Origin: Xylanimonas protaetiae
GTDB taxonomy: Bacteria > Actinomycetota > Actinomycetes > Actinomycetales > Cellulomonadaceae
Direction of reading: 5' to 3'
DNA: 64,000 nt
Assembly (NCBI RefSeq): GCF_004135385.1
Contig: NZ_CP035493.1
Span: 1,488,001 to 1,552,000 of the forward strand
Positions 1 to 64,000 of the stretch are shown one piece after another. The position numbers and the translations under genes are program-made. The number at the start of each line of letters is the position of its first letter. The stretch's first letter is position 1. The notes beneath the pieces are model-generated. The model saw only the letters and a program-made list of their open reading frames with translations, was not told the origin of the DNA and made no database searches.

Positions 1-1385
1 CTACGCCGCGCGCCCCCTTCGGCTGGACCCTGCACGGTGATGGCAAGACCCTCGCACCCGGCGACGTCGTCGCACCCGGCCAACGGCTGACCTGGCCGCG
101 CACGGTCGGGATCGGCCTGCAGCACGTCGTCGCGATGTTCGGCGCGACGTTCCTCGTCCCGCTCATCACGGGCTTCCCGCCGTCGACGACCCTGTTCTTC
201 TCCGCGATCGGCACCATCGGGTTCCTGCTCATCACGGGCAACCGCCTGCCGAGCTACCTCGGCTCGAGCTTCGCGTTCATCGCCCCGATCATGGCCGCCA
301 AGGCGTCCGCGGGCGGCGACCTCGGCACCGCGATCGGCGGCATCCTCGCCACCGGTCTGCTGCTCGCCGTCGTCGGCCTCGTCGTGCACTTCACGGGCGG
401 CGGCTGGATCGACGCCGTCATGCCGCCCATCGTCACGGGCACCATCGTGGCGCTCATCGGCTTCAACCTGGCCGGCGCGGCCTGGTGCACGCCCGCGACG
501 GGCGAGCTCGACGGGCAGGCGGTCAACTTCGTCGACGTCTGCACGGGCGGCTTCAAGACGGCGCCGCTGACGGGCGCGATCACGCTCGGCGCGATCATCC
601 TGTCGTCGGTGCTGTTCAAGGGCATCCTCGGGCGCCTGTCGATCCTCGTCGGCGTCGTCGTCGGCTACGTCGCCGCGATCGTCCAGGGCCAGGTCAGCTT
701 CGACGCCGTGCGCGACGCCGACTGGATCGGCCTGCCCACCTTCCACGCGCCGTCGTTCGACGCCTCGGTGCTCGGGTACTTCCTGCCCGTCGTGCTCGTG
801 CTCATCGCCGAGAACGTCGGCCACGTGAAGTCGGTCTCGGCCATGACGGGCCAGAACTTCGACAAGGTCACCGGCCGGGCGCTCTTCGCCGACGGCCTGG
901 CGACGTCGCTCGCCGGCCTCGGCGGCGGCTCGGGCACCACCACGTACGCGGAGAACATCGGCGTCATGGCCGCCACGCGCGTGTACTCGACGGCGGCCTA
1001 CTGGGTCGCGGCGGTCGGGGCGCTCGCGCTGTCGCTCTTCCCGAAGTTCGGGGCGCTCATCGCCACCGTGCCCGCGGGCGTGCTCGGCGGTGCCGGCACC
1101 ATGCTCTACGGCATGATCGGCATCCTCGGCGCGCGCATCTGGGTGCAGAGCAAGGTCGACTTCTCCAACCCGATCAATCTCACCACCGCCGCCGTGCCGC
1201 TCATCATCGGCATCGCGAACTTCACCTGGGTGGTGGGCGACCTGTCGTTCGCCGGCATCGCGCTGGGCTCCGGCGCCGCGCTGGTCATCTACCACGGCAT
1301 GCGGGCGCTCTCGCGCCTCACGGGCGCGCACCAGGAGCCGGCCACCCCGGCGTCGGCCCCCGCGGGTGCCGAGCTGCAGCACTGA
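1..1385 (+). CDS. uraA: Uracil-xanthine permease (NCS2 family), 5' end outside the window
   Basis: Polytopic proton-coupled nucleobase importer of the inner membrane. The frame is open from base 3 with no stop, so the true start lies before the window; the Met at 135 is internal. The visible part begins with a hydrophilic stretch ending in WPRTVGIGLQHVVAMFGATF, a hallmark of the UraA/RutG group, and continues with NRLPSYLGSSFAFIAP and the QNFDKVTGRALFADG and GSGTTTYAENIG blocks that line the substrate site in UraA homologues. About 460 residues are present, close to the full family length, so only a few residues are missing. It converges on the LytR_C gene, with a shared terminator between them. 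Substrate choice (uracil versus xanthine) cannot be fixed, but uracil is the best guess. Confidence 0.9.
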   Translation, partial: TPRAPFGWTLHGDGKTLAPGDVVAPGQRLTWPRTVGIGLQHVVAMFGATFLVPLITGFPPSTTLFFSAIGTIGFLLITGNRLPSYLGSSFAFIAPIMAAKASAGGDLGTAIGGILATGLLLAVVGLVVHFTGGGWIDAVMPPIVTGTIVALIGFNLAGAAWCTPATGELDGQAVNFVDVCTGGFKTAPLTGAITLGAIILSSVLFKGILGRLSILVGVVVGYVAAIVQGQVSFDAVRDADWIGLPTFHAPSFDASVLGYFLPVVLVLIAENVGHVKSVSAMTGQNFDKVTGRALFADGLATSLAGLGGGSGTTTYAENIGVMAATRVYSTAAYWVAAVGALALSLFPKFGALIATVPAGVLGGAGTMLYGMIGILGARIWVQSKVDFSNPINLTTAAVPLIIGIANFTWVVGDLSFAGIALGSGAALVIYHGMRALSRLTGAHQEPATPASAPAGAELQH

Positions 1386-1396
1386 CGTCCCGTCAC

Positions 1397-1433
1397 GCGA
1401 ACGGCCGCGGGCAGCCTGCCCGCGGCCGTTCGC
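1397..1433. terminator. Bidirectional terminator hairpin between convergent genes
   Basis: A perfect 17-bp stem (1397-1413 with 1417-1433) with a 3-base loop sits 12 bases after the permease stop and 10 bases from the stop of the opposing gene. It lacks a long T run, as is usual in high-GC genomes, and can serve both strands. Confidence 0.75.
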
Positions 1434-1443
1434 ATGCGAAGGA

Positions 1444-2085
1444 TCAGCCCTGGGCGGGAGGCTCCACCGTGGGCGCCGGGAGCTTGGTGATCTCGGCGGC
1501 GGGCTTGCAGCCGTCCATGTTCGTCAGCGGGCCGGTGCTGACCGCGTCCTGGTCGAGGGGCCGGTCGAAGTTCAGGCCCACGAGCAGGTCGACCGTGGCG
1601 TCCTCCCGGGCATCCATCACGAGCCGCATCCGGGGGAACTGGAGCGCGAGCGTGTAGGCGGCGACGATGCCCTGCTCGCCGAACCGCAGCTCGCTGTGGT
1701 TGAGCATGGGCGTGTGGTTGCCCACGCTGTTGATGGCGAACCCGCGCTGGAAGAGCACCGTCCGGTTCGCCGCCGCGATGCCGGCCACGCCGTCGGGCCC
1801 CGTCGCGTTGAGGATGTTGACGTGCACGTCCCCGTAGGCCAGGGGCAGGGCCCCGTCGGGCTGGCCCTCGACCGCCGGCAGGCACGGCGGCGTGAACGGG
1901 TCCTCGGGGTCCGACGGCGTGAAGCCGCGGGCGAACGGCGCGTCCACCGCGCCGGTGAAGATCGCGAGGGCGCCGAGCCCCACCACGGCGAGCACCGCGA
2001 CGAGCACGCCGTAGACGACCGCCTGCCGCTCGTGCTCACGGCGGCGGCGCGCGATGCGGGCGGGGTCCTGGGCGGGGGAGGTCAC
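1444..2085 (-). CDS. LytR_C domain membrane-anchored protein
   Basis: A 213-residue protein. A basic cytoplasmic start (ARIARRRREHERQ) is followed by one membrane segment at about residues 24-46, and the rest should lie outside the cell. The middle to C-terminal part (VHVNILNATGPDGVAGIAAANRT onward) matches the LytR C-terminal domain found alone or behind LytR-CpsA-Psr phosphotransferases; the catalytic LCP domain itself is absent. Such proteins are common in actinobacteria, with an unproven role at the cell wall. It lies 9 bases after the 98-aa gene on the same strand, so the two are probably co-transcribed. Confidence 0.75.
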   Translation of the reverse strand: MTSPAQDPARIARRRREHERQAVVYGVLVAVLAVVGLGALAIFTGAVDAPFARGFTPSDPEDPFTPPCLPAVEGQPDGALPLAYGDVHVNILNATGPDGVAGIAAANRTVLFQRGFAINSVGNHTPMLNHSELRFGEQGIVAAYTLALQFPRMRLVMDAREDATVDLLVGLNFDRPLDQDAVSTGPLTNMDGCKPAAEITKLPAPTVEPPAQG

Positions 2086-2094
2086 GCGAGCAAA

Positions 2095-2391
2095 CTACCG
2101 GAGGGTCAGGACGCGGGCGTGGAGAACCGGCCGCTGTTGCAGGGCCGCGCGCACCGCCCGGTGCAGCCCGTCCTCGAGGTACAGGACGCCCTGGTACTCG
2201 ACGACGTGGGCGAACAGGTCGCCGTAGAACGTCGAGTCCTCCGCGAGCAGGACGTCGAGGTCGAGCGTGCGCTTGGTGGTGACGAGCTCGTCGAGGCGCA
2301 CCTGGCGCGGCGGGACGTCGGACCAGTCCTTCGCGCTCACCAGCCCGTGGTCCGGGTACGGGCGGCCCTCGCCCACGGACTTGAAGATCAT
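2095..2391 (-). CDS. Conserved 98-aa actinobacterial protein of unknown function
   Basis: The protein begins MIFKSVGEGRPYPDHGL and contains the blocks PPRQVRLDELVTTKR and EDGLHRAVRAALQQR. I recall this as a small soluble protein conserved across actinobacteria, usually beside a LytR_C gene. The longer reading frame upstream to 2748 is rejected because the conserved family start is this Met and a TACGGT box lies exactly seven bases before it, fitting a leaderless message. Some databases label relatives as VapB-type antitoxins, but there is no toxin partner here and no clear DNA-binding motif, so I leave the function open. Confidence 0.7.
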   Translation of the reverse strand: MIFKSVGEGRPYPDHGLVSAKDWSDVPPRQVRLDELVTTKRTLDLDVLLAEDSTFYGDLFAHVVEYQGVLYLEDGLHRAVRAALQQRPVLHARVLTLR

Positions 2392-2398
2392 GGCGACC

Positions 2399-2404
2399 AC
2401 CGTA
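2399..2404 (-). promoter_or_regulatory. Probable leaderless promoter -10 box
   Basis: On the minus strand TACGGT ends seven bases before the ATG at 2391. The same TANNNT-7-start layout occurs before 3242, 7803, 28058 and 34835, which supports transcription starting at the start codon. No clear -35 box was seen. Confidence 0.45.
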
Positions 2405-2492
2405 GGGGGCGTTCCGCGGCGCACCGGCCGATGGTCACGGCGTCCACACGACATCGCCACACGTGGTCCCGCGGGCGGGCCACCCTTGACGC

Positions 2493-3190
2493 GTGACGCG
2501 CCAGCACGACCCGAACCCTGGCCGCGGCCACCGCGCTCGCGGCCACCGTTGCGCTCGTCGCGAGCCCCGCGGCCTCCGCCGCCGGCGGCGAGACCCTCTG
2601 GGTGAACAACAACAGCACCACCAAGCAGGCCGTCGCCGACCTCCACCTCAAGGGCCAGGCGCGCGAGGACGCCCGCACGCTCGCGGGCTACGCGAGCGCC
2701 TCGTGGTTCACGGGCGGCACCGCCAAGGAGGTGCGCAACGACGTCCACAACGTCGTCCGCCGCGCCGCCGACGCCGGCGGCGTGCCCACGCTCGTCGCCT
2801 ACAACATCCCGTTCCGCGACTGCGCGCAGTACTCCGCCGGCGTCGACTCGAAGTACGCGTCGCAGCTCGGCGACGTCGTCCCGACGACGCGGTTCGTCGT
2901 CGACACGTCGCGCAACGGGCTCGGCCCGTGGGACCCGGCGACGTCGACGTACCCGGCCTACCCCGCCGGGGCCGACAAGCAGGACTGGTGCAACCCGCCC
3001 GGACGCGGCCTCGGTCTGCGCCCGACGCTGACGACGGGCGACCCGCTCGTGGCCGGCTTCCAGTGGATCAAGGTGCCGGGCGAGTCGGACGGCTCGTGCC
3101 AGCGCGGGGTGCCTGGGACGGCCGACCCGGAGCGCGGGACGGTCGACCCCGCCGCGGGCGTCTGGTTCCCCGCGCAGGCCCCGCGCTCTC
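2493..3190 (+). pseudogene. Decayed GH6 family glycoside hydrolase (cellulase/cellobiohydrolase) remnant
   Basis: The remnant is recognisable from GH6 blocks: NNNSTTKQAVADL, LVAYNIPFRDCAQYSAG, RFVVDTSRNGLGPW, DWCNPPGRGLG and WIKVPGESDGSC. Three lesions are visible. (1) The signal-peptide reading frame (RTLAAATALAATVALVASPAASA) has no start of its own; the only good start, GTG at 2493, is in another frame, and adding one base after its third codon would join them. (2) FRDCAQYSAG is followed almost directly by the block before VVDTSRNG, so roughly 110-150 residues are missing in frame, including the catalytic Asp region (EPD-type motif). (3) The 3' end runs without a stop into the promoter of the next gene at about 3190. 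An active enzyme is not expected. Confidence 0.8.
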
Positions 3191-3205
3191 TCAAGAACTT
3201 AACTC

Positions 3206-3234
3206 TTGCGAAAGTGGAAAGTTCTTTCTATGGT
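3206..3234 (+). promoter_or_regulatory. Promoter of the 3242 operon (-35 TTGCGA, -10 TATGGT)
   Basis: TTGCGA at 3206-3211 and TATGGT at 3229-3234 are 17 bases apart, an ideal sigma-A spacing. Seven bases separate the -10 box from the ATG at 3242, so the transcript should start at or next to the start codon. This is the best-formed promoter in the first 15 kb. Confidence 0.6.
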
Positions 3235-3250
3235 TTCCGGTATGGAAACC
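3232..3250 (+). promoter_or_regulatory. Candidate operator dyad over the transcription/translation start
   Basis: A perfect 7-bp inverted repeat, GGTTTCC-GGTAT-GGAAACC, overlaps the -10 box and contains the ATG at 3242. A second dyad, GAAAG-N9-CTTTC, lies at 3210-3228 in the promoter spacer. The winged-helix protein at 3736-4038, made by the same operon, is the natural candidate to bind them and would then repress itself. Confidence 0.45.
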
Positions 3251-3739
3251 ACTGGTGCTCGCCCGGAGGATCTCGACCCCGCACAGCAGCTGCGCGAGCT
3301 GGAGCGCGCCGAGGCCCTGCCGTACGTCGTCTACCCCAAGACCCCGGGGTGGTACATGCCCGCCATGGGGCTGGTCCTCGCGGGGTTCGTCGGGGCCTTC
3401 TCGCTCGCCGGCAAGCCGGTGTTCCCGCTCGTGATCGCCCTGGTGGTGGTCTTCGAGGCCCTGGTCCTCGGTCTCGTCAAGTCCCGCTACGGCGCTTTCC
3501 CCTCGCCCGGGCCGAGCGCGCCGCCCGAGATCCGGAGCGCCTACAAGAGGTGCATCGTGGGCCTCGCGATCGTCGCCGTCGTGGTCGCGCTCGTCTGGTG
3601 GGGGGCCGGCCCGCTCGTGGCGGCCGCGGTGACCTTCGGGCTCGTGACGGCGGGGCTCGCGATCTACGAGTCCCACTACGCCGGCATGGCGGCCCTCGCC
3701 CGGGAGCGGCTCGGGATCCAGGACGGTGACGCCGCGTGA
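3242..3739 (+). CDS. Four-helix membrane protein, unknown function
   Basis: A 165-residue protein beginning METTGARPEDLDPAQQLRELERAE. Two hydrophobic hairpins are visible: about residues 39-85 (MGLVLAGFVGAFSLAG, then VIALVVVFEALVLGLV) and about 105-145 (CIVGLAIVAVVVALVWW, then GPLVAAAVTFGLVTAGLAI). The start at 3242 is preferred over ATG 3230 because a well-spaced promoter puts the transcript start there. Its stop overlaps the regulator gene by four bases (GTGA). Pairing with a winged-helix regulator is common for such proteins in actinobacteria, but no function is established. Confidence 0.65.
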   Translation: METTGARPEDLDPAQQLRELERAEALPYVVYPKTPGWYMPAMGLVLAGFVGAFSLAGKPVFPLVIALVVVFEALVLGLVKSRYGAFPSPGPSAPPEIRSAYKRCIVGLAIVAVVVALVWWGAGPLVAAAVTFGLVTAGLAIYESHYAGMAALARERLGIQDGDAA

Positions 3740-4038
3740 GCCTCGCCGACCTCGACCCCGTGATCCACGCGCCGAAGCGGCTGGCCGCGATGGGCATCCT
3801 CTCCGGCGCCGAGTCCGCGACCTTCGCCTACCTGCGCGACAACCTCGAGCTGACCGACTCCGACCTGTCCAAGCAGATGTCGGCGCTGGAGGCCGCCGGC
3901 TACGTGAAGTCGCACAAGCAGGGGCGCGGGCCCGGGTCGGTGACCACCTTCGTGATCACTCGGCAGGGCACCAAGGCGTTCCGCGCACACCGCGCCGCGC
4001 TCATGGCGCTCCTCGCCGAGCACCCGCCGACCGCGTGA
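3736..4038 (+). CDS. Winged-helix transcriptional regulator (MarR-like, short form)
   Basis: A 100-residue protein made almost wholly of one winged-helix domain. The recognition region is LTDSDLSKQMSALEAAGYVKSHK, the wing is GRGPGSVTTFVITRQG, and the dimer helix is AFRAHRAALMALLAEH. The length fits the stand-alone short MarR/PadR-like regulators that are coupled to small membrane proteins. GTG at 3736 overlaps the stop of the membrane gene, so the two are translated as a pair. It probably autoregulates through the dyads at 3210-3250; ligand unknown. Confidence 0.75.
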   Translation: MSLADLDPVIHAPKRLAAMGILSGAESATFAYLRDNLELTDSDLSKQMSALEAAGYVKSHKQGRGPGSVTTFVITRQGTKAFRAHRAALMALLAEHPPTA

Positions 4039-4048
4039 CGACACGAGA

Positions 4049-4079
4049 AAGCCCCGGGATCCAAGGGAACCCGGGGCTT
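4049..4079 (+). terminator. Terminator hairpin after the regulator gene
   Basis: AAGCCCCGGG (4049-4058) pairs with CCCGGGGCTT (4070-4079) around an 11-base loop, ten bases after the stop at 4038. It also lies just downstream of tRNA-Ser on the other strand and can terminate both. Confidence 0.7.
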
Positions 4080-4085
4080 CGTCGG

Positions 4086-4170
4086 CGGAGGATACGGGAT
4101 TTGAACCCGTGAGGGCGTGAACCCAACACGCTTTCCAAGCGTGCGCCATAGGCCGCTAGGCGAATCCTCC
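4086..4170 (-). tRNA. tRNA-Ser (anticodon GGA)
   Basis: On the minus strand the acceptor strands GGAGGAT and ATCCTCC pair with a G discriminator. The anticodon loop reads TTGGAAA within the stem CGCT/AGCG, giving GGA (Ser, UCC/UCU). The T arm shows GGTTCAAATCC, and the long variable arm is typical of class II serine tRNAs. CCA is not encoded. It sits next to the SRP RNA, a pairing often seen upstream of dnaX in actinobacteria. Confidence 0.96.
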
Positions 4171-4281
4171 TGGTGGCGCTTCCCGGCCGTGCACGGCGCG
4201 GGCAGCCTGAGAAGGATACCCCGAGGACGGCGGTGGTCCCGAACCGGACCGTCGGATTTCGGCCAGCGGCCCTCGCTCCGT

Positions 4282-4287
4282 TAGGCT
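4282..4287 (+). promoter_or_regulatory. -10 box of the SRP RNA gene
   Basis: TAGGCT at 4282-4287 lies seven bases before the first paired base of the SRP RNA helix (about 4295). Confidence 0.45.
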
Positions 4288-4294
4288 GGTGGGC

Positions 4295-4386
4295 AGACCC
4301 CTCGTGCGGCGACATCGTGCCGAACTCCCCAGGGCCGGAAGGCAGCAAGGGTAGGTGCGCTCTGTCGGGTGTGCGAGGGGTCCTTT
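4295..4386 (+). ncRNA. ffs: Signal recognition particle RNA (4.5S, small bacterial type)
   Basis: The terminal helix is GACCCCTCG (4296-4304) with CGAGGGGTC (4374-4382). The apical domain contains the invariant stretch GGCCGGAAGGCAGCAAGG (4333-4350): the GGAA tetraloop and the asymmetric loop that bind Ffh and FtsY. The size, near 90 nucleotides, is right for the small form. The RNA acts with Ffh in co-translational targeting. Ends are inferred from pairing and may be off by a few bases. Confidence 0.93.
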
Positions 4387-4389
4387 CAT

Positions 4390-4801
4390 GCCCGGACTCC
4401 AAGCCCCTGACCTGCGCTTTCCCGGTTCGTGAGACGAAATCGGCTCAGATGCCGAGATTTCCCGGCTCCTGGCTAGGTGCAGCGACGCATCTCGGCCCAT
4501 GATGGCGCCATGCCCGCCACGCCGACGCCCGCAGCCCCGACCATGCGCTCCTTCCAGCGCGTCGTCATGTGCCGCGCCCTGGGTCGCCGCGTCGTGGCTC
4601 CCGGGCGAATGTGTCGCGCGGCGCGCTGAGCCCGGCCTGCTGACCTGAACAGCAGCCGCCCTCGCGGCCGCGCCGACGACGTCGGCCCCTCCTGAACCTG
4701 CGCATCGCGCCGGGCCCCCGCATCCGGGCGGTTCGTGACGCCACGGCGCGCCCCCTGACCACGCCACCGCCACGCCGTCACCACGGCACGGAAGGAACCC
4801 C
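4390..4801 (+). other. Long leader region upstream of metQ
   Basis: About 410 bases lie between the SRP RNA and metQ. I looked for a SAM-I or SAM-IV riboswitch and did not recognise one. The region holds the 39-codon ORF at 4510-4629. After it come small hairpins, CTGCTG pairing with CAGCAG at about 4638-4656 and GCCGAC/GTCGGC at about 4672-4686, before the metQ ribosome site GGAAGGA. The layout would suit attenuation of a methionine uptake operon, but this is inference. Confidence 0.4.
4510..4629 (+). CDS. Candidate leader peptide (Met/Cys/Arg-rich) of the met importer operon
   Basis: A 39-codon ORF too short for standard calling, with an internal ATG at 4543 that would give 28 residues. 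Its C-terminal half carries MCR twice (RVVMCRALGRR and PGRMCRAAR) shortly before the stop. Cys-containing leader peptides control sulfur genes in mycobacteria, and short Arg/Cys peptides sit before sulfur genes in Streptomyces; a methionine importer is a sensible target. Against it, no strong ribosome site precedes either ATG and the terminator/antiterminator pair is not obvious. Confidence 0.3.
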   Translation: MPATPTPAAPTMRSFQRVVMCRALGRRVVAPGRMCRAAR

Positions 4802-5710
4802 ATGTCTCGCTTCACCCGCACGGCCCGCTCCCTCGCGGCCCTCGCCGCCGTCGCCTCCGTCGGCCTGACCGGCTGCGCCTCCTCCAGCGACGCCGCCGTG
4901 TCCGCCGGCACCAAGGAGGACCCGATCGTCATCGGCATCGTGTCCTCCGGCGAGAGCTACTGGAAGACGTTCCAGGACAAGGCCGCCGAGGCCGGCATCA
5001 CGGTCGAGCTGAAGAACTTCAGCGACTACCAGCTGCCCAACCAGGGCCTCGCCGACGGCGACCTGGACCTCAACGAGTTCCAGCACCTGCAGTTCCTCGC
5101 CGACTTCAACGTCAAGACGGGCAACGACCTCGTGCCGGTCGGCGCGACCGCCGTCTACCCGCTGGACCTGTACTCCACCAAGGTCACCGACATCGCCGAC
5201 ATCCCCGAGGGTGCCGAGGTCGCCGTGCCGAACGACGCCTCGAACCAGGCGCGCGCCCTGCTCGTCCTCCAGGACGCCGGCCTCGTGACGCTCAAGGACG
5301 GCGGCACCTCGTTCTCGACGCCGGCCGACGTCGTCGCCGACAAGTCGAAGGTCACCGTGACCGCGCTCAAGGCCGACCAGACGCCGGCCGCCCTGGGCGA
5401 CCCGAAGGTGTACGCCGCCATCGTCAACAACGACTACGTGCCGAACCTCCCGGCGGAGAGCCAGAAGCCCGTCTACACGACCGACGCGGACTCGACGGCC
5501 AACGACCCGTACATCAACATCTTCGTCTCGCGGAAGGCCGACGCCGGCAACGCGACCTTCAAGAAGCTCGTCGAGCTCTACCACCAGAGCGCCATCACGG
5601 ACGGCGTCATCGAGGCGTCGGGCGGCACGGGCGTCATCAAGGACAACACCCCGGCCGAGCTCCAGGACATCCTGGCGACGATCGAGAAGAACCAGAAGGC
5701 CCAGGGCTGA
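4802..5710 (+). CDS. metQ: Methionine ABC transporter substrate-binding lipoprotein
   Basis: A 302-residue lipoprotein with a twin-Arg-poor signal and lipobox LTGC (Cys25), hence anchored to the outer face of the membrane. The mature part is a NlpA/MetQ-type binding protein: DPIVIGIVSSGESYWKTF, VELKNFSDYQLPNQGLADGDLDLNEFQHLQFL (the core signature) and VPNDASNQARALLVLQDAGLVTL. It captures methionine and hands it to MetI/MetN. A ribosome site (GGAAGGA) lies 5-6 bases upstream. It is the first gene of metQ-metN-metI, an order seen in many actinobacteria. Confidence 0.92.
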   Translation: MSRFTRTARSLAALAAVASVGLTGCASSSDAAVSAGTKEDPIVIGIVSSGESYWKTFQDKAAEAGITVELKNFSDYQLPNQGLADGDLDLNEFQHLQFLADFNVKTGNDLVPVGATAVYPLDLYSTKVTDIADIPEGAEVAVPNDASNQARALLVLQDAGLVTLKDGGTSFSTPADVVADKSKVTVTALKADQTPAALGDPKVYAAIVNNDYVPNLPAESQKPVYTTDADSTANDPYINIFVSRKADAGNATFKKLVELYHQSAITDGVIEASGGTGVIKDNTPAELQDILATIEKNQKAQG

Positions 5711-5723
5711 GATCCTGAGCATC

Positions 5724-6905
5724 GTGAGCGAACCCATCATCAGGTTCCGGGACGCCGCCAAGGTGTTCCCGGGCGGGCGCCGGCGGCCCGAGGTCCGGGC
5801 CGTCGACGGCGTCACCCTCGACATCGAGGCCGGCGAGATCTTCGGCGTCATCGGCTACTCGGGCGCCGGCAAGTCCACGCTCGTGCGGCTGATCAACGCG
5901 CTCGAGAAGACGACGTCGGGCGCCGTGGTGGTGGGCGGCCGCGACCTCACGGGGCTGGGCGAGTCCCAGCTCCGTGAGGTCCGGGCCGGGATCGGCATGA
6001 TCTTCCAGCAGTTCAACCTGCTCTCCTCGCGCACCGTCGCGGGGAACGTCGCCTACCCGCTCGAGGTGGCGCGCTGGGCCAAGGCGGAGCGCGAGGCGCG
6101 CGTGCGCGAGCTGCTCGAGTTCGTCGGCATCGCCGACAAGGCCGACGTCTACCCGTCGCAGCTCAGCGGCGGGCAGAAGCAGCGCGTCGGCATCGCGCGG
6201 GCGCTCGCGACGAACCCCCGCATCCTGCTCGCGGACGAGGCCACGAGCGCGCTCGACCCCGAGACGACGCGCGACGTGCTGCGCCTGCTCCAGCGGGTCA
6301 ACCGCGAGCTCGGCATCACGGTCGTGATCATCACGCACGAGATGGACGTCGTGCGGTACGCGTGCGACCGCGTCGCCGTCATGGAGCACGGTCGCGTCGT
6401 CGAGGTGGGCGACGCGTACTCCGTGTTCTCGGGCCCCCAGGCGGCCGTGACCCAGCGCTTCGTCGGCACGTCGCTGCGCGACCGCCCGTCGGACGAGACG
6501 CTCGCGCGGCTCCGCGAGCGGCACCCCGCGCGGCTCGTCGTCGTCGGCATCGACGAGGTCACGGGCTCCACGCGCGCGATCTCACAGGTGCTGCGCGGCG
6601 AGGGCGTCGAGCCGGCCGTCATCTACGGCGGCATCACCGAGGTGGCCGACAAGCCCTACGGCTCGCTCACGTTCGAGCTCACGGGCCCCGACGACGCCGT
6701 CGACGCCGCGGTCGAGCGGCTGCGCGCGGTGACCGACGTCGACGACCTCGGGACCGCGGCCCACCCGCGGCGGGCGCCGTCGCTCGCGGCGCGCGGCCGA
6801 GACGACGCCGGGCCGGGCCCGGCGAGCCTCGCCCCGACCACGGACCGCCGTCCCGGCGGCGGGCCGTTCGGCGGCCCGACCGGCCTCACCGAAGGGAACC
6901 TCTGA
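5724..6905 (+). CDS. metN: Methionine ABC transporter ATP-binding protein
   Basis: A 393-residue ATPase. Walker A is GYSGAGKST (44-52), the Q-loop is FQQFN (about 94-98), the signature is LSGGQKQR (147-154) and Walker B is ILLADE (167-172). Residues from about 265 to 345 form the C-terminal NIL domain (RLVVVGIDEVTGSTRAISQVL) that binds methionine and shuts the importer down when the cell has enough. An additional Gly/Pro-rich tail of roughly 45 residues follows. GTG start 13 bases after metQ; the stop overlaps the metI start (TGATG). Confidence 0.93.
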   Translation: MSEPIIRFRDAAKVFPGGRRRPEVRAVDGVTLDIEAGEIFGVIGYSGAGKSTLVRLINALEKTTSGAVVVGGRDLTGLGESQLREVRAGIGMIFQQFNLLSSRTVAGNVAYPLEVARWAKAEREARVRELLEFVGIADKADVYPSQLSGGQKQRVGIARALATNPRILLADEATSALDPETTRDVLRLLQRVNRELGITVVIITHEMDVVRYACDRVAVMEHGRVVEVGDAYSVFSGPQAAVTQRFVGTSLRDRPSDETLARLRERHPARLVVVGIDEVTGSTRAISQVLRGEGVEPAVIYGGITEVADKPYGSLTFELTGPDDAVDAAVERLRAVTDVDDLGTAAHPRRAPSLAARGRDDAGPGPASLAPTTDRRPGGGPFGGPTGLTEGNL

Positions 6906-7567
6906 TGGGCATCGACTGGGCCACCTTCGGCCCGCTGCTCGGGCAGGCCGCCGGCGAGACCGCCTACATGGTGCTCATCACGCTCGTGGCGGGCGGGCTC
7001 TTCGGGCTGCTCATCGGCCTGGGGCTCTACCTCACGCGCGCCGGGAACCTGCTGGCCAACCGGGTCGTGTTCGCGGTCCTCAACGTGATCATCAACCTGG
7101 TGCGGCCGATCCCGTTTATCATCTTCCTGGCGCTCCTGATGCCGGTGACGAGGTTCGTCACCGGCCGGACCATCGGCATCGAGGCGTTCACGTTCGCCAT
7201 GTGCGTCATGGCCACCATGGTGTTCTCCCGGCTGATCGAGCAGAACCTCGTCAGCCTCGACCCGGGCGTCATCGAGGCGGCCCGGGCAATGGGGGCGACG
7301 CCGCTGCGCATCGTGCGCACGGTGCTCGTCCCCGAGGCGCTGGCGCCGCTCATCCTCGGGTACACGTTCCTGTTCGTCGTCGTGCTCGACATGTCCGCCA
7401 TCGGCGGCTACCTCGGGGCCGGCGGCCTGGGCGACCTCGCGATCGTGCACGGGTACCAGCAGTACAACTGGTCCATCATCTTCGTGGTCGTCGTCATCAT
7501 CGTGGCCGTGGTCCAGCTCGTGCAGGTGCTCGGCAACACGCTCGCGCGGCGGGCGCTGCGGCGGTAG
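6905..7567 (+). CDS. metI: Methionine ABC transporter permease
   Basis: A 220-residue permease with five membrane segments and the ATPase-coupling EAA loop EAARAMGATPLRIVRTVLVPEA, as in MetI of the NlpA transporter class. Its ATG overlaps the metN stop, indicating translational coupling. With MetN and MetQ it forms a complete high-affinity importer for L- and probably D-methionine. Confidence 0.93.
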   Translation: MGIDWATFGPLLGQAAGETAYMVLITLVAGGLFGLLIGLGLYLTRAGNLLANRVVFAVLNVIINLVRPIPFIIFLALLMPVTRFVTGRTIGIEAFTFAMCVMATMVFSRLIEQNLVSLDPGVIEAARAMGATPLRIVRTVLVPEALAPLILGYTFLFVVVLDMSAIGGYLGAGGLGDLAIVHGYQQYNWSIIFVVVVIIVAVVQLVQVLGNTLARRALRR

Positions 7568-7577
7568 AACTGGTCGG

Positions 7578-7721
7578 ATGAAGCCCAGGCCTCGGCGGAG
7601 CCGTGGCGAGACCGCCGTCCTGTGGGGCGTGTCGGTGCTCGGCGTCGTCGTCGCGCTCGTGACGGTCGCCTGGCTCGCCGGGATGGTCTGGCTGCTCGCC
7701 TCGTGGGGTCTTCCGGCCTGA
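7578..7721 (+). CDS. Small single-span membrane protein (47 aa)
   Basis: An ORF of 48 codons beginning MKPRPRRSRGETAVLWG. A basic head is followed by one long hydrophobic stretch (VLWGVSVLGVVVALVTVAWLAGMVWLLASW). It starts 11 bases after the metI stop; a TAGAAC box lies seven bases before the ATG. I recall similar unnamed proteins before dnaX in related genomes but cannot verify that. Function unknown. Confidence 0.5.
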   Translation: MKPRPRRSRGETAVLWGVSVLGVVVALVTVAWLAGMVWLLASWGLPA

Positions 7722-7789
7722 CCCTCCGGCTGCGTCGCGCAGGACCGTGCCGCGGAGGACGGGGCGGTCGCGGTGTCGGGGGCGGCAAC

Positions 7790-7795
7790 TAGGGT
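7790..7795 (+). promoter_or_regulatory. Probable leaderless promoter -10 box of dnaX
   Basis: TAGGGT ends seven bases before the GTG at 7803, placing the predicted transcript start on the start codon. Confidence 0.5.
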
Positions 7796-7802
7796 GGGCG
7801 GC

Positions 7803-10640
7803 GTGACCACTGCTCTGTACCGCCGCTACCGGCCCGAGACGTTCGCCGAGGTGATCGGGCAGGAGCACGTCACCGGACCGCTCATGCAGGCGTTGCGCAG
7901 CGGGCGCGTCAACCACGCGTACTTGTTCTCGGGCCCGCGCGGCTGCGGCAAGACGACGTCGGCGCGCATCCTCGCGCGCACGCTCAACTGCCACGCGAAC
8001 ACGCCGCAGACGCCCCTCGACACCCCGTGCGGCGTGTGCCCGTCGTGCGTCGAGCTCGCCCGGGGCGGGAGCGGGTCGCTCGACGTCGTCGAGATCGACG
8101 CGGCCTCGCACGGCGGCGTCGACGACGCCCGTGACCTGCGCGAGCGCGCGACGTTCGCGCCCGCGCGCGACCGGTACAAGATCTTCATCATCGACGAGGC
8201 GCACATGGTCTCGTCGGCCGGGTTCAACGCGCTGCTCAAGATCGTCGAGGAGCCCCCGCCCCACATCAAGTTCGTGTTCGCGACGACGGAGCCCGACAAG
8301 GTCATCGGCACCATCCGCTCGCGCACGCACCACTACCCGTTCCGCCTCGTCCCGCCGGACGTGCTCGCGCCGTACCTGGAGTCGCTGTGCGCGTCCGAGG
8401 GCGTGACGCTCGGCGGGGGCGTCGTCCCGCTCGTCGTCCGCGCCGGCGGCGGGTCCGTGCGCGACTCGCTGTCGGTGCTCGACCAGCTCATCGCAGGCGC
8501 CTCGGGCGGGGTGGTCGACTACGACCTCGCCGTCGGGCTGCTCGGATACACGCACTCCTCCCTGCTCGACGACGTCGTGGACGCGCTCGCCGCGCGCGAC
8601 GGCGCCTCGCTCTTCCGCGTGGTGGACCAGCTCATCGCGTCGGGACACGCGCCGCAGCGGTTCGTCGACGACCTGCTCGAGCGGCTGCGCGACCTCATCG
8701 TCATCGCCGTCTCCGGCGACGCCGCGGGCGCCGTGCTACGCGGCCAGCCCGCCGACCAGCTCGAGCGCATGGGCGCCCAGGCCTCCCGGCTCGGGGTTGC
8801 GGAGCTGTCCCGCGCCGCCGACCTCGTCAACGCCGCGCTGACCGAGATGACCGGCGCGACGTCGCCGCGCCTGCACCTCGAGCTGCTGTGCGCGCGGCTG
8901 CTGCTGCCCGGTGCCGACGAGGGCACCGCGGGGCTCGCGGCCCGTGTCGAGCGGCTGGAGCGCGGCGGGCTCGCGGCGGCAGGGCGCGTGGGGCCGCCGC
9001 CCGGGTCCGCGACGGCGGACGACACGCACGTGTCGGCGCCCGCAGCCGGGGAGGCTGCCGGGGGGCTGACGGGGGTGGCGTCCGTGCGCGCGGCGATCCG
9101 GCGGCCGACGGGGCCGGCCGCGGCCGCGGCTCCGGTGGTGGCGCCCGTCGAAGCTGCTCCGACACCGGGTCCGGCGACCGAGGCTGCCCCGGCTACGGGC
9201 CCGGCGGAGCCTGTCGATGCGGCCCCGGCCTCGGGTCGGGTGGAGCCCGTCGACGCTGCACGGGCCTCGGCTCCGTCATCGGTGGAGCCAGGAGAGACCG
9301 CTTCCGCCCCGGAGCGGGCGGTGGAGTCCGTGACCGCTGCGCCGGTCTCGGTCTCGGAGCCGGTCGAGATTGCCCGGACGCAGGCGTCCCTGCGGCCCTC
9401 CGCAGCGGAGGACGCCGTCGGAGAGTCGCCGGACGCTGCGCTCGGCGACGTTCCCGCAGGCTCACCCGCCGGGGGTCCCGGGCCGGTCGACGCGGTTCCG
9501 ACCGGGTCAGCCACCGCTGGCTTCGATGACGCGGCGTCGGTGCGCTCGGCCGCCCCCGCCCCTGCCGGCGGCATCACGACCGAGGTGGTCCGGCGTCGCT
9601 GGGACGAGGTGCTCGGGAGCGTCGCCAGCCCCGGCGCGCGCGCGTTCCTCAAGGAGCACGCCCAGGTGCTCGCGATCGAGGACGGCGTGCTCCGGCTCGG
9701 GTTCGGGTCGAGCCTCGTCGCGGCCGCGCGACGCGGCAACACCGCGACGATCTCGGACGCCGTCTACGGGACGCTGGGTATCGCGGTCGCCGTCGACATC
9801 GTCGAGATCGACGCCGCCTCCGGCGCCCGGCCGCGCGACCCTGCGCCGCAGCACCCGCAGGAGGACCCGTCCGATCCGGACGACCCCGCGCAACCCGCTG
9901 ACGACCACCTTGCTCGCCGTGCCGACGTCGTCGGCCCCAACCCCGCGGGCCCTGACCCTGCGGGCCCCCACGCTGCGGGCCTCAACCCGGCCGGCATCAG
10001 CGATCTCGGCTCCAGCCCCACCCGCCACGACGCCGCTGGCCCCGACGCCGTCGGTCCCGACCCCGCCGGCTCTGGCGCAGCCGGTGAGCGCAGCGATGTG
10101 AGCCGGAACGGGACTGCGGCCGTGACGGGTCGTTCCGGAAGCGGCCTGTCCTCCCCGGTCCAGGTGCCGGCAGCGCTCGACGAGGCCGATGCCGCCTGGC
10201 TCGCCGGGGCGTCCATGTACGAGCCGCCCGCCGAGGACGAACCAGAGCCGCCGCTCGACGACCTGGAGCCGGAGCGCCCCGGCGACCCCGGTCCGGCCCG
10301 GCGCGTTGTCGGCACCGTCACGGCGCCCGCCGGCACGCCGCTCGCTGCCCCGCCCGTCGTGGCGACCCGTCCCGGGATGCCGCGCCGTGAGACTCCCGTC
10401 GAGGCCGTGCAGCGGCACGCCCTCCAGGCCCGCACGCACGGAGCGCCGTCGTCGGACGCCGGTCCGTCGTCCGTCGCAGGTTCGCCGGCGCCGTTCGCGG
10501 CGTCGGCCGCGAGCCCCGACCCGTACGACGACGCCGCCCGGGACGACCCCGAGATCGCGAGCACCGGCCTGGTGGGCGTGCCGCTCGTGGTCACGGTGCT
10601 CGACGGCACCGTGATCGACGAGCAGATCGACCAGGCCTGA
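7803..10640 (+). CDS. dnaX: DNA polymerase III subunits gamma/tau
   Basis: Clamp-loader ATPase of 945 residues. Walker A is GPRGCGKTT (44-52), the zinc cluster is Cys63, Cys76, Cys79 and Cys82, and Walker B/DEAH is at 131-134, followed by SVLDQL and the collar domain up to about residue 375. The GTG at 7803 is chosen over the in-frame start at 7773 because family members begin MTTALYRRYRPETF and a TAGGGT box lies seven bases upstream. After residue 380 come an Ala/Pro/Glu-rich linker, a short conserved block around residues 600-665 (RRWDEVLGSVASPGARAFLKEHAQVL, tau-like domain) and a long Ala/Pro/Gly/Asp tail with short AGPD-type repeats. No slippery heptamer for a gamma-form frameshift was seen. 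Confidence 0.95.
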   Translation: MTTALYRRYRPETFAEVIGQEHVTGPLMQALRSGRVNHAYLFSGPRGCGKTTSARILARTLNCHANTPQTPLDTPCGVCPSCVELARGGSGSLDVVEIDAASHGGVDDARDLRERATFAPARDRYKIFIIDEAHMVSSAGFNALLKIVEEPPPHIKFVFATTEPDKVIGTIRSRTHHYPFRLVPPDVLAPYLESLCASEGVTLGGGVVPLVVRAGGGSVRDSLSVLDQLIAGASGGVVDYDLAVGLLGYTHSSLLDDVVDALAARDGASLFRVVDQLIASGHAPQRFVDDLLERLRDLIVIAVSGDAAGAVLRGQPADQLERMGAQASRLGVAELSRAADLVNAALTEMTGATSPRLHLELLCARLLLPGADEGTAGLAARVERLERGGLAAAGRVGPPPGSATADDTHVSAPAAGEAAGGLTGVASVRAAIRRPTGPAAAAAPVVAPVEAAPTPGPATEAAPATGPAEPVDAAPASGRVEPVDAARASAPSSVEPGETASAPERAVESVTAAPVSVSEPVEIARTQASLRPSAAEDAVGESPDAALGDVPAGSPAGGPGPVDAVPTGSATAGFDDAASVRSAAPAPAGGITTEVVRRRWDEVLGSVASPGARAFLKEHAQVLAIEDGVLRLGFGSSLVAAARRGNTATISDAVYGTLGIAVAVDIVEIDAASGARPRDPAPQHPQEDPSDPDDPAQPADDHLARRADVVGPNPAGPDPAGPHAAGLNPAGISDLGSSPTRHDAAGPDAVGPDPAGSGAAGERSDVSRNGTAAVTGRSGSGLSSPVQVPAALDEADAAWLAGASMYEPPAEDEPEPPLDDLEPERPGDPGPARRVVGTVTAPAGTPLAAPPVVATRPGMPRRETPVEAVQRHALQARTHGAPSSDAGPSSVAGSPAPFAASAASPDPYDDAARDDPEIASTGLVGVPLVVTVLDGTVIDEQIDQA

Positions 10641-10708
10641 CCCTCGGGCGCCCGCGCAGGGCGCGCCACCCCCAGCCGCTCGACGTCGAGCGAGAGTAGG
10701 AACGCACC

Positions 10709-12142
10709 ATGACCGAGACCTGGCGGCGGCTGCCGCGCACGTCCCCCGAGGCGGCCGGCATCGACCGGACCGGCATCACGCAGCTCGTCGACGCGCTCGG
10801 CCCGCTCGGCGCGCACAGCCTGCTGGTGCTGCGGCACGGCAACGTCGTCGCCGAGCAGGTGTGGGCGCCGCACACGTTCGAGCGCCCGCACCAGATGTAC
10901 TCGGTGTCGAAGACGTTCACGGCCATGGCCGTGGGCCTCGCCGTCGCCGAGGGCCTGCTCACGGTCGAGGACCGCGTCGTCGACCTGCTGCCCGACGCCG
11001 CCCCCGACGTGGTGAGCGACCACCTCGCGGCGATGCGGGTCAAGCACCTGCTGACCATGGCGAGCGGTCACGCCGGCGACCTGATGTCCGTCGTCGACGA
11101 GCCAGGGACCGGCGACGACTGGCCGCGCGCGCTGCTCGCGGCGGACGTCCCGATGGAGCCGGGGTCCCGGTTCGTCTACAACACCGGGGCCACCTACCTC
11201 CTCTCTGCGATCCTCCACCGGCTCACGGAGCAGCGCCTGCTCGACTACCTGACTCCGCGCGTGCTCGCCCCGATCGGCATCCGCGGCGCGACCTGGGAGC
11301 AGGACCCGCGGGGGATCGACATGGGCGGCTTCGGCCTGTCGATCACCACGGAGGACATGGCGGCGTTCGGCCAGCTGCTGCTCCAGCGCGGCCGCTGGGG
11401 CAGCGCGCAGCTCATCCCCGCGGCGTGGGTCGACGAGGCGACCGCCGTCCACGTCGACAACTCGCCGCAGGGCTGGGGCCCCGAGGCAAGCGCCGGCTAC
11501 GGCTACCAGATGTGGCGCTGCACGTCGGGCGCGGTGCGGGCCGACGGCGCACACGGGCAGTTCATCGTGCTGTGGCCGGAGCACGACGTCGTCGTCGCGA
11601 TCACGTCCGGCGCGCCGCAGATGCACGACGAGCTGACGGCCGTCTGGACGTGCCTCGGCCCCGCGCTCGGCCCGTCCGACCCCGAGACGCTCCCCGACGG
11701 CGACGCCGTCGGCGGCGGCCCCGCCGCGCTCGCGATGCCGTCCGGCACGGCGTGGGAGGCCGTCGGCGACAAGGTCGACGGTCGCACGTTCCGCCTCGAC
11801 GCCGACGCGTTCCTCCCCGGTGCGCCGCCCGAGGTCCCGCCCGTCCGCACGGTCACGGTGCGGCGCGACGGCGACGTCGTCCTGCTGGACGCCGGACCCA
11901 TGCAGGGGCGCGCTGCCTACGGCGCGTGGGGCGACGAGCAGGGCGAGGAGCTCGGCCTCCCGAGCGCGTCGACGTACGCGTGGACCGCCGAGCGCACGCT
12001 CGAGGTCCGCCTCGCGGGCCTTGGGACGCCGTTCGTCTGGACCGTCCGCCTGACCTTCACGGAGGACGACACCGTCGAGGTCGCGATCGACCAGAACGTG
12101 GCGTTCGGCCCGACCGAGCTGGTGCGCGCGACCGCCCGGTGA
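10709..12142 (+). CDS. Serine hydrolase of the class C beta-lactamase/esterase family
   Basis: A 477-residue protein with the nucleophile motif SVSK (Ser65, Lys68) and the YNT triad motif (Tyr157, Asn158) of penicillin-binding-protein-fold hydrolases, followed by HGQFIVLWPE where the third motif is expected. No signal peptide is visible, so it is probably cytoplasmic and more likely an esterase or amide hydrolase than an antibiotic resistance enzyme. The last 130 residues resemble the beta-rich C-terminal extension seen in several family members. A ribosome site (GAGAGTAGG) precedes ATG 10709. No operon partner. Confidence 0.75.
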   Translation: MTETWRRLPRTSPEAAGIDRTGITQLVDALGPLGAHSLLVLRHGNVVAEQVWAPHTFERPHQMYSVSKTFTAMAVGLAVAEGLLTVEDRVVDLLPDAAPDVVSDHLAAMRVKHLLTMASGHAGDLMSVVDEPGTGDDWPRALLAADVPMEPGSRFVYNTGATYLLSAILHRLTEQRLLDYLTPRVLAPIGIRGATWEQDPRGIDMGGFGLSITTEDMAAFGQLLLQRGRWGSAQLIPAAWVDEATAVHVDNSPQGWGPEASAGYGYQMWRCTSGAVRADGAHGQFIVLWPEHDVVVAITSGAPQMHDELTAVWTCLGPALGPSDPETLPDGDAVGGGPAALAMPSGTAWEAVGDKVDGRTFRLDADAFLPGAPPEVPPVRTVTVRRDGDVVLLDAGPMQGRAAYGAWGDEQGEELGLPSASTYAWTAERTLEVRLAGLGTPFVWTVRLTFTEDDTVEVAIDQNVAFGPTELVRATAR

Positions 12143-12229
12143 GTGCCCCGGCACCGCCCGGGACGGGCGCGCGGGCCGGGCGGGGTCTGGCGGCCGGCGG
12201 TGACCAGGTGGCCGGGCGCGTCGGGCGTC

Positions 12230-12235
12230 TAGCAT
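12230..12235 (+). promoter_or_regulatory. Likely -10 box upstream of the sugar kinase
   Basis: TAGCAT about 70 bases before the kinase start, giving a leader of about 60 bases that includes the GAAGGGAAGC ribosome site. Confidence 0.35.
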
Positions 12236-12303
12236 GCGCTCCAGGTGACGCCGACTCGCGTCCCCACGGCTCCGGGCGGAGTCCTGCGCGAAGGGAAGCT
12301 GCG

Positions 12304-13217
12304 ATGAGGTTCGTGATCGTCGGTGAGGCGCTGGTCGACGTGGTGCCGGACGGGTCGGGGACGCGGGACCTGCCCGGCGGCAGCCCGGCCAACGTCGCCG
12401 TCACGTTGGGTCGCTTGGGCCACCGCCCCACGTTGGTCACGTCGCTGGCCGACGACGCGCGCGGCTCCCTGGTGCGTGGCTGGCTCGCGGCGTCGGGCGT
12501 CGAGGTGCGCGCCGCCGTGCCCGCCACGGGACGCACGTCCACGGCGGCGGTCGTCCTCGGCGCCGACGGCGGGGCCACCTACGAGTTCGACGTCGCGTGG
12601 GACCTGCCCGCCGCACTCCTGGCCGACGCCACCGGAGACGCCGACGTCGTGCACGCCGGGTCCATCGCGACCGTCCTGGCCCCGGGAGCCGACGTGGTCG
12701 AGGCAGCCCTCAGGGCGGCCCGCGGCAGCGCGCTCGTCTCGTTCGACCCCAACGCCCGCCCCGCCATCACGCCCGACGTCGACGAGGCGCGCGCGCGGGT
12801 CGAGCGCCTCGTGGGCTACGCCGACGTCGTCAAGGTCTCCGAGGAGGACCTCGGCTGGTACTACCCCGGCACGGACCCTGTCGACGCCGCCCGCACGTGG
12901 GCCACGAGCGGCCCGGCGGTCGTCGTCGTGACGCTCGGCGGGGACGGCGCCGTCGTCGTGCGGGGGACACCGTGGTGCGTGTCGCGGGCGTGAAGGTCGA
13001 CGTCGCGGACACCATCGGGGCTGGCGACACGTTCATGGGCGCCCTTCTCGACGCCCTCGCCGGAGCCGGCGCGCACGGCCCGCGCGCACGGTCGGTGCTC
13101 GAAGACCTCACCCCGGAGCAGCTCGCCGAGGCCGCCTCATGGGCGGCCCGCGCCGCCGCCGTCACGGTCTCACGCCCGGGAGCCGACCCGCCGACGCGCG
13201 CCGACCTCGGGGCCTGA
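12304..13217 (+). pseudogene. PfkB-family sugar kinase (fructokinase-like), frameshifted at a G run
   Basis: The first 221 residues read as a PfkB/ribokinase-type kinase: start MRFVIVGEALVDVVP, signature 1 GGSPANVAVTLGRLG, and substrate-side block VSFDPNARPAI. At 12962-12966 (five Gs) the frame breaks and stops at 12993. One base out of frame, translation continues as GDTVVRVAGVKVDVADTIGAGDTFMGALLDAL, which contains signature 2 and the catalytic Asp, up to a stop at 13217. Adding one G restores a full 304-residue kinase. Fructose is the favoured substrate because the locus also encodes a mannose isomerase. Sequencing error and true mutation cannot be told apart here. Confidence 0.85.
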
Positions 13218-13218
13218 C

Positions 13219-13292
13219 CGATCGGAACGTGGGTTCGGGATCGGAACGTGCAACGAGACGCACGCTCCGATCCTGAACCCACGTTCCGATCG
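13219..13292. repeat. Long hairpin repeat, copy 1 (two-unit arms, 8-base loop)
   Basis: The arms 13219-13251 and 13260-13292 pair over 33 bases with two mismatches around an 8-base loop. Each arm holds two copies of a 12-base unit (GATCGGAACGTG) with a 19-base period. It begins one base after the kinase stop, so it can also act as a terminator for the kinase and the opposing alpha-galactosidase gene. Confidence 0.85.
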
Positions 13293-13391
13293 CTCGCTTC
13301 CTGCCGACCCGCCGCCGCGCGCTGGCTCGCTCCCGCCCGCCGACCCGTCGCCGTGTGCCTCGGGCCGACGCGTGCCGACCTGGGGCATCGC

Positions 13392-13465
13392 CGATCGGAA
13401 CGTGCCTTCCAGATCGGAACGTGCAGTGGGACGCACGCTCCGATCCCGAACCCACGTTCCGATCG
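13392..13465. repeat. Long hairpin repeat, copy 2
   Basis: The arms 13392-13424 and 13433-13465 have the same layout as copy 1, again with an 8-base loop. The inter-unit spacer pairs less well here. The 25 bases before it resemble the 25 bases before copy 1, including part of the kinase 3' end, suggesting the second copy arose by a local duplication of about 175 bases. The stretch between the copies (13293-13391) holds nothing else I can identify. Confidence 0.8.
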
Positions 13466-13492
13466 CTCGGGTCCCGGCGTGGCGCCCGGCCG

Positions 13493-15745
13493 TCAGGTTG
13501 CCGTCACCTGGAGGACGAGCGCCTGTGCCGGCCACAGCGTGGGCAGCTGGAGCCCGACGTCGGCGAGCACGCGGCCGGGGACGACCGCGGCTTCCTTCCC
13601 GAGCCAGCCGGGCGTGACCCAGCCCCAGCGGGCGGCGCCGACGTCGTCGCGCACGCGCACCGTGTAGGAGCGCGACGGGTCGAGACCCGGCAGGCGCAGG
13701 CGCTCGGCCAGCGCCTCCTCGGGCGCGCCGAGGCTCGCGACCGTCCACACCGACGTCGTGCGGTCGGGGGAGACGACGCCGCGGACGCGCAGCGCCGGGT
13801 CGGCGACGTCCGGGTGGACCACCGTGCCGCCGTGGAGCAGCGGGCGCAGCTCGCGGTAGAGCGCGGCGTAGGCCGTGACGGCCTCCGTCTCGGCCTCGGT
13901 GCAGGTCAGGAGGTCCCACTCCAGGCCGGAGTGGCCCTGGAGGGCGACGGCTGCCCGGTACGACAGGTCGGTCGTGCGGTGCGTGGAGTGCGCGGGCGAG
14001 GGCCCGACGTGCGCCCCGACGAGCTCGGGCGGCAGCACGAGCTCGGTCCAGCGGTGGATCTCGACCCGCTCCACGGGGTCGTTGTCGTCGCTCGCCCACA
14101 CACGGTCGGTGTGCGCGAGCACGCCCAGGTCGGTGCGAGCGCCGCCCGACGAGCACGACTCGATCTCGAGGCCCGGGTGGGCCTCCCGGAGGGCGTCCAT
14201 GAGCCGGTACGCGGCGAGCGTCTGCTCGTGCGTGCCGGGCCGCCCGTCGTGGACGGGCTCGACGAGGTCGCGGTTGTGGTCCCACTTGACGTAGTCCACG
14301 CCGAGCCGCTCGACGACGGCCGACATCTGCGCCCTGACGTGCTCGAACGCCTCAGGGTTCGCGAGGTCGAGCACGTACTGGCTGCGGAACGACAGCCCGT
14401 CGGGGACGGCACCGACGCCGGGTTCCCGAGGATCCACTCGGGGTGGGCGCGGGCGACGTCGGAGTCCAGGCTCACCATCTCGGGCTCGAACCAGAGGCCG
14501 AGCTGCATCCCCAGGCCGTGCACCAGGTCGGCGATCGGTTCGAGGCCGTCCTGATAGACGGCCGGGTCCACCTCCCAGTCGCCCAGCGACGTCGTGTCGT
14601 CACGGCGCCCGAGGAACCAGCCGTCGTCGAGCACGAACCGCTCGACGCCGACCTCGGCAGCGCGCCGCGCGAGCGCCTCGAGCCGCGGGACGTCGTGGTC
14701 GAAGTACACGGCCTCCCACGTGTTCAGGACGAGCGGTCGAGGTGTCCGCGGGTGGCTCGCGCGGGAGCGCACCCACGTGTGGAACCGGTCGGAGACGCCG
14801 TCCAGCCCGGTTGACGACCAGGCGAAGTACGCCGCGGGTGTCGTGTACGTCTCGCCGGAGGCCAGGTGTACCTCGTGCGGCCGCAGCAGCTCGCCGGCGC
14901 CGAGCCGGGCCACCTGGTCGGTCACGCGGTCGACGACGTGCCGCGTGTCGGCGCTCCACCCGAGGTGCACCGCCCAGACCTCGCCGTCGCGGTTCCGCGG
15001 CGCCCCGGCCGAGGCGAGCGTGACCCACGGCTGGTCGTGGCCCGGGCGCCCGCGGCGCGACTCGCGCAGCCAGGTGCCGCGGGGCATCGACGTCGTCGTC
15101 GGCGACTTCTCACGGTTCCAGCGGCCGCCGAAGGACGTGAGGTGGTCGGCGCTGCGGGGACCGGGAGGGCCGCCTCGAGGTGGGTCACCTCGAGGGCTGC
15201 GGCGGCGTCGGCCGCGGTGTTGGTGACGGCGTGCGCGAGGAGGACCAGGCCGCCCGCGCCGATCTCGAGGCGGGTGGTGAGGCGGAGGCCCGCGGCGTCG
15301 TCGACGGCCTCGACGGTGACGGCCGTGGGGTCGGTCGGCTCCGGTGCCCCGGGGCCGCGGGCAGGACGACGGAGGCCGGCGTCGGGATCGTGACGAGGGA
15401 GCGGGGCGTCGGAGGGAGGAGCCTGCGGCGGGCGACCGTGGGTCACGGCGGTGACCTGCCAGCGCGGGAACACCGGGCGTCCGTCGCGGGCGAGCAGCAC
15501 GCCCGGGCGGCCCGACCAGCCGTCCGACTCCTGGGGAGCAGCGGCAGCCGCCACGCGGCGGAGAGCGTCGCGGGCGGCGTCTGCGGCGCGGTCGCGGTGT
15601 CGAGCGCGGCGAGCTGCGCGGCGTCGAGCGGGCCCAGGTCGGCGCCCCAGTGCAGCACCGCGGGCAGCCCTCCGGTGGCCGGGAACGCGAGGACGACGCC
15701 GACGCCGTCGCGCCGGAGCGCGACGTGGGAGGGGGCGGTGCTCAT
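13493..15745 (-). pseudogene. GH36 alpha-galactosidase, three single-base frameshifts
   Basis: Retaining alpha-galactosidase that removes terminal alpha-1,6-galactose from raffinose-type sugars or galactomannan. The full protein, about 750 residues, is spread over three frames. The start is MSTAPSHVALRRDG at 15745. Breaks lie at 15533-15536 (GGGG), 15156-15159 (GGGG) and 14425-14427 (CCC); one extra base at each run restores the family sequence. Key blocks are GGRWNREKSP, PRGTWLRESRRGRPGHDQPW, FVLDDGWFLGRRDD, the nucleophile Asp in YVKWDHNRD and the acid/base Asp in WASDDNDPVERVEI. No signal peptide, so cytoplasmic, acting on imported oligosaccharides. All active-site parts are present, so a functional gene behind assembly errors is quite possible. 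Confidence 0.85.
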
Positions 15746-15816
15746 GGCCCCGGATTCTGCCAGCGGAGACGCACGTCACAGCGCATCTCGGTTTGGTAAC
15801 ACCTTCGACGTCCCCC

Positions 15817-15846
15817 TTGTGGGCTTTCTTTCTTCATCAAAATAAT
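15817..15846 (+). promoter_or_regulatory. Probable promoter of the oligosaccharide importer operon
   Basis: TTGTGG (15817-15822) and AATAAT (15841-15846) are 18 bases apart in an AT-rich island (15823-15852) that is striking in this GC-rich region. It lies about 85 bases before the binding-protein start. The island is also a reasonable place for an operator of the ROK regulator, but no symmetric site was found. Confidence 0.4.
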
Positions 15847-15931
15847 CATCGAGGTGGCGGGACAGTCCCGCCGCGGCGGCGGTCACGGATGCCCGCCGAT
15901 GCGCACTGTCGCGCTGAGAGAGGAATCGACG

Positions 15932-17704
15932 ATGTTCCGCACTCGAACCCGGAGGCGAGCCGCCGCAGCGGTGGCCGTGTCCTCCCTGCTGGTCCTGACG
16001 GCCGCCTGCTCGCCCGCCAGCAACGCGAACACCAACCCGTCGCCCACGGGCGACGCCACCGAGGTCGAGGGCCTGGGCGAGGCCCAGGACCTCGTCGGCG
16101 AGTACCCCCGCAACGAGACGGTCTTCACCTCGGGCCAGCAGTGGGGCCCGCCGTCGAGCTGGAACCCGATCCCCGGCTCCGGCGACGCCACCGGCGTGCG
16201 CGGCCTGCTCTACGAGCCGCTCTTCCAGTTCGACCCCAAGGCGCTCGAGCTCACGCCGTTCCTCGCCGAGTCGGGCGAGTGGACCGATGCCGACACCTAC
16301 ACGCTCCACCTGCGCGACGGCGTGACGTGGACCGACGGCGAGGCGCTCGACGCCGACGACGTCGTCTTCACCGTCGAGCTCGGCAAGAACCCCGAGGTGC
16401 CGTGGTCGAACCTGTGGACCTGGCTCTCCGCCGTCACCAAGGTGGACGCCACCACGGTGACCTTCGACTTCTCCGACCCGCGCCCGCAGGAGTGGGAGAA
16501 CTTCCTCTACACGCGCGTGATCCTGCCGCAGCACATCATGTCGGCGTGGTCGGCCGACGAGCTGCTCTCGAACGCCAACGAGAACCCGGTCGGGTCGGGC
16601 GCCTTCAAGTACAAGGCCCACGGCCAGGACCGCATGGTGTGGGAGCGCAACGACGACTGGTGGGGCCAGGACGCGCTGGGCCTGAAGATGCCGATGAAGT
16701 ACGTCGTCGACATCGTCAACCCGTCCAACGAGGTGGCCCTCGGCCTGCTCATCCAGGGCTCGCTCGACCTGTCGAACAACTTCCTCCCGGGCATCAAGCA
16801 GCTCGTCGACTCAGGTCAGGTCGTGACGTACTACGACAAGGCCCCGTACATGCTCTCGGCCAACACCGCGATGCTCGTCCCCAACGCCACCAAGGCGCCG
16901 GGCAACGACCCCGCGTTCCGCCGCGCGCTGGCCAACGCCATCGACGTCGACACCATCGTCTCGACCGCCTACGGCGACATCGTCAAGAAGGCGAGCCCCA
17001 CGGGCCTCCTCCCCGCGTACGAGAAGTACTACGACAAGGACGTCATCGACGACGTCGGCTTCTCGTTCGACCCCGACGAGGCCAAGGCACAGCTCGCGGC
17101 CGCGGGCTACAAGGACACCGACGGCGACGGGTTCGTCGAGAACCTCGACGGCTCGGCGATGGACCTCGAGCTGATCGTGCCCGCCGGCTGGACCGACTGG
17201 ATGGACGCCGCCAAGATCATCGCCGAGTCGGCGGCCGAGGCCGGCATCAAGATCACCGACGCCACGCCCGACTCGGGCGCCGTCGACGACGCGCGCGCCA
17301 CCGGCAGCTTCGACCTGCTCATCAACAACTGGGCGCAGATCTCGAACACGCCGTGGAGCTACTACAACTACCTCTTCCACATGCCGATCCAGGAGCAGCA
17401 GCTCTCCGGCAACTTCGGTCGCGTCGACTCGACCGACGCGTGGAAGCTCGTGGAGGAGCTCGCGCGGACGCAGGCCGACGACCCCCACTTCCAGGAGGTC
17501 ATGAGCCAGCTCCAGCGGGCGTCGCTCGAGCAGATGCCGATGATCCCGCTCTGGTACAACGGCCTCTGGGCGCAGTCCACCGAGAAGGTGTGGACGAACT
17601 GGCCGGCCGACGGCGGTGACTCGACCGCCTACCCGAGCACGTGGGGCGGCTACTTCCAGATGGGTGGTCTCACCACCCTGGCCAACCTGAAGCCCGCGAA
17701 GTGA
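15932..17704 (+). CDS. ABC transporter family 5 substrate-binding lipoprotein (predicted manno-oligosaccharide)
   Basis: A 590-residue lipoprotein: basic head, hydrophobic stretch and lipobox LTAAC (Cys26). The mature part is an SBP_bac_5 protein (ATGVRGLLYEPLFQF, LRDGVTWTDGEALDADDVVFT, NPVGSGAFKYK), the fold used for peptides but also for cello-, xylo- and manno-oligosaccharides. Neighbours (beta-mannosidase, mannose isomerase, ROK regulator) favour an oligosaccharide, as known for Thermotoga family 5 mannoside-binding proteins. ATG 15932 follows GAGAGAGGA; the longer frame upstream lacks a plausible start. A strong hairpin behind it probably lets it be made in excess over the permeases. Confidence 0.8.
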   Translation: MFRTRTRRRAAAAVAVSSLLVLTAACSPASNANTNPSPTGDATEVEGLGEAQDLVGEYPRNETVFTSGQQWGPPSSWNPIPGSGDATGVRGLLYEPLFQFDPKALELTPFLAESGEWTDADTYTLHLRDGVTWTDGEALDADDVVFTVELGKNPEVPWSNLWTWLSAVTKVDATTVTFDFSDPRPQEWENFLYTRVILPQHIMSAWSADELLSNANENPVGSGAFKYKAHGQDRMVWERNDDWWGQDALGLKMPMKYVVDIVNPSNEVALGLLIQGSLDLSNNFLPGIKQLVDSGQVVTYYDKAPYMLSANTAMLVPNATKAPGNDPAFRRALANAIDVDTIVSTAYGDIVKKASPTGLLPAYEKYYDKDVIDDVGFSFDPDEAKAQLAAAGYKDTDGDGFVENLDGSAMDLELIVPAGWTDWMDAAKIIAESAAEAGIKITDATPDSGAVDDARATGSFDLLINNWAQISNTPWSYYNYLFHMPIQEQQLSGNFGRVDSTDAWKLVEELARTQADDPHFQEVMSQLQRASLEQMPMIPLWYNGLWAQSTEKVWTNWPADGGDSTAYPSTWGGYFQMGGLTTLANLKPAK

Positions 17705-17710
17705 CGGTCT

Positions 17711-17746
17711 GACGGCCGGGCGGCGACCTGCCGCCGCCCGGCCGTC
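17711..17746 (+). terminator. Hairpin between binding-protein and permease genes
   Basis: A 15-bp perfect GC-rich stem (17711-17725 with 17732-17746) with a 6-base loop, 7 bases after the binding-protein stop. It is probably a partial terminator or 3' stabiliser that raises binding-protein levels relative to the downstream transporter genes. Confidence 0.6.
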
Positions 17747-17789
17747 ACCCCGCTCCGCCCGTCCGACGCCGACGTCGGGAAAGGCCGCC

Positions 17790-18785
17790 GTGCGCACCTA
17801 CCTCCTTCGCAAGCTGGCGATCTACGTGCTGACCTTCGTGGTCGCTGTGACGCTCAACTGGGTCCTGCCCCGCCTCATGCCGGGCGACCCCATCCAGACC
17901 ATGCTCAGCCGCGCCGCCGTCGCGCACCCCGAGTCGATCGCCGCGATGCGCGACTACTACGAGCGCGTGTTCGGCCTGGACCTGCCGCTCTGGCAGCAGT
18001 ACGTCAACTACTGGGGCGAGCTGCTGCGCGGCAACCTCGGCACCTCCGTGTGGCTCTTCCCGGCGCCCGTCTCCGAGATCATCGGCGGCGCCGTGCCCTA
18101 CACGCTGGCCGTGATGCTCCCGTCGATCCTGCTCTCGTGGGTGGTGGGCAACCGGATCGGCGCGCTCGCCGCCCGCAGCCGGTGGCTCGACAACACCGTG
18201 CTGCCCGTCGGCTACGTGCTCACCGCGATGCCGTACATGTGGCTCGCGATCGTGCTGGCCTGGTCGCTCGGCATCGTGGCCGGCTGGTTTCCCGTGGCGG
18301 GCGGCTACGACTTCACGCTGGCTCCCACCTGGACCTGGAAGTTCGCCGTCGACCTGCTGCAGCACTGGTTCCTGCCGTTCCTGTCGCTGTTCGTGGTGCA
18401 GCTCGGCGGCTGGGCGATCGGCATGCGGAACCTGATCATCTACGAGCTCGAGTCGGACTACACGAACTACCTCGACGCCCTCGGCGCGCCGCGCCGCCTC
18501 GTGCGGGGGTACGCGTTCCGCAACGCGATGCTGCCGCAGGTCACGGGCCTGGCGCTCCAGCTCGGCACCATCGTGGGCGGCGCCCTGGTCACCGAGGTCG
18601 TGTTCGCCTACCCCGGCCTCGGCAAGCTCATCCTCTCGGCCATCCAGAACCAGGACTACTTCCTGCTCCAGGGCGCGCTGCTGTTCATCGTGCTGGGCGT
18701 GCTCGTGGCCAACTTCGTCATCGACCTCGTCTACGTGCTCGTCGACCCGCGCACGCGGACCGGGATGCAAGGAGCGACCGCATGA
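17790..18785 (+). CDS. ABC transporter permease, DppB/OppB type
   Basis: A 331-residue permease with six membrane segments. The conserved cytoplasmic loop LGAPRRLVRGYAFRNAMLPQVTG contacts the ATPase. The N-terminal block (LIYVLTF-type, then VTLNWVLPRLMPGDP) is typical of DppB proteins. GTG 17790 follows GGGAAAGG. The gene overlaps the next by four bases. Forms the channel with the following permease. Confidence 0.88.
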   Translation: MRTYLLRKLAIYVLTFVVAVTLNWVLPRLMPGDPIQTMLSRAAVAHPESIAAMRDYYERVFGLDLPLWQQYVNYWGELLRGNLGTSVWLFPAPVSEIIGGAVPYTLAVMLPSILLSWVVGNRIGALAARSRWLDNTVLPVGYVLTAMPYMWLAIVLAWSLGIVAGWFPVAGGYDFTLAPTWTWKFAVDLLQHWFLPFLSLFVVQLGGWAIGMRNLIIYELESDYTNYLDALGAPRRLVRGYAFRNAMLPQVTGLALQLGTIVGGALVTEVVFAYPGLGKLILSAIQNQDYFLLQGALLFIVLGVLVANFVIDLVYVLVDPRTRTGMQGATA

Positions 18786-19648
18786 GCGCCCCGAAGCGCG
18801 TCAACGAGACGCTGTACTTCGCCTTCCGGAACCCCAAGGTGGTCGGGGCCGCGGTCGTCGTCGGCGTCATGCTGCTGGCCGCGGTCCTCGGGCCGTCGCT
18901 CGTCGCGTTCTCGCCCACCGAGCGCACCCCGGGCGCGACGATGCTGCCGCCGTCGGGGGACCACTGGTTCGGCACCACCATGCAGGGCCAGGACGTGCTG
19001 TCCCAGTTCGTCGTCGGGCTGCGCTCCACGTTCCTCGTGGGCGTGCTCGGTGCCGCCATCGCGGGCGCCGTCGGCCTGACCATCGGGTTCGTCGCGGGCT
19101 ACCGCGGCGGCTGGCTCGACGAGCTGCTCAACATGCTCACCAACATCGTGCTGGTGATCCCCGGCTTCGTGGTGCTCATCATCATCAACGCCTACCTGGG
19201 GGTGCGGTCGCTGCCCATGCAGGCGTTGTTCATCGGGCTCTCGTCGTGGCCGTGGGTGGCCCGGGCCGTGCGCTCGCAGACGCTGTCGCTGCGCAGCCGC
19301 GACTACATCGACCTGGCCCGCATGTCCGGCCTGCGCACGGGGGCGATCATCCGCCGCGAGATCGCGCCGAACATGTACTCGTACCTCTTCATGACGTTCG
19401 TGCTGCTCTTCGGCGGCTCGGTGCTCACCGCGGCGGCGCTGGACTTCATCGGCCTCGGGCCCACCGGCCCCGACTCGATGTCGCTCGGGCTGATGATGAA
19501 CCAGGCCGTGCAGTGGAGCGCCCTGACGCTGCAGATGTGGTGGTGGTTCATCGTGCCGGGCGCGGGGATCACGATCATCGTCGGCGCGCTCTACATCATG
19601 AACGTCGGGCTGGACGAGGTCTTCAACCCCAAGCTGAGGGAGATGTGA
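18782..19648 (+). CDS. ABC transporter permease, DppC/OppC type
   Basis: A 288-residue permease beginning MSAPKRVNETLYFAFRNPK. It shows the periplasmic HWFGTTMQGQDVLSQFVVGLR block and the coupling loop ARMSGLRTGAIIRREIAPNM, both diagnostic of DppC-type subunits. The start ATG overlaps the upstream stop (ATGA). Second half of the heterodimeric channel. Confidence 0.88.
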   Translation: MSAPKRVNETLYFAFRNPKVVGAAVVVGVMLLAAVLGPSLVAFSPTERTPGATMLPPSGDHWFGTTMQGQDVLSQFVVGLRSTFLVGVLGAAIAGAVGLTIGFVAGYRGGWLDELLNMLTNIVLVIPGFVVLIIINAYLGVRSLPMQALFIGLSSWPWVARAVRSQTLSLRSRDYIDLARMSGLRTGAIIRREIAPNMYSYLFMTFVLLFGGSVLTAAALDFIGLGPTGPDSMSLGLMMNQAVQWSALTLQMWWWFIVPGAGITIIVGALYIMNVGLDEVFNPKLREM

Positions 19649-19649
19649 C

Positions 19650-20603
19650 GTGAGCCTCAAGGTGGAGGATCTCCGGGTCTACTACGCGTCGCTCAAGGGC
19701 GACGTCAAGGCGCTCGACGGCGTGAGCTTCGAGGTGGCCGACGGCGAGATCATGGGCGTCGCGGGCGAGTCCGGCTGCGGCAAGACGACGCTGGGCAAGG
19801 CCCTCATCCGGCTCGACTCCCGCATGCGGCACGTGGGCGGCAAGGTCACGCTCGACGGCGAGGAGCTGCTGATCGACGACGACCCCGCGATGCGCCGCCG
19901 GCGCTACAAGGACGTCTCGCTCATCCCGCAGTACGCCATGAGCGCGATGAACCCGACGCGCAAGATCGGCAGGATGATCGCCGACCTCGTGGGTGCGCAC
20001 GGCCGCTCGTACGCCGAGCTCACGCCCGAGCTCGAGCGGCGCCTGCGGCTCGTGGGGCTGGACCCCGAGGTGCTGGGCCGGTACCCGATCGAGCTGTCGG
20101 GCGGCATGAAGCAGCGCGTCGTGCTGGTGCTCTCGACGCTGCTCAACCCGTCGCTGCTCATCGGTGACGAGGTGACGTCGGCCCTCGACGTCACGAGCCA
20201 GAAGGCCGTGGCCCGGGCGCTCGTCGAGTTCCGCGACGCGGGGTTCGTGGGCTCGATGATCATCATCACGCACGACATCTCGGTGCTCTTCCAGGTGGCC
20301 GACACGATCATGGTCATGTACGCCGGCCACCTGGCCGAGAAGGCGCCCGCGACGACGATCATCGAGCGGCCCCTGCACCCGTACACGCAGATGCTCATCG
20401 GCGCGCTGCCCAAGGTGGGCGACCGCTACGGCGAGCAGGAGCTGACCGGCATCGCCGGCCGGCCGCCGTCGCTGCTCGACCCGCCGACGGGCTGCCGGTT
20501 CCGCGACCGCTGCCCCCTGGCGAGCGCCAAGTGCGTGGAGCAGCCCCCGTTCGTCGAGGTGGTCCCGGGCCACCAGGTCGCCTGCTGGGAGGTGACGGCA
20601 TGA
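19650..20603 (+). CDS. ABC transporter ATP-binding protein, DppD/OppD type
   Basis: A 317-residue ATPase: Walker A GESGCGKTT (about 37-45), signature LSGGMKQRV, Walker B SLLIGDEVTSALD, and at the C terminus a Cys cluster (GCRFRDRCPLASAKC) of the oligopeptide_HPY domain that carries an iron-sulfur cluster in characterised DppD proteins. GTG start two bases after the upstream stop; the 3' end overlaps the next gene. Confidence 0.88.
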   Translation: MSLKVEDLRVYYASLKGDVKALDGVSFEVADGEIMGVAGESGCGKTTLGKALIRLDSRMRHVGGKVTLDGEELLIDDDPAMRRRRYKDVSLIPQYAMSAMNPTRKIGRMIADLVGAHGRSYAELTPELERRLRLVGLDPEVLGRYPIELSGGMKQRVVLVLSTLLNPSLLIGDEVTSALDVTSQKAVARALVEFRDAGFVGSMIIITHDISVLFQVADTIMVMYAGHLAEKAPATTIIERPLHPYTQMLIGALPKVGDRYGEQELTGIAGRPPSLLDPPTGCRFRDRCPLASAKCVEQPPFVEVVPGHQVACWEVTA

Positions 20604-21559
20604 CCGCCGTCCTGTCGCTCGAGGGCGTCGACAAGGTCTACAAGGTGGGCACGTTCGGCACCGGAGAGCTCCGGGCCGTGCGCTCCGCGACGTTCGAGGT
20701 CCGCGCCGGCGAGGTGGTCTCGCTCATCGGCGAGTCCGGCTCGGGCAAGTCGACGCTCGGCAAGATGGTCCTCAAGCTCGTCTCCACCGACGGCGGCACG
20801 CTGCGCATGGGCGGCAAGGACGTCACCCGGCTGCGGGGCCGCGCGCTGCGCGACTACTACCGCGACGTCCAGGGCGTGTTCCAGGACCCGTTCTCGTCGT
20901 TCAACCCGATCTACAAGGTGGACCGGGTGTTCGACACCGTCCGCCGCTCCTGGTTCCCGCGCGTGCGGCGGCAGGAGTGGGACCAGCGCGTCCACGACGC
21001 GCTGAGCTCGGTGACGCTGCGGCCCGAGGAGATCCTCGGCAAGTACCCGCACCAGCTCTCGGGCGGCCAGCTCCAGCGCCTGCTCGTGGCCCGCGCCCTG
21101 ATGCTCGACCCCAAGGTGCTCGTGGCCGACGAGATCATCTCGATGCTCGACGCGTCCACTCGCATCGACGTGCTCAACCTGCTGGTCGAGCTCAAGCAGC
21201 GCGGCATCGCCGTCCTCTTCGTCACGCACGACCTCTCGCTCGGCAACTACGTGTCCGACCGCGTGGTGATCCTCTACCGGGGCCGCGTCGTGGAGGCGGG
21301 CGACACCCGCGCCGTCTTCGACGACCCGCTGCACCCCTACACGCGCGACCTGCTGGCCTCCGTGCCGCAGCTCGACGCCACGTGGGACGAGGTCGAGGCC
21401 CGTGAGGCCGAGCGATCGGCGAGACTTGCCGGGACGTGCGCGTTCCACGAGGCCGACCCGTCGGCGCCGGCCGACGCCGAGGGCCTCGTAGAGGTCGCCG
21501 ACGGTCACCAGGTGGGCTGCTTCCGCCTCGGACCCGACGACGCCTGCCCGCGCGGCTGA
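20600..21559 (+). CDS. ABC transporter ATP-binding protein, DppF/OppF type
   Basis: A 319-residue ATPase with Walker A GESGSGKST, the Q-loop FQDPFSSFNP (typical for OppF), signature LSGGQLQR and Walker B VLVADEIISMLD. The usual C-terminal CxxxxxxxxC cluster is present in reduced form (GTCAFHE and CFRLGPDDACPRG). Partner ATPase of the importer. The start ATG overlaps the upstream stop. Confidence 0.88.
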   Translation: MTAVLSLEGVDKVYKVGTFGTGELRAVRSATFEVRAGEVVSLIGESGSGKSTLGKMVLKLVSTDGGTLRMGGKDVTRLRGRALRDYYRDVQGVFQDPFSSFNPIYKVDRVFDTVRRSWFPRVRRQEWDQRVHDALSSVTLRPEEILGKYPHQLSGGQLQRLLVARALMLDPKVLVADEIISMLDASTRIDVLNLLVELKQRGIAVLFVTHDLSLGNYVSDRVVILYRGRVVEAGDTRAVFDDPLHPYTRDLLASVPQLDATWDEVEAREAERSARLAGTCAFHEADPSAPADAEGLVEVADGHQVGCFRLGPDDACPRG

Positions 21560-21590
21560 CGCACCACCGACGACCAGGGGAGCAGCAACA

Positions 21591-22808
21591 GTGCATGGGA
21601 TCGGCCCCGGCCACGCCAACGCGCGGTCGACGATCATCGACGCGATCCGCGAGGCGGGCGTCGTGACCCGGACCCGCCTCGTGGCCGCCACGGGCCTCAC
21701 GGCAGCGACCGTCTCCAAGGAGGTGCGGACCCTGCTCGACGAGGGCCTCCTCGTCGAGACCGGCAACGCACCCTCGACGGGCGGCCGGTCCCAGGTGCTG
21801 CTCCAGCTCGACCAGCCGTCGCGCTACGCCGCCGGCGTCCACCTCGACCACGACGGCGTCACCGGCGTGCTGCTCGACCTCGGCGGCGCCGTCGTCGCCG
21901 AGCAGCACGTCCGCTGGACCCGTGAGATCGCCCCGCAGGACGTCGTCGACGCCATGGTGGCGCGCGTCCACGTGATGCTCGACGGCGTCGGGGCGGAGCG
22001 CGAGCGGCTGCTCGGCATCGGCGTCGTCTCCCCGGGGCCGATGACGCCCGGCGAGGGCATCGTGCTGTCCCGGCCGGCGATGCGCGGCTGGGTGCGGTTC
22101 CCCCTCGCGGAGCGCCTGCGGGAGGCGTCGGGGCTGCCCGTGATGGTGGACAACGACGCGACGGCGTCGGCCGTCGGGGAGCTGTGGACGGGCGGCGCGC
22201 GCGGGTCGACGGCGTTCGCCGCGCTCTACATGGCCACCGGCATCGGCTCGGGCACCGTCGTCGACGGGGTGCCCTACCGCGGGGCGAGCCTCAGCGTCGG
22301 GGAGGTCGGGCACGTGTGCGTGGAGCTCGACGGGCCCGAGTGCTGGTGCGGGTCGTCGGGCTGCATCGAGGCCGTGGCCGGCCCCGGGGCCGTCGTGGCC
22401 GAGGCGCGCGCGGCCGGCATCGACGTCGCGGAGTCCGGGCGCACCGTGGTCGAGGCGTTCGGCGACGTCGTCCGGCTGGCTCGCGGCGGCGACCCGGTGG
22501 CGGGACGCATCGTGCGCCGCTCGGCGGAGCACCTCGCCGTCGGCGCGCAGACGCTGTGCGCGCTCATGGGCGTGGACCTGCTCCTCCTCACCGGGGCGGG
22601 CTTCGACCTCGCGGGCGACCTCTACCTCCCCGCGGTGCGCGAGCGGCTCGCCCGCTCGTTCGCGGCGGCCGAGGGGCGCTCGGTGCGCGTCGAGGTCTCG
22701 CGGCACGCGCGGCGCTCGCCCGCCGTCGGCGCGGCGGCGCTCGTCATGCAGGAGTGCCTGGTGCCCCGGCAGTTCAACACCCTGACCCTGGCCAGCGCGG
22801 CGCGCTGA
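21591..22808 (+). CDS. ROK-family transcriptional regulator
   Basis: A 405-residue protein. The N-terminal helix-turn-helix (RTRLVAATGLTAATVSKEVRTLLDEGLLVE, about residues 25-55) is fused to a sugar-kinase-like ROK domain with the zinc motif GHVCVELDGPECWCGSSGC. ROK repressors of this type release DNA on binding a sugar or sugar phosphate. It sits inside the importer/mannosidase cluster, so mannose or a mannoside is the likely effector. GTG 21591 follows AGGGGAGC. A kinase activity of its own is not expected because of the N-terminal DNA-binding domain. Confidence 0.85.
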   Translation: MHGIGPGHANARSTIIDAIREAGVVTRTRLVAATGLTAATVSKEVRTLLDEGLLVETGNAPSTGGRSQVLLQLDQPSRYAAGVHLDHDGVTGVLLDLGGAVVAEQHVRWTREIAPQDVVDAMVARVHVMLDGVGAERERLLGIGVVSPGPMTPGEGIVLSRPAMRGWVRFPLAERLREASGLPVMVDNDATASAVGELWTGGARGSTAFAALYMATGIGSGTVVDGVPYRGASLSVGEVGHVCVELDGPECWCGSSGCIEAVAGPGAVVAEARAAGIDVAESGRTVVEAFGDVVRLARGGDPVAGRIVRRSAEHLAVGAQTLCALMGVDLLLLTGAGFDLAGDLYLPAVRERLARSFAAAEGRSVRVEVSRHARRSPAVGAAALVMQECLVPRQFNTLTLASAAR

Positions 22809-22833
22809 CCTCGACCGCCCGGAGGACCTGACG

Positions 22834-25383
22834 ATGACGCACGTCCCGACCACCTTCCGCCCTCTTCACGAGGGCTGGACCGTCACCGCCGTCGACGGGC
22901 CGGTGCCGCCCGAGGCCCGGGCTGCGCTCGCCGCGGGCGTCCCCGCCGTCGTGCCGGGGGAGGCCCACCTCGACCTCGTCGCCGCGGGGCTGGTCGCCGA
23001 CCCGTTCGACGGCGACAACGAGTCCGCGCAGCAGTGGATCGGGGACACCGCGTGGCGGTACGCGACGACGTTCGACCTGGCCCCGGGCGACGCGACGCGG
23101 CACGACCTGGTCGCGTACGGCCTTGACACCGTCGCGACCGTCGAGCTCAACGGCGTCGTCGTCGCGACCACCCAGAACATGCACCGCACGTACCGCTGGG
23201 ACGTGCGCGGGCTGCTGCGGGCCGGGGCGAACACGCTCGCCGTCACGTTCGCCGCGCCGGTGCCCGAGGCGCTCGCCCGGGCCGAGCGCGACGGCGCGCT
23301 GCCGCGCGTCAACCACCACGAGTACAACCAGCTGCGCAAGATGGCGTGCTCGTTCGGGTGGGACTGGGGGATCGACGTCGCGGGCGCCGGCATCTGGAAG
23401 CCGGTCGGGATCGACGCGTGGTCGGGCGTGCGGATCGCGTCGGTGCGGCCGCTGGTCGACGTCGTCACACGGCCCGACGGCGGCCACGACGGCGTGCTCA
23501 CCGCGCACGTGGAGATCGAGCGCGACGACATGACGCGGGGCGAGGTCCCGGTCGAGGTGACGCTCGCGGAACCCGAGGGCGGCTGGGCCCTGCGGGTCGT
23601 CGGCGTCGTGCCCGCCGGCGAGTCGCGCGCGACGGTCACGGTCGGCAAGGAGGACGTCCGGCGTTGGTGGCCGGTCGGCCACGGCGAGCAGCCGCTGTAC
23701 GGCGTGGAGGTCCGCGCCGCGGACGCGGTGTGGACCGGGCGGGTCGGCTTCCGCACCGTCGAGGTCGACACGGCCGACGACGCCGCGGGCGCCCCGTTCG
23801 CGCTGCGTGTCAACGGCGAGCCCGTGCTGGTGCGCGGCGTCAACTGGATCCCGGACCACGCGTTCCTCACGAAGGTGACCCGCGAGCGCTACGCCCGCGC
23901 GATCGACGACGCGCGGGGCGCGAACGTCAACCTGTTCCGCGTGTGGGGCGGCGGCATCTACGAGAACGACGACCTGTACGACCTGGCCGACGAGGCCGGC
24001 ATCCTCCTGTGGCAGGACTTCCTGTTCGCGTGCGCGGCCTACTCCGAGTCCGCGGAGATGGCGGCCGAGGTCGAGGCCGAGGCCCGGGACAACGTCACGC
24101 GCCTGTCCCCGCACCCGTCGCTCGTGATCTGGAACGGCAACAACGAGAACACGTGGGGCCGCACCGACTGGGGCTGGGGCGGGCGGCTCGGCGGGCGGCC
24201 GTGGGGCGACGGCTACTACCGCGACCTGCTCCCGGGCGTGCTCGCGGACCTGGACCCGACACGGTTCTACTCCCCGGCGAGCCCGTACTCGTTCGGCGAG
24301 TACCGCCACCCCAACGACGAGCGCTTCGGCACCATGCACGTCTGGGACGTGTGGAACCGCGTCGACTACACCGTGTACCGCGACTACGCGCCGCGGTTCG
24401 TCAGCGAGTTCGGCTTCCAGGCCCCGCCCGCCTGGTCCACCCTGACGCGCGTGGTGCACGACGAGCCGCTCGACCCGTTCGGTCCGCAGATGCTCGTCCA
24501 CCAGAAGGCCACCCTGGGCAACACGAAGCTCGAGCGCGGCTGGCAGGGGCACCTGCCCGACCCGGCCACCGTCGAGGACTGGCACTGGACCACCCAGCTC
24601 AACCAGGCGCAGGCGATCCGGTTCGGCGTCCAGCACTGGCGGTCGCTGACGCCGCACACCACCGGCACGATCCTGTGGCAGCTCAACGACAGCTGGCCGG
24701 TGGTCTCGTGGGCCGCCGTCGACCACGACGGGCACCGCAAGCCGCTGTGGCACGCCCTGCGCGACGCCTACGCCCCGCGCCTGGCGACGATCCAGCCGCG
24801 CGCGTCGCAGGCGGCCCGCGACGCGGCCTGGGAGGGCCTGCCGCCCGAGCCCGACCAGACCGCGCTCGTGCTGGTCAACGACACCGCGGCCCCGTTCGCG
24901 GGCACCTTCACGGCCACCCGCCAGGCCTTCGACGGCACCGTGCTCGCCAAAGCCGGCCTCGAGGTGGCCGTGCCCGCGCGCGGCACCGCCACCGTGGTGC
25001 TCCCCGCCGACGTCGCCGCGTTCGGCGACCGCGCCCGCGAGGTCGTCGTCGTCACGCCCGACGACGCCGCGGCCGGCTTCGCGACCGCATACCTCGACGG
25101 CGCCGACGTCGTCGGGCAGGCGCTCGACCCCGCGCCGCTGCGCGTCACCGTGGAACCCGTCGCCGGCGGCCACGCGCTGACCGTCACCGCGACCTCCTAC
25201 GCCCGCGACGTCATGGCCCTGGTCGACGTCGTCGACCCGCGGGCGCGCGTCGACGGCGGCATGGTCACGCTGACCGCCGGCCGGAGCGTGACCTGGACGG
25301 TGACCGGTGCCGACGACCCCGCGGCGCTCGCGGCGACGGTCCGGTGCGCCAACGACCTGCTCGACGGAAGGAACCCCCAGTGA
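22834..25383 (+). CDS. GH2 family beta-mannosidase
   Basis: An 849-residue cytoplasmic enzyme. It has the jelly-roll sugar-binding domain at the N terminus (WRYATTFDL, VELNGVVVATTQNMHRTYRWDV), a beta-sandwich, then the TIM barrel with NLFRVWGGGIYENDDLYDLADEAGILLWQDFLFACA, a block specific to beta-mannosidases among GH2. The acid/base is Glu438 in WNGNNENTWG; the nucleophile is Glu525 in FVSEFGFQAPP. It releases mannose from the non-reducing end of beta-1,4-manno-oligosaccharides. A ribosome site (GGAGGA) precedes ATG 22834. The stop overlaps the next start. Confidence 0.92.
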   Translation: MTHVPTTFRPLHEGWTVTAVDGPVPPEARAALAAGVPAVVPGEAHLDLVAAGLVADPFDGDNESAQQWIGDTAWRYATTFDLAPGDATRHDLVAYGLDTVATVELNGVVVATTQNMHRTYRWDVRGLLRAGANTLAVTFAAPVPEALARAERDGALPRVNHHEYNQLRKMACSFGWDWGIDVAGAGIWKPVGIDAWSGVRIASVRPLVDVVTRPDGGHDGVLTAHVEIERDDMTRGEVPVEVTLAEPEGGWALRVVGVVPAGESRATVTVGKEDVRRWWPVGHGEQPLYGVEVRAADAVWTGRVGFRTVEVDTADDAAGAPFALRVNGEPVLVRGVNWIPDHAFLTKVTRERYARAIDDARGANVNLFRVWGGGIYENDDLYDLADEAGILLWQDFLFACAAYSESAEMAAEVEAEARDNVTRLSPHPSLVIWNGNNENTWGRTDWGWGGRLGGRPWGDGYYRDLLPGVLADLDPTRFYSPASPYSFGEYRHPNDERFGTMHVWDVWNRVDYTVYRDYAPRFVSEFGFQAPPAWSTLTRVVHDEPLDPFGPQMLVHQKATLGNTKLERGWQGHLPDPATVEDWHWTTQLNQAQAIRFGVQHWRSLTPHTTGTILWQLNDSWPVVSWAAVDHDGHRKPLWHALRDAYAPRLATIQPRASQAARDAAWEGLPPEPDQTALVLVNDTAAPFAGTFTATRQAFDGTVLAKAGLEVAVPARGTATVVLPADVAAFGDRAREVVVVTPDDAAAGFATAYLDGADVVGQALDPAPLRVTVEPVAGGHALTVTATSYARDVMALVDVVDPRARVDGGMVTLTAGRSVTWTVTGADDPAALAATVRCANDLLDGRNPQ

Positions 25384-26600
25384 TCCCCACCACCACGCCG
25401 CACCGCACCTGGCTGGACGCCGAGACCCGGCGGCTGCTGGACTTCGGCGCCGCGGCCGCCCTGCCCCAGGGCGGGGCCGCCTACCTCGACGAGCGGGGGC
25501 GGCCCGACCCGGCCCAGGGCGTGCAGACGTGGATCACGGCCCGCACCGCGCACGTCTACGCGCTCGGGCACCTGCTGGGCGTCCCCGGCGCGGGGGCCGT
25601 GGCCGACGCCGCGCTCGCGGGGCTGACCGGCGCGCTGCGCGACGACGCCCACGGCGGCTGGTTCCACGCCGTCTCCACGACGGGCGAGCCCGACCGCGCC
25701 GCGGGCAAGAGCGCCTACGACCACGCCTTCGTCATGCTCGCGGCCGCCTCCGCCACGGTCGCCGACCGCCCCGGCGCCTCCGACCTGCTGGCCGAGGCCA
25801 CGGCCGTGTACCTGGAGCGCTTCTGGGACGAGGCGGCGGGCCGGCCCGTCGACACGTGGGACGTCGCCTTCGAGACCCTCGACCCGTACCGCGGCCTCAA
25901 CGCCACCATGCACTCGGTCGAGGCGATGCTCGCGGTCGCCGACGCCGTCGAGCCCGGTGCGGCCGGCCCGTGGCGGGACCGCGCCGCGCGCGCGACCGCG
26001 TTCGTCGTCGAGCTCGCCGCCGCCCACGACGGCCGGCTGCCGGAGCACTTCGGCCCCGACTGGACGCCCGACCTCGACCTCAACGCGGACCGCCCGGGCG
26101 ACCAGTTCAAGCCGTACGGCGCGACCCCGGGCCACGGGCTCGAGTGGTCCCGCCTGCTGCTCCACCTCGAGGCCGTCCGGCCCGGCCCGTGGCTCGGCGC
26201 CGCCGTCGCGCTCTTCGACCGGGCCGTCGCCGACGGCTGGTCCGCCGACGGCGCCGAGGGCTTCGTCTACACGACCGACTGGCAGGGCACGCCCGTGGTC
26301 CGCACGCGCATGCACTGGGTGGTCGCCGAGGCCATCGCCGCCGCCGCCGCGCTGCACACGCGCACCACCGACACGCGGTTCGCCGACCTGTACGCGACAT
26401 GGTGGGACTACGCCGAGCGGTACCTCGTCGACGCCGAGCACGGCTCCTGGCACCACGAGCTCGACCCGGCCAACCGGCCCGCGGCGACCGTCTGGCCGGG
26501 CAAGCCGGACGTCTACCACGCGCTCCAGGCGACGCTGCTGCCGCGGCTCCCGCTCGCGCCGACGGTGGCCCGCGCCCTCGCCGCGGGCGAGCTGCGCTGA
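25380..26600 (+). CDS. AGE-family epimerase/isomerase (predicted D-mannose isomerase)
   Basis: A 406-residue (alpha/alpha)6-barrel protein of the N-acylglucosamine 2-epimerase superfamily. Visible blocks are WITARTAHVYALGHLLG, KSAYDHAFVMLAAAS, NATMHSVEAMLAVAD, GHGLEWSRLLLHL and WVVAEAIAAAAALH, carrying the His residues used in isomerisation. Members next to mannosidases usually convert mannose to fructose; cellobiose 2-epimerase is the alternative. GTG 25380 overlaps the mannosidase stop, so the two are co-translated. The product, fructose, would be the substrate of the kinase at 12304. Confidence 0.8.
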   Translation: MIPTTTPHRTWLDAETRRLLDFGAAAALPQGGAAYLDERGRPDPAQGVQTWITARTAHVYALGHLLGVPGAGAVADAALAGLTGALRDDAHGGWFHAVSTTGEPDRAAGKSAYDHAFVMLAAASATVADRPGASDLLAEATAVYLERFWDEAAGRPVDTWDVAFETLDPYRGLNATMHSVEAMLAVADAVEPGAAGPWRDRAARATAFVVELAAAHDGRLPEHFGPDWTPDLDLNADRPGDQFKPYGATPGHGLEWSRLLLHLEAVRPGPWLGAAVALFDRAVADGWSADGAEGFVYTTDWQGTPVVRTRMHWVVAEAIAAAAALHTRTTDTRFADLYATWWDYAERYLVDAEHGSWHHELDPANRPAATVWPGKPDVYHALQATLLPRLPLAPTVARALAAGELR

Positions 26601-26638
26601 CAGGGACGCGGGTCTGGCGGGGCGGTCGCCGCCGGGTC

Positions 26639-26644
26639 TAGAAT
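26639..26644 (+). promoter_or_regulatory. -10 box of the corA transcript
   Basis: TAGAAT lies 47 bases before the mini-ORF and about 165 bases before corA. It predicts an mRNA leader of about 160 bases. A good -35 box was not seen. Confidence 0.45.
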
Positions 26645-26690
26645 GACCCGCGGCCCGCCAAGGGGCCCGGGACGAAGGAGGTGGCACGCC

Positions 26691-26729
26691 ATGCGCAGCG
26701 AGCCCCCCAGTAGTCCCAGCCGCGGCTGA
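26691..26729 (+). CDS. Candidate Mg2+-sensing leader peptide of corA (12 aa)
   Basis: Twelve codons (MRSEPPSSPSRG) behind a perfect ribosome site AAGGAGG (26675-26681), with 9 bases to the ATG; this is one of the strongest ribosome sites in the window. The peptide has Glu-Pro-Pro and a further Pro. In Salmonella, the proline- and acid-containing leader peptide MgtL and the CorL leader of corA couple translation to Mg2+ level. Same gene context here, unrelated sequence. Function is inferred. Confidence 0.5.
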   Translation: MRSEPPSSPSRG

Positions 26730-26755
26730 CGCCCGGCATCCGCGCTCCCCAGAAT

Positions 26756-26788
26756 CGCCTGAGGCACGACTCGTCGTGCCCGCAGGCG
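26756..26788 (+). promoter_or_regulatory. Leader hairpin just upstream of the corA ribosome site
   Basis: GGCACGA (26763-26769) pairs with TCGTGCC (26774-26780) around a CTCG loop, extended by CGCCTG/CAGGCG (26756-26761 with 26783-26788). It lies between the leader peptide and corA's GCGGAGG ribosome site and may be the switch element. Confidence 0.5.
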
Positions 26789-26809
26789 CGCGCCCCCGCG
26801 GAGGTTCCC

Positions 26810-27934
26810 TTGGCTACGACCCTGCCCACCCGTACGACCCGCCCCGGCCTGGCCGGCGTGCTGCGCCCGCGCCGCCGCCCCGACGGCACCGCCCGCGTCG
26901 TCGACGCGGCGCCCGCGCGCCGCAACGCCCTCGTCACGTCGGCGATCTACGACGGCGGCGTGCGCACCTCGTCGCACGCCACGCTCGGCGAGACGTTCCG
27001 TGCCCTGCGCTCGCGCCCCGGCGGCCAGCGAGGCGAGCTCGCGTGGATCGGCCTCGAGCGGCCCGACCCGCGCGAGCTCGCCTCGCTGGCCGCCGAGTTC
27101 GACCTGCACGCCCTCGCCGTCGAGGACGCCATCCAGGCCCACCAGCGCCCCAAGCTGGAGCGCTACGGCGACACGCTCTTCGTCGTGCTGCACGCGGCCC
27201 GGTACGACGACGCCGCCGAGGAGGTCGAGTTCTCCGAGCTGCACGTCTTCGTCGGCCCCGACTTCGTCGTGACCGTGCGCCACGGCGCCTCGCCCGACCT
27301 GTCGGCGGTGCGCCGCCGCATGGAGGCCGACCCGGCGATGCTCGCGCGCGGCCCCGAGGCGGTGCTGTACGCGATCCTCGACGCCGTCGTCGACGGGTAC
27401 GCCCCCGTCGTCGCGGGCCTGGAGAACGACATCGACGAGATCGAGTCCCAGGTGTTCGCCATGGGCGCCGAGGCGTCGCGGCGCATCTACGAGCTCTCGC
27501 GCGAGGTCGCCGACTTCCAGCGGGCCGTGCGCCCGCTGCGACAGGTGCTGCACGCGCTCACGCAGGGCTTCACCAAGTACAAGGTCGACGAGGAGCAGCA
27601 GGCCCACCTGCGCGACGTCGCCGACCACCTCACGGAGGTGGCCGAGCGCGTCGAGACCCACCGCGGCGCCCTGCGCGACATCCTCACCGTGAACGCGACG
27701 CTCGTCGCCCAGCGGCAGAACGAGGAGGCCAAGGCGCAGAACGACGAGATCAAGAAGATCTCCTCCTGGGCCGCCATCCTGTTCGCCCCGACCGTCGTGG
27801 GCGGCATCTACGGCATGAACTTCGACGTCATGCCCGAGCTGCACTGGGCGTTCGGGTACCCGTTCGCGCTCGGGCTGATGGTCGCGGTCAGCGTCGTGCT
27901 GTGGGGCGTGTTCCGGCTCCGCCGCTGGATCTGA
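26810..27934 (+). CDS. corA: CorA-family magnesium/cobalt transporter
   Basis: A 374-residue channel subunit. The large N-terminal cytoplasmic domain contains LAVEDAIQAHQRPKLERYGDTLFVVLHAARY and a long helix (about 215-330). Two C-terminal membrane segments follow, with the selectivity motif YGMNF between them. A pentamer carries Mg2+ (or Co2+) inward. The start is TTG 26810 behind GCGGAGG; the GTG/ATG choices downstream would cut the conserved fold. A leader with a mini-ORF and a hairpin precedes it. Confidence 0.92.
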   Translation: MATTLPTRTTRPGLAGVLRPRRRPDGTARVVDAAPARRNALVTSAIYDGGVRTSSHATLGETFRALRSRPGGQRGELAWIGLERPDPRELASLAAEFDLHALAVEDAIQAHQRPKLERYGDTLFVVLHAARYDDAAEEVEFSELHVFVGPDFVVTVRHGASPDLSAVRRRMEADPAMLARGPEAVLYAILDAVVDGYAPVVAGLENDIDEIESQVFAMGAEASRRIYELSREVADFQRAVRPLRQVLHALTQGFTKYKVDEEQQAHLRDVADHLTEVAERVETHRGALRDILTVNATLVAQRQNEEAKAQNDEIKKISSWAAILFAPTVVGGIYGMNFDVMPELHWAFGYPFALGLMVAVSVVLWGVFRLRRWI

Positions 27935-27943
27935 GCGGCGACC

Positions 27944-27982
27944 CGACGCGGCGTCCTGACACCGGGTCCTGACGCCGTGTCG
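27944..27982 (+). terminator. Terminator hairpin after corA
   Basis: A 12-bp stem with one mismatch (27944-27955 with 27971-27982) around a 15-base loop, ten bases after the corA stop. Confidence 0.5.
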
Positions 27983-28044
27983 CATCCGCGCAGGTCATAG
28001 CCTCCTCCCAGGCGGAGGCCACCTGTCCTCCCAGACCGCGTCCC

Positions 28045-28050
28045 TACCGT
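28045..28050 (+). promoter_or_regulatory. Probable leaderless promoter -10 box
   Basis: TACCGT ends seven bases before ATG 28058. There is no ribosome site before this ATG, in keeping with a leaderless mRNA. Confidence 0.45.
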
Positions 28051-28057
28051 CGCGGGC

Positions 28058-29389
28058 ATGACCACCACGCTCGCTGCTGCCGAGTCGACCGAGGTCGAGG
28101 GTCCGGGGAACCGGACCCGACGCCGCGGCCGCGTCCCGCGACTCTCCCGGATCTGGTCCCGACCCCTGGGCAAGGCCATCGTCCTCGTCGTGGCGCTCGC
28201 GGTCCTCGCGGCGCCCGCCGCCACCGTCTGGCTCGTCATGCGGGGCCAGACCGCGGCCTCCGGCGGACCGGAGATCACCTCGACCAAGGTCACCGCGACG
28301 GTGGCGACGTCCACGTTCCAGAAGTCGGTCACCGGCACGGGCACCCTGGCGCCCACCGTCCAGGACTCCCTGAGCTTCGGCGCGTCGGGCACCGTGACGG
28401 CCGTGGACGTCGCCGTCGGGGACACGGTCGCCGCGGGCCAGGTGCTCGCCACGATCGACACGCTCCAGCTCGACGCCGCCGCGGCCGCTGCCAAGGCGAC
28501 GCTCGCGACGGCCCAGGCGCAGCTCGCCAGCGCGCAGGCCGACGACGACGGCTCCGACGCCGCCGACGCCCAGGTCGCCTCGCGGCAGGCCGCCGTCGAC
28601 GTCGCCCAGGCCTCCGACGACGCCGCCCAGGCGGACCTCGCCGACGCCACGCTCACGGCGACCCACGCGGGCCTGGTCACCGCGGTGAACGTCACCGTCG
28701 GCGACACCGTCGGCGGCGGCAGCAGCGGCGGGATCGGCGGCAACGGCGCGAACGCCGCCGCGGACACCTCGACCGCCGCCTTCGAGATCGTCGGGACCGA
28801 CGCCTGGGAGGTCACCGTGAACGTGGGCGAGAACGACGTCGCCGACATCGCGGCGGGCAACCAGGTCGAGCTCACGGGCGACAGCCTCGCCGACACGGTG
28901 TTCGGCACCGTCACGTCCGTCGCCCTGCTCCCCACGACCAGCTCCGGCGCCGTCAGCTACCCCGTCACCATCGCCGTGACGGGCACGCCCGAGGGCCTGC
29001 ACGACGGCGTCTCCGTCACGGCCACCATCATCTACGAGCGCCGCAGCGACGTCCTCGCCGTGCCGTCGGCGGCCGTCACCACCGCGGACGACGGCACCAC
29101 GACCGTCGACGTCGTCGGCGACGACGGCGCGACGACCCCCACGACCGTCACCCTCGGCGACCGCAACGGCCAGGACGTCGAGGTCACGGACGGCCTGAGC
29201 GCGGGCCAGACGGTCCAGTACACGCAGACCACGATCAGCCGCGCGGGCGGCACCGGGCAGCGCGGCCAGAGCGGGCAGGGGTTCCAGATCCCCGACGGCG
29301 TCCGGTTCCCCGAAGGCTTCACCCCGCCCGACGGGACCGGGTTCCCCGGCGGCGCGGTGCAGGGCGGCACGCGCGGCGGTGGCCAGTGA
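28058..29389 (+). CDS. MacA-like periplasmic adaptor (HlyD/RND family)
   Basis: A 443-residue protein with one membrane helix at about 47-70 and an extracytoplasmic adaptor. The lipoyl halves (GASGTVTAVDVAVGDTVAAGQVLATID and ATHAGLVTAVNVTVGDTV) flank an Ala/Gln-rich coiled-coil hairpin (about 140-205), followed by beta-barrel and membrane-proximal parts. The tail is Gly/Pro/Gln-rich (GGTGQRGQSGQ). It probably links the MacB-type transporter encoded next to an exported substrate. The stop overlaps the ATPase start. Confidence 0.82.
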   Translation: MTTTLAAAESTEVEGPGNRTRRRGRVPRLSRIWSRPLGKAIVLVVALAVLAAPAATVWLVMRGQTAASGGPEITSTKVTATVATSTFQKSVTGTGTLAPTVQDSLSFGASGTVTAVDVAVGDTVAAGQVLATIDTLQLDAAAAAAKATLATAQAQLASAQADDDGSDAADAQVASRQAAVDVAQASDDAAQADLADATLTATHAGLVTAVNVTVGDTVGGGSSGGIGGNGANAAADTSTAAFEIVGTDAWEVTVNVGENDVADIAAGNQVELTGDSLADTVFGTVTSVALLPTTSSGAVSYPVTIAVTGTPEGLHDGVSVTATIIYERRSDVLAVPSAAVTTADDGTTTVDVVGDDGATTPTTVTLGDRNGQDVEVTDGLSAGQTVQYTQTTISRAGGTGQRGQSGQGFQIPDGVRFPEGFTPPDGTGFPGGAVQGGTRGGGQ

Positions 29390-30122
29390 CCGCCGCGGCG
29401 CCGGCGGGGCTCGCGCTGCCCACCCCGCTGCCGACCCCCCCGCCCCCCGCGCCCGTCATCGAGCTCGTCGGCGGCCGCAAGACGTACCAGACCGGGAGCC
29501 TGAGCTTCGAGGCCCTGCGCGGCGTCGACCTGCGGGTCGAGGCCGGCGAGTACGTCGCCGTCATCGGCCCGTCCGGGTCCGGCAAGTCGACCCTCATGCA
29601 CGTGCTCGGCTGTCTCGACGTGCTCACGTCGGGCACGTACCGGCTCACCGGGCACGACGTCGGGGAGCTCGACGAGGTGGACCTCGCGGCGGTGCGCAAC
29701 ACCCAGATCGGGTTCGTGTTCCAGCAGTTCCACCTGCTGACATCGCTCTCCGCGGTGCAGAACGTGGAGCTGCCGCTCGTCTACCGCGGGCTCGGCCGCG
29801 CCGAGCGTCGCGCGCTGGCCGTCGAGGCCCTCGAGCGCGTCGGCCTGGGCGACCGGCTGGAGAACCGCCCGGGCCAGCTCTCCGGCGGGCAGCAGCAGCG
29901 CGTGGCGTTCGCCCGGGCGCTCGTGGGCGGCCCGGCGATGATCCTCGCCGACGAGCCGACGGGCAACCTCGACTCCACCTCCACCGAGGAGGTGCTCGGG
30001 CTGCTCGACGCGCTGCACGCCGCCGGCCGCACGATCCTGCTCATCACCCACGAGGCCGAGGTCGCCGCCCGCGCCGCCCGCGTGGTGCGCGTGCTCGACG
30101 GGCTCATCCAGGAGGACGCGCG

Positions 30123-30126
<4 letters not shown>
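29386..30126 (+). CDS. MacB-type ABC transporter ATPase
   Basis: A 246-residue ATPase: Walker [11 protein letters not shown]-loop FQQFHLL, signature LSGGQQQR, Walker [14 protein letters not shown], and the H-loop in [10 protein letters not shown]. This is the LolD/MacB class of mechanotransmission transporters. The GTG start at 29386 overlaps the adaptor stop. A Pro-rich N-terminal extension of about 20 residues is unusual. Confidence 0.88.
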
Positions 30127-31355
<1,229 letters not shown>

Positions 31356-31416
31356 CGCCACCTGCCCGCCCTTCTACTCGTCGCACGTCGTCTCGTCGCA
31401 AGCCAAGGAGTCTCCC

Positions 31417-32415
31417 GTGATCACTCGTCCTCCTCGCCCGTCCTCCCGCGCCGCCCTGCTCGTGCGGGGCACGGGGATGGTCGGCGCGGCCCTCGCCGTC
31501 GGGCTCACGCTCGCTGCCTGCGGCAGCGGCGGCGCGGCCGGTCCGGCTCCCACCGCGACCTCCGGCACCACGCAGGCGCCCGACGACGCGGGCGCCGCGC
31601 GCGCCGGCGCCGCCCAGCAGTTCCCGGGGGCGTCCGGCGAGGTCGCCGCCGTCACCGGGGACATCGCCCAGGTGCAGGGCGGCGGCTCGCAGACGGCGGT
31701 GACGTGGACGGCAGCGACGGTCGTGACCCGGCAGGTCGCCGGGACGCTCGCCGACGTGACCGTCGGGTCGTGCGTCTCGGCGTTCGCCGCCTCCGGCGAC
31801 GCGTCGTCCGACGAGAGCGCCGCCGTCGCGGCGACGACCGTGACCGTCACCCCCGCGGGCGACGACGGCACGTGCGCACGCGGCGGCGCGGGCGGCCGCG
31901 GCCCGGGATCGTCCGCCGACGGCAGGCAGGTGCCCGACGGCGTCCCCTCGGGCTTCCCCACGGACCGGCCGTCCGACCTCCCGTCGGACATGCCCTCCGG
32001 CTTCCCCGGTGGCGGCGACGGCGCGGGCCGCCGCGGCTTCGCGGCAGGCGTCTTCGGTACGGTCACCGCCGTCTCCGCGACCGGCTTCACCGTGGAGCAG
32101 ACGGCCTTCGCCGGCCCCGGCGGGCAGGACGCCTCGGCCCAGCCGGCCACCACGACGCGCGACGTCACCGTCGCGGCCGACACCACGTACACCACCACCC
32201 AGACCGCCGACACCTCGGCCATCGCCGTCGGGCAGTGCCTGACGGCCGTCGGCACCGAGGACGGCTCGGGCACGATCACGGCCGACACCATCGCGCTCTC
32301 CGCGAAGGGCGAGGACGGCTGCACCTCGCGGTTCGGCGGGGGCCGGTCCGGCCAGGGCGGGTTCCCCGGCGGCGGGCAGGGCCGGAGCACCGCGCAGGGA
32401 GGCGGCAATGCGTAA
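31417..32415 (+). CDS. Secreted lipoprotein with two DUF5666-like beta domains
   Basis: A 332-residue lipoprotein; lipobox LAAC at Cys35. Two similar blocks (ASGEVAAVTGDIAQVQ...TVGSCVSAF at about 70-135 and FGTVTAVSATGFTVEQ...VGQCLTAVG at about 212-285) each carry one Cys before the end and look like internal duplicates. They are separated by a Pro/Ser/Gly-rich linker. DUF5666-like domains often accompany MacAB-type genes in actinobacteria. The GTG start follows AAGGAG. The stop overlaps the next gene by eight bases. Substrate or partner unknown. Confidence 0.65.
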   Translation: MITRPPRPSSRAALLVRGTGMVGAALAVGLTLAACGSGGAAGPAPTATSGTTQAPDDAGAARAGAAQQFPGASGEVAAVTGDIAQVQGGGSQTAVTWTAATVVTRQVAGTLADVTVGSCVSAFAASGDASSDESAAVAATTVTVTPAGDDGTCARGGAGGRGPGSSADGRQVPDGVPSGFPTDRPSDLPSDMPSGFPGGGDGAGRRGFAAGVFGTVTAVSATGFTVEQTAFAGPGGQDASAQPATTTRDVTVAADTTYTTTQTADTSAIAVGQCLTAVGTEDGSGTITADTIALSAKGEDGCTSRFGGGRSGQGGFPGGGQGRSTAQGGGNA

Positions 32416-34705
32416 GGCCAGGTCGACCGCGCGCGACGCGTCGCTGAGCGCCGGGCTGTTCGTCCCCGCCGGGCCGACCGACGTCCCCGTCGGCGCAGGG
32501 CTCGCGGCGTTCCCGGAGCTCACCCGCGACGCGGTGCTCCGCCGACGGCGCGGCACGCGTCGGCGGCGGGTGATCGCCGCCGTCGTCGCCGTCGCGGTGG
32601 CCGGTGGGGGCGGCGCGGTCTACGCCGCGACGCGCCAGCCCGGCACCCGCTACCGCACGGCCGAGGTGACGACGGGAGACGTCGCGCAGAGCGTGTCCGC
32701 GACGGGCACCGTCGCGTCCGCCGACCGCGACGACGCCGCCTTCGCCGTCGGCGGCACGGTGGCGACCGTCGACGTCAAGGTCGGCGACGTCGTCGCCGCC
32801 GGGCAGACGCTCGCCACGCTCGACCCGCAGGCGCTGGCCGACGCCGTCGAGCAGGCGCAGGACGCCCTGACCCAGGCGCAGCAGACCCTCGCCGACAACC
32901 TGGAGACGCAGGCCACGGGTGTGGCGTCCGCGTCGTCGTCGGGCACGAGCGCCACCGCGCGGCAGACGTCCGCGACGACGGGCACGGCCGACCCCGCCTC
33001 GGTCACCACGTCGGCGGTCGACGACACCGCGCTCGCTCCCGTGGCGACGGCGTCGACGGTCGCCTACGTCGTGCCCGCCGCCGCGGCCGCTGCTGTGCCC
33101 GCCGCTGTACCCGCTGCTGACCGGACGCCCGACCCGGGCGCGACGGCGTCTCCGTCGGCGCCCGCCGGTGACGACGTCGCCGCGCTCCAGCAGGCCGTCA
33201 AGGACGCGCAGCAGAAGCTGCTCGACCAGTACGACGCCGTGAACGCGGCGCTCGCGGGCTCGCAGGCGGCCATCGACGACCGGACGACCGGCTCCACCGT
33301 CACGTGCGCCGCCTTCCTGGGCGCGGCAGACGACTTCACGACGGCGGCCACCTCGTCGTCGGGGGCGACGTCAGCACCGCAGCCGGACGCGACCGCCGCG
33401 TCGTCGGGCGGCGACGCCCCGAACGCGGGCGACGCAGACGCCAGCGACCAGACCACGGGCGACGCGACGGGCGACGACGCGGCCAGTGGCGACGCGACCA
33501 GTGACACCGCGTCGGCCGACGGCGCGTCTACCGGCGACGCCCTGGCCGACCTCAAGGCGAAGCTCGACGCGTGCAGCACCGCCCTCGGTGCGGTGCAGGA
33601 CGGTCAGTCGGCGGCCCAGGCCGCCCAGCAGGAGCTGCTGGCCGACGCGAAGGCGCTCGACGACGCCGTGAGCGCCCTCGCGGCCGCATCTGCGCAGTCC
33701 GACAGCGGTGCGGGCACCACCCCGGGCCAGGACGGTTCCGCCACGGGCGGCACGGGCGGCACGAGCGACCCGAGCACGAGCGGGAACGCGACCGGTCAGA
33801 ACCAGACGGGGCGTCCGAGCACGGGCACGTCCGGCACGGCCACCCCGAGCGCCGGCGGCACGACCGGCACCCCGAGCGGCTCGTCGGCGACGCAGGACAC
33901 CTCGAAGGTCACGATCTCGGCGGAGCAGATCCTCGCCGACCAGGCCGACGTCGACGCGGCGGAGGCGAACCTCGCCGTCGCGCAGGCGAACGCGACCCGG
34001 ACCGCCCTGACGTCCCGCATCGCCGGGACGGTGGCCGCGGTCTCGGTGACGCCGGGTGGGTCGGCGTCGGCCTCGACCACGGCCGTCACGGTGCTCGGCA
34101 CGTCGGGGTACCTGGTGGACGTCACGGTCCCGCTCACCCAGGTGCAGCGCCTGGCGACGGGCCAGCAGGCGACCGCCGCGGTGGCCGGCACGACCACCCC
34201 CGTCACGGGCACGGTGAGCCGCGTCGGCGTCGTGAACCAGTCGCAGACGTCCGCGCCGTCGTACACCGTGACGATCGCGCTCGACGCCTCGTCGGGCACG
34301 CTCTTCGACGGCTCGTCCGCCCAGGTGTCGGTGGCGGTCGCGACGGCCTCCGGCGTCGTCGTGGTGCCGACGTCGGCGGTCCGCGCCTCCGGGCGCGAGC
34401 ACACGGTGCGGGTGCTCGACGACGGCGTCGTGTCGACGGTCCCGGTCGAGGTCGGCGCCGTCGGGCCCGAGCTCACGGAGATCACGTCGGGCGTCGCGGC
34501 GGGCCAGCAGGTGGTCCTGGCCGATCTGTCCCAGGCGGTCACGACCAGCTCGGACGGCACCGAGCGGTCCGGCCTCAGCGGCCTGGGCGGCGACTCCCGG
34601 AGCCGTGAGCTCGGCGGCACGTTCTCCGGCGGCTTCTCGGGGGGCGGCTTCTCGGGCGGTGGCTTCTCCGGCGGGGGCGCGTTCGTCCAGTCCGGCCGCG
34701 GCTGA
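32408..34705 (+). CDS. Second HlyD/MacA-like adaptor with a giant low-complexity hairpin insert
   Basis: A 765-residue protein: cytoplasmic Arg-rich head, membrane helix at about 55-75, first lipoyl half (VGGTVATVDVKVGDVVAAGQTLATLD), then over 350 residues rich in Ala, Asp, Ser, Thr and Gly in place of the usual 60-100-residue coiled coil. The second lipoyl half follows (SRIAGTVAAVSVTPGGSASAS), then beta-barrel and membrane-proximal domains. The tail is a Gly/Phe-rich run (FSGGFSGGGF repeated). It is in the same operon as the MacAB-like genes, overlapping the lipoprotein gene. The length is about twice the family norm. Confidence 0.75.
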   Translation: MRKARSTARDASLSAGLFVPAGPTDVPVGAGLAAFPELTRDAVLRRRRGTRRRRVIAAVVAVAVAGGGGAVYAATRQPGTRYRTAEVTTGDVAQSVSATGTVASADRDDAAFAVGGTVATVDVKVGDVVAAGQTLATLDPQALADAVEQAQDALTQAQQTLADNLETQATGVASASSSGTSATARQTSATTGTADPASVTTSAVDDTALAPVATASTVAYVVPAAAAAAVPAAVPAADRTPDPGATASPSAPAGDDVAALQQAVKDAQQKLLDQYDAVNAALAGSQAAIDDRTTGSTVTCAAFLGAADDFTTAATSSSGATSAPQPDATAASSGGDAPNAGDADASDQTTGDATGDDAASGDATSDTASADGASTGDALADLKAKLDACSTALGAVQDGQSAAQAAQQELLADAKALDDAVSALAAASAQSDSGAGTTPGQDGSATGGTGGTSDPSTSGNATGQNQTGRPSTGTSGTATPSAGGTTGTPSGSSATQDTSKVTISAEQILADQADVDAAEANLAVAQANATRTALTSRIAGTVAAVSVTPGGSASASTTAVTVLGTSGYLVDVTVPLTQVQRLATGQQATAAVAGTTTPVTGTVSRVGVVNQSQTSAPSYTVTIALDASSGTLFDGSSAQVSVAVATASGVVVVPTSAVRASGREHTVRVLDDGVVSTVPVEVGAVGPELTEITSGVAAGQQVVLADLSQAVTTSSDGTERSGLSGLGGDSRSRELGGTFSGGFSGGGFSGGGFSGGGAFVQSGRG

Positions 34706-34740
34706 TCCGCGCCGATCCGCGCCGATCCGCGCTGATCCGC
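34701..34740 (+). repeat. Four tandem 10-bp units
   Basis: Units GCYGATCCGC at 34701, 34711, 34721 and 34731. The variable base reads T, C, C, T. The first unit contains the stop codon of the adaptor gene. Probably a slippage product; no function is evident. Confidence 0.85.
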
Positions 34741-34821
34741 GCGGTGCGACGGGCGAGGTGAGGAACGGCCCCGCCCGTCGCACCGGGGACGCCGCGGCGC
34801 CCGCCTGTCACCTGCGCCCCG

Positions 34822-34827
34822 TAGGCT
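34822..34827 (+). promoter_or_regulatory. Probable leaderless promoter -10 box of recR
   Basis: TAGGCT ends seven bases before GTG 34835. Confidence 0.5.
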
Positions 34828-34834
34828 GGCGGGC

Positions 34835-35434
34835 GTGTACGAAGGCGCGGTCCAGGACCTGATCGACGAGCTCGGACGCCTCCCCGGCGTCGGGCCCAAG
34901 AGCGCCCAGCGCATCGCGTTCCACCTGCTCGCGGCCGACTCGGGCGACGTGCGCCGGCTCGCGGACGCGCTGCTGGAGGTCAAGGCGCGCGTGCGGTTCT
35001 GCGAGGTGTGCGGCAACGTCGCGGAGGCGGAGCGGTGCCGGGTGTGCGTCGACCCGCGGCGGTCCGACGACGTGATCTGCGTCGTCGAGGAGCCGAAGGA
35101 CGTCGTCGCCATCGAGCGCACGCGAGAGTTCCGCGGCCGCTACCACGTGCTCGGCGGGGCCATCAACCCGATCGAGAACGTCGGCCCGGACGACCTGCGC
35201 ATCAAGGAGCTGCTCACGCGCCTGGCGGACGGCCGCGTGCAGGAGGTCATCCTCGCCACCGACCCCAACGTCGAGGGCGAGGCCACGGCCACCTATCTGG
35301 CCCGGCTCATCGGGCCGATGGGCGTCACGGTCTCCCGCCTCGCCTCCGGGCTGCCCGTCGGGGGAGACTTGGAGTACGCCGACGAGGTGACGCTCGGCCG
35401 GGCGTTCGAAGGACGCCGCGTCGTCGGGCGATAG
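34835..35434 (+). CDS. recR: Recombination mediator RecR
   Basis: A 199-residue protein: helix-hairpin-helix ([20 protein letters not shown], 13-32), zinc finger with Cys56, Cys59, Cys68 and Cys71, and TOPRIM domain ([14 protein letters not shown] ... [21 protein letters not shown]). It works with RecO/RecF to load RecA at gaps. GTG 34835 sits seven bases after TAGGCT. In most actinobacteria ybaB lies between dnaX and recR; here 24 kb of other genes do and no ybaB is seen. Confidence 0.96.
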
Positions 35435-35472
35435 CCGCGGCCGCCGAGAGCACGCGCGACAGGGGAGTGGAG

Positions 35473-36042
35473 ATGGGCGAGATCGAGACCGGCAGCGACC
35501 TGCGCGAGGTCGCTCAGAGGACGCAGTCGCACGTGCGCGCGTACCTCTCCACCGTCAGCGAGGTCGCCTCCGGCGGCGCGCCGGGCGCCGAGCTCGGGCT
35601 GCTCCTGCTCGCCACGAGCGACCTGCTCGCGTGCGGCGCGCACCTCGCGGCGATCACCGACGTCGTCCCGGCGGAGCGCTTCGAGCCCGACGCCGACGAC
35701 GAGACCGACGTCGACCCGCTGCGCGTGGCCCTGGCCCAGATGTTCGACGGGTTCGACGACTACCTCGAGGTGGTCGACCCGGTGCTGTCGTCGGAGGTCG
35801 GCCCGGCGACCCTCTCCGGGGACATCGCCTGCGTCGTCGAGGAGCTCGCCAAGGGCCTCGCCCACTACGACGAGGGGCACGAGCTCGAGGCCCTGTGGTG
35901 GTGGCAGTTCAGCTTCCTGAGCCTGTGGGGCGAGCGCGCCGCCTCGGCGGTCCGCGTGCTCCAGGCCCTCCTCGCGCACCTGCGCCTCGACGTCGACGAC
36001 GACGTGGCGGCCGAGGCGGAGTACGACGCGCTGCACGCCTGA
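35473..36042 (+). CDS. DUF5063 domain protein
   Basis: A 189-residue acidic, all-helical protein with LREVAQRTQSHVRAYLSTVSEVA, PLRVALAQMFDGFDDYLEVVDP and ELEALWWWQFSFLSLWGERAASAVRVLQALL. It is usually found right after recR in actinobacteria, as here; function unknown. ATG 35473 follows AGGGGAGTGG, 38 bases after recR, so probably the same transcript. Confidence 0.78.
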   Translation: MGEIETGSDLREVAQRTQSHVRAYLSTVSEVASGGAPGAELGLLLLATSDLLACGAHLAAITDVVPAERFEPDADDETDVDPLRVALAQMFDGFDDYLEVVDPVLSSEVGPATLSGDIACVVEELAKGLAHYDEGHELEALWWWQFSFLSLWGERAASAVRVLQALLAHLRLDVDDDVAAEAEYDALHA

Positions 36043-36057
36043 GCAGCGCCCCGGGGG

Positions 36058-37239
36058 TCAGGCGACGCGCGTGCCCTTCGGGAGCTTGCGCGTCGGGATC
36101 CGCAGCTTACGGACCGCGACGACGACCGCGCCGGCGGCCAGCAGGACCTGGAAGGCCATGCCCCACGGCCACACGAGGTTGCGGCTCGGCTCGGGCTCGA
36201 CGACGGGAGACTCGGGCGACCCGGTGACGTTGCCGTCGGAGTCGAGGACGGTGAACGATCCCGAGCACCAGTCCATCTCGGGAGCCGGCCCCGTCCGGGC
36301 CAGGCGGACCGCGAGCTGGAGCGCCGTGAGCGGGCTGGAGGCACCCAGCGCGGCGTCGTCGTCGGGGTCGGGCAGCGGCTGCGCGTCCGCGACCATGACG
36401 AACGGGTTCGGCGCGAGCAGCCACCAGGTGCGCTCGGTGTGGAACACCGTCTGCGTCTGGGTCTGCCACTCGCAGCGGGGCGCCACGGAGCCGTCCACGG
36501 TCGCCACCGACGCCCAGACGCGCACCTCCTCGTTCTGCATGGCGAGCGGCGCGGTCAGCCCGAAGAGGATCGGCAGGAGCACCGCGAGCCCGCCGACGGT
36601 CAGGTAGGTCAGCACCGCCGACCCGGAGGTCTTCGTGACCAGCGCGGAGAAGCCGAGCCCGATCGCGCACACCACGAGCAGCACGAACGCGAGCATCAGC
36701 AGCGTCGTGAGGAGCGACAGGACGGCCACGCCGCCCGCGGCGAGCGCCCAGACGATGAACGGCACGCTCGCCACCAGGAACGCCAGCGCCGCCGCCCACG
36801 CGGCGAGCAGCTTGCCCACGACGATCTCGGCAGGGCTCAGCAGCGTGGCCTGCAAGGTGGCGAGCGTCCCCGCGTTGCGGTCGCCGTTGATCGCGGCGGC
36901 GCTGAGCGTCGGGGCGACGAGCAGCCCGAGGAACAGCACGAAGAACACGACGATGCCGAAGATCAGCGGCCCGAAGGGGTCACGGTTCGCCGCGTCGTCC
37001 GAGAGCGCGTACAGCGCGCCCGTGGTGAGCCCCGTGATCGCCCCGACGACGACGAACCACACGACCAGCGCGACCTTCCACCGCGTGGAGCGGACGCGCT
37101 GCCGCAGCTCGAGCTGCGCGACGGTGCGGACGCCGTGCCAGGTGAGGTGCCAGTCGCCGCGGCCCGTCGCCGCGCCGGGTGTCGTCGAGCCCGGTGTCGT
37201 CGGGCCGGGCGTCGCCGAGGTTGCCAGGTCCGCGCTCAT
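36058..37239 (-). CDS. ABC-2 type transporter permease
   Basis: A 393-residue protein with six membrane segments: helices from about 58, 93, 150, 180 and 215, and one near the C terminus (WGMAFQVLLAAGAVVVAVRKL). It contains the ABC-2 exporter block LSAAAINGDRNAGTLATLQATLLSPAEIVVGKLLAAW. A loop of about 120 extracytoplasmic residues precedes the last helix. It is encoded downstream of its ATPase with a four-base overlap. Exported substrate unknown. Confidence 0.82.
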   Translation of the reverse strand: MSADLATSATPGPTTPGSTTPGAATGRGDWHLTWHGVRTVAQLELRQRVRSTRWKVALVVWFVVVGAITGLTTGALYALSDDAANRDPFGPLIFGIVVFFVLFLGLLVAPTLSAAAINGDRNAGTLATLQATLLSPAEIVVGKLLAAWAAALAFLVASVPFIVWALAAGGVAVLSLLTTLLMLAFVLLVVCAIGLGFSALVTKTSGSAVLTYLTVGGLAVLLPILFGLTAPLAMQNEEVRVWASVATVDGSVAPRCEWQTQTQTVFHTERTWWLLAPNPFVMVADAQPLPDPDDDAALGASSPLTALQLAVRLARTGPAPEMDWCSGSFTVLDSDGNVTGSPESPVVEPEPSRNLVWPWGMAFQVLLAAGAVVVAVRKLRIPTRKLPKGTRVA

Positions 37240-38219
37240 CGCCGCTCCTCCTCCAGGGCCAGGTACGCCTGCTCCAGCACGCCGCCCGCGGGCGCGAGGG
37301 ACGAGACCGCGACGCCGTCGGCGACGGCCGCACGCAGCAGGGCAGCGGCGGAGGCCTCCCCGTCGAGGTCGACGAGCACCTCGTCAGGGGGCACGCTCCC
37401 TGTGGGCTCTGCCGCCGGGCTTCCGGGCTCTGCCATGGGGCCGGGCTCCGCCGCCGGGGCGGGCGGGAGGTAACCGTTCTCCGTGAGCCACGCCCGCAGC
37501 GCGACCGTGTCCAGGGCCGTGATCCGCCACGGCCGCCGTTCCGCGGCGGCGCCGGTGACCGACCGGGTCGCCACCGTCCTGCCGCGCGAGAGGAACACGG
37601 CGTCGTCGGCCATCTCGTCGAGCTCGGTGAGCACGTGGCTGGAGATCAGCACCGTCTTGCCCCGGGCCGCGAGCCGGCGGACGAGCTCGCGCAGGTCCAC
37701 GCGCGAGCGGGGGTCGAGGCCAGACGCGGGTTCGTCGAGCAGCAGGACGTCGGGGTCGTGCACGAGCGCGCGGGCCAGGCCGAGGCGCTGCTTCTGCCCG
37801 CGCGAGAGCACGTGCGCGGGGGCGTCGGCGTACTCGCCCAGGTGCACGAGGTCGAGGAGCTCCGCCGCGCGGGAGGTGCCGACGTCGCGCGGCAGCCGGT
37901 ACGCGGCCGCCACCGTGGTCAGCACCTCACGGCAGGTCAGCGAGTCCCACGTGCCGAAGACGTCGGGCATCCAACCAGTCCGGCGTCGGGCCTCCAGACC
38001 CTGCGTCACCGGGTCGAACCCCGCGACGGACACCTCCCCGGCGTCGGGCACGAGCAGACCCGCGAGGACCAGCAGCAACGTCGTCTTGCCGGAGCCGTTC
38101 GGACCGACCAGCGCGGTGACCCGGCCGGGCCGCGCGACGAGGTCGACGCCGTCGACCGCCCGGACCGGCCCGAACGCACGCCGGACGCCGCGGGCGTCGA
38201 TGCCCCCTACGGTGCTCAT
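37236..38219 (-). CDS. ABC transporter ATPase of an ABC-2 exporter
   Basis: A 327-residue ATPase with Walker A GPNGSGKTT, signature LSRGQKQRL (Arg in place of the second Gly, a common variant in CcmA-like ATPases), Walker B VLLLDEPASGLD, and a C-terminal regulatory region with a Pro/Glu/Ala-rich insert (PPAPAAEPGPMAEPGSPAAEP). The start MSTVGG at 38219 is preferred over the upstream in-frame Met because a TACGGT box lies six bases before it. Confidence 0.85.
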   Translation of the reverse strand: MSTVGGIDARGVRRAFGPVRAVDGVDLVARPGRVTALVGPNGSGKTTLLLVLAGLLVPDAGEVSVAGFDPVTQGLEARRRTGWMPDVFGTWDSLTCREVLTTVAAAYRLPRDVGTSRAAELLDLVHLGEYADAPAHVLSRGQKQRLGLARALVHDPDVLLLDEPASGLDPRSRVDLRELVRRLAARGKTVLISSHVLTELDEMADDAVFLSRGRTVATRSVTGAAAERRPWRITALDTVALRAWLTENGYLPPAPAAEPGPMAEPGSPAAEPTGSVPPDEVLVDLDGEASAAALLRAAVADGVAVSSLAPAGGVLEQAYLALEEERR

Positions 38220-38225
38220 GACGGG

Positions 38226-38231
38226 ACCGTA
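38226..38231 (-). promoter_or_regulatory. Probable leaderless promoter -10 box
   Basis: On the minus strand TACGGT ends six bases before ATG 38219. Confidence 0.4.
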
Positions 38232-38352
38232 CTGGCCCACGCCCCAGATCGCCCCGAACCCGCCGGGTGAACGTCCCGATCAGTAACAGAAATGGGCGCA
38301 AAACGGTGACAGCCCGCTGCCGCCTCGCCGCCCAGCCGCGCCCGTCTGGCCC

Positions 38353-38428
38353 GCGATCGGAACGTGCTTTCGGTATCGGAACGTGCGCTTCGATGCACGT
38401 TCCGATACCGAAAGCACGTTCCGATCGC
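38353..38428. repeat. Long hairpin repeat, copy 3 (perfect), plus a half site
   Basis: Perfect 34-bp arms (38353-38386 with 38395-38428) and an 8-base loop. Each arm carries the ATCGGAACGTG word twice with a 19-base period. A single extra half unit (GCACGTTCCGATC) lies at 38467-38479, just before the TauE gene. Here the repeat lies between divergent genes, so termination is not its only possible role. Confidence 0.9.
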
Positions 38429-38493
38429 ACGCTCCGGCACTGAACCGGCCGCCCCGACGCCGCAGGGCACGTTCCGATCCGCGGGGTGCGAGC

Positions 38494-39279
38494 ATGTGGG
38501 CCGTGCCTGAGCTCGATGTCCTCACCTGGGTCCTCGTCGTCGTGGCCGGGTTCGCCGCCGGGTGGGTGGACGCCGTCGTCGGCGGGGGTGGGCTGATCCA
38601 GCTTCCCGCGCTGCTGCTCGTGCCCGGCGTCGCGCCCGTGCAGGCCCTGGCCACCAACAAGGTCGGCTCCATCATGGGGACGTCGACGTCGTCGATCACC
38701 TACGCGCGGCGCGTGCACCCGGACTTCACCACGGCCGGGCCGATGGCGGCCGCGGCGCTCGCGGGCGCCGTCGGGGGAGCGGCGCTCGCCTCGCACATCC
38801 CGGCCGAGGCGTTCAAGCCCATCATCCTCGTGGTGCTCGTCGGGGTGTTCGTCTGGACGCTGCTCAGGCCGTCGCTCGGGGACCGCACCCGGCTGCGCTG
38901 GGAGGGCAACCGGCACCGCGTCACGGCGGCCGCGACCGGCCTGGTCATCGGGGTGTACGACGGCGTGCTCGGCCCGGGGACCGGGACGTTCCTCGTGATC
39001 GCGCTCGTCGGTGTGCTCGGGTATGCGTTCCTGCCGGCGTCGGCGCTCGCGAAGATCACCAACTTCGCCACCAACCTGGGCGCGCTGATCTTCTTCGTCC
39101 CGGCCGGGCACGTGATCTGGCACCTGGGCCTCGCGGTCGGCGCCGCGAACCTCGTCGGCGGCTACCTGGGCGCCCGCATGGCGGTGGCCCACGGGTCGCG
39201 GTTCGTGCGCGTCGTGTTCGTCGTCGTCGTCGGGGCGCTGATCCTGCGGCTCGGGTATGACGTGGTGACCGGGTCCTGA
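38494..39279 (+). CDS. TauE/SafE-family membrane permease (sulfite exporter-like)
   Basis: A 261-residue, seven- to eight-helix permease with the two family repeats: GFAAGWVDAVVGGGGLIQLPALLL near the start and GLVIGVYDGVLGPGTGTFLVIALVG in the middle. The ATNKVGS and KITNFATN motifs are characteristic. Family members carry sulfite, sulfoacetate or related anions, so the exact substrate is open. ATG 38494 is used; GTG 38503 is an alternative. Confidence 0.85.
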   Translation: MWAVPELDVLTWVLVVVAGFAAGWVDAVVGGGGLIQLPALLLVPGVAPVQALATNKVGSIMGTSTSSITYARRVHPDFTTAGPMAAAALAGAVGGAALASHIPAEAFKPIILVVLVGVFVWTLLRPSLGDRTRLRWEGNRHRVTAAATGLVIGVYDGVLGPGTGTFLVIALVGVLGYAFLPASALAKITNFATNLGALIFFVPAGHVIWHLGLAVGAANLVGGYLGARMAVAHGSRFVRVVFVVVVGALILRLGYDVVTGS

Positions 39280-39298
39280 ACCTGGCAGCCTCGGCTGC

Positions 39299-39637
39299 AT
39301 GTCGATCGCGCGCACGCCCGAGCCGCCGTACACGGCCGTCATCTTCACGTCGCTGCGCACGCCGGGCGACCGGGGGTACGCCCGCATGTCCGAGCGCATG
39401 GTCGAGCTCGCCGCGCAGCAGCCCGGGTTCCTCGGCGTGGAGTCCGCCAGGGAGGGCCTGGGCATCACGGTCAGCTACTGGTCCGACGACGACGCCGCGG
39501 CAGCCTGGAAGCGGGTGCACGAGCACGTGGTCGCGCAGGAGCGCGGCAGGTCGACCTGGTACGAGGACTACGAGGTGCGTATCGCGACGGTGACGCGCGC
39601 GTACGGCAGGCCCCGCGCCACCGACGCGACGGGGTGA
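39299..39637 (+). CDS. Antibiotic biosynthesis monooxygenase (ABM) fold protein
   Basis: A 112-residue ferredoxin-like alpha/beta protein: [54 protein letters not shown] and [15 protein letters not shown]. These small dimeric proteins have varied roles (oxygenation, haem or quinone chemistry), and many have unknown substrates. CAGCCT lies seven bases before the ATG; there is no ribosome site. Confidence 0.75.
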
Positions 39638-39668
39638 GACAGCCCGGCGGGCCGCGACGTCGGCCGCG

Positions 39669-39674
39669 TACCAT
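39669..39674 (+). promoter_or_regulatory. -10 box of lysC-asd
   Basis: TACCAT about 70 bases before the lysC start, implying a leader near 60 bases. No lysine riboswitch was recognised. Confidence 0.4.
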
Positions 39675-39743
39675 CGTCGGGCAAGCACAAGCACCCGGCG
39701 GGCCGTTGAGAGAGACGGAGGCCGGCGACAGAAAGAGCTGAGC

Positions 39744-42150
<2,407 letters not shown>

Positions 42151-42164
42151 CGACCCCTGTGACA

Positions 42165-42211
42165 GGTGAGCCTGCCGACGCCTCACCAAGCGGGGTTTCG
42201 GCAGGCTCACC
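42165..42211. repeat. Hairpin with the GGTTTCGGCAGGCTCACC-type motif
   Basis: Perfect 14-bp arms (42165-42178 with 42198-42211) around a 20-base loop between the convergent asd and 42291 genes. The right side resembles a short motif (GGTTTCGACAGGCTCAACC) that I recall as highly repeated between genes of Micrococcales. It can act as a bidirectional terminator. Confidence 0.65.
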
Positions 42212-42290
42212 CGTCGGGCGTCACGTCTGTCCGCGGCTGCGTCGCCGCGGACGCTCGCCAACGACTCGAGCACCGTGGGCCCTGTCGTGC

Positions 42291-42953
42291 TTAGCCGCCC
42301 TGTGACGTCCGCCGGCCGATCGCCGGCGCGAGCACCCACAGCGCGACCGCCGCGAGCACGTGCCACACGGCGTGCCCCGACCAGCCGGCCGCGAACCACG
42401 CGCTCGACGGGTCGCACCACGGCCAGCCCGGCCGGCTCAACGTCCCGACCACCCCGCCGACGCCGAGCAGCGCCATCGCCGTGACGGCCCGAGCCCGGAT
42501 CGCCGGCCGGCGCCCCGCGCGCAGCAGCGTCACCCCGACCGCGACGACCGCGACCGCGCTCTGCGCCGCCGCCGACACCCCCGGCCACAGCGCCGCCAGG
42601 ACCACGCAGGCCGCCGTCGGTGCCACCCACCACCCGTGCCGGAGCCGCCGCCCCGTGAGGTCCGCGATGCCGTCGGCGGCGACGAGGGCGAGCGCGCCCA
42701 TGAGCGGCGGATCGTGCAGCACCGGGTTCCACACGGGCGCGGGCCCGTGCTGCACCACCGACCCGACCCCGTTGAGCGCGGTGAGCACGCCGAGCGCCAC
42801 CTGCAGGACGCCGGCAGGCGTGTGACGCCGACGCCACGCGACGGCCAGGATCGCGACGCCGGCGACGACGAACGCGAGGCTCGACCAGGCGCTCGCGGGC
42901 TGCACCCAGAACGCGGGCCCGAGCGGCTCGCAGGATGGCGGGATCGACTGCAT
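42291..42953 (-). CDS. Seven-helix membrane protein of the CREST (ceramidase-like) superfamily
   Basis: A 220-residue protein. Start MQSIPPSCEPLGPAFWVQP at 42953; the upstream in-frame extension is Arg/Ala-rich and unlikely. Diagnostic features are CEP then QPASAWSSLAFVVAGVAI, a His in VVQHGP, an Asp pair (HDPP, AADGIAD) and HAVWHVLAAVALW near the end. The Ser, Asp and HxxxH set fits the metal site of alkaline ceramidases and PAQR-type hydrolases. The actual lipid substrate in bacteria is unknown. Confidence 0.6.
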   Translation of the reverse strand: MQSIPPSCEPLGPAFWVQPASAWSSLAFVVAGVAILAVAWRRRHTPAGVLQVALGVLTALNGVGSVVQHGPAPVWNPVLHDPPLMGALALVAADGIADLTGRRLRHGWWVAPTAACVVLAALWPGVSAAAQSAVAVVAVGVTLLRAGRRPAIRARAVTAMALLGVGGVVGTLSRPGWPWCDPSSAWFAAGWSGHAVWHVLAAVALWVLAPAIGRRTSQGG

Positions 42954-43139
42954 GGCCTCAGCCTCGCCGGGAAGCGGCCGGGTGTCCGGCCCGCTGGCGC
43001 GGCGCGCGGCCCGCGCCAGCGCCTGGGTGCTGTGACGCCGCGCAGGACGACGAGCGGCACGCAGCGATGCCGGTGCGGCGTGCGTCGCGCCCAGGTCCCG
43101 CAACTCCGCACGAGGTCGCGGGCGGCGAGGACGGTCCCG

Positions 43140-43877
43140 TCACCCGACCGCCTCGATGTCCACCTCGGGCACGTACTCGTAGACGATCCAGTCGCCGTCC
43201 TCGACGCCGAGGTCGATCCCCGAGATGACGTCCCCGCCTCCGTCGACGTAGGCATGGAGGTCCCCGTCGGTCGAGGTGGACGGTTCCGTGTGGACCTGGA
43301 CGAGGAACGACCACCTCGCTGCCGCCACCTCCTCGGAGAGCGTCTCCAGCACGGCGGCGTCCCGCGCGCCGCCCGACCGCACGGGGTACTCGGCGGCAGC
43401 GGTGCGCGTCGCGTCGCTGACCTTCGTGCACCACCAGCAGTCGGGCGAGGACAGGGCGTCCCAGGCGGTCGTGTCGCCGGACAGGTAGATCGCGTTGCTG
43501 AGCTCGAGGAAGTACTCGGCGGTGGCGATCGCCCCCTCGCGGTCCGCCACGGCCATCGCCGCAGGGCGCGGCGGCACCACGGACGCCCCGTCGCCGGCAC
43601 CGCCGGTGCGGTCGCGAGCGACGAGGTCCCGGGCACCGCCGCGTCCGGGCGACGGCTTGGCGTCGAGCGGCAGGTCGCCGCGGGACGCTGCCGACGTGTC
43701 CTCGTCCGTGGACGCGATCGGAGCAGGGGCCGCCGCGGTGGCGTGGTCCCGTGCGGCGGCGTGGTCCCGTGCGGCAGCGTCCTGGTGGTGCGCGACGGCG
43801 GCTGCCGTTCCCAGGACGGCGATCACGGCAGCGGCAGCGCCGGCCATGCCGACGTGACGACGGATGTTGAGGTTCAT
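43140..43877 (-). CDS. Secreted DUF6318-like protein
   Basis: A 245-residue protein with a signal anchor (VGMAGAAAAVIAVLGTAAAVAHH). A disordered region follows (45-105), then a compact domain with AIATAEYFLELSNAIYLSGDTTAWDALSSPDCWWCTKVSDA and SEEVAAARWSFLVQVHTEPS. The CxxC pair and the YF...W layout match DUF6318 proteins, mostly actinobacterial lipoproteins, though no lipobox Cys is seen here. Its ATG at 43877 follows GGGGGAG. Function unknown. Confidence 0.6.
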   Translation of the reverse strand: MNLNIRRHVGMAGAAAAVIAVLGTAAAVAHHQDAAARDHAAARDHATAAAPAPIASTDEDTSAASRGDLPLDAKPSPGRGGARDLVARDRTGGAGDGASVVPPRPAAMAVADREGAIATAEYFLELSNAIYLSGDTTAWDALSSPDCWWCTKVSDATRTAAAEYPVRSGGARDAAVLETLSEEVAAARWSFLVQVHTEPSTSTDGDLHAYVDGGGDVISGIDLGVEDGDWIVYEYVPEVDIEAVG

Positions 43878-43995
43878 CAGTGGGCTCCCCCGTGGGCTGT
43901 GGCCTGGCCGGACGGCCGGGTGCCGGTCACCGTAACGAGCGCGCGGCCTGCGCGAAGGAGGCCTGTGGACAACCCCGGGACCCGGGGCGCAGCCG

Positions 43996-46900
43996 TCAGT
44001 GGTGCGGCGTGAACAGCGCGCGCAGGTCGTCCGCGTCGAGGCTGCGCGAGAACACGTCGTCGCCGTCGCCGAGGACCGCGCTGACCGCGGCGGCCTTGCG
44101 CTCCTTGAGCTCCATGACCTTCTCCTCGATCGTCCCGGCCGCGACCATGCGCACCACGTTCACGGGCCGGGTCTGGCCGATGCGGTGGGTGCGGTCCACG
44201 GCCTGCGCCTCGGTCGCGGGGTTCCACCACGGGTCCAGCAGGTAGACGTGGTCGGCCTCGGTGAGGTTGAGGCCGAACCCGCCCGCCTTGAGGCTGATGA
44301 GGAACAGAGGCGCGTCGCCGTCCTTGAAGCTCCGGATGACGTCGGCCCGGCGTCGTGTGGTCCCGTCGAGGTAGGCGTGCCGCAGCCCCAGCGCGTCCAG
44401 GCGGGCGGAGACGAGCGACAGGTAGCTCGTGAACTGCGAGAACACGAGCGCGCGGTGCCCCTCCGCCGCGACCTCGAGCAGCTGGTCCGCCAGCACGTCG
44501 AGCTTCGACGACGGCACGCCGTCGTACGCCTCCGGGTCGACGAGCGAGGCGTCCAGTGCCATCCGGCGCAGCGTCGTGAGCGACTTGAAGATGGCCAGGC
44601 GGTTGCCGTCGACGTCGTCGAGCATCCCCAGCACGCGCGTGCGCTCGCGCTGGAGGCGGGCGTCGTAGGCGCGGCGGTGCCCGGGCGCGAGGTCGACCGC
44701 GAGCACCTGCTCCTGCCGCTCGGGCAGCTCGGGGGCCACCTGCTCCTTGGTGCGTCGCAGCATCAGCGGGCGCACGCGCCGCCGCAGCAGGTCCGCGCGC
44801 GCCGCCGCGTGCGCGCGCACGGCGGGCGCCGCGCCCGGCCGGGCCGCGGCGGTCAGCGGCTTGACGAAGTCCTCCGCGAACCGCCGCCGCGACGGATACA
44901 GCCCGGGCGCGACGACGGCGAGCAGCGCCCACAGCTCGCCGACGTCGTTCTCCATGGGCGTGCCCGTGATCGCGAGCTTGAACGGCGCGGGCAGCGAGCG
45001 CGCGCACGCGTTGACGCGGGAGGCGTGGTTCTTGACGAACTGCGCCTCGTCGAGCACGAGGCCCGCCCACGGCAGGTCGTGGAAGGCGGTGGAGTCGAGC
45101 CGGAAGATCGCGTAGGACGTCACGACGACGTCGGCCCCCGCGACCTCGTCCGCGAGGGGCGCCGCGGCGCGCGTCGACGTCGTCGTGCGGATGACGACGC
45201 GCAGGCCCGGCGCGAACCGTGCCGCCTCGGCCGCCCAGTTGCTCACCACGGACGCCGGCGCGACGACGAGGAAGGGCGGCGCCTGCGGCGACGCGGCGCG
45301 GGCGTGCGCGACGAGCGCGAGCGTCTGGAGCGTCTTGCCGAGCCCCATGTCGTCGGCGAGGATCCCGCCCAGCCCGTGCTCGTGGCAGAACGCGAGCCAC
45401 TCGAACCCCTGCTGCTGGTAGGGCCGCAGGTCCGCCCGGAGGCCGTCCGGCACCGGGCGGGTCTGCGGGCGCGCCGCAGCGCCGTCCGAGGTCAGGGCCA
45501 GCAGGCCGCCCACGGACGCCCGCCAGCGCTCCGGGACGTCGACGACGTCGGCGAGCTCGTCGAGGTCCTCCCACAGGCCCGCGTGGTACCGGTTGATGCT
45601 GGGCGCGTACGGGCGTCCGGGTCGGTCGGAGAGGCGGGACGCCTCGTCGAGCAGGTCGCGCAGCCGCTCCAGCGCGGGGTGGTCGAGCCGCAGCCACGTG
45701 CCGTCCACGAGCACGAGCCGCTTCTTGCCCGAGCCGAGGGCCTCGATGATCGAGCGCACGGGCACCTCGTGCCCCGCGACCTGGACGGACACGGCGAGGT
45801 CGAACCAGTCGGTGCGCTCGGTGTCGAGCGTCGTGAGCGCGACGGTGGGGGCGCCCGCGAGCTCGCGGTAGGCGGGCTGCTCCACGACGTCGACGCGCAC
45901 GTCGGGGACGTCGCGGAGCGCGGGCAGCAGCACCTCGGCCGCGTCGAGCGCGTCGACGTCGGTGAGCGTCAGCTCGTCCCCGAGCGTCAGGTCCGCGAGC
46001 GCGTCGAGCGCCCGGACGGTCTGCGCGACGGCGTCGCGCACCTTCTGCTCGGCGACGAGGTCGCGGCTCGCGGCGTCGCGTGTCGTGGCCCGCCACGGGT
46101 ACGTCACGGGGCCGGACGGCGTCGCGTACTCCCACGCGCACGCGAGCCGCAGCAGGGGCGGCCCCTCGAACGACGCCGTGACCACGAGCGTGGGCAGCGC
46201 GGGCGCGGGGAGCGCGACGGAGGCGTCGCTGCTGGTCAGCGCGATCTGCCGGGCCAGCCGCGGGTGGTAGCCGGACCAGAAGTCGGCGACGTCGGCGGCG
46301 GGCACCACGACGGGGTCCGCGTGCAGCAGCTCGATCGCGGCGAGGCTCAGCGGCGCGGGCGTGGGGCCGAGCACCAGCACGTCGTCCTCGAGGGCGAACA
46401 GGCCGCCGTCCCCGACGTTGCCGCGCACGGGAGCGGTGGTCGGGCGGCCGTCGAACGTCATCGTGGGCGTCAGGCGCAGACCGCCGGCGTCGGCCGTGAG
46501 GTCGAGGGCGGCCGCTGCGCCGCCCGCGAGACGGAGCGAGCCCTTGCCGGCCGCGACGAGCGGGACGCCGAGCTCGACGGCCCGCGCGAGGTGCGGCCAC
46601 AGCACCCGGGACGTGAACCCGGCGAGGTTCTCCCACGTGCTGGAGCCGTACCGGTAGCCCGTGGGCCTGCGCATCGCGGCGAGCTCCAGGAGCCAGTCGC
46701 GCGCCACCGGCTCCCAGCGCTCGCCGTAGTACTCGTGCGGCAGCAGGTCCCAGCTCACCTCGTACCCGCCCGACCAGCCGCCCTTCGCGCCCTGCTTGAC
46801 CGGGCGGACGGAGACGCCGGAGCCGGGTCTGCCGTCGAGGCGGAGCTGGAGTGCGAGCGGGGTCACGCGTGCCTCGCCCGGCGTGGTCGCGGGAGCCGTG

Positions 46901-47286
46901 GCGGGGAGGCGGTCGAGCGTGCGCCGCCACGCCGGGCTCGACGTCACGGCGGCCGCGGGGCCGGGAGCGTCGTCGAGACCGCCGTCCTGGCCGGCGTGGT
47001 ACGCCTCGAGCAGCAGCGCGGCGACGTGCTTGCAGTCGGAGCCGACCGGGCACGTGCACGACGAGTCGTCGATCTCCAGCGTCCGTCCGGCCCGCGCGAA
47101 CCACACCGACGCCCGGTACAGGGGCAGGCTCCCGCGCACCGTGCCCTCGAGCCGCAGCACCCTCGGGTCCCAGTGCAGCGACGTGACCCGGCCCTGGTCG
47201 CGGTACGCGGCGCCGCGCGCGAACGCGCCGGGGCCCACGTACCCCGCGATGGCGCCCGGCCCGGGCGGCGTGAGGGAGGGGTGCAC
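43996..47286 (-). CDS. SNF2-family helicase with an N-terminal SWIM zinc finger
   Basis: A 1096-residue ATPase. The SWIM motif CTCPVGSDCKH uses Cys77, Cys79, Cys85 and His87. A middle region of about 500 residues follows, then the two RecA-like lobes with DDMGLGKTLQTLAL (motif I), LVLDEAQFVKN (motif II), ITGTPMENDVGELWALL (III), LDGTTRRRADVI and FLISLKAGGFGLNLTEADHVYLLDPWWNPATEAQAVDRTHRIGQ (V-VI). Bacterial members are translocases implicated in DNA repair or transcription. A GTG start is used; a longer frame upstream runs to 47302. Confidence 0.9.
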   Translation of the reverse strand: MHPSLTPPGPGAIAGYVGPGAFARGAAYRDQGRVTSLHWDPRVLRLEGTVRGSLPLYRASVWFARAGRTLEIDDSSCTCPVGSDCKHVAALLLEAYHAGQDGGLDDAPGPAAAVTSSPAWRRTLDRLPATAPATTPGEARVTPLALQLRLDGRPGSGVSVRPVKQGAKGGWSGGYEVSWDLLPHEYYGERWEPVARDWLLELAAMRRPTGYRYGSSTWENLAGFTSRVLWPHLARAVELGVPLVAAGKGSLRLAGGAAAALDLTADAGGLRLTPTMTFDGRPTTAPVRGNVGDGGLFALEDDVLVLGPTPAPLSLAAIELLHADPVVVPAADVADFWSGYHPRLARQIALTSSDASVALPAPALPTLVVTASFEGPPLLRLACAWEYATPSGPVTYPWRATTRDAASRDLVAEQKVRDAVAQTVRALDALADLTLGDELTLTDVDALDAAEVLLPALRDVPDVRVDVVEQPAYRELAGAPTVALTTLDTERTDWFDLAVSVQVAGHEVPVRSIIEALGSGKKRLVLVDGTWLRLDHPALERLRDLLDEASRLSDRPGRPYAPSINRYHAGLWEDLDELADVVDVPERWRASVGGLLALTSDGAAARPQTRPVPDGLRADLRPYQQQGFEWLAFCHEHGLGGILADDMGLGKTLQTLALVAHARAASPQAPPFLVVAPASVVSNWAAEAARFAPGLRVVIRTTTSTRAAAPLADEVAGADVVVTSYAIFRLDSTAFHDLPWAGLVLDEAQFVKNHASRVNACARSLPAPFKLAITGTPMENDVGELWALLAVVAPGLYPSRRRFAEDFVKPLTAAARPGAAPAVRAHAAARADLLRRRVRPLMLRRTKEQVAPELPERQEQVLAVDLAPGHRRAYDARLQRERTRVLGMLDDVDGNRLAIFKSLTTLRRMALDASLVDPEAYDGVPSSKLDVLADQLLEVAAEGHRALVFSQFTSYLSLVSARLDALGLRHAYLDGTTRRRADVIRSFKDGDAPLFLISLKAGGFGLNLTEADHVYLLDPWWNPATEAQAVDRTHRIGQTRPVNVVRMVAAGTIEEKVMELKERKAAAVSAVLGDGDDVFSRSLDADDLRALFTPHH

Positions 47287-47355
47287 CCGGCGATCTTGGC
47301 ACGGGGGAGTGACACGGACAGCAGTGTGAGACGAGCGGCGGACCCTAGTGCGCAG

Positions 47356-47373
47356 GTGTGACCGGTGTCACGC
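47356..47373. promoter_or_regulatory. CRP/GlxR-like binding site
   Basis: GTGTGA-CCGGTG-TCACGC matches the actinobacterial CRP/GlxR consensus TGTGA-N6-TCACA except at the last base. It lies between the divergent helicase and HesB-like genes, 70 bases from the former and 112 from the latter. Only a motif match; chance is possible. Confidence 0.4.
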
Positions 47374-47484
47374 GAGGTCTCGCCATTCGGGAGGTTTCGG
47401 CTCAACCGCGTCTCAGCGTTGCCATCTCGTGACCCCCTCTGCTTCGGTGGAACGGCCCGCAAGAACCAACGAGAGGAGCTCAGC

Positions 47485-47769
47485 GTGCTCACTGTGACCG
47501 ACAACGCGCGAGCGGCAGTCGAGGACCTGGCGCAGCAGGCCGGCGTCCCCAGCGAAGGTGGTCTGCGGATCGCCCAGTCCGCCGGGGTCCCCGGCAACTT
47601 CGAGCTGGCCCTGGTGCCCGCTCCGCAGCCCGACGACCAGGTGGTCGACGAGTCGGGCGCCACGCACGTCTTCGTGGAGAAGGAGGCCGCGGACGCCCTG
47701 GACGCCCTCACTCTCGACACCGACCCCGCCGCTCAGGGCCCGGGGTTCGTCCTCACGCCGCAGGCCTGA
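47485..47769 (+). CDS. HesB/IscA-like protein lacking the metal-binding cysteines
   Basis: A 94-residue protein beginning MLTVTDNARAAVEDLAQQAG, with GGLRIAQSAG and FVEKEAADALDALTLD as in the A-type iron-sulfur carrier fold. The three conserved cysteines of IscA/ErpA are all missing; the protein has no cysteine at all. Such forms occur in actinobacteria and cannot carry a cluster the usual way. GTG 47485 follows GAGGAGCT; the longer reading frame upstream has no family similarity. Confidence 0.72.
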   Translation: MLTVTDNARAAVEDLAQQAGVPSEGGLRIAQSAGVPGNFELALVPAPQPDDQVVDESGATHVFVEKEAADALDALTLDTDPAAQGPGFVLTPQA

Positions 47770-47782
47770 GGGCCCGCACTCC

Positions 47783-47815
47783 GACGGCCGCCGCCCCTGC
47801 CGGGCGGCGGCCGTC
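47783..47815. terminator. Bidirectional terminator hairpin
   Basis: A perfect 14-bp GC-rich stem (47783-47796 with 47802-47815) with a 5-base loop, between the HesB-like gene and the opposing regulator gene. Confidence 0.75.
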
Positions 47816-47835
47816 GTCGTCGGGGGCGACCGCGC

Positions 47836-48357
47836 TCAGGCGGGTCCGTCGCCCGCGCGGTCCTCGGGCTCCTGGCCGCGCGCGGCGGCCCGCCGCCGGT
47901 CCGGCGCGCGCCTCGTCCTCGACGTCGCCGCGCCCGAGGTCGCGACGTCGACGACGTCGCTCGCCGGCGACGCCTGGCTGGCGGTCCCCTCGCTGCTGCA
48001 CGCCCGGAGGTCGTCGTCGATCAGCACCCGGAGCAGCTCGACGACGATCTTGCGGTGCCGGGGCGACAGGTGGTCGACGTCGGGCGGGAGCTCCTTGGCG
48101 AACGGAGGCCCGGGCACGGGCTGGCCCGCGGCCGCGAAGGCCTCGTCGTCCGTGACGTGGGACAACCAGGCGATCGCGCGGATGGTCTCCGACGTCGGGC
48201 GTGACTTGTAGGTCCCCGCGGCGATCGCGTTGAGCGTGGTGTCGACGATCTTGAAGCCGTGCTCCTGTGCGCGCCTGGCGAGCTGGCGCATCGACGTCCC
48301 GGCATCTGCCTGTGCGGCCCGCGCGAGGTCCTGCAATGTCCGAACTCTCGGTTTCAT
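47836..48357 (-). CDS. Helix-turn-helix regulator, phage-repressor-like
   Basis: A 173-residue protein. The XRE-like domain occupies about residues 1-75: LARAAQADAGTSMRQLARRAQEHGFKIVDTTLNAIAAGTYKSRPTSETIRAIAWL. It resembles the immunity-repressor type helix-turn-helix of actinobacteriophages and prophages. The C-terminal third is low complexity (Ser/Ala, then Arg/Asp-rich). The ATG at 48357 is set by GGAGGA five bases upstream; another in-frame ATG at 48375 has no ribosome site. Divergent from the second regulator, with a shared control region. Confidence 0.7.
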   Translation of the reverse strand: MKPRVRTLQDLARAAQADAGTSMRQLARRAQEHGFKIVDTTLNAIAAGTYKSRPTSETIRAIAWLSHVTDDEAFAAAGQPVPGPPFAKELPPDVDHLSPRHRKIVVELLRVLIDDDLRACSSEGTASQASPASDVVDVATSGAATSRTRRAPDRRRAAARGQEPEDRAGDGPA

Positions 48358-48401
48358 GGCATTCCTCCCGGGCAACGGTCGAATCGCGCCACATCACCCT
48401 T

Positions 48402-48474
48402 TGACAACCTGCTCACACATCATCGCAGGTAGAGGGCCATCTTTGGAGGCATATTCCTGACAACCTGATGACAA
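48402..48474. promoter_or_regulatory. Repeated TGACAACCTG motifs between the divergent regulators
   Basis: TGACAACCTG occurs at 48402-48411 and 48458-48467, and a further TGACAA at 48469-48474, in an AT-richer stretch between the two start codons. Spaced repeats between two divergent helix-turn-helix genes look like operators of a lysis-lysogeny-type switch. TTGACA at 48401 could be a -35 box, but no good -10 box was found. Confidence 0.4.
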
Positions 48475-48555
48475 GTGGTCCGCACCGCACTTGTGAACCC
48501 TGCATGCTCGGTCAGGACGCGTCCGGTCCCGGGCGCGAGAAACCTGGAGGGCGAC

Positions 48556-48858
48556 ATGTGGGTGAAGGACGCCGCGTTGATCCGGCGAGCGCGTGAGCAG
48601 CGCCGCTACTCGCAGCGGGACCTGGCCTTCCTCGTCCGCCGCACCCAGGCGGCGATCCACGCGGTGGAGGCCGGCAAGCTCCGCAGCATCAGCGACGACT
48701 TCGCGCTCGCGATCGCGACACGTCTCGACGTGCCGTGGGAGGTGCTCTTCAGCACCGATGCCAAGGACGGTCCCGACGGCGTCGGGATGACGGACGAGCT
48801 CCGTGCCGGCGTGTTCCCCGCAGAGGCCGAGGACGACCCGGAGGTCGCGTCGCGGTGA
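48556..48858 (+). CDS. XRE-family helix-turn-helix regulator, phage-like
   Basis: A 100-residue protein: MWVKDAALIRRAREQRRYSQRDLAFLVRRTQAAIHAVEAG is an XRE domain (about 5-62), followed by a short acidic tail. ATG 48556 follows GGAGGG; the earlier in-frame GTG would add 27 residues with no similarity. It resembles Cro/immunity repressors of actinobacterial phages, yet no integrase or structural phage genes lie nearby. It is 81 bases before the surface protein gene and may control it. Confidence 0.72.
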   Translation: MWVKDAALIRRAREQRRYSQRDLAFLVRRTQAAIHAVEAGKLRSISDDFALAIATRLDVPWEVLFSTDAKDGPDGVGMTDELRAGVFPAEAEDDPEVASR

Positions 48859-48939
48859 GCGACGTCACCCTCCGGCCCGCGGGCTCTGGCGCTGCCAGAT
48901 CGATGCAGGCGGCCCACGGGTCGCGGAAGGAAGCAGACC

Positions 48940-51900
48940 ATGACTGACCACAGGAGGCGTCGCCCACAACGCCGGCCGACAGGCTGGCGCGTGATCAGCG
49001 GCGTGACCGCACTCGCCCTCACCCTTGTCTCGGGAGGGCTTTTCGTGACGTCGGCGGCCGCCGACGACGCGGACCCGACCGCTGTCGCGGTCGAGTCCGC
49101 CGAGGTGACCGCGCCGGTGGAGCCGGCCCCTGACGACGAGGTTCGTGACGACGAAGCAGCAACGATGCCTGACGGCACGTCGGACGGCTCGTCGCCCGCC
49201 GACGACGGGGACGGGGACGGCGATGAGGACGGCAGGAGCGTCGACATGCAGGCCGGCACGTCAGCCCGCGCGCACGCTCCCCCGGCGGCGCAGGACGGCT
49301 TCGTCGAGATCGAGACGGCCCTTACCCACGCCCCGCCGGCCTACGCGCCTGCGGCTGCCGAGGCCCTGCCTGTTGCAGACCCGGTCTACGCACACATCCG
49401 CGTCGACGCCGGAGCCGACCGGACCGGGCTGAGCGCCTGGTCCACGGGTCGGCTTCCGCTCGACGAGGTCACTGGGCTGGCCGGCGTCGTGCTCCGACTT
49501 CACCGGGCGACCGGCGCGAGCGCCGCCGGCACCGTCGACGCGCCAGTCGACTACGACTGGGCACGCGCCGTCACCGACGCCAACGGCGTTGCGACGTTCC
49601 GCGTCCCTATCGTCACCGGCCTCAGCTGCACCCAGGCGGTCGGCTCGACGCTGGCAGGCTCGCAGAACTCAATCCCGGCGAACTCGACGGACCGCGCCTG
49701 CTTCGACGAGTCGGGTGCCTTCGCGAACGCGCGCTTCTGGGTCATCCAGGAGGGTTTCGAGGCTACCGACGGCGCCACCGTGGACGCCACCAACGACTGG
49801 TTCATGAACCAGACACTGCGGACTGGCGCTACCGGTCCGTCGCCGTCCGACGCTTTCCAGTACCGCTTTCTGACGGCAGCGATCTCGTCGAACCAGACCG
49901 CCGCGAACCCTCAAGCCTCGGGCGTCGACTTCATGCACCAGGAGTCCACGTCGACCGACAACCTCCGGCTGCGCTCCGGCGGCGTCTGGCAGAACTCGCG
50001 CCAGAACCCGTCGTTGCCGGCACAGTGCGGACTCAACGTCGCGCTGGTCATGGACCTGTCGTCGTCGATGACGGTGGCCGGAAGCCCGAACCAGGTTCCG
50101 CTCATGCTCGACGCGGCAGACGGCCTCGTGCAGTCGCTCGTCGGGACGCCGACGCGGATCTCGGCGTACAACTTCGGCTGGAACTCGCCGATCAGCGGAA
50201 GCCATGCGAACGTCTCGGGTGACGCGAACGGGCCCGCACGATCGATCGCCTCTCAGGTTGACGCTACCAAGTTCAAGGCCGCCTATCGCAGCTGGGCGAC
50301 GCGGTCGGGGACGCACGCGACGAACTGGGACCAGGCGTTGTGGACCGTCCATCAGCAGAACGCCAAGCGTGCGGCCGCCGACACGTACGACCTCGTCGTC
50401 TTCATGACCGACGGCAACCCGACGGCGTACGGACTGCTCGGAACCTCGACCTCGACGACGAACGGCCGCGGGAGCCAGAACGCTCGGATCGACGTGGAGG
50501 CCGCGGTCTTTGCCGCCAACGCGCTCAAGGCCAGCGGCACCCGGATCCTCGCCGCCGGTGTCGGAACCGCGGTGACCGACGCCGCGTCCGTGCACAACCT
50601 CACGGCGATCTCGGGCCAGACCCAGTTCGCGGCCGGCACATCGCTCGGCGATGCCGATGTGTTCCGGTCCAACGACTGGTCGGCGCTCAGAGCAGCCCTT
50701 CGAGACTTCGCCGTGGAGTCGTGCACACCGTCGCTGTCGATCAACAAGATCGAGGTTCCGGCCGACTTCGACGCGTCGACGATCTCCTTCGACGCCGACG
50801 GCCGCCCGCTCGTCAACGGCGGGCAGCCGGGCGCTGGATGGTCGTTCTCCGCTGTCCCGGCGGACGACGCGCCGTTCAAGGTCGCAGGCAGCGGCCCGTT
50901 CGTCACCAACGCCTCCGGGTCCGTCAACATCCCGCTGGATGTCAGTCCGCAGGCGAACCAGACCGATCCGGGCAGGATCTCGATCAGCGAGGAGCTCAAG
51001 CCTGGCTGGGAGATCGTTCCGCAGGACGGCCACAACGCATCGTGCATCTACACGACGGTCGGCGCGGGCGGCTTCACCCGGATCGGCGTGATGGACACCG
51101 GCTTCGGCACGGCGAACCCGGGTGCTGACCTCAGCATGATCGGGGAGTCCATGGTGACCTGCTGGGTGGTCAACCGCGCCCCGGCGCCGCTGACGGCGAG
51201 CGCTACCGCGGTCGGCCAGTACGACACGGGTTGGTCGTGGGAACTCGACAAGAGCTCGATGGACGACGGCAAGACCGTCACGCTGGTCCCGGGTACGGCG
51301 CTTCCGGTCACGTACACCCTTGACGTCGCCGCGACGCCCACGAACGCGAACTTTACGGCGTCCGGCGAGGTGGTCGTCAGCAACCCCAACGGCGACGCGA
51401 TGCCTCTCGACGGCGTCCAGGTTCTCGTCAACGGGGTTGCCGTGGAGCTGAGCGGGCCGACGCAGGTCGGAGCGGAGACGTCGGTGGCGCTGCGTTGGGA
51501 ACGGACCTTCGGATCCACCGATCCGCGGCCGCTGAACGTCCTTGTGACGATCGACGGCGTCGACCAGCCGGGCACCGTCGGGACGTTCACTGGGTTGGAG
51601 CGCAACCGTACGGCCGTGCTGGCCGACGCCTTCGCGGACGCGGTTCTCGAGCGGTTCCCCCTTCTGGCCGACCACTTCGACGACATCACCCTCGACGTCG
51701 ACGGCTGGCGCGACCAGGAGGGCGCGGTCACGGCGGCGGGCACGCCGACGTGGCAGTTCGTCTATGAGCGCAAGCTTGGCCCGCTGAACGCGGGCGAGAC
51801 GTTCGAGTTCACGAACGTCGCAATCCTCACGCCCGAGGACGGCGACCCGATCGTCGACGAGACCACGACGACGCTCGTGACCCGCGAGGACCTCGCGGTC

Positions 51901-54552
51901 ACCGCGGACGTCACGGTCGAGGCCCAGCGCACGTTCGACTGGAGCATCGAGAAGCTCGTCCGCCTCGCCGGTTCCAACGGCGTGTGGGGCCCGTCCGCGG
52001 GTCCGGTCGTGGCGGGCGCCGACGGCACGCGTGAGTTCGAGTACCGGCTCGTCGTGACGCCAGGACCGATCAGCGACTCGAGCTTCGTGGCGACCTTCGA
52101 CGGCATCGAGGTGACGAACCCGAACCCGGTCGACGTGAAGCTCACGAGCATCACCCCGACGGTGACGATCGATGACGCCGTGTCGCAGACGTTCCAAGTG
52201 AACGAGCCCGGCCCGTGGGTCGTCCCGGCGGCGACCAAGTCCGGTGACGGGGTCACGACTGCCGGGGTCGCGACCTTCGCCGTCGAGTCCGTCGTCGTCG
52301 ACGCAGACACCGTGGACGCCTTGCGCGCCGGTGACTTCCGCTTCGACGTGGAGATCGCGTGGGACGGCGGGGAGCTCGGCTCGCCGGCGTCGTCCGCGAC
52401 CGCGACGGCACCGGACGACGTCGAGGTGACCTGGGAATGGTCGTTCACCAACCACGTCGTGCACGTCTTCGATGACATGACGAACCCGGACGAGCCCGTG
52501 TACTTGGGCACGGTCCATTGGATGGATGGTGTGACCAGCGTGGCAGCGGGTGTCGCGGTGGCCGAGCCTGGGTGGACCGGGTCGGGTGCTGAGCGGCATG
52601 CGGTGTTCACGTACACGCTGGATGCCGGGGTCGGGGAGCATCTGAACGTCACCTGGCTGCAGACGCCGGTGGACGGTGAGGATGCGCCGGAGTCTGAGGG
52701 TCCGCCAGCCGCGGAGGACGGTACGCCCGACACGGACAACCCGTGGGTGGACGACGCCCTCGTGGTCGTCGAGGCGGGCCTGGTTGCGGCGATCCCGGTG
52801 ATCGACGGCACCAACCACGTCGACTACGACTGGGCGATCACCAAGACCGTCACGTCGGACGACGACGTTGAGACGGTTGCCGGAGAGGACGTCGAGTTCG
52901 CCTACCTGCTCACGGTCACGTCCGAGCGCCAGGTGGAGAACCTCTACGTCTCGGGTGAGGTCACCCTGACCAACCCGTCCAGCGGCGCGATCGACGTCGA
53001 CAGCGTGGTTGTCATGGTCGGAGGCGTGGAGGCGACGCTTGACGGCGTCGTCACCGCGGTGCCCGCCAGAGGCCCGGACGGTGTCGGCTCGGCCCGCATC
53101 GGGTTCACGGCGACGCTCCCCGGCACCCTCGTCGACAGCGACCTGCCGCTGCCGGTCGTCGCTACCGTCGTCTCGCTCCCGGACGGCCAGCCGGCCACCG
53201 AGACCGCCGAGACCGAGCTGGGCGCCGACGACGTCGAGCGCACCGTGACCAACCAGACCGCCGAGGTCCGTGACTCCTTCCCGGAGTTCGCGGAGCAGTT
53301 CGGCGACGAGAAGGGTGAGGTATGGCTCGACGCCGCCGAGGCGGACCGCTGGGAGTTCGCGTACACGGCCAACCGCGGCGCCACCGTTCCCGACGGCGGT
53401 GCGGAGGCGTTCCCGAACGTCGCGACGGTGGTCCCGGACCTGGGCACGCCCCCGACCGACGAGTGGGAGGACGACCAGCCCGAGGGCGACCTTGAGGACA
53501 CGGCAGTCGTGATCGTGCGGACACCCGTGGTCTACGACCTCGCCCTGCGCTCCTGGGTCTCCGAGCTGTACCGACCGGGCGTGGGTGTCATCAGCACCCG
53601 CTTCGAGGTTGCGGAGAGGCCGGGTGCTCCGGCGGCCCCGGTCCCGTTCGTCACCTACGACAACCCGGATGCGGACGTCCAGGTCGGCGACATCATCATC
53701 AGCACCGTGCGGGTGTTCAACCAGGGCAACCGCACCGCGCGGGTCGACCGGATGGTCAAGTACATGTACCCGGGCCTCGAGCTCACCAGCTCTGCCGCGG
53801 TGCCAGGGCACGACGACACCTTGGCCGAGTGGGAGATCGGCGACTCCGGTGACGCGTACCTGTCCTTCGACGAGGGCATCGTGCTCGCACCGGGCCAGTA
53901 CCAGACGATGCACGCGTTCCAGCGTGTGACGTCCGAGCTGCAGGACGACGACACGCTGGAGGACCAGTTCGACGACGCCGGACGTCCGTTCCGTGAGGTG
54001 CGGACGTTCACCGAGATCGCGGCCTTCAGCGGCTGGGTCCACGAGGAGCCCGTCGTGACGGAGCAGGTCGTCGCACCGGTGGCGTTCGCCTTCTCGGACG
54101 GCGTCGGGATGACGTCGCGCGCCGAGGCGACCCCGCTCGCCGAGGTCCACGACGGCGTCCTGGGCTCCTGGGTGGAGTCGACGCCGGGTGGCCTCGTCGA
54201 GGACGTCGACTCGGTCCCGGGCACGGCCGACCACCGGGTCCCGTTCGACGCGGTGAGCGTGCGGTGGGTCGACATGGAGATCAACCAGTCCGTGGGCGAG
54301 CAGGACGAGGACGACCACGACGGCACGACGATCCGGGTCATGAGCGCGGTGTACGTGCCGGGCGAGACCCCGGACCCGACGCCGCCGGCTCCGGCCACCC
54401 CGGCGCCCACCCTCCCGGGTGTCAGCGCCGAGACGGGCGGCACCGCCCTCGGCGGCAACGGCTGGGTGCTCGCCGCGCTCGGCGGGCTCGGGCTGACGGC
54501 CCTGGTGAGCCTGATGGTCCTGCGTCGTCGTGAGGTCGCCTCGCGCGACTGA
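48940..54552 (+). CDS. Giant VWA-domain surface protein with repeated beta domains and a C-terminal anchor
   Basis: An 1870-residue cell-surface protein. Signal peptide 1-41 (long basic head, cut after TSAAA); acidic Ser/Thr/Ala-rich stalk 42-110; N-terminal domain; VWA domain from about 363 to 590 with a complete MIDAS (DLSSS at 372-376, TDG at about 490); a SpaA/prealbumin-like domain (about 600-750). At least three repeats of about 200 residues follow, each starting W/DWxxxK (WSWELDKS, FDWSIEKLV, YDWAITKTV) and containing an FEYxLxVT...VTNPN block. Near the end is a Pro-rich spacer, an ETGG-containing sorting-like motif, a membrane helix and an RRRE tail. The sortase gene follows directly. 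It resembles a VWA adhesin/pilus-tip protein. GGAAGGAAGC precedes the ATG. Confidence 0.8.
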   Translation: MTDHRRRRPQRRPTGWRVISGVTALALTLVSGGLFVTSAAADDADPTAVAVESAEVTAPVEPAPDDEVRDDEAATMPDGTSDGSSPADDGDGDGDEDGRSVDMQAGTSARAHAPPAAQDGFVEIETALTHAPPAYAPAAAEALPVADPVYAHIRVDAGADRTGLSAWSTGRLPLDEVTGLAGVVLRLHRATGASAAGTVDAPVDYDWARAVTDANGVATFRVPIVTGLSCTQAVGSTLAGSQNSIPANSTDRACFDESGAFANARFWVIQEGFEATDGATVDATNDWFMNQTLRTGATGPSPSDAFQYRFLTAAISSNQTAANPQASGVDFMHQESTSTDNLRLRSGGVWQNSRQNPSLPAQCGLNVALVMDLSSSMTVAGSPNQVPLMLDAADGLVQSLVGTPTRISAYNFGWNSPISGSHANVSGDANGPARSIASQVDATKFKAAYRSWATRSGTHATNWDQALWTVHQQNAKRAAADTYDLVVFMTDGNPTAYGLLGTSTSTTNGRGSQNARIDVEAAVFAANALKASGTRILAAGVGTAVTDAASVHNLTAISGQTQFAAGTSLGDADVFRSNDWSALRAALRDFAVESCTPSLSINKIEVPADFDASTISFDADGRPLVNGGQPGAGWSFSAVPADDAPFKVAGSGPFVTNASGSVNIPLDVSPQANQTDPGRISISEELKPGWEIVPQDGHNASCIYTTVGAGGFTRIGVMDTGFGTANPGADLSMIGESMVTCWVVNRAPAPLTASATAVGQYDTGWSWELDKSSMDDGKTVTLVPGTALPVTYTLDVAATPTNANFTASGEVVVSNPNGDAMPLDGVQVLVNGVAVELSGPTQVGAETSVALRWERTFGSTDPRPLNVLVTIDGVDQPGTVGTFTGLERNRTAVLADAFADAVLERFPLLADHFDDITLDVDGWRDQEGAVTAAGTPTWQFVYERKLGPLNAGETFEFTNVAILTPEDGDPIVDETTTTLVTREDLAVTADVTVEAQRTFDWSIEKLVRLAGSNGVWGPSAGPVVAGADGTREFEYRLVVTPGPISDSSFVATFDGIEVTNPNPVDVKLTSITPTVTIDDAVSQTFQVNEPGPWVVPAATKSGDGVTTAGVATFAVESVVVDADTVDALRAGDFRFDVEIAWDGGELGSPASSATATAPDDVEVTWEWSFTNHVVHVFDDMTNPDEPVYLGTVHWMDGVTSVAAGVAVAEPGWTGSGAERHAVFTYTLDAGVGEHLNVTWLQTPVDGEDAPESEGPPAAEDGTPDTDNPWVDDALVVVEAGLVAAIPVIDGTNHVDYDWAITKTVTSDDDVETVAGEDVEFAYLLTVTSERQVENLYVSGEVTLTNPSSGAIDVDSVVVMVGGVEATLDGVVTAVPARGPDGVGSARIGFTATLPGTLVDSDLPLPVVATVVSLPDGQPATETAETELGADDVERTVTNQTAEVRDSFPEFAEQFGDEKGEVWLDAAEADRWEFAYTANRGATVPDGGAEAFPNVATVVPDLGTPPTDEWEDDQPEGDLEDTAVVIVRTPVVYDLALRSWVSELYRPGVGVISTRFEVAERPGAPAAPVPFVTYDNPDADVQVGDIIISTVRVFNQGNRTARVDRMVKYMYPGLELTSSAAVPGHDDTLAEWEIGDSGDAYLSFDEGIVLAPGQYQTMHAFQRVTSELQDDDTLEDQFDDAGRPFREVRTFTEIAAFSGWVHEEPVVTEQVVAPVAFAFSDGVGMTSRAEATPLAEVHDGVLGSWVESTPGGLVEDVDSVPGTADHRVPFDAVSVRWVDMEINQSVGEQDEDDHDGTTIRVMSAVYVPGETPDPTPPAPATPAPTLPGVSAETGGTALGGNGWVLAALGGLGLTALVSLMVLRRREVASRD

Positions 54553-54559
54553 CGCACCT

Positions 54560-54617
54560 GGCCCCGTCGGGGAGGTGCTCGCGGCTCGTCCGTGAGCACC
54601 TCCCCGCCGGGGCCTTT
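54560..54617 (+). terminator. Strong intrinsic terminator after the surface protein gene
   Basis: A 21-bp stem with one mismatch (54560-54580 with 54594-54614), a 13-base loop and TTT behind it, eight bases after the stop. It separates the surface gene from the sortase gene. Confidence 0.8.
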
Positions 54618-54670
54618 CCCGCGGCGGCCCCGTGCGCGTCGCCCGTACCGACCGATCCTGGAGGTGGCCA

Positions 54671-55294
54671 GTGCGTCGCGTCCTTCGCCTCGTCCTCGTG
54701 GCGGTGCTCGCGCTCTCGCTGGCCGGCGCGGGCCTCACTCTCTGGGAGCAGCACCTGCGGCCCGACGCCGCCACGACCCTGCGCGACCTCGACGGCCGGC
54801 GCGTCGAGCTCGACCTGCCCCCGGACCTTGAGGCGGCGGCCGTGGAGCCCACGGGTGGCCGCTTCGTCGCCCCGGACCACGGCCTGGACGTCCCACTGGT
54901 GTGGATGAGCGTGGACGGCTCGGTGCTCAACCCGCCCACGCTCACCGACGCGTTCGTCGTCCGCGACCCCGCCCCGGCGGCCGACGGTGCCGGCGGCCGG
55001 CCTCGGATCGTCGCCATGCACGCCGTCCGCGGCGGACGCGCCCCGGGCAACGCGTTCGCCGCAAGCTCCGGGGAGGTCCTCGCCGCGCCCGGCGATCGCC
55101 TGTACGTCGACGGCGACCTGTACGTCGTCGACACGGTCGAGGTCGTTCCCAAGGAGGCCGCGGAACGGGACGCGTCGATCTGGGGGGTGCGCGACGACGG
55201 CGACGTACGTCTCGTCGTCCTCACGTGCCTCCAGCGGCCCGGCGGACCGACGCGGGCGCCGGACAACCTCGTGCTGCACGCGTCACGGGCATAG
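54671..55294 (+). CDS. Sortase family transpeptidase
   Basis: A 207-residue membrane-anchored enzyme. An N-terminal helix (LVLVAVLALSLAGAGLTLW) is followed by the sortase beta-barrel with His117 (IVAMHAV), Cys186 (VVLTCLQR) and an Arg in the closing block TRAPDNLVLHA. It cuts sorting signals and links surface proteins to the wall or to each other. GTG 54671 follows GGAGG; an in-frame GTG at 54632 is less likely. Its position directly behind the surface protein suggests a dedicated pair; the subclass (E- or F-like) is not certain. Confidence 0.85.
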   Translation: MRRVLRLVLVAVLALSLAGAGLTLWEQHLRPDAATTLRDLDGRRVELDLPPDLEAAAVEPTGGRFVAPDHGLDVPLVWMSVDGSVLNPPTLTDAFVVRDPAPAADGAGGRPRIVAMHAVRGGRAPGNAFAASSGEVLAAPGDRLYVDGDLYVVDTVEVVPKEAAERDASIWGVRDDGDVRLVVLTCLQRPGGPTRAPDNLVLHASRA

Positions 55295-55314
55295 GCCCCG
55301 CACCCGCCGACCGG

Positions 55315-56049
55315 TCACGGGACGACGATCCACCACGCGCCCAGCACGAGCGCGCCCAGCGTCACCAGCAGGAACACGCCCACCCAGAACAGCCCGGGCA
55401 GCCCCGTGAGCCGCGCGAGCTGGTCGGCGTCGGACTGCCGGGCCTTGCGCCGGAACCGCTGCGTCTGGAGCTCGAGCACGGGCCGCACCGACCCGACGAG
55501 CAGGAACCACGTCACCGCGTAGGCGACCGCCGACTGCACCGGCTCGCTCAGGAACCACGAGACGAGCACGAGCGCGACGCCCGCCACGAGCACCGACCAC
55601 AGCCCGAACAGGTTGCGGATCTTGAGCAGCAGGAGCGCCAGCAGGGCCACGAGCAGCCACAGCAGCCCGACGGCGTAGCCCTCGCGCAGCAGCCGCGCGG
55701 CGCCCAGCCCGACGAGCCCCGGGCCCACGTACCCCGCGAACGTCGTCGCGACCATGCCGAACCCGCGCGGCCGCCCCGCCGAGATCGTCAGCCCGGACGT
55801 GTCCGAGTGCAGCCGGATCGCGTCCAGCCGCCGCCCCGTGAGGGTGGCCACGAGGGCGTGCGCGCCCTCGTGCGCGATGGTGATCACGTGCCGGGCCACG
55901 CGCCACACGGGCGTCACGACGACGACGGCGAGCGCCGCGAGGGCCATCGCCAGCACCACGGCCTGGGCGGGCGCGGGCACGGGCGTGGTGGCGGCCTGCC
56001 AGATGCGCGTGAAGACGTCGCCGACGCTGTCGAAGCTCACGGCGCACAT
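55315..56049 (-). CDS. M50-like membrane metallopeptidase
   Basis: A 244-residue, six-helix protein beginning MCAVSFDSVGDVFTRI. The zinc motif HEGAH lies in VARHVITIAHEGAHALVATLTG, followed by GRRLDAIRLHSDTSGLTI, as in the M50B (SpoIVFB/S2P-like) family. The second half shows the helix LLWLLVALLALLLLKIRNLFGLW instead of a clear NPDG motif, so proteolysis is probable but not assured. Such proteins are common, uncharacterised actinobacterial genes. It converges on the sortase gene 20 bases away. Confidence 0.75.
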   Translation of the reverse strand: MCAVSFDSVGDVFTRIWQAATTPVPAPAQAVVLAMALAALAVVVVTPVWRVARHVITIAHEGAHALVATLTGRRLDAIRLHSDTSGLTISAGRPRGFGMVATTFAGYVGPGLVGLGAARLLREGYAVGLLWLLVALLALLLLKIRNLFGLWSVLVAGVALVLVSWFLSEPVQSAVAYAVTWFLLVGSVRPVLELQTQRFRRKARQSDADQLARLTGLPGLFWVGVFLLVTLGALVLGAWWIVVP

Positions 56050-56168
56050 GCAACCACGGTCCCGTGAGAAAATGGCAGCCTTGCGCGCCGTGACCACGCG
56101 GCGCCGACGTCGTGGTGACCGGTGTCCGCTCCCGGGTCTCGCGCGGCGAGAACGCCCCGAAAGGCACC

Positions 56169-57902
56169 ATGAACTTCTCCGACCTCGGTCTGCCCACGCC
56201 TGTCGTCGCCTCCCTCGCGGAGCGCGGCATCACCTCTCCGTTCCCGATCCAGGCGGCCTCGCTGCCGGACTCCCTCGCCGGCAGGGACGTGCTCGGCCGC
56301 GGCCGCACCGGTTCCGGCAAGACGGTCGCGTTCGCGCTGCCGGTCGTCACGCGCCTGGCCGCCCCGGCGGCGGGCTCCGGACGCACGCCGCGCCGCGTGC
56401 CGCGCCGCCCGCGCGCGCTGATCCTTGCCCCGACGCGCGAGCTCGCACTCCAGATCGACGCGACGACGTCGCCGCTCGCCCAGGCCATGGGCCTGCGCAC
56501 GACGACGGTGTTCGGCGGCGTCGCGCAGTCCCGTCAGGTCGCCGCGCTCGACGCCGGTGTGGACATCCTCGTCGCGTGCCCCGGCCGCCTCGAGGATCTC
56601 CTCAACCAGAAGGTGCTCACGCTCGACGGCATCGAGATCACGGTGCTCGACGAGGCCGACCACATGGCCGACCTCGGCTTCCTGCCCGGGGTCAAGCGCC
56701 TCCTGGACAAGACGCCGAAGCAGGGCCAGCGCCTGCTGTTCTCCGCGACGCTCGACAACGGCGTCGACGTGCTGGTCAAGCGCTACCTGCACCAGCCGGT
56801 GACGCACTCGGTCGACGAGGCCGCCGCGCCCCCGCCGCAGATGACGCACCACGTGCTCGCCGTCGCGGACGCCGGCGCCAAGCGCGACGTGGTGCGCCAG
56901 CTCGCCGCCGGCACGGGCCGCCGCGTGCTGTTCACGCGCACCAAGCACCAGGCCAAGAAGCTCGCCAAGCAGCTCACGCTCGACGGCGTCCCCGCCGTCG
57001 ACCTGCACGGCAACCTCGGCCAGGGCGCGCGCGAGCGCAACCTCGCCGCCTTCACGTCGGGCGAGGTCAAGGTGCTGGTCGCCACCGACATCGCCGCGCG
57101 CGGCATCCACGTCGACGACGTCGAGCTCGTGGTGCACGTCGACCCGCCGGCCGAGCACAAGGCGTACCTGCACCGCTCCGGCCGCACGGCCCGCGCGGGC
57201 TCGGGCGGCGACGTCGTCACGATCATGCTGCCCGAGCAGCGCGGCGACGTAGCGGACCTGACCCGCAAGGCGAAGATCACCGCGCCGCCGCAGAAGGTCA
57301 CCCCCGGCGACGCCGTGGTGACGGCCCTCGTGGGTGAGGTCGCGGCCCCCGTCGTCACGCCGGAGATCCGCGAGGCGCGCGCCCGCGCCGACGCGACGCG
57401 CGCCCAGCAGGCACGCGCCGCGGCGACGCGCGGGGAGCAGCCGGTCCGCTCGCGCAAGCCGGTCCCGGGCCAGCCCGTCGAGGAGCGCCCGCGCCGGTCG
57501 CGCGAGTCGCAGGAGGGCCAGACGCGCGGTGCCCAGCAGGGTCAGGCGCGCGGCGCGCAGCGGGGCCAGGCGCGGGACGCCCAGCAGGGTCAGGTGCGCG
57601 GCGCCCAGCCCGGCGAGGCGCGCGGCGCGCACCACGGGCAGGCGCGCGAGCCGCAGCCGCGCCGGGCCGCTGCGAGCCGGCCGGTCCGGGCCCCGCAGCA
57701 GGGGTCGCGCCCTGCGCAGCCCGCGGGGGAGACGCCGCGCGCGGCGGCGTCGTCGGCGCCGGGCGGGCAGGCCCGTCGTCGTCGGGCCGGACGCCCCCAG
57801 GGCGCCGCGGCGCCGGTCGCGGCCCCGGGCCGCGAGACGGTGCAGCGCGGCGGGAACACCCCTGCCCAGCGCGGGGTTTCCCGGGGCGGAGGTGCCAGAT
57901 GA
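56169..57902 (+). CDS. DEAD-box RNA helicase with a Gln/Arg/Gly repeat tail
   Basis: A 577-residue helicase: Q motif FSDLGLPTPVVASLAERGITSPFPIQ, motif I GRTGSGKT (45-52), Ia PTRELALQI, II VLDEADHM, III SATL, IV-VI (RVLFTRTKHQAKKLAKQL, ATDIAARGIHVDDVELVVHVD, HRSGRTARAG). After about residue 400 comes a basic tail with about seven degenerate repeats of ARGAQxGQ type, likely to bind RNA or drive condensation. ATG 56169 (MNFSDLG) is chosen over the in-frame start at 56112 because it begins the family sequence and follows GAAAGG. The stop overlaps msrB. Confidence 0.92.
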   Translation: MNFSDLGLPTPVVASLAERGITSPFPIQAASLPDSLAGRDVLGRGRTGSGKTVAFALPVVTRLAAPAAGSGRTPRRVPRRPRALILAPTRELALQIDATTSPLAQAMGLRTTTVFGGVAQSRQVAALDAGVDILVACPGRLEDLLNQKVLTLDGIEITVLDEADHMADLGFLPGVKRLLDKTPKQGQRLLFSATLDNGVDVLVKRYLHQPVTHSVDEAAAPPPQMTHHVLAVADAGAKRDVVRQLAAGTGRRVLFTRTKHQAKKLAKQLTLDGVPAVDLHGNLGQGARERNLAAFTSGEVKVLVATDIAARGIHVDDVELVVHVDPPAEHKAYLHRSGRTARAGSGGDVVTIMLPEQRGDVADLTRKAKITAPPQKVTPGDAVVTALVGEVAAPVVTPEIREARARADATRAQQARAAATRGEQPVRSRKPVPGQPVEERPRRSRESQEGQTRGAQQGQARGAQRGQARDAQQGQVRGAQPGEARGAHHGQAREPQPRRAAASRPVRAPQQGSRPAQPAGETPRAAASSAPGGQARRRRAGRPQGAAAPVAAPGRETVQRGGNTPAQRGVSRGGGAR

Positions 57903-58300
57903 GCAACTACGAGGTCACCAAGACCGACGAGCAGTGGCAGGACGAGCTGGACCCGCAGGAGTACGCCGTCCTGCGCAAGGCGGGCACGGAGCGCGCCTGG
58001 ACGGGTGAGCTCCTCGACGAGAAGCGCGTGGGCGTCTACCGGTGTCGCGCGTGCGGCAACGAGCTGTTCCGCAGCGAGACCAAGTTCGACTCCCACTGCG
58101 GCTGGCCGAGCTTCTACAGCCCGCTCGCGGGCGACCGCGTGGAGCTCCTCGAGGACCGCAGCCACGGCATGGTCCGCACCGAGGTGCGCTGCGCGCGCTG
58201 CGGCAGCCACCTGGGCCACGTGTTCGACGACGCCCCGCAGACCCCGACGGGCGACCGCTTCTGCATGAACTCGATCAGCCTGACGTTCGAGACGGCGTAG
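57899..58300 (+). CDS. msrB: Peptide-methionine (R)-S-oxide reductase
   Basis: A 133-residue repair enzyme. Zinc is held by Cys49, Cys52, Cys98 and Cys101; the catalytic Cys122 lies in GDRFCMNS; Cys67 in FDSHCGWPSFY may be the resolving residue. The block HLGHVFDDAP is diagnostic. It reduces methionine-R-sulfoxide in proteins. The ATG overlaps the helicase stop, so it is translationally coupled to the helicase. Confidence 0.95.
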   Translation: MSNYEVTKTDEQWQDELDPQEYAVLRKAGTERAWTGELLDEKRVGVYRCRACGNELFRSETKFDSHCGWPSFYSPLAGDRVELLEDRSHGMVRTEVRCARCGSHLGHVFDDAPQTPTGDRFCMNSISLTFETA

Positions 58301-58318
58301 GGCGGCCACGAGCGCTTC

Positions 58319-58382
58319 TGATCGTCGGTTCGGGGTCTGATCGTCGCAAGCGATCGACGATCAGACCCCGAACCGACGATCA
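58319..58382. repeat. Long hairpin repeat, copy 4 (same layout, different word)
   Basis: Perfect 28-bp arms (58319-58346 with 58355-58382) around an 8-base loop. Each arm holds TGATCGTCG twice with a 19-base period, exactly the layout of the copies at 13219, 13392 and 38353, but with another unit sequence. It lies between the convergent msrB and MarR genes. Confidence 0.88.
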
Positions 58383-58412
58383 GCACGCTCGGGCCTACGC
58401 GTGGGCCCACCG

Positions 58413-58898
58413 TTAGGCGTACGGGTTTTCGTCTCGCCAGCGGACCCAGTCCTCCGAGTAGCGGCGCAGCAGCGTCGCCAGCTGGGCGACGTCGTCCGGG
58501 GACCAGTCCTCGAGGGCGTGGCTCAGGGCGTCGCGGCGTCCGTCGCGCGCGGCGAGGAACCGCGCCTGTCCGTCGGCGGTGAGCGTGATGAGCTGGCCGC
58601 GCGTGTCGTCCGGGTCCACCTCGCGGTGGATGAGGCCGAGCCCGGCCAGCTTGGACAGCTGGCGGGACATCGTCGCGCGCCCGACGCCGAACTGGGCCGC
58701 GAGGTCCGAGCCGCGCGTGCCCGGGTACAGGGCGATGTGCGCGAGCAGCGGGTAGGCGCTCGCGTCGAGCCCCGGGTGCACCCGCAGGGCCGTCTGCGCC
58801 GCCGTCGACGCCGCGCGGCGCACCAGGATGCGCAGCTCGAGCTCGAGAGCGCTGATGGGGTCGGTCGCGGGGTCGGGAGCCGCGGTCGCGTGCGTCAT
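58413..58898 (-). CDS. MarR-family transcriptional regulator
   Basis: A 161-residue winged-helix protein: LELELRILVRRAASTAAQ (dimer helix), YPLLAHIALYPGTRGSDLAAQFGVGRATMSRQLSKLAGLGLIHREVDPDDTRGQLITLTADGQ (DNA-binding core). ATG 58898 (MTHATAAPDP) has CATGAT seven bases before it; the longer frame to 58955 is less likely. Ligand unknown. It is read toward msrB and has no obvious partner gene except the exporter operon 60 bases away, which carries its own MarR gene. Confidence 0.85.
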   Translation of the reverse strand: MTHATAAPDPATDPISALELELRILVRRAASTAAQTALRVHPGLDASAYPLLAHIALYPGTRGSDLAAQFGVGRATMSRQLSKLAGLGLIHREVDPDDTRGQLITLTADGQARFLAARDGRRDALSHALEDWSPDDVAQLATLLRRYSEDWVRWRDENPYA

Positions 58899-58954
58899 GC
58901 AGCACATCATGGCCCGTGCACGGGCGTCCGACCAGGAAGTGCGTGGCAGACACA

Positions 58955-58993
58955 CCGACGGCGAGGCACCTCGTGGAGGTGCCTCGCCGTCGG
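58955..58993 (-). terminator. Terminator of the exporter operon
   Basis: A perfect 18-bp stem (58955-58972 with 58976-58993) with a GTG loop, 19 bases after the exporter stop and upstream of the MarR gene on the same strand. Confidence 0.8.
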
Positions 58994-59012
58994 TGGTGCA
59001 GGGACGTGCCGG

Positions 59013-60668
59013 TCAGCGGGCGGCGCGCTGGGCGGCGACCTCCGCGGCGATCTCCTCGCCGAGGACGTCGGCCTCGGCGGCGGCGGCGACCTGCGCACGC
59101 TCGGTGCCGTCCTGGTCCTCGAGCGCCATCTGGATGCCCGAGCGCTTCCCCAGCGGGACCTCCTTGAGGAAGATCACGCAGATCAGCGCGATGACGGCCA
59201 TCGGCACGGCGATGAGGAAGATCTCCGAGATGCCGTCCGCATAGGCGTCCTCCACGACCCGGGCGATCGGGGTCGGCAGCGTGGCGATGTTCGGCACGGT
59301 GCCGCCGACGCCCATCGCGTCCAGCGGGACGCCGAGCTTCGAGAGGCCGTGGACGATGTCGTCCTTGACCGTGGTGGCGAGCACCGCGCCCAGCGCGGAG
59401 ACGCCGACGGCGCCGCCGAGCGAGCGGAAGAACGCGACCGTGGAGGTGCCGGAGCCCATCTCCTTGACGTCGAGCGTGTTCTGCACCGCGAGCACCAGGT
59501 TCTGCATGAGCGCACCGACCGAGATGCCGAGCGCGAACAGGTAGACGCCGATGAGCACGAAGCTCGTGTGCGCGTCGATGGTGCCCATGCCGACCAGGGC
59601 GCCGATGAGCACGACGCCACCGCCGACCATGATCGCCTTGTAGCGGCCGGTCTGGGAGATGATCCGGCCGAGCACGACGCCGGCGAGCATGGTGCCGACG
59701 ACCATCGGGATGGTCAGCAGACCGGACTCGGTCGGCGTCTTGCCGCGCGAGATCTGCAGGTACTGCGACAGGAACACGGCGGTGCCGAACATCGCGACGC
59801 CCACGGCGATCGAGCCGACGACGGCGAGCACGAACGTGCGGTTCTGGAACAGGTGCAGCGGGATGATCGGCTCGGCGACCACGCGCTCGACGAGCACCGC
59901 GGCGACCAGCGAGGCGACGGCGACGCCGACCATCAGGTACGTCTGCCACGACAGCCACGCGTAGCTGCCCGACGCGGCGAAGGTGACCCACACGAGGATC
60001 AGCGAGACGCCCACGGTGATGAGCGCGGCGCCCCAGTAGTCGATCTTGGCGACGCGGCGCGGGCGCTGCGGCAGGTGCAGCGTCTTCTGCAGCACGATGA
60101 TCGCGGCGACGGCGAACGGGATGCCGACGAAGAAGTTCCAGCGCCAGCCGACCGAGTCGGTCAGGACGCCGCCGAGCAGCGGGCCACCGACCTGCGAGAC
60201 GGCCATGACGCCGCCCATGAGGCCCATGTACCGGCCGCGCTCGCGGGGCGAGACGATGTCGGCGATGAGGATGGTCGCCAGCGCCATGAGGCCGCCGGCG
60301 CCGAGGCCCTGGACGGCGCGGCAGGCGATGAGCGTGCCGATGTCCTGCGAGAAGCCGGCCGCGGCGGCGGACAGCACGGTGATGACGAGCGCGATCTGCA
60401 CGAGCAGCTTGCGGCCGAAGAGGTCGGCGAACTTGCCCCACAGCGGCGTCGAGACCGTCTGGGCGAGCAGGGTGGCCGTGACGACCCAGGTGTACGAGCT
60501 CTGCGAGCCGCCGAGGTCGGAGACGATGCGCGGCATCGACGACGACGTGATGGTCGCCGCGAGCAGCGCGACGAACATGCCGAGGATGATCCCGGAGAGA
60601 GCCTCGAGGGTCTCCCGGTGCGTCATCCCGGCGGCGCTGCGCGCGACGTCCGGTGTGGTGGTTGACAT
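59013..60668 (-). CDS. MFS drug exporter of the DHA2 (14-helix, EmrB/QacA) group
   Basis: A 551-residue transporter with 14 membrane segments. Motif A is GKFADLFGRK, motif C is GGVMAVSQVGGPLLGG, and the start of helix 1 (SGIILGMFVALLAATITSSSMPRIVSDLGG) matches the DHA2 signature. It exports hydrophobic toxic compounds using protons. It begins at 60668, overlapping the stop of the MarR gene (ATGA), so regulator and pump are one operon. A 50-residue cytoplasmic tail (EDQDGTERAQVAAAAEADV) is longer than usual. Confidence 0.92.
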   Translation of the reverse strand: MSTTTPDVARSAAGMTHRETLEALSGIILGMFVALLAATITSSSMPRIVSDLGGSQSSYTWVVTATLLAQTVSTPLWGKFADLFGRKLLVQIALVITVLSAAAAGFSQDIGTLIACRAVQGLGAGGLMALATILIADIVSPRERGRYMGLMGGVMAVSQVGGPLLGGVLTDSVGWRWNFFVGIPFAVAAIIVLQKTLHLPQRPRRVAKIDYWGAALITVGVSLILVWVTFAASGSYAWLSWQTYLMVGVAVASLVAAVLVERVVAEPIIPLHLFQNRTFVLAVVGSIAVGVAMFGTAVFLSQYLQISRGKTPTESGLLTIPMVVGTMLAGVVLGRIISQTGRYKAIMVGGGVVLIGALVGMGTIDAHTSFVLIGVYLFALGISVGALMQNLVLAVQNTLDVKEMGSGTSTVAFFRSLGGAVGVSALGAVLATTVKDDIVHGLSKLGVPLDAMGVGGTVPNIATLPTPIARVVEDAYADGISEIFLIAVPMAVIALICVIFLKEVPLGKRSGIQMALEDQDGTERAQVAAAAEADVLGEEIAAEVAAQRAAR

Positions 60669-61162
60669 CAGTGGGTGCCTTCTTCTTCGTGGCTCAGGGT
60701 GCGGGTGGTGGAGATCGCCGCGGCGACGCGACGGATCCGGTCGGAGGTGTCCAGGAGGTCCTCGTCGGTCCAGCCGACGAACGTCTCCTGGAACAGCCGG
60801 GCGAACTGGGCGGTGAGCTGGTCGGCGAGGTCGTGGCCCTCGTCGGTCAGCTCCAGCACGCGGGCCCGGCGGTCGTCGGCGTCCACGGTGCGGCGCACGT
60901 AGCCGGCGTCGACGAGCTGGCCGACCTGGCGGCTCGCCACCGACGGGTCGACGCGCAGCTTCGCGGCGACGTCGGTGAGCTGCGCTGGCCCGCACACGGC
61001 GAGCAGGCGGAGGACACCGACCCCGGCGCGGGGCCAGTCCAGTCGTCGCGCGATCAGCGCAGAGGCCTCGCGCTGGGCGCGACCGAGCTCCTCCAGGGCG
61101 GAGTAGAGCGTCTCTGCGGGGGATGACGGGGCGACCGGAGCGAGCGGTTCGTGGATGCTCAT
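60668..61162 (-). CDS. MarR-family repressor of the adjacent exporter
   Basis: A 164-residue regulator: GVGVLRLLAVCGPAQLTDVAAKLRVDPSVASRQVGQLVDAGYVRRTVDADDRRARVLELTDEG is the winged helix, and the C-terminal helices complete the dimer. SD AAGGAG lies four bases before the ATG. Two dyads of the same half site lie over its promoter (61171-61214), giving classical autorepression relieved by a drug. Confidence 0.9.
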   Translation of the reverse strand: MSIHEPLAPVAPSSPAETLYSALEELGRAQREASALIARRLDWPRAGVGVLRLLAVCGPAQLTDVAAKLRVDPSVASRQVGQLVDAGYVRRTVDADDRRARVLELTDEGHDLADQLTAQFARLFQETFVGWTDEDLLDTSDRIRRVAAAISTTRTLSHEEEGTH

Positions 61163-61170
61163 GACACTCC

Positions 61171-61214
61171 TTGGTTGCTGAACGCAACCATATGCCTGTT
61201 GCTTGCACCAAGCA
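61171..61214 (-). promoter_or_regulatory. Promoter and twin MarR operators of the exporter operon
   Basis: Two inverted repeats built on GTTGC/GCAAC: GGTTGC-N5-GCAACC (61171-61187) and GTTGCTTG-CAC-CAAGCAAC (61196-61214), centres 26 bases apart. Minus strand -35 TTGCTT (61208-61213) and -10 TATGGT (61185-61190) are 17 bases apart and sit inside them, so bound repressor would cover both promoter boxes. Confidence 0.7.
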
Positions 61215-61254
61215 ACTATTTTCGGCGGGCTGTGAGGAGAGAGACACTGGGCCC

Positions 61255-61884
61255 ATGAGCGAAGGCAGATTCCGGCGCCCGGCCCGGCTCGACCCCCGCG
61301 ACGCGGAGGAGCTCGTCGGCGCGTCCGACCCCGCGCTGCGCGACGAGGTGGCCCACACCACGGCCCGCGCCGTCGTGCACCGGGCGCGCGCCGCCGAGGA
61401 CCCCGCGCTCGTCGAGCGGCTCGTGCACCTCGTGGAGACCGAGGGGCTCGACGCCGTCGCCGCCCTGTGGGCCGACGCCGCCCCCGTCTCCCTCCCCGGG
61501 GCGCTCTGGCGGCTCTACGTGCTGCGCGAGTGGGTGCGCCGCGACCCGCAGACCGTCGCCCTGCGCTACCGGCTCGGGGTCGGCGCCGCGCCCGTGCACG
61601 AGGCCGTCGCCGGCGTCGCCGCCCCGCCCGGGCCGGAGGACCTGCGGGCGCTCGCGGACGCCGTCCTGTCCGGGGTGTACGCCGGCGACCTCGCCGTCGC
61701 GCTCGAGCGGGCCGCGTCCTTCTGCCGCATCCTCGCCACGGGCGCCGCGTTCGACGCCGACGCCCGCGAGGCCGCCGACCCGGACGGCGCCGACCGCCTC
61801 ACGCGCGGCGGAGCCGGTCTCCTGCGGACGGCCGAGGAGCTCGAGAAGGCGGCGGGGTACTGGCGCACCGGCGCGCTGGACTAG
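61255..61884 (+). CDS. Helical actinobacterial protein of unknown function
   Basis: A 209-residue soluble, mostly helical protein: SEGRFRRPARLDPRDAEELVGAS, GLDAVAALWADAAPVSLPGALWRLYVLREWVRRDPQTVALRYRLG, and LSGVYAGDLAVALERAASFCRILATGAAFDADA. I recognise it as a widespread actinobacterial family usually annotated as a hypothetical or DNA-binding protein, but see no catalytic motif. ATG 61255 is used; the frame is open further upstream across the divergent promoter, which is unlikely to be coding. Confidence 0.6.
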   Translation: MSEGRFRRPARLDPRDAEELVGASDPALRDEVAHTTARAVVHRARAAEDPALVERLVHLVETEGLDAVAALWADAAPVSLPGALWRLYVLREWVRRDPQTVALRYRLGVGAAPVHEAVAGVAAPPGPEDLRALADAVLSGVYAGDLAVALERAASFCRILATGAAFDADAREAADPDGADRLTRGGAGLLRTAEELEKAAGYWRTGALD

Positions 61885-62023
61885 ACTTCACCACGCGGCG
61901 TCGGGCCGCGGCAGCCCCGGGCTCCATCTTCAGCCGCTACGAGCGGCCACGCGCCGAGAGGCGCTCCCGGTCCGACGTCGCTTTTCAGTGCCACCTGATG
62001 GTGGCGACGCCGCCCCCGGCGTC

Positions 62024-62029
62024 TACCCT
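62024..62029 (+). promoter_or_regulatory. -10 box of the DUF47-pit operon
   Basis: TACCCT lies 38 bases before GTG 62068, giving a short leader with the AGGAG ribosome site. Confidence 0.4.
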
Positions 62030-62067
62030 GTGTTCGCATCGCGTTCACCCACCTCAGGAGTCCCGAC

Positions 62068-62688
62068 GTGCGCCTGCGACTCACCCCGCGCGACACCACC
62101 TACTTCGATCTGTTCACGGAGCTCGCCGGGCACATCGTCACGGGGACGGGCCTGCTCGCCGAGCTGCTGGGTGCCGACCGGGTGGAGCGCAAGGCCATCG
62201 CGGACCGGTTCGTCGAGGCGGAGCACGCCGCCGACGACGCCGCGCACGCCATCACCAAGCGGCTCAACCAGACCTTCGTCACGCCGTTCGACCGTGACGA
62301 CATCTACGCGCTCGCCAACGCGCTCGACGACGTCGTCGATGCGATGGAGGAGGCGTGCGACCTCATCGTGCTCTACAAGCTGGCCGAGCTGCCGGCGCGC
62401 GTCTCCGCCGTCGTCCAGGTGCTCCAGCGCTGCGCCGAGCTCACCGCGGAGGCCATGCCCCGGCTGCGCACCATGGAGGAGCTCAGCAGCTACTGGGTCG
62501 AGATCCACCGGCTGGAGAACCAGGCCGACAAGCTGCACCGCCAGCTCGTCGCCGAGCTCTTCGACAACGCGACCGACGCCATCGCGCTCATCAAGCTCAA
62601 GGAGGTCGTCGACGTCCTCGAGGAGGCGTGCGACGGCTTCGAGCGCGTGGCCACGCTGGTCGAGACCATCGCGCTCAAGGAGTCCTGA
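62068..62688 (+). CDS. DUF47 (PhoU-like) accessory protein of the phosphate transporter
   Basis: A 206-residue all-helical protein: ELAGHIVTGTGLLAELLG, VEAEHAADDAAHAITKRLNQTFVTPFDRDDIYALANALDDVVDAMEEACDLI and EIHRLENQADKLHRQLVAELFDN. The paired E/DxxxD motifs bind metal clusters in PhoU-like folds. It is paired with Pit transporters throughout bacteria and probably modulates their activity. GTG start behind AGGAG. It ends in the first copy of a 13-bp direct repeat. Confidence 0.88.
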   Translation: MRLRLTPRDTTYFDLFTELAGHIVTGTGLLAELLGADRVERKAIADRFVEAEHAADDAAHAITKRLNQTFVTPFDRDDIYALANALDDVVDAMEEACDLIVLYKLAELPARVSAVVQVLQRCAELTAEAMPRLRTMEELSSYWVEIHRLENQADKLHRQLVAELFDNATDAIALIKLKEVVDVLEEACDGFERVATLVETIALKES

Positions 62689-62780
62689 TGCGGCGCGCAG
62701 CGGAGGTGAGAGCCGAGGGACGAGGCACTCGCCGGAGCGGAGTGCCGCATCAGGCCGACCAGACGAACAAGGAGTCCTGA
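62676..62780 (+). repeat. Inserted hairpin element flanked by 13-bp direct repeats
   Basis: CAAGGAGTCCTGA occurs at 62676-62688 (where it encodes the last residues and stop of the DUF47 gene) and again at 62768-62780 (just before pit). The 79 bases between hold inverted ends GATGCGGC (62687-62694) and GCCGCATC (62744-62751) and an inner GCACTC/GAGTGC pair. This looks like a small non-autonomous element with a target duplication that kept a ribosome site (AAGGAG) next to the pit start. Confidence 0.65.
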
Positions 62781-62783
62781 CCG

Positions 62784-63782
62784 GTGGAGGTTGCGCTCGT
62801 CGTCCTCGTCGTGGCGCTCGCCCTCGGGTTCGACTACACGAACGGCTTCCACGACGCGGCGAACGCCATCGCGACCTCGGTCTCGACCCGGGCCCTGACG
62901 CCCCGCGTCGCGCTCGGCATGGCCGCCGTCATGAACTTCGCGGGAGCGCTCCTGGGCACGGCGGTGGCCGAGACGATCGCGCGCTCGATCGTGGACCTCG
63001 GCCACGCGTCCACGACGACCGAGCTGACCGTGGTGCTGTGCGCGCTGCTCGGCGCGATCACGTGGAACCTCGTCACGTGGTGGTTCGGCCTGCCGTCGTC
63101 GTCGACGCACTCGCTCATCGGGGGGCTCGTGGGCGCCGGCCTGGCGGGCGGGCTGCCGGTCTTCTGGGACCAGATCGTCCAGCGGGTCGTGCTCCCCATG
63201 GTGATCTCGCCGCTGCTCGGCTTCGGCCTGGCGTTCGCGGTGATGATCGGGCTGCTGTGGGCGTTCCGGAAGGCCGCGCCCGCACGGACGCACCGTCAGT
63301 TCCGGATCGCGCAGACGGCGTCGGCGGCCGCGATGGCCCTGGGTCACGGCCTCCAGGACGCGCAGAAGACCATGGGCGTCATCTACCTCGCGCTGCTGTC
63401 GATCGGCTGGGCGAACCCCGACACCGGCATCCCGCTGTGGGTGAAGCTGTGCGCGGCCGCCGCGATCTCCGCAGGCACCTACTCCGGCGGGTGGCGCATC
63501 ATGCGCACGCTCGGCCGCCGCATCATCGAGCTGGACCCGGCGCGCGGCTTCGTGGCCGAGTGCGTGTCCGCCGTCGTGCTCTACGCCAACGCGTTCGTGC
63601 TGCACGCCCCCGTGTCGACGACGCACACCATCACCTCGGCGATCATGGGCGTCGGCGCGACACGCCGGGTCTCTGCCGTGCGCTGGGGCGTCGCGAAGAA
63701 CATCGCCGTCGCGTGGGTGCTGACCATCCCGGCCGCGGCCGCGGTGTCGGCGCTGGCCACGTGGCTCATCACCCTGTGGTGA
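62784..63782 (+). CDS. pit: Low-affinity inorganic phosphate transporter, Pit family
   Basis: A 332-residue permease with about ten membrane segments and the two family repeats: GFDYTNGFHDAANAIATSVSTRAL near the start and APVSTTHTITSAIMGVGATRR near the end, plus the mid-protein GLPSSSTHSLIGGLVGAGL and GHGLQDAQKTMGVIYLAL. It moves metal-phosphate with protons. GTG 62784 lies three bases after the second 13-bp repeat; AAGGAG or GGTGGAGG can serve as ribosome site. Confidence 0.93.
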   Translation: MEVALVVLVVALALGFDYTNGFHDAANAIATSVSTRALTPRVALGMAAVMNFAGALLGTAVAETIARSIVDLGHASTTTELTVVLCALLGAITWNLVTWWFGLPSSSTHSLIGGLVGAGLAGGLPVFWDQIVQRVVLPMVISPLLGFGLAFAVMIGLLWAFRKAAPARTHRQFRIAQTASAAAMALGHGLQDAQKTMGVIYLALLSIGWANPDTGIPLWVKLCAAAAISAGTYSGGWRIMRTLGRRIIELDPARGFVAECVSAVVLYANAFVLHAPVSTTHTITSAIMGVGATRRVSAVRWGVAKNIAVAWVLTIPAAAAVSALATWLITLW

Positions 63783-63817
63783 CGTCCGCCGGCCGCACGG
63801 GGAGCCGGCGCAGGGCG

Positions 63818-64000
63818 TCAGCTCAGCGGCGGGACGACGTGCTCCACGGCCACGACGCGCGGCCCCTTGCTCGTCGACGCCACGTGCGCGACCAGCAGCT
63901 CGCCCGGCTCGAGGAACGGGTCCGCGGACGGCAGGCGGTCGGCCACCGCGCGGCGTGAGTGCTGCCCCAGCACGTCCAGCACCGTGGGCAGCACGGGCCG
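63818..64000 (-). CDS. 3' end of an unidentified gene, cut by the window edge
   Basis: An open frame on the minus strand from the edge to a TGA at 63818-63820 gives 60 residues ending HVASTSKGPRVVAVEHVVPPLS. High third-position GC supports coding. It converges on pit. I do not recognise the family from this fragment. Confidence 0.45.
   Translation of the reverse strand, partial: RPVLPTVLDVLGQHSRRAVADRLPSADPFLEPGELLVAHVASTSKGPRVVAVEHVVPPLS

Follow-up and report, generated by a model that had tools for sequence, protein, structure and literature searches.

Conservation of a predicted leader peptide gene upstream of corA in Xylanimonas protaetiae and of related leader ORFs before other magnesium transporter genes

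The corA leader and its elements

The window analysed here, a stretch of 64,000 nucleotides from Xylanimonas protaetiae (contig NZ_CP035493.1), harbors on the forward strand a gene for the Mg2+ transporter CorA, which starts with TTG at position 26810 and extends to 27934 (374 aa; Pfam PF01544, E=3.6e-65). It is preceded by a Shine-Dalgarno (SD) sequence, GGAGG, at 26800-26804. Further upstream lies a leader ORF (uORF) of 12 codons, MRSEPPSSPSRG, from ATG to TGA at 26691-26729, with its own SD AAGGAGG at 26675-26681, and SD-like sites are also present in relatives. The codons GAG CCC CCC AGT AGT (E-P-P-S-S) at 26700-26714 form its conserved core. Between uORF and corA SD, a C-rich spacer (26730-26799) contains a 33-nt hairpin, CGCCTGAGGCACGACTCGTCGTGCCCGCAGGCG, at 26756-26788. 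The original prediction of a 12-codon ORF with a perfect SD, followed by a 33-base hairpin just ahead of the corA ribosome site, was confirmed in all its elements. The uORF is not a chance occurrence: an ORF preceded by an SD and encoding [D/E]PP in codons 2-10 is found once on both strands of the window, at this position. A second CorA gene of the same genome (56% identity) has no such uORF.

The predicted stretch begins at 26639, the first base of a -10-like TAGAAT (26639-26644), which is inferred to be a promoter element. A -10-like hexamer is located 15-120 nt upstream of the uORF in 43 of 56 corA leaders of the family (4.7% of mononucleotide shuffles; median -67), but the set of hexamers was chosen after the leaders had been seen, and a sigma-70 scan found no promoter. 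Secondary structure predictions gave a mixed picture. The 33-nt hairpin folds better than shuffled sequences (-21.8 kcal/mol, z=-2.36, 4 of 200 shuffles as good), whereas the whole leader is not exceptional (z=-1.58, 14 of 200 shuffles as good). The sequence of the hairpin is not conserved. Each of five relatives folded shows some GC-rich hairpin of unrelated sequence near that place, without comparison to shuffles, and a consensus fold of seven leaders yielded only weak pairing there. The hairpin has no terminator-like U tract, and an intrinsic terminator after the uORF was not detected in the window.

A further hairpin is predicted at 26669-26717, in which GGGAC (26669-26673) pairs with GUCCC (26713-26717) and GG.GG of the uORF SD with the Pro-Pro codons, leaving AGUA (26709-26712) unpaired. 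Over 48 distinct leaders of the family, the mean probability of pairing between the SD and its own codons is 0.92, compared to 0.53 in synonymous recodings, and it exceeds 95% of the recodings in 20 of 48. The window leader itself does not stand out (0.78 versus 0.73), and the total MFE is not lower (mean z -0.26).

The spacer following the uORF was examined for base composition. C-over-G skew is +0.19 for 26730-26809. In the 110 nt after the uORF stop, mean skew in the family is +0.177, above 0 in 55 of 56 leaders, including one genome of the same genus, G006, in which it was measured inside corA because of a shifted reading frame. The corresponding values are +0.025 upstream of leaderless corA genes (8 of 15 above 0) and +0.032 upstream of 32 ORFs of the window. 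Rho-loading regions are C-rich as well, and the spacer is a candidate for such a region by inference from composition alone.

Conservation of the leader ORF before corA and other Mg2+ transporter genes

A DNA search with the leader hit 12 of 39 genomes, including that of the window. Most hits cover only the SD-uORF block, and one is unrelated. A protein search with CorA in 221 genomes of the family gave 84 hits with E<=1e-100, of which 73 were examined. Of 57 hits with E<=2.4e-136, 56 could be evaluated, and all 56 have an SD-preceded uORF with E-P-P, Glu being at position 4 or 5, which starts 119-380 nt before the CorA alignment. In G006, the C run consists of five instead of six residues and the frame departs after Pro-Pro, which could indicate a sequencing error or a true loss. 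Of 16 hits with E from 5.9e-130 to 9e-103, 15 could be evaluated and none has the uORF. The remaining 11 hits, all in the distant group, were not fetched. Including G006, 26 distinct peptides were found, ranging from MRSEPPSSPSRG and MTRSEPPSSPNRS to MSGEPPSSSPRPEP, MRSEPPHHMD and MSGEPPSRMP. Left out before counting were, here and in the searches described below, rows at a contig edge (G178) or with flanks of 13 nt (L099) and 72 nt (L294), L132, which was not re-examined, and L275 and L284, which were not read for uORFs.

Outside the family, 40 CorA upstream regions of the order were fetched and 39 inspected. Two have a clear leader of this kind, MSSEPPSRP and MTGDPVSHR, four from Microbacteriaceae are candidates, and the rest show none. 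Of 30 Microbacteriaceae CorA loci, one has a candidate, and this locus belongs to the same genome as one of the four. The Microbacterium corA leaders L128, L130, L134 and L137 contain AGT or NAT-AGT codons but no Pro core and are kept as candidates only, and two further pattern matches in that family are unrelated.

Codon usage was compared over 55 loci, without G006. The Glu codon is GAG in 43 and GAA in 12, the first Pro codon CCT in 39 and CCC in 16, and the second Pro codon CCC in 34, CCG in 15 and CCT in 6. The next codon is AGT in 54 and CAT in one, and the following one AGT in 49 and different in 6. In 32 composition-selected ORFs of the window, AGT represents 2 of 776 Ser codons, and of 901 Pro codons 32 are CCT and 514 CCG. 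Thus, the peptide is kept with synonymous change at Glu and Pro, while Ser is fixed at one rare codon and the first Pro is always CCY. The CCY bias fits pairing of the SD with these codons. In Acidimicrobiia, however, the SD does not pair with the core; in several MFE folds it pairs, as judged by eye, with a CCUYC-like stretch further down the ORF. AGT persists in these leaders, and its fixation is therefore not explained by that helix.

To determine if the leader is restricted to corA, a collection of 84,980 species was scanned for a pattern of SD, start and GCGARCCNCCNAGTAGT. The scan revealed 49 stretches. Since the pattern demanded AGTAGT, it says nothing about codon choice. In 41 cases, a CorA match follows on the same strand, 120-353 nt from the motif to the alignment, in Promicromonospora, Isoptericola, Myceligenerans, Krasilnikoviella, Xylanimonas, Xylanimicrobium, Puerhibacterium, some Cellulomonas, Actinotalea, a Promicromonosporaceae MAG and three Klenkia species. 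Five more, in three Acidimicrobiia-type MAGs, Amycolatopsis acididurans and an Actinomycetes MAG, stand before a gene of the MgtE_N/CBS type followed by an Nramp gene or, at locus L205, before an Nramp gene alone. Pfam searches were run on the MgtE_N/CBS protein of locus L202, in an Acidimicrobiia MAG, and on the Nramps of L202, L205 and L206. The two Nramps compared with solved structures, those of L202 and L205, match the Mg2+ transporter EleNRMT (7qia; 1.7e-98 and 4.2e-47) far better than any other entry (next best 1.5e-16 for MntH and 2.6e-16 for 10ky; best MntH for the second 1.7e-12), and are therefore similar to Mg2+-type Nramps (NRMT). Three loci, L203, L207 and L218, apparently are chance matches, the first and last judged by frame only.

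The MgtE_N/CBS protein of L206 was then used for searches ignoring the motif, although the query itself came from a motif hit. In 296 genomes of the phylum, four had hits at E<=1e-60, and all four have an SD-preceded uORF: MPAGDIPHSP, MTGDIPHSP, MKSGEPPST and MPASEPPST. In 119 genomes of the class that includes the Acidimicrobiia MAG of L202, 12 hits have E<=7.8e-129. Two of them, L239 and L240, are also in the previous set, and one, L290, is the locus L202 of the pattern scan. Of 11 that could be evaluated, 10 have [D/E]-P-P-S, with Ser as AGT in 10 of 10. L292 lacks the leader, L294 is located at a contig end, and three weak hits (E about 1e-51 to 1e-55) also lack it. A further class of 24 genomes added nothing new.

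NRMT homologues were found in 66 of 246 genomes of the phylum. Of 19 regions fetched upstream of NRMT operons, six carry an M-box (RF00380). Eleven of the other 13, upstream of more distant MgtE_N-NRMT operons, were read, and none has the [D/E]PPS leader: five have a Pro-His-Ser(AGT) uORF, five another leader with an intrinsic terminator, and one neither. Of 20 further regions, three have an M-box. A scan for acidic-Pro uORFs within 600 nt of 30 NRMT genes found none convincing, because most have an MgtE_N gene in between. In the window leader, no Rfam family including RF00380 reached its gathering score. In the family of the window, the M-box occurs in 4 of 101 genomes. In three of these, all of a genus designated g13, it precedes an NRMT gene whose product is 65-69% identical to that of L205, which has the SEPPSS uORF instead. 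Between M-box and NRMT gene in g13 lies a related uORF, M[NK]E[GS]HSPRLLL, with CAT AGT. One of the three genomes also has a SEPPS uORF before corA. Of five NRMT regions from genomes designated f22, two have an M-box followed by MSPGDSPYP or MSPSDSPYP with the SD AGGAGGTGAGG, which resembles the SD of Acidimicrobiia leaders.

A possible Mg2+-linked control of corA

From these analyses it appears very probable, on comparison alone, that the uORF is part of a magnesium-linked switch and belongs to an actinobacterial family of leader ORFs whose downstream genes are Mg2+ uptake genes. What the comparisons establish is a strong SD and a short ORF with an acidic residue within the first six codons, usually Pro-Pro, and then a Ser encoded by AGU, kept before corA, before MgtE_N/CBS genes (next to NRMT where checked) and before one NRMT gene alone. 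Translation of the ORF is inferred from codon-level conservation, and ribosome stalling, the response to Mg2+, its sign and the sensing step are likewise inferred. In the model favoured here, at adequate Mg2+ the ribosome would pass the acidic-Pro-Pro-Ser(AGU) stretch and the leader RNA would settle in a form that lets Rho terminate or hides the corA start. At low Mg2+, the ribosome would pause or drop off, with an acidic-proline chain at the tunnel entrance and a weak G-U wobble codon in the A site, the alternative form would arise and corA would be expressed. Since the uORF SD is predicted to pair with its own Pro codons in many corA leaders, initiation may also be tuned. A probability of about 0.6 is assigned to this reading as a whole. 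A regulatory, translated leader is very likely, and Mg2+ as the signal likely, given the gene context and the exchange with a Mg2+ riboswitch. Rho as the output is only slightly more likely than not, and destabilisation of the ribosome by acidic-Pro residues as the sensing step remains tentative.

The interpretation offered by the original prediction, a convergent Mg2+ switch following the logic by which proline- and acid-containing leader peptides act on mgtA, mgtC and corA in Salmonella through ribosome stalling, is partly supported. Lack of conservation in relatives, which had been named beforehand as refuting it, was not observed: the peptide core, the acidic residue and the prolines are kept with synonymous change, and the same kind of leader stands before other Mg2+ transporter genes. 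This supports an Mg2+-linked leader peptide with MgtL-like acidic-Pro composition and no shared sequence. It is, however, not an isolated convergent case, since similar leaders occur in several lineages of the phylum. Several observations do not fit easily. Acidic-Pro-Pro is not universal: GDIPHSP (two of the MgtE_N/CBS loci), EGHSP/ESHSP (the g13 uORFs) and GDSPYP (the f22 uORFs) lack Pro-Pro. Moreover, destabilisation of the MgtL type predicts selection on amino acids, not on one Ser codon.

Other explanations were considered. The RNA rather than the peptide could sense Mg2+: the hairpin at 26669-26717 would open at low Mg2+, the uORF would be translated and its ribosomes would keep Rho off, so that uORF translation promotes corA. 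This is the kind of logic reported for the mycobacterial M-box and uORF2, where the M-box acts on uORF2 translation (PMC12810186), and uORF translation may thus favour rather than reduce transporter expression. The SD pairing across 48 leaders, the first Pro codon, which is never the commonest CCG, and the C-rich spacer are in line with it. However, the helix is missing in Acidimicrobiia while the peptide core is kept, and the 80-nt spacer is only partly covered by a uORF ribosome. This opposite coupling is considered unlikely, though not excluded, and the window leader alone shows no excess SD pairing.

Less likely still, the leader could answer translation state, for example the supply of EF-P or Ser-tRNA(GCU), through slow Pro-Pro and AGU codons, Mg2+ uptake being one output. 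Pro-Pro needs EF-P, and AGT is rare in the window ORFs yet almost fixed in the core, but 46 of 49 loci of the pattern scan precede Mg2+ transporter genes, and a Mg2+ riboswitch replaces or accompanies the uORF at orthologous genes. That the peptide is a small functional protein, for example a transporter modulator, as was suggested among other roles for Rv1805A (PMC12810186), is improbable. The core is conserved across lineages, but the peptides are very short (10 to about 33 residues) with an unconserved C-terminal part, the partners come from unrelated transporter families, and the constraint is at codon level. A chance ORF kept by descent in a young clade is strongly disfavoured. Most corA cases indeed come from related genera, but synonymous changes, the presence in Klenkia, Amycolatopsis and Acidimicrobiia, in the last two before other Mg2+ genes, and the motif-blind recovery argue against it.

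Peptide-based Mg2+ control is worked out in enterobacteria, and M-box-linked uORFs are already described in mycobacteria. A leader-peptide family that crosses classes and three unrelated transporter types, and trades places with the M-box, would be an independent case for the ribosome as a Mg2+ sensor. It would also suggest a role for the conserved mycobacterial M-box uORFs, whose function is reported as unclear (PMC12810186), and the fixed AGU codon gives a handle on how translation reads Mg2+. A more far-reaching view, possible but rather doubtful on present evidence, is that Actinomycetota use a riboswitch-free, translation-based Mg2+ sensor, a nascent [D/E]-(P-P)-[S/H]-Ser peptide whose Ser must be read from the wobble codon AGU, so that the ribosome itself would measure Mg2+ at one codon. 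This module would be swapped with, or stacked behind, the M-box at orthologous transporter genes and would drive corA, MgtE_N/CBS and NRMT genes alike.

Comparison with described leaders and discarded readings

The closest described relatives are probably the M-box-linked uORFs of mycobacteria, uORF2/Rv1805A, Rv1535A and Rv0115A (PMC12810186), and the uORFs before mgtC and, with an M-box, mgtE in M. abscessus, the latter called a vcgB homologue (PMC4974804). They share a short ORF with a strong SD in a Mg2+-linked leader, ribosome-protected in M. abscessus. In M. tuberculosis, a translational M-box, uORF2 and Rho termination are reported. Among the openly licensed papers searched, only these two were found on Mg2+ leader ORFs of actinobacteria, and none on a corA leader peptide there (other literature: PMC8806188, PMC8092293, PMC7897499, PMC10272879, PMC11611912, Chadani 2017, Gall 2016, Kriner and Groisman 2015). 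uORF2 is reported to have a conserved N-terminus with Pro at position 7. The f22 uORFs also have Pro at position 7, with Asp-Ser(AGT)-Pro, but that they belong to the mycobacterial family is an inference. The window peptide has Pro at positions 5, 6 and 9, E-P-P-S-S instead of D-S-P, no M-box and a position before corA, and the peptide of PMC12810186 is called specific for mycobacteria. Five related leader peptides gave no NCBIfam and no meaningful Pfam match, the window peptide (12 aa) being too short for such a search.

MgtL of Salmonella and E. coli, the leader of mgtA, is likewise a short leader ORF of a Mg2+ transporter gene with acidic and Pro residues at its start, and acts by ribosome drop-off at low Mg2+ and Rho (PMC11282234, PMC11552253). 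No shared sequence was seen by eye between its EPDP and SEPPSS, AGU is fixed in the leaders described here, and the transporter is of another type. CorL of the same species is a uORF within a stem-loop ahead of corA, has a single Pro in its conserved N-terminus, and is reported to be inverse to corA and to involve Rho (PMC11552253). Removal of its start codon is reported to raise corA. The M-box, or ykoK riboswitch, is a structured aptamer, which is absent from the window but stands before orthologous NRMT genes and before MgtE_N-NRMT operons of other lineages. The arrest peptides ApcA and ApdA (PMC10951233) are also Pro-based regulatory uORFs of actinomycetes, but neither their R-A-P-P/G motif nor their location upstream of yidC2 or secDF applies to the window leader. 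An amino-acid attenuator is not indicated either, since the downstream gene encodes a CorA transporter.

Programmed frameshifting at CCC CCC was rejected as a general feature, since the core is often CCT CCG or CCT CCC and only G006 has an altered C run. A conserved out-of-frame stop in AGTAGT was also rejected, being absent in leaders with AGT CGT, AGT CCC and AGT ACC. A universal GGAC/GAA...AGUA/GUCC internal-loop RNA motif fits, as judged by eye, several Xylanimonas-type and Promicromonospora leaders, but not those of Isoptericola or Acidimicrobiia. When SD and uORF were aligned, the spacing between start and core stayed unaligned. Matches to the core pattern with one mismatch in 297 genomes of the order were uninformative: of 30 matches, the eight exact ones all precede corA, but only one of 22 with a mismatch does, and the backwards control pattern gave about 60 matches.

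Leader types upstream of NRMT operons

Among the NRMT operons without a detected M-box, seven (loci L278, L279, L280, L282, L289, L322, and L324) have another short leader ORF, which ends in Pro-His-Ser(AGT)-x-stop (MKPRPHSR, MKPKPRPHSS, MKVRKSKPHSM and similar). In L278-L280, this ORF follows a tRNA gene. Five NRMT operons (L277, L281, L285, L286, and L287) share a leader with similar sequence around GACCAGATG...AGTGA, followed by a hairpin and 6-8 U before the MgtE_N gene. Rfam searches of these leaders revealed no match pointing to a riboswitch up to E=5, and they could possibly represent an undescribed Mg2+-linked RNA. In five further loci, L304, L305, L306, L310, and L311, M-box aptamers are followed by a uORF with Ser AGT. 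The protein encoded next to NRMT in locus L202 (L202:3158-4486) matches MgtE_N and CBS in Pfam, but no membrane domain, suggesting a cytoplasmic partner that may sense Mg2+.

Leader ORFs upstream of corA

Some corA genes of Microbacteriaceae (L128, L130, L134, and L137, genera g45 and g52) have candidate leader ORFs of 20-21 codons with GAT/CAT AGT (MSSDSRR, MSSHSRR, MSGDSYD, MADHST), but a Pro core is absent. In genome G006 (loci L006/L017), the C run in the uORF core is one base shorter than in relatives, which could indicate a sequencing error or frame loss, and the shifted frame ends at the ATGA of the corA start.
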